This document shows, in pieces, positions 1 through 64,000 of a DNA stretch of 64,000 nt; positions within the stretch are counted from its first letter, which is position 1, and each line of letters opens with the position of its first letter. The stretch is taken from NCBI GenBank assembly GCA_029959195.1, contig CP114117.1, forward strand, positions 2,232,001-2,296,000, given 5' to 3'. A program made the translations under genes and the position numbers. The notes under the pieces are model-generated. The model had not been told where the DNA came from. It worked only from the letters and a program-made list of their open reading frames with translations, and made no database searches. This DNA is from Dictyophora rubrovolvata. Its lineage: Eukaryota; Basidiomycota; Agaricomycetes; Phallales; Phallaceae.

Positions 1-879
1 TGTCTGTTTTATTTCCGCTTTCGTTAGCCATGCATAGTCCTCCAACTTCGCTATTGCGGGGTCAACTTGCCCAGCCAGAACATGCGCCTTGAAAAGGAAA
101 ATCTGCGAAAGTAGATTGAGACAAATAAAGCGGTTACAACATTGAACATTTGCTATAGACCTTGGATCCGCTGTATTGCTGTGATTCGAGATCCCAAGGT
201 AATGGTGCGTCCATGAATCCAATAGGGTGTCGACCGACTAACCATACATCCATGTTAATACCGCATTCCTCATACAATTCTCTTTTCGCAGCCTAGTTTT
301 AGGGGGGGGATAAGCTCGGAAATATAAAAAATTATCAATCAACCTGTAGAATATTCCATTTACCTCGTGGAGCAATTCACCGTCCCGGAGACCACCTTGT
401 GCACCTGGAAGCCTCCACTGATTTGATTTTTTGACAAGTAAGTAAAGATTCCGATGTCCATTTCGATTCAAACTTTTAGTGTCGTTGATTTTATCGGCCT
501 CTGTACTTCGAGACATGAGTTCCACGTCCGAATCTTCTTGTAATATGGACGCAGGTGCTGCAGACTTAACCTTGGTCTGTGCAAGCCTATTTGATAGTCG
601 AGACGCAGTAGAAACCATCTTTTGGGATGCTTTGTGTGATTTCTTCGTTCCCCAGTTGAAGGCTTGGCTTTCCCTGGCTCGTTCTTCCTTGTTGAAATGA
701 CGTTTCAAAAGGGACCCAGTCTTGAAGTAGAAATCGTACGGGAAGGGATTGAAAAGGGCACGACCAACATTTGCATTGTATTGATATAGAGCAGTCTCAA
801 AAGACGTCGGAGGTCGCGTTAACACTGGGGAGCGGTTCACGAGAGTAGCGGTCTGGACGAGGTATTTGCCTGGATGCAT
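1..879 (-). CDS. MRPL17: Mitochondrial large-subunit ribosomal protein mL46 (partial, cut by window edge)
   Basis: Component of the mitochondrial 54S ribosomal subunit with a degenerate Nudix-like fold. The N-terminal half shows the family pattern LVNRSPVLTRPPTSFE, then a basic linker, then the Nudix-like core RNLYLLVKKSNQWRLPGAQ followed by AAKRELYEECGINMDVWLVG. I read three exons on the minus strand: 879-364, 292-161 and 102-1, with GT..AG introns between them. The frame is still open at base 1 (IFLFKAHVLAGQ... LTKAEIKQ), so the C terminus lies outside the window. The ATG at 879 is the first methionine of the frame; the open frame continues a little upstream without an ATG. It is divergent to VMA13. 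The family call is from remembered sequence patterns; the partial state is seen directly. Confidence 0.8.
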
Positions 880-1024
880 GGCAAAGAGAAAAACCTTCAA
901 CAAAAAATGAATAAGGTTCGACGAAATTAGAAAATTAAGAAATAGTTCACGTTTCTTCCCGTTCCCCGCTAAGAATTTTTAATTTTCGCGAGAAGAGGTG
1001 GCTCTCCTGACGGGCTGTTACGTA
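880..1024. promoter_or_regulatory. Shared divergent promoter of mL46 and VMA13
   Basis: Only 145 bases separate the two start codons, so both promoters must lie here or reach into the neighbouring genes. The stretch is AT-rich around 905-985. I see no convincing TATA box or known factor site. Confidence 0.5.
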
Positions 1025-2883
1025 ATGGTGACCTTGTCCGAAAACAGATCTCTCCTTACAGCGATGACTTTGTGTTTCATTTCCAACTCATATCTGGATG
1101 AAACGTCCGCGAAAATACGATCGAAACCTGTTCCGTGGGAGGTATTGATCATTCTTTGTTAAAGTCGTAACTTGCGTTAATTCTCCTGTTATTTTGTGCC
1201 AGGGGTATCAACGTGCTGGTTTGTTGACTTCGGATGAACTCGCTTCAATAAAACGGGTGGATCGCCAACCCAGAGCAAAAGTCGAGTCACTATTGGCGAC
1301 CGCGGCGCAGACCTATGCTCAATTATATCTCAAACTCCTAAAAAAACTGAACCGGGGCGACACTGTGCAGTATTTACTTGTAGCCATAGGCGATGCATTA
1401 ACAGGTAGTGCAGGAGCATATTCTGTTATAATTTCCACCTATACTAATATTCCACCGTAGATCATGAAGAACGTGTCTCGTTATTCACCCAAGCTGCGGA
1501 ATGGGATCCCGACCTTCCCTACGGGCCCCTCTTACGGTAATTATCACTGCCCGTCGCTCGTCTACGGGTCCTTTTACAAAGTTCTCCTCGTAAAGTGCCT
1601 TAGAAACAACCGATGAATTTACACAACAGAAAGCACTTCAATTGCTTGCTACCTTTCTTTCAGCTGACTCTGGCAGTATTCCTCCAGAAATCCTAAGACC
1701 TGTTCTTAGTTTTCTTGGTAGTTTGACTCGAAGTTCGAATACGAATAAGCTTGATATTGCAGTACAGTGTCTGCAATCGCTATTGGCTAGATCAGAGGTC
1801 CGTCTGGCAGCTTGGAGTAGGCCAGAGATTTTATCAGGGTCATTGTTCTTTATGCATTACACCTTCCTCTACTTACTAATCTCGATAGTCTCATGGACAT
1901 TCTAAGATCTAATACTGTGCCACAAATGGCTTATCAAATTGTGTTTTGTTTGTGGCTATTGTCTTTCGAAACGGTGGTTTCGGAAAATATCAACAGGCAA
2001 GCATCCGTATCCGTTTTTTCTGTTATTTGTCTTTGAGAACCATGAATTTGCAAGGCAATATGATGTCGTTGCTGTTTTGACAAGTGTTGCACAATCAGCT
2101 ATTAAAGAGAAGGTAATTCGGGTTATTATTGCGACATTTCGCGTCAGTCACTTTGCTGCTGTACTCTCTATCGCTATGGCCTTGAACTGTTTTTCAGAAT
2201 TTAGTGTCGAAAGCCCCCTCTCAAAATCTTCCGGCAATGTTCGTTGTGAAACTTCTTCCGTTCACTCGCAACCTCTTAGGGAGGAAATGGTCCGATGATG
2301 AAGTTTTAGAAGACCTCCAATACCTTAGAGATGAACTAACTATCCATTTCCAAAATCTAACGTATGTATCAATTTTTTTTTCGAGCGCCACCGTTTCCAC
2401 TATAGGCCTTGAATATAGGACCTACGATGAATACACATCAGAGTTGTCGTCAGGGCATTTATCATGGAGTCCGGTCCATGCTTCGGAATCATTCTGGAAC
2501 GAAAATGCTGCGCGACTGAATGAAAGAGATTATGAGCAACTGAAGTAAGTTATTGGGGATAATGTGTTTATTAATAGAAGATAGGTTGAACACTCTTTAG
2601 GCTGTTAGTACACTTACTAAAAGAATCGGATGATAGTGTTGTGTTAGCAGTGGCGGCTCATGATATAGGACAATATGTCAAACATTATGATCGGGGAAAA
2701 AGGTAAAATTTAACCTGCTACATTAATATTCTTTTGAGATCACTAATTTGAAAATATAGAATTATCGACGATCTGGGAGCAAAGCGACGTGTCATGGAAC
2801 TCATGACTCACAAAGATCCAGATGTGCGCTACCAAGCACTGATCTCCGTTCAGCAGTTGGTTAGTGCACCCTGGAAGAAATAG
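1025..2883 (+). CDS. VMA13: V-type proton ATPase subunit H
   Basis: Regulatory H subunit of the V1 sector, which couples V1 to V0 and silences free V1 on vacuolar and endosomal membranes. The protein is an alpha-solenoid of HEAT/ARM-like helices. Diagnostic stretches are [18 protein letters not shown] near the N terminus and, near the end, [17 protein letters not shown] and [18 protein letters not shown]. The start ATG at 1025 opens a short exon ending at 1141; the next exon begins at 1203 (GYQRAG) and the third at 1461. At least seven short introns follow, and the protein ends APWKK with TAG at 2881-2883. Length of about 430-450 residues fits the family. The downstream neighbour, TRAPPC13, converges on it with about 80 bases between stop codons. 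Confidence 0.88.
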
Positions 2884-2962
2884 GAGACTACATAAACGAC
2901 GGACTACATAAGGACACAGAACATCTTGTTGATATTCGGCGTTATCGCATTTGCATAAATTG

Positions 2963-4968
2963 CTAACTCGTAACCCATACATCCGAAATTGTATCCCATT
3001 CTTTCAGCTGTCTGACGACATTACTATCCCGTGCTAAGTGTGATAATAAAGGCAAATCCCCATCATTTATTCCTTCTTTAACAATGCGATCTTCCACTGT
3101 GAAAACTCGGAGACTTCCTAACGCACCGAAACCTTTTTGTAGTGCAACAAACTGGTATCGAAATAGTGTTTTTACAATGTCTCTCTTGGGAGCGGTCGCC
3201 GCCTGAGTCTTTCCGGTATCATGTCGGCTGTGGGATAAATAAAGCCGAGGCAGTCGTACAATGCTACTTCCAAGAGGCGTAAGGTTGGGCGACGCCGATG
3301 TCGAGGAAAGAGGGGACGGAAAACACGAATGAGTACCCTCTCGTCTGAAAACTGATTGTGCCACTAAATCAGCTGATTCGTGAGGAATGGGGTCAAGTAA
3401 TTTCCGGATAGGGGATGATTGGTTGTCTGTTTCATGAGAAGGACGAGCTGTCAGCGACCTAGTAAGTGAATCGAATGATACCCTCGGTGACGATGAAGGA
3501 GTGTTATGGGGGGGCCCAAGGGTCGGATCTTTAGATGTCAAGGAAGGAGTGATATGTTGCACGACCAGCTGTATCAACCGTTTGCTCCCGGATTCGGGTA
3601 TTGGTCCTGTCAAAGTTAATTGGAACTCGATTTCAAATGGTTGGCCGACTTTCATCTTCGCGATTGGTAAGTCATGAACGACGAGATCAGCCTCCAGATC
3701 AACTGCAGAAGCCGTAATAGCGGGGGGAGCCTGACTGGGTGACTGAGGACGGACGTTGATTTGTTGAGGCAGAGGCCTTGATTTGAAGGGTAAGGGTGGA
3801 CCTAAGGAAAGGGGTGGTGTAGATGACCGAGAAAGGGGTGAATGGGGCCTATGTTGTAGATGAGAAGGTATAGCTGTTGGATTTTGATTTAATGCTGGCG
3901 GTATACGTCGGGTCAGAACCTGGAAAGATCAAGAAGTAAAGTTAACACCGAAGGGAACAACAGGAATCATTTACAGAAGTTAACAGACGTCCTGGTTCTC
4001 CCATAGACGACCGCCATGCTATGTCAAGACGTCCTAATGGTATAGTGGAACCCGGCGCATACACGGAAGGCAACAAAGGTGCAAGCGCGGGAAACAAGGT
4101 AAATACAAATTGGGAAATATCCTGCGATTGTAATGTTGTAAGAGATCCTGGAAATGAACCGTCATCCAATACTTTCCAGCCGTCCATCGGCGAAAATTGT
4201 AACTGTTCAACCCACAGGGGCTCTTGGGTCAGATTTTGAATGTGGACTTCTAGAAATATCTTTTCTCTTTCTTCAACGGAAGAGAGAGCACTAGCAGAAC
4301 GGGGTACATGAACCTTTGTCCGTACAGAGAGAGGATTGGTCACCTAGTGAAAATATTCGAAAATTGAAAAAGAGCAGATATATAGTTGAACAAGCGACCT
4401 ACCATAAATTTGTAGTATTTCCGTAATGTATGTGCTTCCTGTCCGTGACCCAGGCGATAGGAAACGCTGCAACACAAAACATGCTGGCCAATCTCCTTCA
4501 TCTCGTGAGTGACCATTGTTTCCAGCAGCTCTCCGGGATGTAAAACATGACTATCGTCAATATCTCTCAGAACAAGCTTATTCGTCGCTGTCTGGATTTC
4601 AACTCGTAGTGAAATAAATTGGACATCGAACTTTGCTTCATTATTCACGCAAAGACAACTGGAGAACGTTTCACCCAATTGGATTGCTCCGAACGTGGCA
4701 GGAAGGGAGAGCAATTCCAGGCCATAAGACAGATCACGCAGAGTCTTGGGGTGTCCTGAAAAAGGTTCTTCTCCCTGAAGAGATGCAAGTGAAGCGGTAG
4801 CGTGAGCAGAAAATGCAGCAGAAGTAGTAAAGAACGGTTGCCAAGAACTAGCCAGAGCAGGCCGCTACTTAGGTATTCAGCAATGGGATCTTCCCAATTC
4901 ATGATGTGAACGGAACTGACAGAGACACGCATAACTTTCAAGGCGAGAGGATGATTTGCAGGTTCCAT
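2963..4968 (-). CDS. TRAPPC13: TRAPP complex subunit 13 (DUF974 family)
   Basis: Subunit of the TRAPP vesicle-tethering complexes that act at the Golgi and in autophagy. Seen in order: N-terminal HPLALKVMRVS, then the conserved beta-rich start LSLPATFGAIQLGETFSSCL, then HVLHPGELLETMVTHEMKEIG and SVSYRLGHGQEAHTLRKYYK. The second domain has EVHIQNLTQEPLWVEQLQF and a C-terminal immunoglobulin-like segment VGQPFEIEFQLTLTGPIPE. A Ser/Pro-rich linker of about 150 residues splits the C-terminal beta domain and is not typical of animal homologues. The first intron lies after VMRVS and the second exon resumes at RPALASSWQPF. The ATG at 4968 is the first of the frame. Family assignment rests on these motifs. 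Confidence 0.82.
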
Positions 4969-5265
4969 ATAGTGATGGCAATTGCAAAGGATTATGAGTT
5001 AGATTACATAACGGTGTGCGTAAGCAACTGCAGCTCAATTGCGACTTACTCTTCCCACTGACTTTAATTTATACCTACATATAACAACGACTATCTTCAG
5101 ATTTACCGTATGGCGAAAGATAGATTGGTCGATCCGAGAGTACGCCCTTTTCAAGGAACTTGAAGGTCAACGTGTAATGGGTACTGCTTAACAATCACAT
5201 TGATAGACACGCGAGATTCAGCGACCTGCACGCTATTGAAAGACTGACTTCTATTTCCTCATAGT
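4969..5265. other. Intergenic stretch between TRAPPC13 and the syntaxin fossil
   Basis: This roughly 300-base stretch holds the upstream region of TRAPPC13 and whatever remains of the promoter and first exon of the decayed syntaxin gene. I see no open frame of note and no strong regulatory motif. Confidence 0.4.
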
Positions 5266-6324
5266 GAAGCAGAAACAGTATCCGAGGTCGTGCTTCAACT
5301 GTCAATGAGGGACAAAATAATCGATACGAGATGCAGACGCGGACGAGACAACAGCTTTTTTCACGGAGGTGAGCTTCGTTTCAAGTTTCAGTCACTTGTC
5401 CCAGCACGGGTTGAGCCCACTTTCAGATCAGTACCATTCAAGACCCAACATAAAAACCTACAATAACAGCGTTAATCGTATCTCCGAATTGCACCAACGT
5501 TTTCTCAACAGCACCGATGAAAGCGTCGCTTCTCGGACTGTTCAGCAACTTGAAACTCTTCTCTCATAAACTAGTGAATTCACAAACAACAGGCATTATT
5601 AAGCTCTTGCTGTCTCCAGCTCTAGAAACTAACGAAGTGGAAATGAAAAGACCGCTTTGATGAAGCAGGAGTTTATTGAGGCAATTCAAAATTATCAGCA
5701 GGTGGAATCGCAATACCGAACCAAATACAAACAACGGTTAGAGCGACAGCTTAAAATAGGTCTGTCAAATACGGTTCTTGTACAACATGACTTGCTTACC
5801 TTCGCTTTTAGTGAACCCTGATGCCGAGGTTCGAGCGGTGATTAACAATGAAAGTGCAAGTAATCACATTTTCACGCAAGCAGTATGTTCGAAATATAAT
5901 TATCATTATTATTTGGACACTACCAGCTTTAATCGACCTATGATACAGTGAATCTGGAGCAGCCTATCGTGAGGTTCAGGAACGTCACCAGGATATCCAG
6001 AGAATTGAACGGACATTAACCGACTATGCACAATTATTCAACGATATAAGCTGTTGTGCATGCTCAATCATAGATAAGATGAGCATACTTGTGGAACAGC
6101 AACATGAGTCTATCAATGCCATCCAAGTCAACCTGAAATAGGGTGGCGGTTCTGCATTTTGTCTGCTGTACAATTTTAACACCTATGGATTGCACCATAT
6201 CGAGAAAGCAGTTGTTTCGGCACGCACTGCCAGAAAGAAGCGTTGGATTTGTTTCATCATTTGCGTTGCTGTTGTCGCTATCGTCGCAGCCGCCGAGGTC
6301 ATGAACCATATGCATACTGAATAA
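5266..6324 (+). pseudogene. Decayed plasma-membrane syntaxin (SSO-type t-SNARE) gene
   Basis: Recognisable pieces of a Qa-SNARE follow one another in the right order but not in one frame. They are a YEM..ADADETTAFFTE-like N terminus, ISTIQD then NIKTYNNSVNRISELHQRF, ETLLS, then MKQEFIEAIQNYQQVE with KYKQRLERQLKIVNPDAEV, then AAYREVQERHQDIQRIERT, a SNARE-like stretch MSILVEQQHESINAIQ, and a final basic plus membrane segment HIEKAVVSARTARKKRWICF ending at 6324. Two extra bases separate ISTIQD from NIKTY. A TAA replaces the glutamate codon expected after ETLLS (about 5567). Frames change again near 5650, near 5950 and between VEQQ..NAIQ and HIEKAV. Some introns (after QLKI, after IFTQA) still look spliceable. 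Neighbouring genes are intact, so poor sequence quality alone is a weak explanation. A second, working syntaxin elsewhere in the genome would be expected. Confidence 0.85.
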
Positions 6325-6489
6325 GGAGCTCAGATACCACTTAATTTATCTTTACCCTTGTTTACGTGTTTACATTTATTATTACTACCATCAACAGTTT
6401 TAATGTTTGTCTCATTTTTGCGCTGCACACTCCCCACTGTATACGTACATACATGTATGTATATTGCCGTTATATCGTGCCATATAATT

Positions 6490-8583
6490 TTATCTATAAC
6501 TCTGCCAACTGTTGTATAGTCCAACGGTATCGTCGGCTCCATTCATTGGTCCGCTACATCCTAAATTAGCCCCGTGACCATCCACAGCGCCGTTCACCAG
6601 ATTTGATCCATGTACACCTTCAGACTTAACCCGAGCATTATCACTCCTCAGCTGTTCTAAGTGCTGAAGATACGCTTCATCGACTCCACCAGTAACGTAT
6701 TCTCCGGAAAAGACGGAGCAATCAAAAACTTCGATTTTGGGGTTGAACTGTCGAACCGATGCAATTAAATCCGAGAGCTTCTGAAAAATGACTAAATCCG
6801 CCCCTATGGCTTCCGCGATGTCTTTCTCGTCCCTTTGATAGGCTACTAATTCGTGCCTCGAAGGCATATCAATTCCATACACATTTGGGTGACTAGTGAT
6901 GCGGATGATGTCAATGAAACTCAGCAAGATTCACCTATTAACGTACCGAATAGGCGGTGAACAGCTGGCAACAAAGACCTTCTTTGCACCAACGTCCTTG
7001 GCCATCTGGACAATTTCTTTTGATGTCGTACCTCTAACGATCGAGTCTACACATAGTCAACGGAGAGAACGAGACCATAATTAGGCTCATACGAACCATC
7101 GACAAGTAAAACGTTTTTTCCAGAAAATTCTAAAGCCATAGCGTTTAATTTCCGCCTCACGTTTTTGCGTCTACAGACGAAGTGAGTTTTAAGTAGTGGC
7201 TATCCTCCTATTTTTCTAACCTTTGTTGTTGACCAGGCATGATAAAGGTCCGGCCGACATACCGATTTTTAATGAAACCTTCTCTATATGGCAAGTTTAG
7301 TTTCTGAGCTAAATTTAGAGCAGCCACTCGAGAGGTATCGGGGACCTTTCAAATATTTTGAATTCTCCCTTTTTAATTGAAAGTGTGAGCTCACCGGTAT
7401 AACGACATCCACCTCTAATCGATTCTTTGTCAATACACGACGAACTTCTTCAGCTAGCTTGTCTCCCATTGCCATTCGACTGCGATATACGCTGATCTTG
7501 TCTAGGACAGAATCCGGTCTCGCAAAATAGACATACTCGAATATATCAGGAGCAAATACTGCGGCAGGAGATACTTGTCGTCTCGTCACGGATGTACGCG
7601 TTATGATTATAGCTTCGCCTGAGAGAGATAGATAGAGATAAAAGACCTAGGATATCCTATGTGTTTTGTTATGACTCACCAGGTAAGACATCTTGCCAAT
7701 TTCCGAATCCCGCGGCATCGGCGACCACGCTTTCGCTTGAAACCATATAATCTTTGCTTCCATTATCCGTTTTCCTCTCTGCGATCCCGACGGGTCGAAT
7801 ACCGTTTGGATCCCTAAATGCAATGATGCCGAATCCAGCGAGCATGGCAACACAAGCATACGCTCCTTTGCATTCCTCCATTAGACCCTTTATTGCTGCA
7901 AAGATATCTTCTTCATTAATCCTGAATTTCCCAGTTTTTTGAAGGTTATCAGCGAAAACATTTAGCAAAAGTTCTGAATCGGATGAAGTATTGATATGTC
8001 GATGAGCTTCCACGTCCATGAATTTGAGGAGAGATTGCGTGTTAATAAGGTTTCCATTCTTCGGGGAAGAATTAAAGAATTAGATTAAACAAGCCCCTTT
8101 GAACATTACTTGTCACTTACGTGGGCCAAAACTATACCATACGGGGAGTTGACGTAGAAAGGCTGGGCCTCAGCGTGCGCGGAACTACCGGCAGTTGGGT
8201 ATCGTACTATAAACACTCACAGTTAGAAGCCGTGCACTCAAACACCCGAACGGATAGATGGGTAGAAAGGACATAGGGTAAAATAGTGAGCAGAACATAC
8301 CATGCCCAACGCCCATACAGCCTATCAAACGGGATACTGCCGGGCCATCGAAAACGTCTCGAACCATGCCATTCGCCTTGCATTGGTAAAGACGTCCCCT
8401 AGCAGCACACGTCACTACACCGCAAGCATCTTGACCACGGTGCTGCAGAAGAGATAAACCTTCACATATCTCTGGAGCAGCTCTAAGCGAAGGATCCGAC
8501 AGGAGAATTCCCAGAATTCCACACACTTGAAAGGTTTATAGCTTAGGGTGATTCCATCCGAGGTAACAGCAAAGACACTCACT
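6490..8583 (-). CDS. ADE4: Amidophosphoribosyltransferase
   Basis: First committed enzyme of purine synthesis: PRPP plus glutamine to phosphoribosylamine, in the cytosol. The N-terminal Ntn-hydrolase glutaminase domain starts exactly [12 protein letters not shown], with Cys2 as nucleophile once Met is removed, followed by [30 protein letters not shown] and NGNLINT. The phosphoribosyltransferase domain has the PRPP loop [16 protein letters not shown] and then ASCSPPIRY and [15 protein letters not shown]. At least seven introns interrupt it. The C terminus ends ..[10 protein letters not shown] with TAA at 6490-6492. The start codon appears split: A at 8583, then an intron 8582-8526 with a GTGAGT donor, then TG at 8525-8524. 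It shares a promoter with BRX1. Confidence 0.93.
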
Positions 8584-8833
8584 TGGTCAAGACTATATAA
8601 CACGATTCCACCGTAAGGACGTGATAGGACTGACACGGAATTACGGCGCTGTGGAAGAGTAATCTCTTGTTAATTTACAGATCCGGTGGCGAACGAAATT
8701 TTGCTGAGCGAGTCTAATATATACGGCCATATACAGGTTGGCTTAATCATATGCAATGTGACGCGTGACTCATGGTCGGTCACACTAACCTCGCACTTTT
8801 GAAGTTTGCCCTACCGTTATTCAACTTAGAGCC
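8584..8833. promoter_or_regulatory. ADE4/BRX1 divergent promoter with a TGACTCA site
   Basis: The 250 bases between the two starts contain ACGCGT at 8761-8766 running straight into TGACTCA at 8766-8772. TGACTC is the core recognised by Gcn4/bZIP proteins and, in budding yeast, by Bas1 at ADE genes. Whether a homologous factor uses it here is inference. Part of the interval is the 5' untranslated region of ADE4. Confidence 0.5.
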
Positions 8834-9924
8834 ATGGCTCCTGTAGCAATATTTCGCGAGGGAAAAGAAAAAAAGAGAAAAAGAAGCATTAATCAGGCGA
8901 TGACAGATGCTGGAGACTTTAATGCTCTTGCCGAAAGAAAACCAAAAAACAAGCAGCGGGTCCTTCTCTTGTCGTCTCGAGGTATCACACAGAGGATGCG
9001 CCATCTATTGAATGATATGGAAGCTCTTCTTCCTCATGTGAAGAAAGGTCGGTTTGTCACGCACAGACGATTAGACGGGTGTTAATATTTTGGTCAGATT
9101 CAAAACTGGATTCGAAATCACAGCTACGGTTGATCCCAGAACTCGCTGATTTGAATAACTGCAACAATGCTCTTTACTTCGAAGCCAGGCGTCATGAAGA
9201 TCTTTATTTATGGGCCTCGAAAACTCCTAACGGACCCAGTATTAAGTTTCATGTACAGAACATCCACACTATGGATGAATTAAAAATGACAGGAAACTGT
9301 TTAAAAGGAAGCCGGGGAATTGTCAGTTTCGACAAGAGTTTTGATGAAACGGAACATATGCGACTTATAAAAGAAGTTTTTGTTCATGTAAGTCAACTTT
9401 CGACTATCAGAAGTGATCTCATTCACGCTTAGATATTTGGAGTTCCACCAGGAGCTCGCAAGGTGAAACCCTTCATTGACCACATTTTGACATTCTCTGT
9501 TCTTGATTCAAAAATATGGTTCCGTAACTTCCAGGTAAAAAACATATCGCATTTTTTTATGTATTATTTCTTATAACAGAGTTTGAAAAGATACTAGAGA
9601 GGGATCCTTTAGAACCAAACGGAAAAACCTCTTTGGTGGAGATTGGACCGCGATTCGTCTTAACACCAATTCGCATTTTTGAAGGAGCGTTTAGCGGTGC
9701 TACTGTGTTCTCAAATCTAGGTATGTCGTATAATAGAAGCGAACCCGTCTCTTTCTGATATCTTGCCAGAATTTATATCTCCAGCTGCAGTTCGATCGGC
9801 AATAAAGCGCAAAGCTGGGGACAAATACCGCCTTCGAAAAAATGCTGAAGCGGAAAGTGAACAGCGGGCAAGGGTACGTCATCGCGGTGAAGATGAATTA
9901 GCTGTTAGCAAAGTCTTCGCATAA
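8834..9924 (+). CDS. BRX1: Ribosome biogenesis protein BRX1 (Brix domain)
   Basis: Nucleolar assembly factor of the 60S ribosomal subunit. A basic N terminus leads into the Brix domain: RVLLLSSRGITQRMRHLLND, SQLRLIPELADLNNCNNALY, FEARRHEDLYLWASKTPNGP, SIKFHVQNIHTMDELKMTGN, then FDHILTF-type IDHILTFSVLDSKIWFRNFQ and LVEIGPRFVLTPIRIFEG. The C terminus is basic (SAIKRKAGDKYRLRK) and ends KVFA with TAA at 9922-9924. Introns lie after VKKG (about 9047), after KEVFVH, after the RNFQ segment and near 9720. The length of about 290 residues fits the family. It is divergent to ADE4 and followed by YJU2 on the same strand. Confidence 0.92.
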
Positions 9925-10059
9925 ATTAAAAAATATATAATTTTCTTGTTTTGTTTTGTTTTGTTTCTTCTTTACGTAAACAAGGACAGGATTGCATCGC
10001 GGACATTGATTGGGCGCTTATACCATACTAAGTAGGAGACTCAGTTTGCTACTGCCACT

Positions 10060-11095
10060 ATGTCAGAACGAAAGGTTTTAAATAAGTATTATCCCCCGGA
10101 CTTCGATCCCTCTAAAATTCCTCGTCGGAGAGGGCCTAAAAACTCTCAGCAGGTCGTTCGTTTAATGGCTCCATTTTCAATGTCAGTTTTAGTTCATTTA
10201 TCAGGCAATGACTATCTTGCTAACCTGCTAGATGTCTGTAGGCGATGCAATACATGCGGCGATTATATATATAAAGGCAAGAAGTTTAATGCCCGCAAAG
10301 AAACTGTGGAAGGCGAAGATTATTACGGGATCAAAATCTTCAGGTGAACTGTTTCATGTGCCATTGACCTAACGACTAACATAAATCTACATTTCCAGGT
10401 TTTACATAAAATGGTACACACCACGGTCTCATACATACAGGAGTTATTTGCTCATACACCATTATAGCACACTGTGTTCTTCAGAAATTACATTTAAAAC
10501 TGATCCAAAGAATACTGATTACGCCGCAGAGCACGGAGCTTCGCGCAATTTCGAACCGTGGAGGGATGAGAAGGCAGAAGAGGAGGACAGATTAGCTCGA
10601 TTAGAGGAAGAAGAAAATAATCCCATGAAAGCTTTGGAAAATCGTCAGGTTGATTCTAAAAGAGAAATGGACATACTAGATGCCCTGCAGGACATCAGGG
10701 ATCGGAACGCCCGTAATGAACGGGTTGGGCAGGCGAAAGCTGACGAATTGATTGAAAAGCTAGGACTGCAGGAAATAGAAGATGAAGAAGCTCGACAGAA
10801 ACGGCTGGAAGAAGAAGAAGACGAGCGATTGGTTCGAGAAGTCTTTTCCAAGGTATCGAGCAAACCAGTCGTGGCACCGTTGAATGGTAATGGTGACGAT
10901 GACGAAGCATCCACCCCTCCACCACAGACTATTACCATCAAACGGAAAGCGGAGGTATTGAGTACTGGTTCACAAGAGTCCTTAGTCCTGCCCTCTCTTG
11001 TAACCGCGAAACCGCATCTTCCCGCTGTCAAGAAGCAGAAAACAACTGCCAATGTCTTGGGAATCAAGGTGGTCAAGAAAAAGGTTACCGTGTAG
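10060..11095 (+). CDS. YJU2: Pre-mRNA splicing factor YJU2 (CWC16/CCDC94 family)
   Basis: Step-I spliceosome factor that promotes branching. It begins [20 protein letters not shown], the family signature, with PRRRGPKN and [10 protein letters not shown] next. Two CxxC pairs form the zinc site: [11 protein letters not shown] in the second exon and [10 protein letters not shown] after the third intron. [20 protein letters not shown] follows and is very conserved. The rest is an acidic and basic coiled coil ([12 protein letters not shown]) and a lysine-rich tail ending KKKVTV. I infer introns starting in ATG (about 10183), near 10343 and near 10411, ending at the AG before CACACTG. It lies tail to tail with MCM7, 82 bases apart. 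Confidence 0.92.
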
Positions 11096-11177
11096 TAATG
11101 TAGCGTATTTTTATTGTCATCGTGTACATCAAATATTACAATTATGCAGTCATGAAAGCATTGACAAGCAACAAATT

Positions 11178-13969
<2,792 letters not shown>

Positions 13970-14098
13970 GGGTTAAAACTTAAGTAATAGATGCGTCAAG
14001 TCACGACGCGTTTCTCTCAACACTGAAAACGCCAACACGCGTATATGTGACATGTGACATGTAACCCTCGTTCAACGCGCCGTGCCGCATCTCACAGA
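13970..14098. promoter_or_regulatory. MCM7/NUP37 divergent promoter with two MluI boxes
   Basis: ACGCGT is present at 14006-14011 and at 14037-14042 within a 129-base interval. A short direct repeat TGTGACATG overlaps 14046-14060. In yeasts ACGCGT is bound by MBF and drives G1/S transcription, including MCM genes. The motif is seen; its use is inferred. Confidence 0.6.
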
Positions 14099-15601
14099 AT
14101 GTCAATGAACACCCGCTCGGAATATGCACATGGCAGTGAAATCAGCGTTCTTCGCGCTTGTCAATATCCCGACGGTGCCAATTTAATTGCTCTTGGGGGA
14201 AAACACTCGGTGGAAATTATTCAAGTCGTCAGTAGGCTGTTCCCAATTAAGTGTCTCATTCCTTTTTTTTTTAACTTCTCTCAACAATGCAGAAAGACGA
14301 TATTTGCACGCTTATTGCGTCTTTTTACATCGGTGTACGCGTCACTGCTTTGGCATGGTCGCCCAAGACAGTATCTCCCTCCAATGCGGAAAACTGGACA
14401 ATCGAGTGCGTCTAGCATTTCTCCTCTTCAAAAGTTCTTTTTCACACACTGTCATTTTCCTTTTTTTTCTCTACCCAAAGGCTAGCTGCTGCCGGAGAAG
14501 ACTTGAACTTGCGTTTACTAAATAAACATCACAACGACGAATCTGATCACATTTTTGTATTTGGAGGTGGCCTAAGCGGACATCGCAAGCTAGTGAATGA
14601 TCTCACCTGGTGTGGAGGGTACGGAGAAGACAGTTCGAGATTTTTGGCCTCTGTCTCAGGTATTCAGGTATCCACAAAGCATTAAAAAGCACCCTATGAA
14701 AACGAGTCTGCTTCCTAGACGAGAAAATATTACTCTTATGGGATCTTTCCCTTCCCAGCGATGATACTTCCCCCATCTCTTCTCCAACCACAAAAGGTAG
14801 ACCCATGCAACAAGTGCGTTGGGGTAGTCCAGCCGAAAGACCGCAACCGATCCCATTTGCCATATCATACTCCCACCCGTTGCGTTCGATTGTCGCCCAC
14901 CCTTCAATCTCGAAAGAGCTGGTAGTAGCTGACTCGCAGGGCTCCATATTTGACGTTGATTGGCTGTATGATCCCGCTGAGGAACATCCCGAAGATGGAT
15001 ATCGTGGTTTGAGTATTGCACAATTAATTGACCCTCGTGCTCTTGCTGATGCGCGAATTGGGATGCAAACCGTATGGGGTGGATCCGTTGATTGGCACCC
15101 AGTGGATACAAATATGTGAACATAAACTCTCTCTTTTTCTCCATTAATATGTACTTCTTGGGCTCATGTATTTGATTGATTTATTAGCATAGGTGCGGCG
15201 TATGGCTCCCGGTGGGCTGTGTGGAATATGCGAAATTTGCAAGGTGGAAAGCCTATTGCGACCGGTCAAGCCTTCGAACACGGTGCACGCCGATTCCGGT
15301 GAGTATTCAACGTGCAAAAGTTGCATTCCATTTCCTTAGGTCGTTCGTGTGTAGTTTCTGCCCGTCAATGCCAAGTCTTTTTGGACTAATTCCTTCATCG
15401 CCGCTCGAAGATGCTGTAGTGAGCATCTGTAACATATCCTACCCACAAAGCCTGCCACGCCGCCATGTCATCCGACGGCGTCCTCATCACATAACAGACT
15501 TCGACTGGCTCAACGCTCTCACAAATCCAACATTTGTAGTTTCGATCGGTCGTAAGCTTCTCATAATCGAAATTGGTCCGGAAGTTCCTGAGAGCACTTG
15601 A
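14099..15601 (+). CDS. NUP37: WD40 beta-propeller protein, probably nucleoporin Nup37
   Basis: The protein opens MSMNTRSEYAHGSEISVLRA, followed by LIALGGKHSVEIIQV, VRVTALAWSPKT, then LVNDLTWCGGYGEDSSRFLA joined to ASVSDEKILLLWDLSLP. Later blades are IGAAYGSRWAVWNMRNLQ, ARRFRWCPSMPSLFGL and ITDFDWLNALTNPTFVV. The short, irregular WD repeats and the LTWCGGYGEDSSRFLASVSD region resemble fungal Nup37, a Y-complex member of the nuclear pore. This is a pattern-based call and another small WD40 protein is possible. The stop I use is TGA at 15599-15601. A further 68-codon open stretch in another frame, 15573-15779 (ALESDVELSSFVHSLIQNG), overlaps the end and could be a missed final exon. Confidence 0.6.
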
Positions 15602-16287
15602 ATCGGATGTGGAGTTGAGCTCGTTCGTTCACTCACTTATTCAAAATGGCCTTTTGACGAGTGAAGTTACTGTCGTACAGAGTAGTATACTTATGGAAAC
15701 ATTAGCCATGTTATCAGCTATAAGGCATCCGGAAGATGCCTGCCCAGAATACAAAAAAAAGAGAGAAGAAGAGAAGTAACGACGTGCATAAAAGTAATAA
15801 TGGTTAGGCAAAATGGCGAATCTATCAACGACATAGTCTTCTGACGCATCTTTTATTTGCGATAATACAATTTTTTTTTTCAGTACGTTTTGAAAGGATA
15901 TTGATGATTTTTTGAAATCCTGAGGTGTCACTTTGTGTTGCCTCAAGCTCCAGGGTATAAGGAAAGTAACAACCATAAAGCTACCAAACAACACGAAATT
16001 TACGATACGGAGCACTTGGGTATGGTAAAGGGAGGCCATCCCCCCTCCCCTACGGCGAAGGGGAAGTACAAAAGGAATTCAGATATAACTTTGAGAGATT
16101 GCAGTGCTGAGAATACTACAGATAACCACGAAGGACAAAAACGATATGGGTCGACCCTTTTTTTAAGCAAACCAAAAAGCCATTCTTTGAGGGGGGGTGA
16201 GGGAGGAAATCTTTTTCTTTTTCAGCGTGGCGAGGTGTATATAAAGGGGAAAGACAATTGAAAGAAGAGGGTGAAATCTCAATCTGG
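15602..16287. other. Convergent 3' region between NUP37-like gene and Zn2Cys6 regulator
   Basis: This 686-base stretch lies between two facing stop codons. It holds the possible extra NUP37 exon up to 15779 and otherwise A/T- and purine-rich sequence that looks like 3' untranslated DNA. I see no other gene. Confidence 0.5.
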
Positions 16288-19200
16288 TCATCCATTTTGC
16301 ATAGCGCTATGTCCAAGGGGATGGTGGTGGTAAACAGGTGATATGTGATGTGACGAAGAAGTGTGTGTCCGTGAATGAGGCATTCCATGATGATGTTGAT
16401 ATGCCAAGGACGAGGTGGCAGTCGACATACGATGTTTAGAACTAACATCAGAGGAGGGGCTGGCTGCTGGACCGCCTCGTGCGGAGCCCCCTACTTCCTC
16501 CTGAACAGAAGAAGATCCAATACCACTGTCTGGCGTATTGTTATTATTTCCAGCTGAAGTCATCCCGCCTAATCCGCCCAGTGGCGCCGCATGATGATGA
16601 CCTACGCTTCCTATGCTCCCAGCCTCGGGAACCGTCAAGCCAGGCAGAGTGTTGATGACACCCATGGCGGCATTTACTCCATTATTCCCACCGCTCATAT
16701 TCGCTAAACCCATACCACCTCCCCCACTTAAAACTTCCATGTTCATCATGCCTCCGGATGATGATGGATTGGTCATACCAAAATTACTGAAACTTGCGTT
16801 ACCGCCACCGCCGCCACCGATACCTCCCACACCAGCGCCAACGCTCGCCAGCGGATGCAACCCTCCGTTGCCATATCCCATTTCCGAGTGCATATAATAC
16901 CAGTAATAAATGTCCTCTACTGAAGCATCGGGGGGCAGTCCTTCGGCACCGGCTCCGCTATTATTATTTCCCCCTACACCGTTGGGGTGTTCACCATTTA
17001 CCTCCTCGGGAGATGGGACGCCGTCATCTGTCGTCAAGTTGTTCATAGTGCTGCGTCCTGTCACCGCGTGGTTATTGTTATTGTTATTATTCATGATAGA
17101 CATTGGCGGCTGATTGTACATTGCGTTAGAACTTGCTACCATCATTGTTCCGCTTGGTGCACCAATCGCGGTCTCAAATTGCAATGATTCAAATTCATCC
17201 TCGTTGTGAGATACCAGAGGGTGCGCTGGGAGATGAGATGATGCAGGGAAATGCCAAGGAGGAGAAGGAGGAGGATGGCCGGGAATTGCGGCATTATAAG
17301 GCAGCTGCTGTATCAGTGTAGATTGCTGCTGAACAGGCTGATGCTGTAGGTGTGACTGGACTTGAGCGGCAGACGATGATGATGCCGATGATGGTGATGC
17401 GCGCTGATGGGATAGAGCATGGCTGAAGCTGGATCTATGCGAATGCGCGATTCCATGACCAGCAGAGCTGGGATTCCCACTATGCGATGCTGATATAGGT
17501 TGAGATTGGGAAACGCCATATTGCGGATGTGAATTCATCACTGGCTGTGATTGCATGCGGTAGTGTGAGGATGTCGATGTCGTCGAAGGAACAGCATACG
17601 GCGAGTGAATATGATAACCCGATGGGTGTTGGTGTTGGTGTTGGTTGTGGTGGCTGTGGCTGTGGTTGTGGTGGTAAGGAGGGCGTGTCGGCGTACCATT
17701 ACCAGATGAAGAAGAGGAAGAAGAGGGAATGATGATTTCTCCACTATGGCGAGGAGAAAAGGAGGAACCGTTCGCAGCATTTGCACTAGAAGAAGAAGAG
17801 GAAGCAGCGAGTGCTGCAAGGCCATTTAAGCCTTTTGTATTTGCACCGGAAAATGAGCCGCTCAGAAGGGCGGCAGCGGCTGCTGAGGTGGTAGGTGATA
17901 CAAGTAGTGTATTACTGAAAGAAGATGTCGTCCCACCACTTGTCGGAGTAGACGAGGGAAGACTAGAGGTGCTAGTGCGTGACACTCCGTCGTCGTTGGA
18001 TGATGTGCCGGTGCCGCCGGTATTAGTAGTGGTGATGTTGGTATTTGAGGAGGAAGAAGAAGAAGGGGGAGCAGCTGTGATGGTAGCGCTGGAGGTGGGA
18101 ACAGCTTTTCTTTTCTCTCTCTCCGCTGCTCGGGCACGAATTGCCTTGTCTTTGAGTACGAGCGTCCGTAAGAAGCGTTCATGATATTCGACGGAAGAGA
18201 AAACCATCATAAAAGCCGAGGTTGTTGACTTGTCAGTAGTAGGACAGATGTTATTAGAACTGCCGACAAGCGGATTGTTGTTATGAGTATTATTAGTGTT
18301 ATTATTACTCGGCACTGAATCGCCATGCTTGGACCTTGAGCTCTTCGACGTGGCACCATCGCCACTGGTTGTTAAGGACGATGGATCTGTCTCCATTTTC
18401 CCTGCTGTATTGGAGGAATCCTCTGAACCTGACTGACCACCGTTTTCTATGCTGATATTGATATTTAACGACGATGGGGTGGTCATACTCTTGGCACAGG
18501 CTTGGTAAGCATCGGCTGCAGCGTTTATCAAGTCGTAGACACGCTCGAGGCTGTTTTCACCCAGACTGATAGATGAAGTCTGAACAACATTCCGAAGAAG
18601 CTTTTTGGCAAGGGAAAAAAAAAAAGAAATTATGGTGCAAACGTGAGACAGTGGGGGAGAAAGGGAGAGAAACCAAAAGAAGAAACATACTTTAAGAAGA
18701 AATACTGCAGAATATGCTGTCATGACGGTGATAGAGTCCTGTCCATAGCGCTAATTATTGAATATGTGTTAGTAGTCATGAAAATGATGGTGGAGGGGAA
18801 AAGGGACTTGCAAGCATGTCCACTTTGGCGAAATCGCGGGCGACGAGTTGAAGAGTGTCGGAGGCACTGGAATAACAAGTGCTGAGGGCAAGTATATTCG
18901 GAATTTGGGGACGAGAATCCGAGGAAAAGGGCGAACGACGATAATGATGATTATGTTGGTGGTGTTGGTGGTGTTGGTGTTGGTGGTGTTGGTGTTGGTG
19001 GTGTTGGTGGTGGTGGTGATGATGGTCCAGGAAAGAACTTTGTAAACCAAAGGAATTCAGGAATAGACGGACATGTAATTTGAAAAAGGTGAGAAAAGCG
19101 GTATGGAAATCGCCTCCCTTTGCTGAATAAAGAAGGTGAGTTTTTTTGGCCGTTAGGTTATATATTAAGATAATGGAAAACTTATGTATACTTTTTTGCA

Positions 19201-21578
19201 GGGCGGACATCCAGTCATCGCTCCATGCCTGGAGACGAGTATTGCAGGTATTGAGAAGGATATCATAGTTTACGTCAGCAGGAACGACGTCGCTACTGCG
19301 AGCTCTGTGCAGATAGAATATATCAATGACACTTGCAGCGATACGACGTAGCTCGACCTGGGCTGCGACAACGGTGTCGATAGGAAGGAGGACACCTTCA
19401 CGATACCAGTTGACGGCGTTGCGGACTAGATCGTCTTCGGGAAGCATCCATTGCCTGCCTGTCTGCATGCTGAGACTGCGATCATGGACCCAAAGGACGA
19501 GATAGGTTCTTTCACGGTTACGACGCTGGAGACGATGGAGCTCGGCGGGTTCGGCAGGTGGTGGTGAGATGGAAGGGGCTGCAGCAGAAGCAGAAGCAGA
19601 AGAAGACGATGATGAGGAAGGATGATGATGATATGTGTTGAGACTGAGTTCGACGGCCATCCTGGCGGCATAACCGATAAAGGTCCAAGTGCGTTGATCG
19701 TCTGGTTCTCTCCAGTAAGTCATGCACATGAAAGCCTGAACTACTTCGATGCGTTTCCAAGATTCTTGGAATGCGCGGAGACAGAGATCCTCGGCCAATC
19801 GTTGAACAGCTCTAAACTTTTCTGGCATGAAAAATTTGCAGCCCGCCATGCAGAGAACGGTGAAGAGGAAGGGACAAGCGTCACGGACGTATGTAGGAGT
19901 GTGCAAGGAGGGATCGAAGAGATTGATGAATGGATTGAGACGGAGAAATATCATTTCGAACAAGTAGGTGACTTGAGAGAGGGAGAGAATATTTTCTTTG
20001 ACTGGATCGGGAATTGGAGCGGGATTCTGGTGAAGACGAGAACTGAAAAAGGGAAGGTAACGAAGAGCGACGGGGGGAACATGATTATTAGCATTATTAC
20101 TATGATTGTTAGTCTTGTTATTGTTGGAGGAGATGGGAGGCAAAGAGGAGATAACAGACGAAGAGAGCCTTGGAGATATTGATCGAGGATGGTCGCGAGA
20201 ATAGGGATGATGGTGGTGGTGGTGGTGGTGGCGGTGGTGATTGTGGTGATTGTGGCGGAGGTAAAGAGAAGAAGGGGGAGGAGAGCGAGAAGAGGGAGCA
20301 GCAGCGGAAGACGTGCCGTCTTTAGTATGTCGGAGTTCTGCTGTCCGTCTGTGAGAAGAAGAAGAGGCGGGGGTGGTGGCGGAGGCGGTGACTGCAGGAG
20401 GGAGGAGGGCGGAAGGCGGGGAGGAAGACGATGAAGAGGACGAGGACGAGGAGGGGGGGATTATTGGTGGTGCAGGGGATGGCTTGGGGATAGGATTTGT
20501 CAAGACGGTGCCGAAAAAGTTATGGCGTCTGCCTTCGCGCTCGACCATCTTGGCAGGATACATGGTCTCTTCGTACTTTTCATCCTCGTCGTCGTCCTCC
20601 ATGGGATCCGGGGGTTGGATGGAGGGGGGACGATGGGAGAGGGGTGGCAAAGGAGTGGAGGTGGAAGAGGAGGAAGAGGGTATCATGGGAGGAGGGAGAT
20701 GGGGAGAAGAGGACGAGGAAGGGGGTAGGGGAGGGGGAGAAGTGTGCAGGTGTTGAGGCGGTGGGATGGGGAGAGTGTGGAATCTGGCGGAGGAGGAGGA
20801 GGAGGAAGAGGGCGGGGCGGGGAATGACGATGTCAGCGTTGGGAATAGATTACGGGGAGAAGAGGAAGAAGAAGAAGAAGATGGCGGTGGTGGTGGCGGA
20901 GGAGGAGGAGGAGGAGGAGGGGGTGGGGGTGGGGGTGGAGCAAGTGACATTGACGAGGACGAGGACGACGGAACTTGCGGCATCGACATCGACATTGATT
21001 TGAGTTTGACCTGGTTAGCAGAGGAAGAAGACTTTTCGATTTTGCGAAGAGACTTTGAAGCTTCGGACAGTCTTTCGCGTGGGATAAGCAAGAGAACACA
21101 ACAAGACGGTAGAGAAATTGGTATTTACTTTGAACCAGGTTTACGGCCGCGTCGATGTTTTTCGAAAATGCATCTTAAGACGGAGGGGGGGGTGATTGAT
21201 CGGAGAATGATGAATGAATGGGCAAGGGAGAACTCACTCGCTGTTGGACCGTCTGCATCGCTGACATGGTTTCGCACCGTCGTCTTCTGCACCGACGCAT
21301 TTCATCTATGAATGAGAGAGAGAGAAAGTGCGATGAGAATAGACATCGGAGATAGAGGGGAACAGGGAGCGCCATGCCAGTCTAATAGTGGACGGCGATG
21401 GAGATACGATAAGGTGGTGTGTGCTCACCTTGGCTGCTCGACATACGGTACATGCCCGGGCACCCCTCGAGATCACTGGTTTCGGTGGGCCATTATCCGA
21501 GTCTAGAGGCAGAGGCAGAGACACTGGCACTGGCACTGGATAGTCCTGCATGGGCAGAGGTGCAATAGGATACCTCAT
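16288..21578 (-). CDS. Fungal Zn2Cys6 transcription factor with very long low-complexity arms
   Basis: The first exon ends RGARACTVCRAAK and the second starts MKCVGAEDDGAKPCQRCRR, giving a CX2CX6CX10CX2CX6C binuclear zinc cluster, followed by the basic linker FEKHRRGRKPGSK. A long Ser/Pro/His-rich region (runs of about 18 prolines and several His tracts) precedes the fungal-specific transcription factor domain: FEMIFLRLNPFINLFDP, VRDACPFLFTVLCMAGCKFF, MCMTYWREPDDQRTWTFIGY, LVLWVHDRSLSMQTGRQW. A single C-terminal exon of roughly 750 codons is almost all Ser, Asn, Gly, His and Gln runs and ends HSAMQNG. The total is near 1,600 residues, about twice the usual size. The target genes cannot be told. 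Repeat-rich codons leave long open frames on the opposite strand that I do not regard as genes. Confidence 0.85.
18955..19020 (-). repeat. His/Asn codon repeat tract inside the Zn2Cys6 regulator
   Basis: On the plus strand the sequence is a run of GGTGTT and GGTGGT units ending at a GAT codon; on the coding strand it gives a histidine-rich tract (HHHHHQHHQHQHHQHQ type). It is a minisatellite-like coding repeat and a likely site of length change. Confidence 0.85.
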
Positions 21579-21836
21579 TCTGCACGTAACGCTGTGATCA
21601 CACCGGTTACTTGCCGGCGTTTAAATTATCACTATACACTACTACTGTATGTATGCTCGGGCCCAGGCTCTCTCTCAGGCTCAGTCTCTGATCTCATCAG
21701 TAACATAGTGTATCTACAATTCCGTCTAATATCCGAATGCTGTCAGGCAAATGCATCTTCTCGTACGAAAGGCCATTCGGTACGCTGCAATACAATGAGT
21801 CTGCCGGAGCCAGAGAAAGCCACTAACTGATTCCAC

Positions 21837-23265
21837 TTACTCCCACCCAGTCACTCGCTTCAGCGGCGCCTCCAGCCTCAAGAAACACCGCTTCTGTATC
21901 TCCGCACACACCTCGCTCCCCGCCCCCATAGTCCGTCCCGCCTCGTGCACAACGACTACCCGCCCCGTCTTGTTCACACTCGCCGCCACCGTCTCTACAT
22001 CCCACGGCAAAACACTCCGCAAATCAATCAGCTCAATTGTCGCTCCCCTCACCGACGATGGCACATGCATCCCGATACACTCGGGCGGCTCTTCAAGCAT
22101 CTTAATCGCCCTTTCGCATTCATACACCCCCGTCCCATATGTCACCACTGTCAGATCTGATCCACCCTGCACCACTTCCGCTTCTCCCAGTGGCAGCACA
22201 TAATCATCGACAGGCACCTGTTCAACTACGTGTGCATACACATATATATATGTCAGTGTCTATCTAGACTCAATACTCAGTCTTGGCCTGGCTTACTTAC
22301 CTGCCGAACGGTACAGAATCTTCGGCTCCATAAAGATAACCGGATTCGGATCCCGTATACTGGCCAATAGCAGTCCCTTGGCTTGAATAGGTGATCGCGG
22401 TATCACTACCTGTATGCATGCATGTATGAAATCCCCTCACGTAAACATATCCCCGTCCCCCCCCCCGGTTCACTCACCTTCAACCCTGGCACCCCCATAA
22501 AGAATCCTTCAGGACTCTGCGAGTGGTATAATCCCCCATGTCCAACTGCCATCGTCGGCGTCCGCACAGTCAACGATCCACAGTTGAACTGCCCCCCAGA
22601 ACGGTATCTAAATTTCGCCGCCTCATTCACCAACTGGTCAAACGCAGGGAATATATAGTCTGCAAATTGTATCTCCGCGATGGCAGTCTGTCCCATCGAC
22701 GCCACTCCAATCCCGAACCCAACTATCCCTTGTTCTGTCAATGGCGTGTTGAACACACGCTCTCGCCCTAAATACAATGATTACAACAACGAATTTTCTG
22801 AGAAAAAACTATACTAACTCACCAAACTCTTCAGCAAGTCCCATAGTACACCGAAACACCCCACCAAAACTAACATCTTCCCCAAACACAACAGCCGAGT
22901 CATCTTTAGACAACGCAATACTATATTAACAAAGCTGTCAGTACATGAGCAACAACAACAAGAATTGTCTAAAAAAACTCGAACCTGAGTGCATCTCGGA
23001 CCGCCTGGTACATATTCATCTTCCTAGTCTCTCTCCCGGCAACAACAAATGACTCGCTTTCTTCGCCCGCCCATACGAGTCCCGCAGTTTTGAGTCCCGA
23101 GTCCCGAGTTTGCCTCAAAAATTTACTAGTCGCGATGGATGGTAAATGTCCTCCTGCTGGCGGCGGTTCACCGGATGTCGTTGATAACAATCGACGATTA
23201 ATTCTTGTAGTCCATCCGCGCCCATGGCAGCTCAAGAGTAGTCGCCGTGGTCGTCGTAATAACAT
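21837..23265 (-). CDS. BCKDHB: 2-oxoisovalerate dehydrogenase E1 beta subunit, mitochondrial
   Basis: Beta subunit of the branched-chain 2-oxoacid dehydrogenase E1, which decarboxylates the keto acids of Leu, Ile and Val in mitochondria. An arginine-rich leader ([21 protein letters not shown]) fits a matrix targeting signal. Core motifs: [111 protein letters not shown]-like, and a C-terminal transketolase C domain with [12 protein letters not shown] and [11 protein letters not shown] ending [15 protein letters not shown] distinguishes it from pyruvate dehydrogenase E1 beta. At least five introns. ATG at 23265 is the first methionine. TAA at 21837-21839. Confidence 0.93.
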
Positions 23266-23514
23266 CACAAATATTGAAGCTGAGGAAAGCTAGAGTTCCA
23301 CAGCTAGTAACTTGCTTACTGTAGCGCATGGACCGGATCTTCAAGAAACCACACACAGGCGCCCACTTATTTACACAAAACTAGCGTCTCTTCCTCTCTC
23401 CATTCTTTTCACACACACATATCCACCCACCGAATATAATATACATTATATATATATATATATATTTACCCAGTGAGTTGGAACGAAGGAGAAGAAGAAC
23501 ATATATAAGATTGA
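23266..23514. promoter_or_regulatory. BCKDHB/creC divergent promoter with (TA)n tract
   Basis: The 249 bases between the two starts include a run of about ten TA units at about 23447-23465, only 50 bases upstream of the creC ATG. It could act as a TATA element or be a plain dinucleotide repeat. Confidence 0.45.
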
Positions 23515-26113
23515 ATGGAGGCAGAATTGACTTTTGTCGCTCCAGAAGGCGTGTATTCTCAGACAGAGGAACAGCGTCCACCTCCCGTTCATCTCACAAT
23601 CGGTGGTGCTCCCGTAAATGGTGTCACCGCACATTCTAGAGTTTCTAGTGTCTCTGTCAAATTCCCTGGTCATAAAGGTGGTTGGGGTATTCCCGGAATC
23701 GGTAGAAAAGAGAAGGAGAAGGATAAAGATTTGAGGGACAAGGACAAGGACAAGGACAAGGACAAGGACAAGGAGAGTCTTTCGAGCAGCGACATTTCCA
23801 AGGAAAAAGACGATGATTTGATGATACCTTCTTCTCCACCATCCAAGGGCAAGATGCCTATATTCACACCCTCCAGTCCTTCAATGCCTTCCACCTTGTC
23901 AAATAGCCTACAAAGTCCCAGCATGAACAGTCCAAGTCCTTCTACTTCGCCCGCCGCCGGCTCCGTCAGTGGCCCTGGCGTTACAAACAAAAAGAAAGGT
24001 CTCGCTCGCCCCAAACAGAGTGCCCGAACCACGTCATCCACCTTCCTATCCAGACTACAAACCATGGAAGGCTTGAGCCGCGTTATCACTGCCAAAACCG
24101 GAGATGTTACATTTTTATTCTACAATTGGGGAAAGAATTTTTTTTGGAGCGAAACAAAAGCCAAGGTTTGTGAACTTTATGTGCATCCCAAAACCAGAAC
24201 TTTTGGTTAATTACCACGCACACAAGGAACCGTTTGCTCGTATCGCATTCTCTGCTTTTCCAACATGTCATGACATAAACCTTATCACCGCTTCCCATGA
24301 ACAACTGGATCTGATAATCGGATTTGACACGGGAGACCTCATTTGGTTCGGTTAGTAAAAAAGATGTGTCTCTTTCAATACCAGAGTTTGACCGACACAA
24401 GTCTTGAAAAGACCCCATACTTCTTAGATATATGCGTTTGAATAAACAGGTATGTATACTCTGATCTTCTGTTACTTCAAATCTCTCTTTCTACTCTTTC
24501 CCCCCCCCCCATCAGGGTTGTATTTGTAAATCCCCATGTTCGCAAGTACGTTGGGTTCCAGGTTCCCCATCCCTGTTTCTGGTCTCGTTTGCCGATGGTT
24601 CAATAATTACATTCGATAAAGAGAGAGATGACGGTCCTTTCATACCGGGAGACCCGGATCTATCACCTCCGGTCGTACAACAATTCTCTTCACCATCCCG
24701 TACAGCCGGTGGCAGCGGCGCCACCGATGTCCAACCACTTTCCCTTACAGGCGCCGCGCTGGCTGCCTCGTCGGATATAACGAACGCTGAATCGACATCG
24801 CCATCATCTGCTTCGAAGTCGCAACCACAACAACCACCTCAGCTGACCCCATTGACCACCCAAATAGGTAACAACATAAATTCATCCAACACCTTATTAG
24901 CACCTATCTTATCTCCATCATCGCCATCATCCATGTCTGCAACGAGTCCTCAGACCAACTCTTCAAACTCACCATCATACTTAGCAGTAACGGGGTCACC
25001 GCTCCAATCTACCACTACACGATACCAGACACTCTCCTCAGCTTCAACTTTGTCCCCAACTCAGCGAAAGTGGGACCCTCGAGAGGAGATCTTTGTCACC
25101 GTCCCATCGTGGTATGCCTATGGAGCTGGCGGAGGTTTGGGTGGCGGTCTTGGCAGTGCAGTCGTGAGTCCCGGCGGCGGAGGCAGCGTAGGACGAAGCG
25201 AAAAGGTGATGAAGAATCCTATTAGTCACTGGAAAATTTCCAGAAAAAGTGTTCTTGGTAAAGGCCCTTCCTCTATCGGTTGTAAAAAAAACTGCCGACT
25301 TTACCTCACTTTGATAGACTTTGTATTCTCTCCTGATTTACGTTACGTGGCTGCAGTTTCCGAAGATGGCTGTTTGAGAGTCATTGACACCTTATCGGAA
25401 AAGTAAGTGGGAATTTTCGCAGTCTCGGAAGTGGCATGAGACCTAAGGACTTTTTTTTCTAGGCTAATAGATACGTACAGTTCATATTTTGGCGCATTTA
25501 CATGTGTAGCATGGTCTCCTGATGGGCGATTCATAGTCGTAAATTTTTTTCCGATGGTATTCCCGTTCGATATAAACATTCATTCTTGAATTTAGACAGG
25601 TGGTCAAGATGATCTTTTAACGGTCATTTCACCTTTTGAACAACGCGTCATTGCACGGTGTCAAGGCCATTCCTCGTTTGTTTCGTCAGTCGCTTTTGAT
25701 GAGCGCAAATGCGATGGGCGAACATACAGATTTGGGAGTGTCGGAGAGGACAATAAACTCATTTTCGTTGAGTATTTCTCTGTTCTTCCAGGACCCGAAA
25801 AACTTACATTCATATCAAGTGGGATTTTTCCAGTGGAGCGTTGCATAGACCAAAACTGCTGCCGTCGCATGCTCAACGACAATCCTTATCTTCCACTGTC
25901 TCGCTCGTTTTGCGAAGACGGAGCGAGACAATGGATCGGTCGACCATACATCTACCAAACTATGCAGGTTCACCGCTAGATACCAAAACCTCAAGATTCC
26001 ATCCTGCGCCCTCACGAAACGATGTTGCGATTCTGCAGCCCGTTCTAATTAAGCCATTGGACAACAGCTCTTTGAATTCTACGAGTACCACTGGTGTCAA
26101 TGCCGGCATCAAT

Positions 26114-26144
<31 letters not shown>

Positions 26145-26470
26145 GCAATATTAATACCAATAATAATAATACTAATAATGCCAATGCAGCTGGGGATACT
26201 CTGACGTTTATTGCCTTTCATGCTAATGCTATCCTGACGGTATCCAAAGGAGCAGTAATCCGCTTTTGGGTTCGTCCGCTACCCCTTGCGCACGATCGTG
26301 GTGCACGGAGAAAGGCACGTCTACGGAGCACGACGGTGGATGAAGGTCAAGCCAAGGAGAAGGAAGACCCCGCCGTTGCAGTTGAAGAGGAAGATAATGG
26401 GATTGATAATTCCTTGGGCCATGCGGGCGATTCTCCACTCTCTCCAGTCCAGGAGGATGTCGTTGTATGA
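23515..26470 (+). CDS. creC: WD40 protein of the CreC/WDR20 family
   Basis: In Aspergillus CreC partners the CreB deubiquitinase in carbon catabolite repression; animal WDR20 activates USP12/USP46. Here the N terminus has a lysine/aspartate repeat (hexanucleotide expansion) and Ser/Pro-rich sequence, then [88 protein letters not shown], then the propeller with [20 protein letters not shown] and [20 protein letters not shown]. The long gaps between blades are Ser-, Asn- and Pro-rich. A run of AAC codons near 26113-26142 gives about eleven Asn. A late blade, [10 protein letters not shown], precedes an acidic tail ending QEDVVV. Introns lie near 24163, 24354, 24452, 25402, 25525-25600 and 25770. 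Family call is from motif order. Confidence 0.82.
23737..23772 (+). repeat. Six perfect GACAAG hexanucleotide copies (Asp-Lys repeat) in creC
   Basis: Exactly six adjacent GACAAG units encode alternating Asp and Lys in the N-terminal tail. The same unit occurs in the POT1 gene of this window (40407-40430, opposite strand). Confidence 0.95.
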
Positions 26471-26775
26471 GGAAGCTGAAGTATTATACATAATTATATT
26501 ATATTACACAAGACTTTGTTTATTTTATCTTTTTTTATAACATCTGTATACCTACATTTTTAAGCGTGTTCGAATCGCCGCCTCACTCAAGCTCAAGTTT
26601 GAGAATACCAGACACTGCACGGAAAAAATTGTGGGGAATACGACGCGACAACTTTCTTTGTGCATATTGCATTCAATCTTCATTGAACCAGGTAGTAGCG
26701 CTCACGTCTGTGTTGCGTCATTTTATTAGTCATGTCACCTCCCGCCGTTTCAAACACTCGATCTCTACAGATCTC
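26471..26775. other. Intergenic stretch creC to MTHFR
   Basis: About 305 bases. The first 100 are AT-rich with AATTATATTATATT-like 3' signals. From 26566 the frame of MTHFR is open without an ATG (RIPDTARKKLWGIRR ... HVTSRRFKHSIS), so this part is either 5' untranslated DNA or a leader translated from a non-AUG codon. Confidence 0.4.
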
Positions 26776-29190
26776 ATGAAACTCAAGGACAAAATCAATG
26801 ATTGGAAGGGATCAGAACCCTTTATAACCTTCGAGTATTTCCCTCCGAAGACAGATCAGGTATCATTATATCACTAGTAGCCCAAATAATTTCATTATTT
26901 CTCATCTCAACGCATGCAGGGATTCGCGAATCTTTTAGGACGCATCAGTCGCATGTTAGAGTTGCATCCTATTGCCATTAGTATAACTTGGGGTGCTGGC
27001 GGTACGACCAAAGATCGCAGTCTTGAATTAGCACGTTTGTCCCAGTCCGAGTACGGCGCTGAGACGATTCTGCACTTGACCTGCACCAACGTGCAGAAAG
27101 GAACAATCGAAGATACTTTAAGGGTATTGCCTTTTGATATCGTTACTTATTCTATAATTAATTTTTTTCTTTCTCGAAGGAGGCAAAACGAATAGGAATC
27201 CAGAATATCCTTGCTTTAAGAGGAGGTAAGTTATTGACTTGAACGCCTATGAAGATGAGTCGGAAAGGTTTATTTAAGACAAGTTTTTTTCCTTTCAAAG
27301 ATCCACCTCGAGGTTCAGAATATTGGATACCGACCGATCCACGTTTCACTCACGCGCAAGATTTAGTTGAGTATATCAACACCTCAGATGAGTTTTCCGG
27401 CCAATTCTCTATCGGAGTTGCTGGTAATTTGTTTCAAAAGTACATACTTGAACAAGGAAATAATCGTCCTTTGCAGGCTATCCGGATGGTCATCCCGATA
27501 ACGAGGTTAGCGAAGAAGAAGAATTGGAGTTGCTAAAGCGCAAGGTCGATGCTGGTGCTGATTTTATTATAACACAATTGTTTTATGATGTCGATGGTTT
27601 CTTGTCTTGGGTTTCCCGAGTTCGCTCCAAAGGTATTACGCCCCTTCTTTGTCATTTCACTTCTGTTTTCTAAAAGAAATGAAACTAGGTATCCAAGTCC
27701 CGATTATTCCTGGAATTATGCCTATTCAAAGTTACGCATCGTTTCTCCGGGTCACCAAACTTTGTGGCATACGAATTTCTCCAGATTTGCTGACAACCAT
27801 AGCACAAATTAAGGTGGAGCACAATTCCTTTTGGCATGATCAATCCGAATTCCGTTCACCCTTAGCCCGTAGCATGACGATCAAAAAGTAAAAGACTTCG
27901 GAATAAGCCTGGCCATCAAAATGATTGAAAAGTTGAGAAATGAAGGAAACGTCTCTGGGTTTCATTTTTATACCCTAAACTTGGAGAAAAGCGTTCAAAA
28001 AGTTCTCGAAGGCCTGCGATGGACAGGAGGAAAATCGGGCAACGTCAATCAGAACAAGTTGATTTCTGTACGTTTTCCTATTTCTCTCCTTATTTGTATA
28101 CCTTAAATTTGAATAGGACAACGTTGAACAAATCCCCAAGAGTGAGGGTGACCTAGTCATATCTCCGCATGCGGCTTCTGTGTCTGCCATGAATAACTTG
28201 AATGTTCGTCCCCCATCCGATGCTGGGTCCATGGGTAAAGGGGAGATTAACAACGCTGCGACATGGGATGAATTTCCGAACGGTCGCTTCGGCGATTTCA
28301 AGAGTCCAGCTTATGGTATCCCCACTCTCTGGGATAATGGATTAAGTTCCAAAGTAAAACTTGAAATCTTATCATTTGTTTTCTCAAGCTCAATTTCCAA
28401 CCAGCCATCAGAAATTCGATCCCAATGGGGGCGTCCAAAGACGATGAACGATCTTATGGAGATTTTTCTAGCATACCTACATTCAAAAATAGAAAGCACT
28501 CCCTTCTCGCCCACTCCACTTTCTCCTGAGGCCAATCTGATCATGCCCTACCTTGAAAAATTGACAATACGAGGTTGGTGGACTGTAGGATCACAACCCG
28601 CTATCGATGCCGCTTCTTCTGAAGATGAATTAGTCGGATGGGGCCCTCGGGGTGGTTATATTTTTCAAAAGGCCTTCGTCGAATTTTTTGCGGAATTAGA
28701 CGATGTGCAGGCACTAAAAGAACGCATACAAAAACATAACTGCGGCATGATCACCTTTTTGGCTGGTAATCTACATGTACAGTGGTTTTTTCGTACTCTG
28801 AGACTTTGATATTGGTTGATATAAAGTCCGCAGGGAGATTATGAAACAAACATGGACGAAGACAGTACAAATGCGGTGACATGGGGAGTATTTCCAGGAC
28901 ACGAAATAGCTCAGTCAACTATCATTGAACGGGAGAATTTTTTATCATGGAAGGTGAATATCTATCTTCGCTGTTTGCGTACAGAAACATGATTGAGCTC
29001 TGCGTTGTTGTGGTACTAGACTGAAGCTTTCTCAACCTGGCTGGATTGGGCACAATTGTATCCACCAGAATCTCCAGAACACCGTCTTCTGGACGAAGTC
29101 AGAAAGACTCGATGGCTTGTTAGTGTCATTCACCACGATTATAAAAATCCTATGGCGCTCTGGACGTTTTTACTAGACGAGCAGATATAA
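26776..29190 (+). CDS. MET13: Methylenetetrahydrofolate reductase
   Basis: Reduces methylene-THF to methyl-THF for methionine synthesis. N-terminal flavin barrel: [115 protein letters not shown]. The eukaryotic C-terminal regulatory domain follows: [72 protein letters not shown] and [15 protein letters not shown]. The protein ends LDEQI, TAA 29188-29190. About ten short introns. Fungi usually have two paralogues (MET12 and MET13); I cannot be sure which this is. The start at 26776 ([12 protein letters not shown]) matches the usual N terminus. Confidence 0.93.
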
Positions 29191-29238
29191 TAAAATAACA
29201 AAATCATAGTAACTACATGCAATTGCACGTCACTAAAC

Positions 29239-29844
29239 TCATTCTTCCGTTAAGCCCAAATTGTTCATCAATGCATCTTGATCGTCATCCACCGTTGTTT
29301 CCTCATCTTCTTCCGCCTCGGCATTCGTGTCGTCCAGGTCCAGCATGTTAGCGTCAAGGTCCTGCATAGACTCATTTTCGTGATCATCGCCATTAGATGG
29401 AGGACCATTGGAGGGAGAATTAATTTCTGAAGGAGATAAGGAAACCTTTTTGAAAGAATAGCGTCAGAGAGAGAGAAAAGTGTTAATGAACACAAGATAT
29501 GAAATCACATCGTTTTTTTCTTCTTGAGCAGTTTGTTGTTTCCCCAAAGGTATTAGCCAAGCAGCCCCTCTGGTTTTTATCCCATTGCGCTAACCCTCAC
29601 TCGTCAAAAGCCAACCCATAAGACAAGATCTTTAGCATAGACAACTGACAATGTCTTCTATTTCGTTCTCTTCTTCACTGAGTTCGTCAAGTTCCTGATA
29701 AAGGTCCCGATAGTCGTTGATGCGCAGGGGTGCGCGGCCAAGCTGCGACAAAGGCTTAGGATGAGGTCTAGGAGGTGACGGTAAAAAGATTGGAAAGAAA
29801 GGGAATTGCGGAATCAAGGTCGATGTGGTTGGAATACGCGACAT
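29239..29844 (-). CDS. APC15: Small acidic protein, probable anaphase-promoting complex subunit Apc15
   Basis: Three exons read cleanly in phase 0. Exon 1 begins MSRIPTTSTLIPQFPFF and contains HPKPLSQLGRAPLRINDYRD and an acidic helix, ending at EIEDI before a GTCAGT donor. Exon 2 (RNGIKTRGAAWLIPLGKQQ to EEKND) carries the WLIPLGK..TAQEEKND motif that resembles the short core of Apc15. Exon 3 is an acidic tail (MQDLDANMLDLDDTNAEAEE) ending NNLGLTEE, with TGA 29239-29241. About 160 residues. Apc15 helps release the mitotic checkpoint complex from the APC/C. The assignment depends on one short motif plus overall shape. Start codons of this gene and DNMT1 are 168 bases apart. Confidence 0.65.
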
Positions 29845-30012
29845 GTAACAGCCTAAGCGATGTCACGCGGACATAACAAATTTATTGTCTGCGCATACAC
29901 GTCGCCGGGCGAGACGGTTTTCTGCAAGAAAAAGACTCTCAACGTTAACATCATCGCTCGACGGCCGAATTCTTGTTAAAGTTTAGACTATAAAGTATAG
30001 TATAACCCGATT
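29845..30012. promoter_or_regulatory. APC15-like/DNMT1 divergent promoter
   Basis: 168 bases between the two start codons, GC-rich in the middle (CGCCGGGCGAGACGG) and AT-rich near DNMT1. No ACGCGT box here, but one (about 30163) lies in the first intron of DNMT1. Confidence 0.4.
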
Positions 30013-33000
30013 ATGCCAATGTCCGAGTCCGAGTCGCCCCGACACAAACGCACACCGCCATCCGATAAAGATTCAATAAGTCATATCTCGAAAAAAAGAA
30101 AAGTATATGTAGAGGTATGAGGATTTGACTTTTTATCTATTCTTCAGTACAATATTAATACGCGTGTTATTTAGGTTCCTCGCCTGCGGATTCAATTGCC
30201 AAAACCAACCCCAACAACTAGCGTTGCCGCTTCGGCTCGAACTACGTCACCAGGTGCTAGTCGTTAGTTGCAATCGTTCTCCCAAGTTTTTATTTGGCTA
30301 AATAAGAAATAAACTCTTAGTTGATACATCACTTTGGGATGTCAAAGTTGGACGAAACCGGTCACTTTCCGTGGACTCTACGTCGGAATCCAACTCAAGC
30401 ATAACCCCTCCGCCGAGTAAATGGTTCGATGCCGTTGAAATTACGCCATGTTCTAATAACCGTTGTATGTGTCGCAAGGGCAAATCAGTTGCTGATGTTC
30501 ATCTCAGCTAACCATTGATCATAGCTTTAACATACCAGCGCCGTTCCAGTGAGATAGCGGAAAGCGGTTCAGTAATAATACCGGGTGAATCTCCAGGGTT
30601 TGCCTCGAAATTAGACGATGTTCCTGTCAGGAATCTTTCCGATTTCGTTTTTTATGATTCCGAAAGGCAATTGACCCCTTTCGACGAAGTCTTGAGGAGG
30701 CTATCCTCTTCAAGTTCCAATGTCGTCTTCGGCTCCGGCCTGGTCACCTCCTGTTCAGAAGCAGGTGAATCACCACCGTCAATAACAGCACATGCACCTA
30801 CAGTAACCTTGTCACCAATCGTCGATTATTGGACCGATTACACGACCCGGGATTTGTAAGTTGAAAAAGCCTTCATATTTTTTTCCTTAGGACTCATTTC
30901 TTCTCCAAGAGTTGGTTTATGGCAACTGAGAGTAGTAGCGGTCAAAACACGTTTTGCATGGTATATCCTGCAAGCACCGGCAGACATCTATGTGTCGAGT
31001 TACCAGCTTTTCTGGGCAGCTCACTTTATTACGTGGCGTGCTGTGCATGCACTGCGGCAGAAGCCAGACACGACCCATCAGGAGTTTTTTTCGTATTTGA
31101 GAAAGGCTAGGGACATTGATTTCCTCAACATAATGGGACGGGAAATCACTCAATATGATTTATCCCGTCCATTTGTGGTTTGTCTTTGCCGCTGTCTCTG
31201 TGAATGCATCTCTTGACTGAAGATTGCCAACAGGCCACTTATCTGCTTGAGCAGCTAGATGGAAAGAACGCGATATTGAAGTATATGCGACAGCTTCCCC
31301 TAGTTCTAGGATTTGCCCGGCAAGAAGCCCCTTTGGGAATCGTACCGCTGATGAATGGAAGTGATACACAAACTGTCGTCACTCCCCGTGTGTTTTCGAT
31401 AGCACAGCATTTATTCCATCCTTTATTGTTTGTCGATGGAGGGAGGTGCCTACCCCCCCAACAAGAAATCATCAACCCCCCATTATTGCATCCAGACGAC
31501 CCGTCCAAAGTCTCTTGGGGAAGTTCAATACCAGGCAATCATGCTAGTCAACAAATGTACTCTAGCATTTGTATTGACGGCGTAGTGTATAAAGTTAGTA
31601 GCAGTTCCTTTATTATTTCGTCATCTTTCTAACTTCAACTTAGATTGGTGACTGTATTATGGTATGCATCTTTTTCAAGCTATATTCAGTGTGCCTAATT
31701 CTTCTTTTACTTAGGTGAAACCAGGTGTCGATGATTTAACTCATCGAGCGTTGAATGCAAAACAGCGGCACTCGCTGTCACATCAAAATCATATGGGAGA
31801 CTGTGTCTGGTGGGTCTTCAAATAAAAAAATTACTTCAGCGTATTTGAATTTTCACTGCTTTTAATCATTATTGCGTAGGTTCTGTAAAATACAATATAT
31901 GTTCGACTCGAGCTTATCAGAATCGAGGATAGAGCCCCTCCTGCACGTGCAGTGGTTCGAGCATAGCAGCAAAACTCTTTTGCAGGAGATGGCGCACCCA
32001 CTGGAATTGTTCGCATTATATGAATGCGATGATATTGCCGTCGGCGCTGTTCTTGGTTTAGTAGATGTTGTACATCCTAATTCAACGGACTTCGAGCCGG
32101 ACGGATATTATTGTCGGTGAGTTTGGAGAATAGCGCCGTTGATTTGTCACTTGACATTTTCAAGTTTTATCTGGGACTCGGAAAACTCGTCCTTTATTCA
32201 ATATTCACCTGCCGACCATCCTTCGGGTTCCTGTGAATCCTGCGAGAAAATATGTCAACAGGAGCTCTTAGACAGCAACGATGCAGTGAAGTGCACTCCC
32301 AGTAAACTAACCCTCAAGAGTGGTACAGAGTACCATGTAAATGATTTTGTTTACATATCAGATAATAATGATTGCTTGTATACCATCGGCCAACTACTCA
32401 AATTTTCAGGATCTGACAGCTCAGGAAGGTGGAAAGCACAGGTTTTGTTGTTCGGCCGTTTTGACGATGTTGCTCGACTTGAAGATAACCAGGCACAAGA
32501 TGAGGTATGTTTTCATGTTTATGGCTTTTTTATTGTTAAAACTACAAAACACGCTTACAGAGAAGATTATTTCAAACGGATGAGAAGCTTTGGATTTCGC
32601 CGACAGCATTTCAAGGGAAATGCTGGATCTCCAACTACGATGAGATCGACGATGAACACGGCTTAGAGACGTATTATGTGGATCGATGGGCTCCGACACG
32701 AACGTGCTCAAAACTGTCAGAGTTGAAGGCTCTGAGAGAAAAGGTCCAAAGATGTCCCGTATGTCTTGATAAAACAAGACAAACACGTGACGAGCGGCGC
32801 ACGTATAAACGAGACCACGTTCCACTTCGAGTGATGGAATTATTTGCAGGTAATCTCATTTCATGATCATGTATCTCCATACATAAGTTTCTATGATATT
32901 AGGAGCAGGCGGTCTGTCTACTGGTCTCGAGCAAGCGGGATTCGCGAAGTCGTACTGGGCCGTCGAGTTATCGCCCAGTGCGGCCGCCACATTCCAGTAT

Positions 33001-34878
33001 GGGCTCATCTGAGCTTTCTTGTTCTCTCTCTAGTGTATAACACTATTTTGTTTAGAGCAAACCATGACGATGCCGTAGTGTACAATGAAGACACGAACAT
33101 ATGTCTTCAAAGTGCGCTGGATGAGGCAGCGGGAAAGCCAGGACGACATCTCCAAACTGTGAAAGACGGGAAGCGCCTTATGCCTCGACCTGGGGAAGTC
33201 GACTTCATTGCTGGAGGTTTTCCATGCCAAAGCTTTTCTGGCATGAACCATCAACGAAAAAAAAGCGATGATGATATCCGGTATGTCATCATTTTTTGTA
33301 CATATATGCTTACTTTGCTGAATATATATCCTAGGACGACTTTAGTAGCTAATATGCTTTCCTACGTCGACTTATACCGGCCCCGCTTTGTGTTAATGGA
33401 GAATGTCAAAGGTCTCCTACAACATCACAGCAAGATTGGCCGCCTTGGATCGAGTGAAGATATCGCAGACACCGTTGAGGAAGTGAAGATGTCGATCGTA
33501 AAGCTCATCCTTCGGACACTATTGCACATGGGGTTGGTCATTCTCTTTTATATTTCATATGCTTTATTCCATGTATGTCTAGTTATCAAATCCGATTTCG
33601 AGTTTTAGAAGGTGAGACAGCTGGTTTAATACTTTTATTCACTGCCTGATATGGAGATTACCCTATAGCTGCAGACTACGGCTCCCCACAGCGAAGAGAG
33701 CGAGTCATCTTCATGGCGGCTCGTTGCGGAGAGGTTCTTCCATCGTTTCCGCTTCCAACGCACGTAACTGAATCCTACCGCGGACAAATTCTCACGTTGC
33801 CCACCGGCGACAAACTCCACCCTGTCGGACGCTCTGGGAAACAACATGCACCATTTCGCGCGTTGACGGTTGCTGACGCTATCAGCGATCTGGTGAGTGT
33901 ACAGTTCAACTTCTGCCCCATTTCTAGCACCAATATTCATCGAAGCCGAAATTCTCATGGATCCATCCGGGATGTGAATTCGGTGAAGACCCTGACTCAT
34001 CAATCGATGCGGATTGCAGGATCTTTTCAGCCGTTTCCAGCCAAAACCGCAATTTGGTTGGATTTCCAGCACCCGTTGCGTATCGAACCGGACCATTGAC
34101 GCGATATCAACAAAACTTGCGCACTTCGGAGCAGATGGTAACGTTACACTGTTCTAGAACATTTCAAACGGCCGTTGTTGAACGGTGAATAACACTTCCA
34201 AACATATAACCTTTAAGCCCTATTCATTAACTCTTTCAAGTGTTTGGCATATTTGCAGCCACGAACATCCTAAACCAGCCGGTATTATCACTGATTCCAT
34301 TTATACCCGCCAGATCTCACTGCATATAACTAGATCTACCTCAGCAGTTTTGGACCCCTGCTTTAAGGACCGCCATTAAAAATAACTCACAAAAAACGTG
34401 GAAAAGTATGTATTTTATTTCCTCTATTTCTGTTGTAATTAATTATTATATGAAATAGCACGGTTTGCTTGTCGTTTGCAGTGGGACAAAGCATTCAATA
34501 CCGCATTGACAACATGTCGGCCCTTCAGTAAGGGTACCAGCGTTTTACATCCGACGGTTTGACCACCCTTTACACCTCAATGACATCATACTAACTGTTA
34601 GTGTATTCTATAGCAGAAGCGCATTATCACAGCTCGGGAATGCGCTCGGTCCCAAGGCTTCCCCGACGATTATCATTTTGTTCAGGAGGCAGACTGTCGA
34701 GACTGGTCGAAATTACTGGACGATGTAGGTGGAAGACGTTGCATGGTCTGACATATGACTGATAGCATAGAAGATACACAAACAGATTGGGAACGCAGTT
34801 CCTGTGCCTTTAGCGAGAGCTCTTGGTCGTTCAATCGGGGCTGCAGTTTTCGAGAAATGGCAAAGCACTCGTGCATAG
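30013..34878 (+). CDS. DNMT1: DNMT1-type DNA (cytosine-5) methyltransferase, RFTS-BAH-BAH-MTase
   Basis: Predicted maintenance methyltransferase in the nucleus. Order seen: basic Ser/Pro-rich head, RFTS domain (VRNLSDFVFYDSERQLTP ... FAWYILQAPADIYVSSYQLF), two BAH domains (YKIGDCIMVKPGVDD onward; YHVNDFVYISDNNDCLYTIG onward), then the catalytic domain. Motifs: I ELFAGAGGLSTGLE, IV GGFPCQSFSGMN with the catalytic Cys codon at 33225-33227, VI FVLMENVKGLL, VIII YGSPQRRERVIFMAA, TRD PVAYRTGPLTRYQQNLRT, IX TARECARSQGFPDDYHF, X KQIGNAVPVPLARALG, ending FEKWQSTRA, TAG 34876-34878. No CXXC zinc finger is visible. The target-recognition part is cut by several small introns (after VVER at about 34184, near 34283, 34405, 34559, 34732), which make it look broken until spliced. 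More than a dozen introns in all; about 1,200 residues. Confidence 0.92.
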
Positions 34879-35095
34879 CCGGTACAGGTACAAATGCAAA
34901 GAACGGACGCGAAAGCAAGGAGATGGAAAATTCTATTGTGGGGAAGGAAGGGATTTACAGAACAAGCTCCCCAATAGGACGCAGCCCTTAAACTACCTTG
35001 AATTACACACGCGCGCACACTCGTGCATAGCTCATTTGTGCTACTAGATCGATAGAAACGCGTGATATTATAATTTAAATATGATACAAAGCTAT

Positions 35096-37829
35096 TTATG
35101 CATGCTCCCAGCTTCCGTCATTACTCCCCGGACTAGTCCGTCCCTTTTGTACTGGTTCATCTTTGTAGTGGGATTCCTCATTATTTCCCGAGTATTCGAT
35201 GTGGGCACCGTTTGCGCCTGGTGCCAGCGGCTGCCGTATGCTAATTTCTTCATCGTCGGAAATTTCACCAAACGCATCATACAACTCCTTAGTACGACCT
35301 CTGTCTCGACCCCTCGATCCATAACTCCCCTGGTCCACCATAGGGACATCCTCGCCACGGGACAATGGATCATAATCGTGTAACTGCCTTTGCCGTCGAC
35401 AAAAGTATATCGTAGCTGCGAAACCAAATATAATTATGGCAGCTATGCTAAAGACCAGCCATGTGGATTTTTTCAACAGTTTAGACATGCCAGAAAAATA
35501 TCCCTCGTCCAAGGCTGGTTCAGAAATTTCATCATTGCCAGGTACAGTGGGTGTCTCGGTGCTTCCTGGAACATTTCCAGCGTCTCCAGGCAGATGTGCA
35601 GTAGGTTTCGGATAGGTTTTTGTTGTGCCGCTGGCAACTACTGATGGCTGTACGGGAGCGGAGTTGCCTGGAGAAGGTGTATCAACCTTTAAAACGTACG
35701 GTTTAGCAGCTGCTGCATCAATCGAAGAACCGAACAGTGACATTGTCCATCCCAGTAGAAAACCTTCCTGGGATTTCTGTTTTTGATCGGAGACTGTTAA
35801 GGTCCATTCCCCGACAGGTGATTCGCCCCTGTTCATGTTCATGGTGGTTATTTTTAATTAAGACGAGTAAATGTAAGATATACCAATGTTTAATTGTCAT
35901 GAATGTCCATCCTAGGTATCCGCTCGTGCTGGTGTCCCTTGACCGCGCACCTCCAAGCATGCTAACAACGCCTTGGGGGCTAGACAAGTCAACTTGAACG
36001 TCGCCTCTTTTAGTGTGATTAACCCATATCTTCACCGTAATATGCTCAATGCTCTCAATGTTGTTTTCGACCAGTATGTCAGAAGTAATGGTCATTTTGC
36101 TCGAGATACCCTCTGGTGGAATACGTAGACCTCCTAGCATGTTATTTTTTTCATCTACTTTCCCATCGCCCAATTCAAGAAGAGGTAAGTCTACCCAGGC
36201 TTGTGGTTTGACTAACTCCCATGTTATGGCTGCATTGACGAAGCGCCAAGCGTCAAGGAGCCCATACCCGTATTTATAGCTGTAAGGTCGCCCAACAGCT
36301 GTGCGGTCCCAGTCGGGATCGTCAGGATTGACCTGAACAGCAGTTGTAACACACAGATGTTGGATATCACGCCAAGTCAATTCTGGTCTATTTCTGATCA
36401 ATAGAGCCCCAAGACTCCAGGAACCATTACATACCTTGCTTCAAGGGCTAATGCAAATACTGCGGATGCAAATGGAGCTGCAGCCGATGTACCACCATGA
36501 CCGTATGTGCACTTGTCTTGTCCAACATCGGTAGTAGCCTGAAAAAAATGAGGATTAGTTAGTTGACTAGCCAGGAAGTCAGATTATTTCTTACGATACT
36601 TTTGCCACTTCCAGAACTATAGGTCACAATCATATTTGCCGCACAGGCTTCGGAATAATAGGGAGAGGCTCCGGTATAATCGATCGCTCCGACAGTTACA
36701 GAGAAAATACTGTTCGTATATCCATCGAAATTACATTGATCACCCGAGGCAGCGCCATTACCGCTTGCAAACACAAAAAGGGATCCCAACCCCCCACGTC
36801 CGTTTACTACACCATTGACTATAGCTTTTTGAATCAAATAGCCGGGTCCTTCCATTGATCTGCCGTCATCTGATGGACCCCAGCTACAGCTATAGATGGA
36901 GGTATTTTGATAGGCATAGTTCAGAGCTGATGCTTCGTCGACGTCGGAAATGGGACCCGATAAAATTCGAAGCCCGGCAATTTTCGAGTTGTACGCAATT
37001 CCTAATCCACAGACGTCATTTTTAGCAGCTGAGATTTGACCTGCGCAGCGAGTCCCATGGCGATCATCAAATAGTTTGGGCGTGGGCAATGGTTCGTGGT
37101 CGTTAAAATCATATGATCCCTCTGCAAACTGAGAGTATGCGCGTGAGAATAATACAGAGAAACAAAACATATACATACAAAATTACTTGAGAGATCATTG
37201 TGTGTGTAGTCAACACCGTCGTCGACCATTGCTACGAAAACGTCTTTGCCAGTTATACCAAGATTTTCCCAAACAGGCGTTACATTCATCGTGTTTTGTG
37301 GATACTCCTCGTTAACAAGATGCCACTGACTGACAAAGATGGGATCTTTGATTTGAAGTCTAGCGGCAATAACGTTGGCGGGAGAATCAACATTTATGGA
37401 TGGTCTGGGTGGTGGAGGTGCTCGTTCTGCATGATAGGCGTCCCGTTTGCTGCGTTGCCTGGTGTCTTGTGGAAGAATTGTTACAATGGAAGAGACGATG
37501 TGTCTCGCATGAAGCGATTCTACCGACCGACGATTTGATTGTTCATCGGCGCGAATACGAAGCTCGGCATATCGTTTCAAAGTATCCTGGGTGCTTCGTT
37601 TGCGAGACTTTGCGACACGAACAAGCCAAAAGCTTTCTAGTGAACCTAGCTGATTCAATAATTCAACGTCCAAGGCATCTGCAACCTCGCTCATTGAGGC
37701 TGGTGCGGTTGGCGTGTGCTCTATAACATAATAGTTATACGTGGCATAATCTGGTTTGTGAGGAATCGATTTAGACAAGACATTAGAAAAGAACAGGCAT
37801 CCTAAAAGATGCCATAAAGAGAGTTTCAT
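35096..37829 (-). CDS. KEX2: Kexin, furin-type proprotein convertase
   Basis: Late-Golgi membrane serine protease that cuts after dibasic sites in secreted precursors. Signal peptide MKLSLWHLLGCLFFSNVLSK, then a pro-region with basic pairs (KSRKRS, RQRSKRDAYH). Catalytic triad: Asp in VAMVDDGVDYTHNDL, His in FDDRHGTRCAG, Ser in CTYGHGGTSAAAPFA; oxyanion Asn in FVFASGNGAASGDQC. The P domain follows (EHITVKIWVNHTKRGDVQVD, LSSPQGVVSMLGGARSRDTS, WTLTVSD). A Ser/Thr/Pro stalk leads to one membrane span (WLVFSIAAIIIFGFAATIYF) and a cytosolic tail with acidic and tyrosine-containing sorting-like sequence (YDAFGEISDDEE), ending GSWEHA. About five introns. Only 101 bases separate its start from the stop of the upstream POT1 gene on the same strand. 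Confidence 0.95.
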
Positions 37830-37930
37830 GGTGGTATAAGTTGGGAGTGGTGGTCAGAGTGCGGGACCCATCAAGAAACGGCAAACGAAACTCCGCGCTC
37901 TCAGGCTGGCGAACCGCATTACGTTTCACT

Positions 37931-40697
37931 TCAGCTCTCATTTATTACGCTGCAGGCTGTCAATTTATAATGTACATCGTGGATGTCGTCAATTGCATAA
38001 CTGAATAATGCGAAATCAAACCAAGGACCATCCGTCCTATCTTCCTCAGTGAATGTCTTGTGGAATTTGTAAAGATGTCCCAGGAGGAACCGAAGGCGCT
38101 GAAACAATAGGCGGTGGTCCTCAACGGCCTCTTTAACAGGAAGGTTCCCCAAAACGTTCTCCTGCCATGTGATGAATATCCCTGTTATTATCCGGACACG
38201 AATACACGTACAGCTTCCTTTCCGCTCACTCTAACATTCATTCCGTTGTCGCTTCGGTCAACGACACGCAAAACGAAACGATAAGTAAATAATGCTGCAG
38301 TTCCAATCACATTGTGGCATCCCAGACAACGTTTACTCGAAGCTTCCAGCCTAGGAAAATACTTATTGTTTCACACCAAGGAAATGAATGTTCTCACTGC
38401 TACGCACTTTTTCCCACATGTAGAGCAGGAGATATGGATAAAATCCATTACGTCCCGTGGATAATAATCAACTATTCGGCATCGAAGACGAAAATTTCTG
38501 GGAAAAACGTTGCTTTGCAGTATCTCGCTTATTAAACTGAGATTCGAGTTCAATTGAGAACATATGATTTGTGAACCTATAATTTAGAGTATTAGAATGC
38601 ATCCTGTATACCAGTACAGACATTGCAACCTGCCGTATCATTAATTCTACTATGACCTTGATACAAGGGCTCTTGGACGTCATAAATAGGCGACTTCGGT
38701 CTCAACCAAATTGAACTAGGACTCTTTCCGTAGGCTTCCTTCCGCCTATGGGCATACATCAGCGTCGTTGAAAACATCAAAACGAAAATTACTTGCGCCA
38801 GTAATTCGGGAAGATTAGGCTGGAGCGACTCCAAGTCTACCTGCTGTATTCCATGGAACCCGTACCCACCCACGCTGCCTTCTAAAAAACCGTAGAATTT
38901 AATCTTCATGTTTTTTAACAAGTAGATCTTTCCAGGAACTAAAGAACTGGCTAGACTTTTTGCTTGCTCCCACAGGGTAACTCTCAAAGTCCTTTTGCCT
39001 AGTGGAAAATCGCTCGTGTTGAAACATTGAAGATCTTGGTTTTCCGAAAAATCAGTTACAAATATATCACTTCGTCTGTCATCAACATGCTGAACCTGAA
39101 TCAGCTTCAGAAAAAGCTTTGTGAGTTTCAATCACATACATATGAGGATTTTGGTTACCTCTACCAGACAATCTGAGAATACATGCTCCTTCAGTTCCGA
39201 AACAAGCCTCAGCTTACCACGCCTATCTGTGAGACTTTGTGGAAATGTAACATTTACGTTGTTTTTGGTGGTTGCATCCTGCAAGGTACCCCACCAGGTA
39301 GCCAGCGTGGTGAAATAATGCATTTCTTCTGAGCGGATGGGGAAGAAAACGTTGATGGGTGCCACCATCTCCGTTGTGGAATAAAAATGTTTCCCGGATG
39401 GCGGGTCATATCCACACCATTGAAGCTTGTCTTTGAAACAAGTGCCCTGAGGTCTGTCGTTGAATTTTTGAATCTGACATGCTCGTTATCGAAGAAATCA
39501 AGTCGGAATAACAATAACCTACGTGTACGTTTCTTAATAACAATATTTGACCACGATAGGCCGAAGGTAATAATGACTGGCTTTCTCGTTCCGCGAAAAC
39601 ATTTATAGTCAACCCTTGTTCAGCGGAAGAAGGATCAACGAGTATAAAGGACCTCATGATATCTATTTATCTAGCGATCGACTTACAGTCAATTTATTTT
39701 TGAAAAGTAATCACATACCGCCGACTTTTGTAGTTTTTGTGGTGCCAACATCCGTAACTACACCTATGACGGATTGCATGCTTTTATATGTTACATGGGC
39801 AATGGCCGTATATGAAACCGGCTGTTCAATTATCAGTATTATTCCTTTTTTGTTTTTTCAAGAGATGGACTAACTAATCCAGCCAGCAGGTCAAGAGACG
39901 AAGTTTGAACAAATGTCGAATGTTGCGGCGAAGATAAGGTCGAGGTTGACGGGTGATCTGCAGAATTTTTGGCTGCGTCAGGCGGATCCAACGCTGGTAC
40001 ACCTTGGTTTCCCGGGTGCCCTTTTGAAATCTTGTTTTTGTGCCTGTTTTTGTGCCTTTTTCTGTGGCGCCTGCCTTTTTTTTTTGAAGGTGAAATTGGT
40101 GTTGGGATTGAATTAAGTTCAGGTGGCCCAACGACTACTGATGTGTCTCTATCTGAGCTGTCGTGTTCCATGGAGTTCTGTGCCTTCCCGCTCGTCTCCT
40201 CAGTAACAATGATCAACTCGGGGTCAACACTTGCTTGCTCTATATACGAAAACATGTCACTGGAGGTCTGGAGAGGATTTAAGAATGGTAATTTGGGGGC
40301 TACCTTTAAGATAATTTATCCAGAGCTCTTCAATCTCTCCTTGTGTTTCTCGCCTGACATGAAGTCTCACGCCGTGCTTATAGGAAACACGGAACGGACA
40401 TTTCGATTTGTCCTTGTCCTTGTCCTTGTCTATCAACATCATGGTCTTCGTGGCACCTTTGAGTAGTATGAGTATGCCATCCTTCAATTTCAACTGGTAT
40501 TCTTGTGGCCAGTCATGAAAAAGGACTTCAAAAGTTATAACCGAGCCCTTGAGTTGAACTCCAACCCGAAGAACACCTGACTGAACGGGCCAAACCATTC
40601 TGATTTGTCCTTGAAGGTATCTGTTCGACGGAAATGATTCGCACAACATGAATTCATCTTCGGTTAATACGTGCTCGGAGAGAAACAATGTATCCAT
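37931..40697 (-). CDS. POT1: POT1 telomere single-strand binding protein
   Basis: Binds the telomeric G-overhang. The Telo_bind OB fold is seen as SVIGVVTDVGTTKTTKVGG, SFILVDPSSAEQGLTINVF, SAYRGQILLLRNVH, VRFKNSTTDLRALVSKT. The second OB fold has LKLIQVQHVDDRRSDIFVTD, FSENQDLQCFNTSDFPLGKR, TLRVTLWEQAKSLA, PGKIYLLKNMKIKFYGFLEG. Ahead of these sits an unusual N-terminal region: a beta-rich stretch (LQGQIRMVWPVQSGVLRVGV), an Asp-Lys repeat, and a basic low-complexity linker (KKKGRRHRKRHKNRHKNK). The last exon includes DDIHDVHYKLTACSVINES with TGA at 37931-37933. Introns are short; several junctions in 38150-38600 are uncertain. The first ATG of the frame is at 40697; the frame is open upstream to 40742 without ATG. 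Confidence 0.75.
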
Positions 40698-41033
40698 TGC
40701 TTGATACAAATGATTCACAAGCGGGAAATAAAGGGAGGACAATTTTAACGAAGGGCTCTTGTCAATACACTAATTTGGACGATCAAGAATAAGCAGGACA
40801 AAAAAAAAGGAAAGATGTTTGGACGCGCTCTTTAGACTTTCGAGGACGGTGTCCGTGACGCGTGACGCGTTGACACGATCACGTGCGAAGGCTTAAGAGC
40901 ATAAAGCAAACCAATCTCCGCTTTAAATCGTGTGTAACCAAAGAGAACGTACCGACAGCGGACGAACTATCAGTCTTTGACGGTGTAGGAAAACCTTTGT
41001 GGATGGAAACGCGTTAAATAGTTCGCCGAGGAC
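40698..41033. promoter_or_regulatory. POT1/SAP-kinase divergent promoter with tandem ACGCGT boxes
   Basis: 336 bases. ACGCGT occurs twice with one base between, at 40858-40863 and 40865-40870, followed by TCACGTG at 40880-40886 (an E-box-like CACGTG core). Two touching MluI boxes are unlikely by chance, and G1/S control of one or both genes is inferred. A poly-A run lies at 40799-40808. Confidence 0.55.
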
Positions 41034-44000
41034 ATGGCCCTTACGACGACAACGACAACGACGCCATTTTCTCTATATACTGCACGGAAGTATCGTCTTC
41101 GTAACTCTCCGTCTTCACCCCGTCGCTCCAGTTCAGATAAGACTAACATACCGCAATTTTCTCCCTCAAGAGGGGTGTTGTTACCATTGCCCTCGAATTT
41201 GCGCCGGCGTCCATCGCGTGCTGCTCCCGCGAACGTCACTCTAATGTCACCTTCGGACACCGTTCAAGCTGGTGCAAAAAGGAAACGCGTGGCGAGCACG
41301 AATGAAAACATCCTTACGAATGGTCGCACGCTTAGAAGTCATAAACGCCGACGAGGATATCGGGAGCCTGATAGTGATGGCAGTGAAATGGAGGTTGACA
41401 ATGACGAAGAGGCCCTGTGGATACGAACGGAAACAAATAACGACGACGACGATTTCAACAGTAAGATCATTGCTTGTCGTACATTTCAGATATGGAAACA
41501 TTTGTTTAGGAGACCAGTACTATCAGAATATCGCACCCCTCAACCAGTTAATCCGCCTGCGTAAAGAAGAATTATGCCGATTATATAATCTGAACAATCT
41601 GACGTCTAGCCATGACTGCCTCACCAAGCAAGATCTCGCGGATGCTATTATCAGTGCGCGAACGAGTAGCGTCAGCTTACGTTCGTCCCCGCATGCAGGC
41701 CCGCCCAGTTCTCCCTCTTCCATAGGTGTTGGCGAAGACGAATCTGATATTGAGGAACTGAGATCTATTAGACGACCTACAAATCAATGTATAGGACGGT
41801 CGTTTTCTTTGAACTGTCTTGTTCCCAAAAGATCCTCAAGGCAGGCACAGCAGTATCAGAAAGTTTCACATAAACGCACTTATAAGGTAACCAGCGGGGC
41901 TGCTTCTCGAACACATTCAAATTCGACTGCTCAATCTTCTCGATCGTCTCCCACCGCGGTATCATCACCTCCTGTTCTCCGCTTACGTACTCGCACGGTG
42001 TCATTTCATCTGACCGATAAAGAAAAACTGACCGTGGTGAAATCGAAATTTAAAAACAAGCGTTCTACAGACTCGGACCTTGATGATGATCCAGCTTCGG
42101 CAGTCATTAAACCTTCACCCCGTCGTCTTAGATCACGACCTTCGTCAAAGGAACAAGAAAAACGCAGGGTGACCCCAATGCGCAAGGCAAAGTTGTCGAA
42201 GGACAATTTGAAAGAGTCGGATGACGGTGAAGAGATGCAGGACGAATTAGATACAGACGATGCGACTCCAGGTGTCTTCGATCCCCTTGTAGCTGCTGCT
42301 GAATATCAGGTACCGCGGCGAACCCGTTCGCAGGCTTCGGCAGAAACCTATTTCCCTTATGATCTGCGTCGTAGTCGTACAGCTCCTGAATTAGAAACAC
42401 CACAGCGCGGCACTTACCGAAGACGACATGTAAGGGTTGAACCCTTAGGCGCTGCAAGTGATGGTGATGACGAAGATACGGATGAAGGAACTGATGGAGA
42501 AAATAATGGAAGCGGAAGTGAAAAACATATGTCAAAGGACCGTAGGGTTGGTGTTTCACCAACTTTTACGGAACTGGAGTTGGAACCAAAGCGCCTGAGA
42601 AATGGCAAAATAATTGGTGAAGAAGAGGATTCTTTGTCTAATACGAGGAACGCATCTGGCGACGAGACGGACGATATCGCGTCTGTTGACCTGGAAGCCG
42701 AGTCTAGCAATTCGACAACGGAAACTACAAGCAGTGATCTATCCGCGGAAGAGCAAGAGGACGAAGAAGCAATAGAAGAAGTCGTGGATCCAGGAGTTGA
42801 TTTTGATGATGATCTTCAGGATGTCACTGCAAAAGCTCTTGTGCGTCGACGACGGGATGACTTAGTCAAACTTTGTGAAACTCGAGGTATAGATGCTGAG
42901 GGCACAAAACCTCAGTTGGTCGAGGCATTGTTGCAATGGGTCCGTCATAATCTATTTCTACCGCGCATACTCTAATTTCCTATTTAGCGAGATAGCCGAC
43001 CTGCTTATGGTACTTCGCCTTCTTCTGGTGCCACGGCCCGTCCCCCATCCTCTAGTCGCCTTGGGAAGGAAGACGAACCTCATACTCCCGTTTTAATGCG
43101 CTCCAAGAGAGCAAAGGCTTCAAACCCCAATACACCAAAGCCAGCTTCAAATCAGCTTGTTCAAGTCGGTGATGATAATGTGCTCCTGGATTTGGAGGGA
43201 CTTGGTTTAGAAGATAGCATGATCCCCCCATCCAAGTTGACGAAACTTGAGAAGATTGGTAGCGGCGGTTTTAAAGAGTAAGCTCTGAAACCAATCGTCA
43301 GCGCTTAAGATGCGCATTTATTCTTCATACTTTTTAGTGTGTACGTTGGCAAACTGGGTGGTAAAAAAGTGGCCATTGCTGAATTCAGGGGACAATTAAC
43401 GGAGAGTGCGTAATGTCTATCTTTGCGCTTCCTATCTCACAGTTTCCCAGTGGACATAAAAGAATTAAAGCTCTTGGCTCGATTTGCCCATCCCAATGTG
43501 GTGAAATTCGTAAGTCAATTCACGTTGTAAGCTGAAGTCGTTGATTATCGTGTTTTAGCTCGGTGTCAGTATACCTGAAAACCCAAAGGAAACCCCTATG
43601 ATCGTTAGCGAGCTTTGTTCGAATGGTGATCTGTTTGATTACGTCCGTAATGTGCCAGCGCCCCCTTTAAACAAAGTGGTATGTTTTTTATGAAGTCTTC
43701 TCGGTCAAGTCAGTCATCGTTGAATCCTACCCTTATCAGTTGAACTTAATGCTAGACATTGCCCGCGGACTTAAATATCTCCATGACCACAAACCGTCTG
43801 TGATACATCGGGATTGCAAATCATCCAACATATTGATCACATCTCGTGTGACAGCGAAAATAGCAGATTTTGGGTTGGCGAAAGTAAAACAGTCGACTCG
43901 CTCCATGGTTCGAAGTTTAGTAGGGACTGTAAATTGGCAAGCTCCGGAGCTTTGGCACCCTCATCCAAAATACAACTTCAAAGTTGATGTTTTCTCCTGC

Positions 44001-44322
44001 GCTATGGTGTTTTGGGAAATCCTTCAGTGGAACGCCAAGGAGAAGAAATATCCATGGGAGGTCCGTCACCACAAATTTCCGTATGCGGCGCATTCTGATT
44101 TCTTTACAGGGAATGAATGAACATGCTATTTATGATGCAGTCGGTTCTAAACACCAAAGACCAGCGGTCGCTGGTCTTGCCAAGCAATGGTGTTCAGAAA
44201 TTGTAGAGCTAATGGAGCAAATGTGGTCCCAGGATCCCAAAGATCGTCCCGATATGACAAATGTTGTGGAACAGCTCGAAAATCTAAAAGAAACGTATTT
44301 AACACATAGGATTAAGCGGTAG
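41034..44322 (+). CDS. SAP-domain protein kinase with atypical (WNK-like) lysine placement
   Basis: Two SAP boxes are visible: LIRLRKEELCRLYNLNNLT.. near 41540-41660 and LVRRRRDDLVKLCETRGIDA near 42835-42940, separated by about 390 residues of charged, Ser-rich sequence. SAP boxes bind AT-rich DNA, so a nuclear, chromatin-linked role is likely. The C-terminal kinase (about 43230-44315) has glycine loop KIGSGGFKDVYVGK, alphaC region DIKELKLLARFAHPNVVKFL, hinge IVSELCSNGDLFDYV, catalytic loop VIHRDCKSSNILI, metal motif IADFGLAKVKQ and substrate region GTVNWQAPELW, and looks TKL-like. The beta-3 motif reads KKVAIAEFRG, with Ala where VAIK lysine belongs (codon 43378-43380). A lysine sits in the glycine loop (codon 43273-43275). 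Ends THRIKR, TAG 44320-44322. I do not know a named orthologue. Confidence 0.85.
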
Positions 44323-44522
44323 GAGGACAACTTGATTGGTTATTTTTCTATGTTGCATTTATATCCATTCGCTAAATCGCTCTCCCTAACGGATGCGATT
44401 AGCTTTTCATTAGTACCCCTTTTAATTTCATATCCGTTTATATTCATATCACAATGCATAAGCTCACAAATTGTATTACTCATTTAACAAGTACACAATA
44501 CAGCATTTTAAGGCTCCATAAT

Positions 44523-47102
44523 TCATTGAAGCGTAAATGATAAGTCGAGGCCGTTGATAGCGCAAATAGCCGCCTCGAACGTCGAACGTGTTATGTCGCC
44601 ACTTACGGCAACACCCCACGAAGTACTCTCTTCGTCCTCCGAAATTCGCTGTAACTCCACGTACGAAGCAGCATTGGTCTCGGACCCTTGTCCAATGGAA
44701 TGTTCCGAAAAGTCACGTACTGAGAGTGTTGTTCCATCTCGAAGTTGAGTTTGGATTGAAGCAAGGAATGCCGACAATGGTCCATTTCCGCCACCTGCGA
44801 TCGATCGTATTTCACCATCAAATGAAATATCCGCTTGAATCGCCTTTCTGCCTTCCTCCGTTGTGAGTTTGAACGATTTCAATTCAACCCTCCCAACTAA
44901 GCCAAACCGATATGTCTGGATGAACAGATCTGCAATGCCCTGAGAAGACAGTCCACCTTGAATCCTCCGTGCTTCACGTTGCACACGTTTGAAAAATGAC
45001 GACTGTAGCCGACGAGGTAATTCCAAACCAAGGGAATGCAAAATTGAGTCGGATATATCAGTCGGTTGGGACTTGACGTTGAAAGCGACATTGGGTTTCA
45101 GCACTGGTAATGGCTTCTCACCGATGGCGTCGTTGAGAGCACTGAGGACAGCACGTAGTCCCGACGCCGCAATATCGGAATCAATACCGACACCCCAAAA
45201 ACCAGGTGAGGCAATTGCGCCTTCTATATTTTTTGACTCGACGAGTTCGACGTACGAGGCGGCTTTAACGTCGTTACCTTCACCGATAGAATGCTCCGAA
45301 TACTCTCTAACAGCGAGATCCAGGTCTAAATGATATCTGAGAGCGTCAAGTAAAGCCGATAGAGGACCATTCCCATCGCCACGCACGACGCGAGGGACAC
45401 CGTCTATCAATAATGTCCCATCAAATCGTTTCTCATGTGCGGCAATTTCCCCCGAGTCCCCGTTTGAATCCACGTCAGCCGATATCTGAGATATAGTGAA
45501 ACTACGAAGAGAAATTCGTCCACCGTCAATTCTGTAGGTACGTTGGAACGCGGTGACAATATCCTCTACGGTCATCTCCCGAGCTTCTCTATCAGCAATA
45601 GCTTGAATCACTTGATAGAAACTGATTTGCATCTTCCTTGGCATATCGAGACTTAATGCTTGTTTGATAATATAGGCGATTCCGCCTTTGCCGCTCTGTG
45701 AATTGACACGAATAATAGCTTCATATGTGCATCCAATATCCGCCGGATCGATAGGGAGGTAAGGAATGTCCCAGTATTGTGGCTCGCCTCGTAAGATGGC
45801 TTCTTTGTGTCTTTTGATTTGGGCTTCGAACCCTTTCTTAATCGCATCCTGATGAGAACCGGAGAATGCGGTAAATACCAGCTCGCCCGCGTAAGGGTGG
45901 CGTGGATGAACTGGAAGTTCATTGCAGGTGGTGACAGTTTCAATAACCGATGGGATGTCTGAAAAGTCGAGAAGTGGCGACACGCCTTGGGTATAAAGAT
46001 TCAAGGCTAAATTTGCGAGGTCGACATTTCCGGTACGTTCGCCATTGCCGAAGATGCATCCTTCTACTCTGTCGGCACCCGCCATCATCGCCAACTCTGA
46101 GGCAGCAGTGGCAGTCCCTGCATGAATTGTTAAATACAATTAAACAATCAACATCGGAGATAGCTAACCTCGGTCATTGTGAGGATGAAGACTGATGATG
46201 ACGTGTTCCCGGTGGTTGATATGTCTAGCGAAGTACTCGATCTAACCAAGGCATATCAATATTGTCAAAGAAGGTAATAGTGCAAGATTACCTGATCGGC
46301 ATAGTGGTTGGGTGTGGCAATTTCGACAGTAGCAGGAAGGTTGAATATAATCCTATTCTCTCCAGGTCCAGCCTTGCCCCAAGCTTCTAGAACTGCATTG
46401 CATATTTCGATAACAAATTCAGGCTCGGTTTGACTGAATGTCTCTGGACTGTATTCGTATCTAAATTTGGTCCCATACTTGGCGCTGTATTCGTCCGTCA
46501 GTTTTCGAACTAGTCTTGTATGAGTAACAGCCAGTTCGACCGTCTGTTCTTTGGTGTTACGGAAAACGACATCTCGAAAACATGGGCATGTGGCGTTGTA
46601 CATGTGGAGGATAGCATGTTTAGCACCAGCGACTGAATCGATTGTCCGACGAATAAGATCCTCGCGGGCCGGTGTGAGTACCTTCGAAAAAGTTGAACGA
46701 CTTGGGCCGAGAAGAGATGAAAACCTGACTTACTTGTACCCAAACATCGTCTGGAATTCGATTATTCTCGACGAGACCGCGTACGAATCCAAAGTCGGTA
46801 TCGCTAGCGGCTGGGTAAGCCACCTCGATTTCTTTGAAACCTGTCTGCACCAGGAGGTCGAAAAACCTGCTCTTCTGTTCGATTGTCATCGGGTTGATTA
46901 GTGCTTGATTTCCATCACGCAGATCTGTCGACAGCCATATTGGGGGTTTATCAATCGTTTTTGAAGGCCACGTTCTGTCAGGTAAGTGAAGCGGGATGTA
47001 TTTCTTGTATTTCGTGGAGGGGTCTTTGCTGTACGACAGGAAGAGTCAGCATTCTTTGACTGAAAACTGAAGAACGCGAGAACCAACTCACAGCATAGGC
47101 AT
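44523..47102 (-). CDS. LEU4: 2-isopropylmalate synthase with two C-terminal regulatory modules
   Basis: Condenses acetyl-CoA with 2-oxoisovalerate, first step of leucine synthesis. The TIM-barrel part has [102 protein letters not shown] and [20 protein letters not shown]. After [15 protein letters not shown] the leucine-sensing part appears twice: [12 protein letters not shown] ... [20 protein letters not shown] ... [20 protein letters not shown], and again [12 protein letters not shown] ... [20 protein letters not shown] ... [20 protein letters not shown]. The linker subdomain ([30 protein letters not shown]) is also doubled. About 790 residues against about 620 in yeast. Start [14 protein letters not shown], with an intron in codon 4. 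Divergent to GUS1. Confidence 0.93.
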
Positions 47103-47283
47103 GGTTGGGGAAGGGAAGGGACGCGAAATTAGCTAAATCAATACTTGAAATGAGTGTTTATATATAGAGGTGTTTCCGTGTCAAAGTATCTGAGTCATTG
47201 AAATTTCCAAGCTTTTACTTAAACCAGGTTGCGTCTTGCCAGCAGACGCCCAGCCAGGTTGGTTTTTTTTTGCGACGACGACG
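47103..47283. promoter_or_regulatory. LEU4/GUS1 divergent promoter with TGAGTCA site
   Basis: TGAGTCA at 47191-47197, 89 bases upstream of the LEU4 start and 87 upstream of the GUS1 start. It is the Gcn4/bZIP consensus. TATATATA at 47159-47166 lies nearby. LEU4 is a classical general-amino-acid-control gene in yeast, so use of this site is plausible but inferred. Confidence 0.55.
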
Positions 47284-50102
47284 ATGATCATGAAGCTATT
47301 GCTTAATTCTTCGGCATCGCCGTTTCCTTACACGTCTCTTGTACTTGCAAAACAATCGCGGGATGTTGAAATTTTATTTGACGGCACAGTAGGGGCTGCT
47401 GCTTTGCACACAGACGACCGGTCAGTCACCAATGTCGACGAGATTTCAAACATTCTGGGGAACCGACTGCAATTACGGGGATTACAGCCCAACAGTGCCA
47501 AGGCAAGTTTTTCTTTTGATTTTCCTCGACTACTAACTTGGATTAACTCAAGTGATAGGAAGCAGTTTTTCTGTCCATCACCACCACGTTGCCAACATTA
47601 GCATCTTTTGCCGAACTTGTCGCCGCGTTCGATGAGTTGGATGATCATCTTGCCTTCAGGACATTCCTTGTGGGCAATGATCTGTCTTTTGCCGACTTTA
47701 ATCTTTGGGGTGCTCTGAAAGGTCCAATCTATCCTCTATTTGATCGCCAAACTTCCCATCTGATCCACGTGTCTCAGGATCCCCAAAGGCCATAGGCATA
47801 TTCAAGAATAATCAGCATCCTCATTTACTTAGGTGGTATTCATATATTGAAGGTCTTAGCGATACCAAAGATGCGTTGGCATCTCTGGTCGAGGCCCGGT
47901 CAAATAAGGTATCTATGAGTATTATTGGTTTTGTTTCGTTTTGATCTAAATAGTTATGTAGGCAAAGTCGAACAAAACTGCTGGATCATTTGCTCTAGGT
48001 CTACCAGGGGCTGTAGAGGGTCAGGTCGTCACCAGATTTCCTCCAGAGCCCAGCGGTTATCTGCATATCGGCCATGCGAAAGCTGCCATGCTGAACCAGT
48101 ATTTCGCTAAAATGTACAAGGGACAACTTCTCATCCGTTTTGATGATACCAATCCGAGCAAAGAAAAAGTAAGCTCCTTGCAACGTCTAAAACGTCATGC
48201 TCCTTATCCCCTTACATGCATATAGGCTGAATTCGAGGAATCTATAATCGAAGACCTAGCACTTCTCGACGTCGTTGGAGACAGGGTTTCTCATACCTCT
48301 GATTATTTTGACCAATTGTATGAACTGGCATTGAAAATGATTAACAGTGGCAAGGCATATGCAGATGACACTGAACAGATGAAGATGCGACAAGAGCGTA
48401 TGGATGGAATAGCATCGGCCCGGCGAGGTCTGACTATTGAGGAAAGCCTAAAGTGGTTCACGGAAATGACGAATGGCACCACGGAAGGTCAACGATGGTG
48501 TCTTCGAGCTAAAATCAGCGTGGACGATACCAACAAAGCCCTCAGAGATCCTGTTATCTACAGATGCAATATTCAACCACATCATCGAACAGGGTAAAGA
48601 AAATCATATTCCTCACACGATTTATAGCGCATTTAAATCTTTGTTCTTCTTCAGCAAAAAATGGAAAGTTTACCCCACTTACGATTTTGCTTGTCCCATC
48701 GTGGATGCGATTGAAGGGGTTACGCATGCTCTGCGAACAAACGAGTATCGCGACCGCAATCCTCAGTATTGTTGGATGATTGAAGCCTTGGAATTAAGAA
48801 AAGTCGCTGTTTGGGACTTCAGGTACGCCCTATCTTCGCTGAGTGTACTTGGAACAGATTGACTCAAAAGCACTCAGTCGCTTAAATTTCATTTATACAC
48901 TACTGTCAAAACGCAAATTACGATGGTTTGTTGAACAGAGTCTAGTGCGTGGATGGGATGATCCTCGCTTCCCTACAGTCCGAGGTATGTCAAAACCCCA
49001 ATGCATGTGGCACAGGCTTAATGTGAATTCCCCAGGTATAAGACGACGTGGTCTAACAGTTGAAGCCCTTAGACAGTTTATGCTGGCACAAGGGCCGTCT
49101 CAAGCCGTCGTGTCATTAGAATGGGATTCCATATGGTCTTTAAATAAAAAGGTGATCGATGGTGTGGCCCCAAGGTTCTGGGCCATCGAAAAAGATGCTC
49201 TGTAAGTTCGAAGGAGACTACTAAGTTGAGCTCAGAAGACTCACAATCCTTTCCAGTGTGAAAGTACATCTCAATGGCATCGCAGCTGCAGAAGTAAAAC
49301 AGAATCCCAAACATAAAAAGAACGTAGAAATCGGTCAGAAAAATACAGTATATGCGTCGATCATCTGTATTGAACAGAAGGACGCCCTTTCACTTGCGGA
49401 TCAGGAGGAGGCATGTTTTTTTTTGTTAGTCATGATCACTGATTGCATAACTAAAATGGAACCAAGATCACTTTGATGGATTGGGGCAATGCGATTATTC
49501 GCTCGAAGACTCTTTCGCCTTCCGGGGTCGTCGAGTCAATCACGGTTGATCTGCACCTTGAAGGAGACTTCAGAAAAACGGAGAAAAAAATAACGTGGCT
49601 CGCAGATCATTCTATATCCTCATCATTTTCCCTTCCCCTCGTGGACATCACATTGTTAGATTATGATTACCTGATTACAAAGAAAAAGCTGGAGGAAGAA
49701 GATAATGTGGAAGAGTTTGTAACCCCGGTGACGGAATTTCGAGTCGAAGCTTTGGCCGACAATAATGTCAAGGACCTTCAGGTTGGAGATATTATACAGT
49801 TTGAAAGAAAAGGATACTATCGCGTTGACGCCATTCGTCAAGATGATGGTGCGCTTCATATCGATTTCATTCATATCCCGGACGGGAAAGCGGCGGGGGT
49901 TGCTAGTAAATCAGCCACGAGCGGAGCACCAGTGCCTGAAACCAAAGCAGCAGCCAAGAAAAACAACACCAATGAACTTAAAATACCCGTGAAAACTGGA
50001 ATGTACGAGGTATCACGCGTTTACGGTGACCGAGACCTCAATCCACCAGCCGACACCAAGATGTATCAGGTTTCTAGCATATATGACAACTCCTCGTCTT
50101 AA
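47284..50102 (+). CDS. GUS1: Glutamyl-tRNA synthetase, cytosolic
   Basis: Charges tRNA-Glu in the cytosol. A GST-like N-terminal domain comes first ([34 protein letters not shown]), which in yeast docks on Arc1. The class I catalytic core has the HIGH motif in [20 protein letters not shown], then [76 protein letters not shown], and a KMSKS-like [13 protein letters not shown]. The C-terminal anticodon beta barrels include [13 protein letters not shown] and [18 protein letters not shown] lysine/proline-rich tail with two copies of KMY..S/V repeats ([22 protein letters not shown]) ends the protein. About eight introns. First ATG at 47284; a second one two codons later is equally possible. Confidence 0.94.
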
Positions 50103-50200
50103 CCCCATTAGAAACTAGTAATCATTTTACTGTCTGTATATGATCTCTCCTCCTAATGTCCTTCACGTAAAGCAGTATAAAATTGTACCATGACGGACTT

Positions 50201-50769
50201 TTACAAATGTTTGACATTCTCCCGTGTTAAAAGTTCTTCGACTCTTTTGACTTTATCCTGGTTTGCCTGTCCCGGCAAAGAGCTCTTGTCAATTCGGGTA
50301 CCGATGCGAACATCAGTTGCAATACGAGGGACACCCATTTGATGGACGGCTTCATGACAAGCTTTGATCGTCTCACATACTTGCATCTGCGGGACCATTA
50401 AAATAATTGCATCCATAAAGTCTAGATGTGTTATACCCAAGGGCCCTCTAGATTAGTACCGTAACCACTTGTTCGAGTTATTGCATAGTAGCAGCAAGCG
50501 GAAAAATAGGTATGATTGCTCACTGCATCTGTGGGACAAGGCTTTGATTTAAATTCATCCCTCTAGACCAACGCTTTAAATTCACCTTGTATACTAAGCC
50601 ACTCTTCTCAAGCACCCTTTGACATTGGGCGATGTAAATCGCAACCGATGATTCGGGTAGACCCATCGGAATCAAACAAAAATCTGTGTCAACAAGCCGA
50701 GTGAATGGTCATGTAAAGGAATGGAGTGGGGATGGATAGACCTGCTGTTGCGTAAAGATCATCAGCCAT
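50201..50769 (-). CDS. ECM15: ECM15/MTH1187-family thiamine-binding-like protein with a 5-base microexon
   Basis: Small ferredoxin-like protein of the UPF0045 family, whose members bind thiamine-type ligands; the cellular role in fungi is not settled. Exon 1 is MADDLYATA; exon 2 runs DFCLIPMGLPESSVAIYIAQ to EKSGLVYK (ends 50586). The family then has K-L/M-H-G-Y-G-T-N. The genome provides it only if ATGCA at 50524-50528 is a separate exon flanked by AG before and GTGAGC after, joined to TGGTTACGG from 50467, giving YKMHGYGTNLEGPW. The last exon is MQVCETIKACHEAVHQMGVP, RIATDVRIGTRIDKSSLPGQ, ending ENVKHL, TAA at 50201-50203. About 115 residues, as in the family. Flanking introns are 57 and 56 bases. 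Confidence 0.85.
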
Positions 50770-50981
50770 TATCGAATTGCTGTCGGAGTACCACGGTCAA
50801 CTTCAGGTCCACTCCGACTTGAGCTCCGCAGAGTTCTCACTCAATCTGAATTGAATAAATACCAGTCGGTTCACATTCAATTTCTCAGCTAAGACACTAT
50901 AACAATTTCCAAATTATCAATATACTGTTCTTATTTACGATCGAGATCAAGAAAAAGGTTAGGTCGCGACAGAATACGACT

Positions 50982-52306
50982 TTAGTATCGCCGCCTGCCG
51001 GGGGAACGAGAACGTTCTCGGTCACCCCGTCGCCTTGTATCCTAAGTAAACAAAACATAACTCCAAATTAGCCGAGATAGAATACACACCTGTCTCTGTC
51101 ATTGAAACCTCGGTCTCTTCCGGAATCTCTGCGATAGTCGCGATCGCGATCTCTTTCACGGTCACCCATTCGAGGTCCGGTTGCTGCTCCATGCGGTGCC
51201 AATAGTGTGGATGATATTCCAGACGGTATGGGTGGCGGTGCATTTTTGCGAGCCTCACGTTCAGCACGGAATTGAGTCAAAAGGTTACGCAGCTCGTGAT
51301 AACCCAAGTGCATCTATGGAAAAAAACTTGTAATAAGCAGGCAGCGCAGGACAGGTTACACCCTTTCCATACTTTCCCTCCGAAGTGATCAGCCAATCGC
51401 CTATCTGAATCTAGAACCGAAAGGTATGCACCACAAACATCGCATACACGTAGTTTCTGATGTCCGGATGCTCCAGATGTTTCTGTTAATTGCTGCAGTT
51501 CTCGCTGCGAAAGACTCAGCGTTTTAGAAAAACTTTTGAAGTGTAGAACCTAACCTCCTTGTCGGATTTTTCACCCTTAAGGGCCTCAATGGCGGCCATT
51601 TCCTTCATCGATTCTTCAACTTTTCCCTGTTCACCCAGCTGTTCGATTTTTTCAGTACCCCCTTGTATGGCCAATTCAATTTCAGCAATCTCTCTCATCT
51701 GCCATTTGTGTCAGTATGGAAAGAAAGGTGCGTTTCCGAATCAAAAAAGTACCAGATTGGTTGTTTTAGCGTTTTCTTCGGGGGTTTTCTCTAGACGACG
51801 GTGAGCTGCGCGGATACGTCTATCACATTCGTCCACGAAGGCAAACAAGTTCGACTCATATTCTTGCTGGAATTGCCCAAATATATGGTTATTTGGCTCA
51901 GCTTCGCGTGCGGCAAGAAATTCGGTTTTAAGTCTTTCGGTATGTGATTTTGGACAGGGTCCCAGATCCATTTTCTGAAAGACAAGAGCGTTTAGCTTTG
52001 CTCTAGAATGCAGGATTGGGGGGACATACCGTGTTCGTGAATAAGGCATGGGGACAGACTCCGCATAGAAAATTCCGGCATACTTTATCGTCCGACCACA
52101 CTAGATTTTGATTAGTCACACCCATAGCTTCCGGACCCATCATTTGCTGAATGCAGCGGAGGTTACAGGCAAAGATAATATAACATTATGGAGGGAAGAA
52201 GAAAAAAAAAGAATTAGTGTTATTTCTTTGACTTCGGCTTTCGGGGGAGTGTTCGGGACAACATTACCTCAAGCAATTTCCGCTGCATTTCAGCTAGACG
52301 ACCCAT
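50982..52306 (-). CDS. LUC7: U1 snRNP-associated splicing factor LUC7
   Basis: Stabilises the U1 snRNA-5' splice site contact. It starts MGRLAEMQRKLLEQMMGPEA, crossing a first intron after LLE. The CCCH-type finger follows: VCRNFLCGVCPHALF and MDLGPCPKSH. A coiled coil (MREIAEIELAIQGGTEKIEQ) leads to the second, C2H2-type finger VCDVCGAYLSVLDSDRRLAD with HFGGKMHLGY. The C terminus is Arg/Asp/Ser-rich (RDRDYRRDSGRDRGF ... RSRSPGRRRY), TAA 50982-50984. The final exon is read RRRGDRERSRSPGRRRY. Five or six introns. Length of about 330 residues fits fungal LUC7. It is divergent to SIN3. Confidence 0.93.
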
Positions 52307-52500
52307 TTTCCTCTTATATCTCGGTAGTCAGAAAAAATACGGAGCTGAAGTGAAGTTCAAGTGGCAACGCTGGCTGACAAAGCGCCGAGCGTTTAACGTT
52401 TATGTTTAGCGTTGATTACGTTGATTGTCCTTCGACGTCAGGCAAGTAGGCCATTCTGGCAGTCTCTTCTTTTCTCTACTCTACTCTTGAAGACACCGCC
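52307..52500. promoter_or_regulatory. LUC7/SIN3 divergent promoter
   Basis: 194 bases between the starts. No in-frame extension with a first PAH repeat is visible for SIN3. AACGTTTATG and TTTAGCGTTGATTACG form a loose repeat of GCGTT units near 52385-52420; no known factor site is recognised. Confidence 0.4.
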
Positions 52501-55500
52501 ATGTCGATGCCTCCTGCCTCGACTTCAGGCCATAATTCCCAGCCAGAATTTACCCACGCTATACAATACATCAACCGAATTAAAACTCGATTTGCCGACG
52601 AACCTGAGACCTATAAACAATTCCTCGAGATCTTACAGATGTACCAAAAAGAACAAAGAGTACTGCAAGACGTAAGCATTCATGACTTGTTGCTTCATCT
52701 CTTTCCTACACCGTCTCTTGCGTTTCTTGCTTTGGGATGGTATTATTAACTTATAATGAAATTAACAACAGGTATATGACCAAGTCACTCGATTGTTTCA
52801 TAACGCCCCTGAGCTTATTGACGAATTCAAGATGTTTCTACCGGACACGAATGCCACAGCTAATTCAAATGTACTAAGTCTCGGCGCCGGTATGTCTACT
52901 GGAGTCCGAAGAGCGCCGCATGACGACGCTTCCAAAGATGGTCCGCCTGCTAAAAGACGTAGGGGGGCACCTCCCGATAAAGATTCAGTGGGACCTGCCA
53001 CTCAACAACACGCTCTCATGCACACACATGGCACAGTTCCACCCCACGTCCATCCCATCACACATGTCGCAATTACATCCCATCCTCCTCACGCTCTCCA
53101 TGTACCCCATGGCGCAGTTTTACCTCACCCTCCTCATCCCCTCCATGTGACACATGCAGCAGGTCCACCCCTTTCCCATCTGCCCTCCGTTCAACCTATT
53201 CCGCCGCTCCCGGAAGTCTTTTTTGACCGTCTCAAGCGGGCTTTGGACGATCGTGATTCCTGGGAAGACTTCTTGAAATTACTAACCATGTACTCGATGG
53301 ACGTCTTGGACGAGCCTCTGCTACTTCAAATGGCCACTCCGTTCCTTGGTGGAACTGGTAGTGAGTTGGAAATGATGTTTCGTGAACTCTTGGGCGTTGG
53401 CATGGACGGCAAGAGAAGAGAGGATGCAACTAACAACGCAAACTACATCATGAATAACGCTGAGTTGCCTCGCATTACTGGCCATGCCCGTGGACTTGGT
53501 GCCGGGGCTACAGCGGGTATGGGCTCTGTTTATTTGACAGGCAGCAAATATCGTTTCGGAAGTTACAGACGGCTACCTGAGAGCGTAAGTAGTAACAGCA
53601 TATGTTGTTATCGGGAAACAAACTTTAACTTTTTCGCATACCATTTTACTAGGAAACCAAACTGGCTTGTTCTGGTCGCGATGAAATTTCTAGGTCTGTC
53701 TTGAATGACGAGTGGGTATCGCACCCTACATGGGCTTCTGAGGACTCGGGATTCGTGGCCCACAAGAAGAACACTTACGAAGAAGCCATGCATAAATCCG
53801 AAGAAGAACGGCACGAATATCATGTACAATTAGAGGCCATGGTTTATACTATCTCCTTACTCGAACCCATTGCACTGAAAATCACTAATATGTCACCGGA
53901 AGAAAAAGCGGCTTTTAAACTCGGTCCATCCCTTGGCGGTCGTTCTAAGTCAGTCCATCAGAAGATAATTAAGAAAGTGTACAATCGTGAAAATGCTTCG
54001 GAAGTCTTGCAAGCTTTACAAGATAATCCCGCTGTTTCCATTCCTGTCGTCTTAGAACGGCTCAAGCTTGTCGATTCAGAGTGGAGGAAAAATAAAAGAG
54101 AGTGGGAGAAAGTTTGGAGAGAGGTGGATGCCCGCAATTTCTACAAGAGTCTTGACCATCAGGGTGTTAGTTTCAAGGTCAACGACAAAAAAACGATAAC
54201 AGGAAAGGCTCTGCTCGCTGAGATTGAAAGAATTAAGGGAATGCAAAACTCAGGAAGAGACAGTCGGGAAGAGGAAGGTGCCGGCGGTAAGAAAACCCAA
54301 GGCACTCGTCTTTCTACCGACAATCCTCGTTCCGCCTTTTCCTCCAGAAAGTCAATCTCAGTTCATCCTCGGTATCAGCTTCAGTATTCTATCAGCGATC
54401 CTCTAGTCCTGCAAGACGCCATCAAGCTGACGTTGTACTTCCTCGAAAGAAATGACTCTCGTCAGGGCGGGGGGGCCGGCGTTCCACAATATAATGTAAT
54501 AGAACGAAGGCGGATTGAGGCCTTTCTGCGGCATTATGTAAAGTTTCAGTTTGAATTTTCTCAACCATTCAATGATTCTACAGGTGAGTCCTTTATCAAA
54601 AAAACATGTCGACATTTAAAGACGAGTGCAGCAGAGACTACTGTCATGCCCAGTGAATTTGATCTTGCTTTTGGACCACCTATCACGGATGAAGAATGGG
54701 AAGAATTAGGTCTTTATATCCCAGACCCTGCAGCTGGGACAATGAAGACTAATAACAATGGAATTTTTGTTTCTTCAGTGACAGAACATGGTAATGGCGA
54801 TAGGAGAAGTCCCACTTTGAAGGATAATATTCAGAATGCTAAATCAATCGATCATGAAGAAGATCCTGGTGATATTTGGATTCGGCACCTAAAAATCGAG
54901 TTACCTAAAGAGAATGAACCTGTTTCGATGGTGACCGACGAAATGGTAGTGGATGCAGAAGATTCTCGGCCTCAACCCCAGCAGTATCGGCGAAAGAAAT
55001 TCACCTCGTTTTTCTGTAATACCACCTTCTACACTCTCATACGAATGCTACAGGTACGTGCTGTTTCCTCGCCTCAGTTGATACATTTTCATTCATTCAA
55101 TCCATCCTAGCTGTTGTATTCACGCCTCTTGATGTGTAAAGAATTAGCCGCGAAACTTGCCCATGAAAAATTTGGCACTTTCTTACCCAATCCCATCGCG
55201 TTTGGGCTGGGTCTCACCGACCTAGCAGGGCCACTGGCGTATTTTGGCGATTTGGCTGCCACAAGTAAGTGTTCCTTAAAAAGCGTCACGCATATCTGAT
55301 CGATGTTTTTTTAACACATCTAGTGGTAGATGGCAACGCATCATCTAAATTTAGTTCAATTCCTATACTCAATGGATCAAGTAACTCAACAGCTTCTGCT
55401 GACACTTCGTCCGGCGTCCAGGATCCACATTCTAAACTACCATTTAAACCTGCCGAACATTTTTACAGTCATCTTTTAGATTTGGTCGAGAAGTTGTTTG

Positions 55501-56769
55501 ATGGAGAGCTTGAACAACATACTTTTGAAGAGAATATGAGGTTTATGTTCGGGACACGTGCTTATGTCGTGTTCACTTTGGACAAACTTTGCGGAGCTAT
55601 TTGTAAGCAGGTAACGTTTTTCTCTTTATTCTTCTCTGTTCCAGTTGATTGACGGTAAACACTACGCATGGGTGACCTTTGATTGACATTCTTTCAATAT
55701 CGAGTTTCATTGCTCTTGCTTCGTTAAATTGAAGTTTATCTTGCTCATTGATTTCTTCTTTTACCAGGTGCAGGCCGTTGTGCAAGACAACCGTTGTCAT
55801 GAGCTCATGACTATATTTGAGCAACAACGAAAACGCGAAGCATCCTCGGACAAGGACAGCAATATTCAGAATATTATACGATATCGTCGACGAGCCGAAA
55901 CACTTGCCGGGTCCGATGAGAATTTGTTCCGAGTTGACTGGGTAAGTAATGAACTAATGAATTATCTCCTCTTTTCCACTCTATGTATTTTTTTCCCTTC
56001 AACCTTCGAGTTTTCTCTATTTTCCAACATTTACAAAACCTAACTACGAGATCTTGTCACAGAATCCTGGGCAAAGAAGACTACGGATTCAGCTTTTAGA
56101 TTTGGATGATCCGAGTCTAGACCCGCCTGAAACAACCGATGCAAAAATCTATGGCCAATCTTATGCCCCGAACGCAACGATAACAAACATGCCATCGTAC
56201 ACTCTGGCTACGACGCCTGAGAAGGTCAATTCCAAGATGACAATTGGCTGGAAGCAGTATGTGGAGAGCTATGTATTGATATACCCCACCGAGCGGCGTC
56301 GAATAGGAATAGAGAGAAAAGTGTTTTTGAGAAAGTAAGTTAGCAGGAGGTTCGATCTTTACAATATTAATATAAACACCTATTATTTAGGACTTTGCTG
56401 AATGATGGCTGCGAAGAATTGAACGAGTCTCAATGGATTAAAGATGTTGGTCGAGGTGGAATGGAAGTCATGATTGGTCCTGGCACTTATAAGCTGTATT
56501 ACACTAGAGGATGCGAGGAAGCGGGATGGCGTGTGAGCATCAAAAAGGCTAAATCGACGGCGGTAGCGGCAGGAGAAAATGAAAAGAGTGGGGGAGGAAG
56601 CAATACTACCAAACCGCGCGGAAGTGGTAAAAAAAGACGTGCACCCTCCAACGAGGAACCGGAAGTTGAGACAACCATAGATGAATGGGAACGTCTAAAG
56701 GAGCGGGCAGAAAACCGGAAGCGAGAACGCCGACGGTGGATGATTGATAGAGGATATTTAACGCTATGA
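52501..56769 (+). CDS. SIN3: SIN3 transcriptional corepressor lacking PAH1
   Basis: Scaffold of the Rpd3/HDAC complex. The first recognisable domain, [20 protein letters not shown] through [20 protein letters not shown] and [14 protein letters not shown], matches PAH2. A Pro/His-rich linker follows, then a PAH3-like segment [20 protein letters not shown] with [20 protein letters not shown]. The histone-deacetylase interaction domain has [72 protein letters not shown] and [10 protein letters not shown]. The Sin3a C-terminal region follows with [20 protein letters not shown] and a basic tail ([20 protein letters not shown]) ending DRGYLTL. No PAH1 precedes the start at 52501; upstream is LUC7. 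About ten introns; about 1,250 residues. Confidence 0.92.
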
Positions 56770-56887
56770 GGTTTACAATTGCGATTATTATTATTATTAT
56801 TACGACTGGTACCTAATTTTCTTGGTCATACAATGCTTCCACCATCGACAAAAACTAATTACCAGTGGGGGTGGGCTATTTATCAAC

Positions 56888-58353
56888 TCATCCTCTATTC
56901 ATCGTGTTTCCTTCTCCTTTGGGGTGGAAGTCAGTGTACCTTGCCCACCGCTCGTCTTGTTGCCTTTTTTCTTCGGCCTTTGATTCTCCAAGTAACGTGC
57001 CTTCCATCTCCGAGTCAATGGTAAGTTGTTCGGCTTGAGTTGGGGCGTTCAGGGACTGGGGTCTGTTCGGTTTTCGTTGGTTAGTAGGAAAAAGTAAACG
57101 TGAAGACGAATTGCAAACACTAACCCGCCACCGCTTGTAATATTGCCCATCTGTCTTTCTTTGTCTAGATATTCATCAATAGTCATTGTGGGCAACCTAT
57201 GGCCAGGGCGGAAAACATTCGACTTGAGCGACGCCCTGTCAGATGCATTCCCGGGGAGTATGGTGAATGGTCGTAGTGGCTAAAAAAAATAGATGAAGAC
57301 ATGGCTGGAAAAATAGTAGCACTTGGAGCGGCGCATACGTACCCTTCCATTAGAATCTAGTAAAGGGCCATGCCCATCTGGACCTCCAGTTGGGATCGCT
57401 GGGTCGAGTCTCCAAGTCGTGTCCTCGGATGGCTTGGGCTGAGATGAAGACGGAAATGAAAGGGCTGCACGAAGGAGCTCCAGCTCATTATCCAAAGGTT
57501 CCAAATGGGCCTGAGAGCGTATCCAAATTAAACGGATGAAAAGCACATGAGTTTCTCGTAAAGCCTCTTCGTCTGGATGTTCGTCTGCTTCTTTTTCGGA
57601 GGAAATTTTGGATGGAGGAAGCATGGATCGAATAATGTCGTATTCATTATCTGATGAGAAGGAGGGTAGCGTTTTGCGAAAGAGTGCCTGAACGTGCATT
57701 ATAAATAAAACACATAGACAGCGAATGATGCACCAAAAAGGACAAGACTTGCTTCAAGCCGATTCTTGACCTCCCTTTCAGCCTTGAACTGTTGAATTTT
57801 TATATCCCTTCTTGAACTGGGGTCTTTGACCTCGCTCAACTTTTTCGCAAAGACCTGTTGATCTTGTTTGGAAACAATACCGTACTGACGGACTAGTTCG
57901 CTGAAGATGTGGAGATGTCTCTGCGAGAAGGTTGTATCGTAAGGGCGTGTCAAGATGGGGGAAAAAAGACGTACTTGACTATCGACGATGTACCGCATGC
58001 GTTCTTCGTGACCTGTCGTCCTCAATCTCTCAATCAATTCGGCCGCGATATAATTAAGGGCGAGATAAGGAATAGATGATGTGGTCAGGTCATCGAGGGT
58101 CTCATTTGAGCTAAACATCCCGGATAATTCTACGCCACGCATGACCAGTTTAAAATTTCTGAGAGAGGAATTGACCAAATCCTAGTCATGAAATGATGTT
58201 ATAATTTTAATTCATTCCCGTGAAGTAAACATTCCTTCTCACCTGCGTCTCATTTTTCAGAGTTGGCATTTCGAATGACTTTGACGCATCCTGCAGAGCA
58301 TTAGTGAAAAGTGTTTGTAGCGACAGATTTGAGTCAGACTCAGACTCTGCCAT
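56888..58353 (-). CDS. TAP42: TAP42/alpha4 PP2A-associated protein
   Basis: Binds free PP2A-type catalytic subunits under TOR control. The N-terminal helical repeat domain shows MAESESDSNLSLQTLFTNAL, SSIPYLALNYIAAELIERLR and HLHIFSELVRQYGIVSKQD. Next come a PP2A-contact helix region KDPSSRRDIKIQQFKAEREV, then REALRETHVLFIRLIW-like RETHVLFIRLIWIRSQAH. The C-terminal signature is PLRPFTILPGN, NVFRPGHRLPTMTIDEYLDK, and finally QQDERWARYTDFHPKGEGNT MNRG, TGA at 56888-56890. Five or six introns. It converges on SIN3 with 118 bases between stop codons and is divergent to YPT6. Confidence 0.92.
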
Positions 58354-58562
58354 ATAGTTTCAGTGGAAAAGCCGATCATCAATTCCCGCGCGCTTTTCCC
58401 GTGTCACTCCGAAGGTCGCTGCAAGCTGCCGCCGCTTTCCTCGCTGAAGCTCGCGCTTTTTCTCTTTCTCTTGCAAATTCTCAGGTGTAAGAAACAATCA
58501 ACGGCGGCACTATTTCACTAACAATTGTCCCTTTCCTATAAATACATAATCGATTTGTCTCA
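58354..58562. promoter_or_regulatory. TAP42/YPT6 divergent promoter
   Basis: 209 bases, rich in CT on the plus strand (CTTTTTCTCTTTCTCTTGC near 58455-58475), a common fungal promoter pyrimidine tract close to the YPT6 start. No specific factor site recognised. Confidence 0.4.
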
Positions 58563-59493
<931 letters not shown>

Positions 59494-59898
59494 TAACAGT
59501 GTTGCGTATATATATATAATATATTTATTTATTGCCGGCCTTACTTTTTCTCAAGGCTCTTCAATAAATCGGACACAAGTCCAGTTTTAAAGGAAACAGT
59601 ATGTGCAGATGGCCGACGCACTTCTTTGTGTAATCGAAGGACGTCCTATCTATTAATATAGGCATGTTTTACTTCCATAGTCATCGAATTCTAAGACGGT
59701 ATGATAAAAAGACGAGGATTCAGTTTTTTTGAAGTGATATCCATGTCTACTAGTCGCAACCTGATACCAAAGGGGTCCTGATTAGGGCGAAAGAAAACTA
59801 GTAATTGCGCCTCGTCTTTGATTGATCCGTCGAAAAAAGATGCAGAAAGATGCGGGAAGCGGCTTCCGTTAAAAGCCGGGAGAGCAAGCACATGGTCT
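59494..59898. other. Convergent 3' region between YPT6 and the URI-like gene
   Basis: 405 bases. The first part is AT-rich (TATATATATAATATATTTATTTATT), typical of a 3' end. On the minus strand 59891-59691 is an open stretch of 66 codons (FFDGSIKDEAQLLVFFRPNQ), just past the URI-like stop; it may be 3' untranslated DNA or a tiny gene. I do not recognise it. Confidence 0.4.
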
Positions 59899-61292
59899 CT
59901 AATCCATTTCCTCGTCGTTCCCGACTAATTCCCCATCCACTATTCTTCCCATGTGGATGCTGTTGCTCAAAATCTCAGGCGGTATGGCTGCGGTTTCGAA
60001 GGTAATTCCGACCCCTTTTATAAATGGCTTAGGTACTCTTTGTTTAATCCGGGACTCTTTAAATTTAGATACCGAAGATTTGGGTGGTGGTTGCGCTAAG
60101 GAGGCTTTGAGAGGTACATCCTATAAAATGGAAACGATAAAAGGGATGATAACAGAAAAATGGCAAGAATTGACATGCCTCTCGATTCCATTTAGGAGGG
60201 TCAAGTTGCATCAGGACATCGCCGGGGTCGAACTTGAGAGCTGCTCGTCTCTTCTGATATTCTAGAGCCAGCTCACGGTGCATTTCAGCAGGTATCGAAA
60301 CATCTTTATCAACGGATTTCACCGGGAAGGTTGAGTCCATGATTTCGTCCGGATCTGATTCATCATCGGAATCTCGATCATAATTTGTGAACGTTATAGT
60401 TTGCGGTGAGGGTACATCTTTAAGAGACCCAGATACCCTTTGCGAGGGATGTTCTTCTACTGTTTGCCTGAGCGGTTCATGTTTAAATGAAGAAGTGGGG
60501 TGAGGAGAAGTTACAGGTGCCCTTTCAATAACTTCCATCTTCATCGGCTGCCTAGAGGCGGGCGGAGTCAAGCGAGAATTAGACTGGACAGGATTAGAAT
60601 TATTTTCTCTTTCCGGTTCCGCGAAGGTGACCTTTTTCTGACTTTCAGAGGATGTCGTAGGCTTGGCCTTAGAGTTGCTGCTGTTTCCAACCAAAGCTTT
60701 AGCCATCCGTAGTTCTAATTCCTTTGACTTGCGTCGCTTCTCAAGTTCAAAACCCTGATTTAACATGCGCTTTTCCATCTCCTGACGGGCCAGCTCACGC
60801 TGACGCTGAAGCTCTTCTCTGCGTTGTTCTTTCGTGCGACGCTCTTCTCGTTCTTCTTCCTCCTCAAGCATCTGCAAAATCTTATCTCGCCGTTGCCTAT
60901 TGAGTGCCAAAGCCTCTTGAGAAATTTTGGACAGGGGTTCTGGATAATGGTCGTTGACTATTTCATCGCTGGCAGTAGTGAGTGAAGGTGTATCCAGCTC
61001 ATCTACAGGTTCCATAATCTCAACAAAGGGCAGCCCCTCTTCATTAACGAGCTAAAGTTATAAATGAATATTGGAGTCTCAAAACAAACCAATAATACTA
61101 ACTGACGTTTTCTCTTTCACTCCCATTGAATTTAGACCCGCCTTCATTACCGACAAAGACATCACCCAGCCGCTGGGAGAGACTCTCCAGGGCACGCAAG
61201 GCTAGTAATGCAATCAACGTGGGCCAGCTAACTGGAATAATAATCTACCTACCTTCCGTGTTACTCTCCACCAGCGTACGGACATTTGACAT
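59899..61292 (-). CDS. URI/BUD27-like protein (DUF3835)
   Basis: Starts MSNVRTLVESNTEALRALES, LSQRLGDVFVGNEGG, then after an intron LVNEEGLPFVEIMEPVDELD, the motif that marks the DUF3835 region of unconventional prefoldin URI/Bud27. A long charged coiled coil follows (RRDKILQMLEEEEEREERRT, EMEKRMLNQGFELEKRRKSK), then KKVTFAEPE, ITFTNYDRDSDDESDPDEIM, SIPAEMHRELALEYQKRRAA. The C-terminal exon is VSKFKESRIKQ, VGITFETAAIPPEILSNSIH and VDGELVGNDEEMD, TAG 59899-59901. The donor of the last intron is uncertain (after FDPGD at about 60228 or a little later). The N-terminal prefoldin domain of yeast Bud27 is not seen; an upstream exon in 61300-61540 is possible. About 400 residues. Confidence 0.65.
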
Positions 61293-61565
61293 GGTATTGA
61301 CGTGCCTGCCGCTGGCGCTAAGATTTAGACGCTCATCTATAGGCTTAGCTGATGCTTACTATTGTCTGCCGCTGGGACTGGGGTTGGGACTGCAACTCGA
61401 TTGTTGTGGTTGTTGTTTCGAGTTGCCAAGGTCAAAGGGTGCGTGATTGATCTGTTTTCTTCAATATCTAGTTCAGGGCTGATGTTCCGAACCTCCGTAG
61501 AGTCTTCCTTTGGTCCTAACTCGTGTGTTGGCTGACACCGTCAAGCCGATTCAACCACAAGCTCA

Positions 61566-63235
61566 GCTTATTACAACAACTCCAACGCTCTATTTTCACA
61601 GAGCAGCACCGGACTGTTAACGAGGAACGTCGAAGCAAATTACCAGGACTATCAGCAACAACAAAGAGTGATGACACTTGGTTCAGCAGGAGCGGACTAT
61701 AACCCCTCGTCTTACTTTTTTCCTGGCCGTGAAGCTCCCGTTAAAGGTCTGCTTAAGCTGACTATCTGAGCACGGGAAGCGGTTATGGATGTTTCTTTAC
61801 CTGACTATATCCTGTCTGGGTCGCTACACCAAACAAAATACAAAAAGGCACAAATGCCAATTGTCGAACGTTAAGGCGCTTTTGGCTTCAATGTCTATGA
61901 ATGGGTGATTTACGCCGGCGATACCGCCTTCTTCTGAAGTTGCACTCGGATTCGAGACGAGGACGGCGCACTATTACCATCACCACTGAGAGGTTGAGGC
62001 CCGGATGGGTCCACCTGCTACCACGACTACGCCGTATCATTCTTATCCGGTGCATATGCTCCCTTATCGCGATTAGCCACCTTTGCGCCCTTCCTTGTCT
62101 ATTACGGCTCCTAATGCTCCGCCACTTCTGTCATAACACTAGGCGCGACTCCTACACTGAAGAGACAGCATAGCAATTCCGATATGGACGCCGACTCTCT
62201 GATTCCTAATTTTAATGGCGAGAAGAGACCTAGAACGGACGAGGGGTTTGAAAGACGCATTTCTACTGGTTCTGTGCCAGGCGGACGTCCCCCTCGTGGA
62301 CTCCCTCCGTCTGCACTACAGTGATTCAGCAGCGTCGAATTTATCATTTACGCCTGCTACGACGACGCCCCCCGTCTCGCCAACTTCCTAATCAAAGTCA
62401 AAATCAGTATGGCGGACATCATTATTCGTCGAGTGCTTATTCTCCTCGAAACAGTACCGATCTGCCGTGGACGCGACAGAGAACGCGGGTGTGGTAGTAG
62501 AACGCACTGGTTCGCCCGTTGATCACCGTATCCTTTCTGGACCTGGTGGAAATTCTGCTTCTGCTTCTACACTGAGTGGAGCATCTGCACCTTCGATCCG
62601 CCTCATCTGCATCCCCTGCCATAGGTGTTGCCACCTTGCCTCGCCAGCAATGTACTGGCTTCTCACCTCGCATGTAGTTTGATCGTAAGTTATCCATTCT
62701 ATTTCCTTAAACTGGGTCCTTCAAAGATTGCTTTTTAGATTCTCTTTTTTACGCGCGTCTGTCCATCATATTGGCCTTGCCACCGTCGTATGGTCCCACA
62801 TACTTGCCTACGGCATAAGGTGTTCCGCACCATGCACATGTTCTGAAGGTACATCGGTCACCCTATTTTCATTCCTTTTCATCCTCTCAGCCTTGCTCAT
62901 TCCCTAGTTTGTTGTTCCGCGCACGGTTTCTCATTGTTTGGGTCTTGGTGCCTCCCTCAAAGTGTTTACAATAACCAGGCGCATCTCACCACATGTGAAA
63001 GTGAGTATTGATAGTATGCACTATCAAGTCCCGCTAATTCAGTTTTATTGTCTATCAACAAATCGTACACCGCGACGACCACAACCCAACCCAAACCAAC
63101 TCAACTCAACCTTCTGGTACTCCACGCGACGCCCTTGACGCGTACTCCCGCGCAATCCGCATAAACCCTCAACAGGCTCAGCAGGCTCGTGAGGTGTGGT
63201 TATCTTCGATATCTGTATTGATATGATTTGCATAA
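61566..63235 (+). pseudogene. Remains of a Ser/Gln-rich host gene with a CYC8/SSN6-like TPR piece
   Basis: Protein-like stretches appear in changing plus-strand frames with many stops. At 61566-61769: YYNNSNALFSQSSTGLLTRN and VEANYQDYQQQQRVMTLGSA. At about 62137-62322: PTLKRQHSNSDMDADSLIPN, FNGEKRPRTDEGFERRIST and GSVPGGRPPRGLPPSAL. At about 62380-62480: QSQNQYGGHHYSSSAYSPRN. At about 62540-62610: SGPGGNSASASTLSGASAPS. At 63120-63235: PRDALDAYSRAIRINPQQAQ then EVW, which resembles the TPR of Cyc8/Ssn6 (..DAYTRAIRINP...EVW..). Composition is that of an intrinsically disordered regulator. The TPR piece lies downstream of the disordered pieces, opposite to the order in Cyc8, so either two genes or a rearranged copy is involved. 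I regard the whole as decayed host sequence; a heavily spliced living gene is the alternative. Confidence 0.55.
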
Positions 63236-64000
63236 TATTATCATTTTCGTAAGAATAACTTTGTAAAATACATCAGAAGACTAGAAATTTTTAAACGACT
63301 TTACTTCATGCTGGCCTCATTCATTCAAAAGATCTCGTGGTGAGGGCAGATCTTCGCTCGAGCCACTGTCAGAATCCCTGCTCTTTTTTTTTTTTTGATC
63401 CACCTTGTGTTTGATTGACTTCTGTGAGTAAACAAATTGCAGAATTACGAAGTCAACGATAATGATAAATCCGGGTCTTTTGTGTCATAACGGCCATCAT
63501 ACTAGTCTGAGCGCGCTTGATGCACCTCGTAAATCATTGAAGCAGTAACCTGGTTCGACTGCAGCTGTTAGCGTTGTTATAATGTCCGGTATCAGACTGA
63601 GCCACAACGCGATTCTCTGCACCGTAATCCATGGGGACACGTCTCCCAGTTGACGAATATTCCTCAATTACTAGAAGAGGTCGAGAATGACAAGAGGAGT
63701 GCGGCTAAGGATTCACGACAGAAGAGGGAAGAGGGTGCACAGGGAGCGGGTATGACGTCTTTTGGGACGTTGTCCAGAATGCTTTGTGTCGCGTCCCCAG
63801 CTGGGCCACAATTCGCAGTCCGCCGGGGAGCCGGCTCTAGCTCTGGCTCTGATCACTCGTCACGCGTCACGGCTGAATTTGGGCGCTTATTCCTAAAGGC
63901 CTAGAATGGTGTGATGAGCTCGAATTCAATTTATCAATTTACCATTACAACCTTCACATAATTTAACTTGATCCATGTAATTTCTCTTTCCTTAAGTATC
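63236..64000. other. Unassigned right end of the window
   Basis: AT-rich to 63420, then mixed sequence. One plus-strand frame, 63650-63904, is open for 84 codons (LLEEVENDKRSAAKDSRQKR then a Ser/Gly-rich end); it has charged helical character but no family I recognise, and it may be an internal exon or chance. ACGCGT occurs at about 63861. No tRNA, terminator or repeat seen. Confidence 0.3.

Follow-up and report, generated by a model that had tools for sequence, protein, structure and literature searches.

The 64,000-nucleotide stretch of Dictyophora rubrovolvata DNA analysed here (the window) carries, on the plus strand, a gene whose predicted product joins a SAP domain to a protein kinase domain. 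Its features are, in window positions:

41034-44322, plus strand: SAP-kinase gene, eight exons, 975 amino acids, with GT-AG introns of 45-61 bp
41034-41460, 41510-42939, 42988-43277 and 43338-43405, plus strand: exons 1 to 4 of the spliced gene model
43451-43509, 43559-43678, 43740-44060 and 44110-44322, plus strand: exons 5 to 8 of the spliced gene model
41539-41661, plus strand: first SAP-like stretch (LNQLIRLRKEELCRLYNL...IISAR), recognised by eye and weak
42853-42939, plus strand: SAP domain, amino acids 591-619, Pfam SAP score of 21.3 bits, below the cut-off of 23.9
43258-43275, plus strand: glycine loop GSGGFK; the intron at 43278-43337 starts within the next codon
43273-43275, plus strand: loop Lys715 (AAA), the proposed ATP lysine, at the third glycine position and in the column of WNK1 K233
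43378-43380, plus strand: beta-3 Ala730 (GCT), standing where VAIK has its lysine, in the column of WNK1 C250
43406-43450, plus strand: 45-bp intron after the beta-3 exon, its splice fitted to the TEMDIKEL of relatives
43462-43464, plus strand: alphaC Glu743 in the spliced protein, the proposed partner of the loop lysine
43559-44060: part of the gene that bears the signature residues, from the family columns
43812-43814, plus strand: HRD Asp823 in the spliced protein, the catalytic base
43866-43868, plus strand: DFG Asp841 in the spliced protein, metal binding

An alpha-isopropylmalate synthase (LEU4-like) frame at 44523-46139 on the minus strand is convergent with the kinase gene; Pfam recognised LeuA_dimer and IPMS_D2 in it, and also the end of HMGL-like. 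Two frames at 52793-55107 (plus strand) resembled a Sin3 co-repressor gene (PAH, Sin3_corepress), and one at 32844-33605 (plus strand) matched C-5 cytosine DNA methylase. The stretch at 16291-21091 (minus strand) contained two long open frames, of 811 and 771 amino acids, with no Pfam match, together with raised GC (0.47-0.54), a GC skew of up to 0.31 and TGG-type tandem repeats.

The spliced kinase gene encodes the product IGSGGFKDVYVGKLGGKKVAIAEFRGQLTEMDIKELKLL, in which both key codons are in frame after removal of the intron at 43278-43337, and whose kinase part matched that of its relatives in alignment; the start codon and the first intron are predicted positions. An alternative splice after the beta-3 exon, giving TESAFPVDIKEL, was discarded and the intron at 43406-43450 chosen because relatives carry TEMDIKEL there; the first protein search and the same-genome paralogue search were made with a query that carried TESAFPVDIKEL in place of TEMDIKEL. 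The residues on which the original prediction was built were all recovered in the spliced protein: the VAIK lysine of beta-3 is alanine (Ala730), a lysine (Lys715) stands at the third glycine of the loop, and HRD and DFG are intact (Asp823 and Asp841). The alphaC glutamate (Glu743) is present too.

Three protein searches returned 987, 687 and 934 matches, and the best 120 of each gave 290 different proteins, separated into the family (P0001-P0252) and its next relatives (P0253-P0290). The family sequences are mutually related and were sampled from these best 120 matches per search; their alignment had 253 rows, the 252 proteins and the window's own, of which 64 with a gap in one or both key columns were dropped from the joint count. 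Both columns were filled in 189 family rows. Of these, 186 paired a loop lysine with a small residue at beta-3 (Gly 119, Ala 48, Ser 15, Cys 4), and the three exceptions (P0065, P0097 and P0222) appeared by eye to be truncated or misjoined there, as broken gene models. Homologues with a normal VAIK lysine, or loss of the loop lysine among relatives, had been named beforehand as signs against the prediction; the beta-3 column held lysine in 0/197 filled family rows, and the loop column held it in 191/193. A smaller first alignment of 121 rows had lysine at the loop column in 61 of the 66 filled rows, with the loop exon missing or misjoined, by eye, in the other five. Unbroken sequences that have both lysines, or that lack both, were not seen among the matches listed.

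The remaining catalytic residues were also largely kept. The alphaC column was Glu in 195, Asp in 13, Arg in 1 and Gly in 1 of the 210 filled family rows; the HRD Asp and the Lys of HRDxK were each present in 245/246, the following Asn in 246/246, and the Asp and Phe of DFG each in 251/252. In a set of 66 members, hand-picked for diversity and mostly with complete N-lobes, the loop Lys160, alphaC Glu188, HRD Asp268, Lys270, Asn273 and DFG Asp286 (P0001 numbering) were invariant. Judged from this conservation, the loop-lysine arrangement is an old trait of the family and not a local change in one kinase. An error of sequencing or of the gene model, or decay of a local copy, has a negligible probability: the loop and the beta-3 motif do lie in separate exons and the splice initially placed nearby was wrong, but the same residues occur in relatives from many genomes, the closest named one being Sphaerobolus stellatus, whose protein is 87% identical across 100% of the kinase query (among the best 120 of 987 matches). 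Homologues sharing both residues rule out a local mutation or error.

The matches listed include family members from Agaricomycotina, Ustilaginomycotina, Pucciniomycotina, Mucorales, relatives of Mortierella, arbuscular mycorrhizal fungi, Kickxellales, Dimargaris, Basidiobolus, Massospora and the aphelid Amoeboaphelidium, so that Basidiomycota, Mucoromycota and Zoopagomycota lineages are named among them; no Ascomycota or chytrids were named among the matches listed (best 120 of 987, 687 and 934). The eukprot sequence P0242, which we take from its sequence prefix to be from the aphelid Paraphelidium, had the same loop lysine and small beta-3 residue. Three further positions were nearly invariant in the family and unlike the nearest outsiders, namely the Gln of WQAPE (235/241), the Cys of SELC (228/228) and the Trp of PELW (243/245), and they are usable as a family signature. 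In P0210 (Furculomyces boomerangus), the family kinase and an RNase P p30 domain are annotated as one protein, which may be a real fusion or the product of two gene models run together.

A conserved arginine three residues past the beta-3 position (VAIxExR), present in 185 of the 198 filled family rows, raises the question of whether it stands in for the missing residue, so that the loop lysine would be of no consequence. This is very doubtful, as the aphelid-type sequences P0239, P0240 and P0242 retain the loop lysine and lack the arginine, and an offset of three in a beta strand would be expected to face the other side.

The arrangement set the family apart from other kinases in two controls. 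In the nearest relatives outside the family, a loop glycine and a beta-3 lysine were found in 38/38; this count was taken by motif match, since the family alignment misplaced these canonical rows at beta-3 (30/38 showed A). Applied to the 252 family proteins, the same motif match put 10 off pattern and gave no result for 67, and the family counts rest on the alignment instead. Within the 28.2-Mb, 11-contig genome, 27 other kinase N-lobes starting at profile position 9 or earlier were obtained from 135 matches, of which 0/27 had a loop lysine and 26/27 had the beta-3 lysine; the remaining one (L031) was a poor match with neither. No close paralogue was seen in the same genome, where the other matches were fragments with 26-44% identity. 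A true WNK was also sought in this genome, exon by exon with the WNK1 domain, and the best match was a MAP3K-like kinase at 34%, the rest being weaker.

For the attachment of a SAP domain to this kinase, likewise predicted originally, the sub-threshold Pfam score of the protein encoded in the window counts as a weakness, and Pfam SAP matches at E<=0.01 in 33/66 relatives count in favour. The first SAP-like stretch is regarded as weak because Pfam does not report it at E<=1. An aphelid member had a similar N-terminal SAP-like motif. The structural model of the SAP stretch was modest (mean pLDDT 73.1); it superposed on the solved SAP domains of Tho1, Hcc-1, E1B-AP5 and nucleosome-bound DEK with an rmsd of 0.5-0.7 over 33-36 columns, at E-values of 1.1-4.5, none of them below 0.001. 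The matches in relatives, the aphelid motif and the resemblance in fold together make the combination of SAP and kinase look old in the family, and we infer that the protein binds chromatin through this domain.

These results indicate that the gene probably encodes an active kinase of the TKL group, with its ATP lysine in the glycine loop and tethered to chromatin by the old SAP domain. Because a lysine is kept in the glycine loop as in WNK, the protein has probably remained catalytically active instead of being a dead copy, and the earlier suggestion of a possibly active TKL-like kinase fits the family-wide conservation of the loop lysine, alphaC Glu, HRD and DFG. In the proposed mechanism, the ATP-contacting lysine would have shifted from strand beta-3 to the third loop glycine, at the start of strand beta-2, from where it would bind the phosphates of ATP and also form a pair with the alphaC Glu, a conserved residue, as in WNK1, while the small beta-3 residue (Gly, Ala, Ser or Cys) would make room for it. 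As the remaining catalytic machinery is ordinary, phosphorylation of Ser/Thr is expected, and it would take place near DNA or chromatin, at a site set by the SAP domain. In the structure predicted for the Sphaerobolus protein (mean pLDDT 80.6, with the kinase domain mostly >90), the loop lysine was the first residue of strand 160-167 (beta-2). The displaced beta-2 lysine of WNK1 is reported to be needed for catalysis (PMC10211241), and POMK is described with a catalytically required lysine at the beginning of beta-2 and a serine at beta-3, the double exchange K93G/S108K being reported to bring activity back (PMC5142810); the likeness to both is a strong analogy for activity.

It is quite improbable that the family consists of conserved pseudokinases, with weak or no ATP binding, which act as chromatin scaffolds and use the loop lysine for folding or for binding a partner. 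The VAIK lysine on which motif-based catalogues rely is absent, the TKL group is said to be the richest in pseudokinases, those of plants and fungi above all (PMC10211241), and conservation of catalytic residues does not prove turnover. On the other hand, the HRD Asp, the HRDxK Lys, the Asn and the DFG Asp are all kept, though a pseudokinase could lose some of them, and the loop lysine stands exactly where WNK and POMK use theirs.

The relationship of these putatively active kinases to WNK and to TKL kinases was examined by profile scores, trees and structural searches. On the family profile, all nine TKL outgroups (168.9-222.5 bits) scored above WNK1 (165.1 bits), and still did so once both lysine columns were masked (171.2-224.8 against 160.1 bits), which argues against the family being a branch of WNK. 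In the opposite direction, the STE rows (112.7 and 104.9 bits) trailed WNK1 by some 50 bits or more and EGFR (118.9 bits) was also well below WNK1, whose mean identity to the family (31.2%) was inside the TKL range (29.5-35.7%). An HRDLKSxN-type catalytic loop is a feature of the TKL group; this motif and W(x)6RP occur in the family and are missing from WNK1, and the corresponding columns of the family rows held Ser in 244/246, Trp in 217/218, Arg in 213/223 and Pro in 214/223. In addition, WNK1 carries DLG, the replacement of DFG by DLG being a hallmark of WNK, while the family carries DFG. The W(x)6RP motif is described as common to TK and TKL (PMC3937382).

Three trees were built without the two lysine columns, the first with too few outgroups and the third with more rows and a second, provisional WNK sequence added. 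The family was monophyletic with support of 97/97 in the second tree and 93/98 in the third. The second tree grouped WNK with STE (90/72), and the third, in which one WNK sequence is provisional, separated STE and WNK from the family and TKL at 79/95, neither result being conclusive; a group of the family and TKL was absent from the best second tree and, with a p-AU of 0.211 there, was not rejected. A joint clade of the family and WNK was not rejected either, with p-AU values of 0.44, 0.275 and 0.072 for the first, second and third tree. A Foldseek search with the kinase model gave the TKL kinase TNNI3K at the top and WNK3 at rank 44, and the VIA structural search gave the TK kinase BTK and the TKL kinase CTR1 tied at the top with no WNK among the best 50 rows, neither of which is an argument against kinship with WNK. 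When WNK1 was searched against solved chains at E<=1e-30, its only non-WNK matches were an EGFR construct and the TKL kinase CTR1.

A fungal WNK branch, whose loop lysine would go back to the same origin as that of animal and plant WNKs, is one reading of the family. It has in its favour the same lysine position, the retained alphaC Glu, a beta-3 Cys in some members as in WNK1, the joint clade that none of the three trees rejected, the lead of WNK1 over the STE rows and its solved-chain matches; the best trees, the higher TKL scores, the DFG motif and the two TKL-type motifs speak against it, and we consider it unlikely. A separate origin of the loop lysine in the family and in WNK is favoured by the sequence comparisons, though not proved. 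The original prediction that this kinase had reached the WNK arrangement independently therefore stands as the favoured view, backed by the best trees and the TKL scores against a joint clade that was not rejected even in the third tree (p-AU 0.072), and it applies to the whole family instead of to one protein. We lean towards a family as old as the split between fungi and aphelids that moved its lysine on its own, near or within TKL, and that would be active and tethered to chromatin.

Sensitivity to halides like that of WNK had also been suggested for this kinase and is not borne out by its DFG motif. Counting from K233, the Leu of the DLG of WNK1 is residue 369, and the family has Phe there in 251/252 rows. 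WNK1 L369F is reported as a chloride-insensitive mutant (PMC13397483), and sensing of the WNK type by the family appears unlikely from sequence because the DFG Phe occupies the position of that mutation. In favour of the idea, the displaced lysine itself has been proposed to let WNK1 bind halide (PMC4718504), and the lysine position in that proposal would, by analogy, be common to the family. With its lysine moved and its DFG Phe ordinary, the family would be a natural system in which to ask whether a loop lysine by itself confers halide sensitivity.

No description of a SAP-domain kinase family with a loop lysine was recognised in the literature searched, which was mostly outside subscription papers, and we know of no earlier case of a migrated lysine in TKL. 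If correct, the family would be a further migrated-lysine case beside WNK and POMK, and the first known in TKL. The same shift throughout a large ePK family would mean that the lysine can move repeatedly, and motif tests would no longer lead to a fungal family being labelled as pseudokinases. The available parts of PMC5052723, PMC2838846, PMC1420674, PMC3019232, PMC7586955 and PMC4718504 do not include the family. POMK is a later addition to the cases of a migrated lysine (PMC5142810).

Among known systems, WNK1 has the same lysine arrangement as the family. Both have a lysine at the third loop glycine (K233 of WNK1, in the same alignment column as had been predicted), no beta-3 lysine (C250) and an alphaC Glu (E268); the family differs from WNK1 in its DFG in place of DLG, its TKL-type C-lobe motifs and its SAP domain, and the best trees place the two apart, though not conclusively. 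In sequence and fold, the nearest kinases are the TKL members CTR1, TNNI3K and plant STY13/HT1-like kinases, and normal TKL kinases differ from the family in having a loop Gly and a beta-3 Lys (38/38 outsiders; CTR1). POMK (SgK196) resembles the family in its lysine at the beginning of beta-2 and in the Ser at its beta-3 position (PMC5142810); it is reported to have Gly in place of the alphaC Glu, to have moved the roles of HRD and DFG to other motifs and to phosphorylate a sugar (PMC10211241, PMC5142810), whereas alphaC Glu, HRD and DFG are ordinary in the family. For the CAK-chloro subfamily, which is not an ePK, a similar transfer of charge from K72 to the loop has been suggested; there the loop residue is Arg, K72 is replaced by Met and the alphaC Glu by Phe (PMC1821047). 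The fungal FslK kinases are, like the family, related to TK/TKL and uncharacterised, but are reported with all conserved subdomains, a comparison made by description only (PMC3937382). FslK is reported missing from Ustilaginomycotina, Pucciniomycotina and two Cryptococcus species (PMC3937382), whereas the family is represented, among the matches listed, in Malassezia, Testicularia, Melampsora, Phakopsora, Rhodotorula and Tremella.
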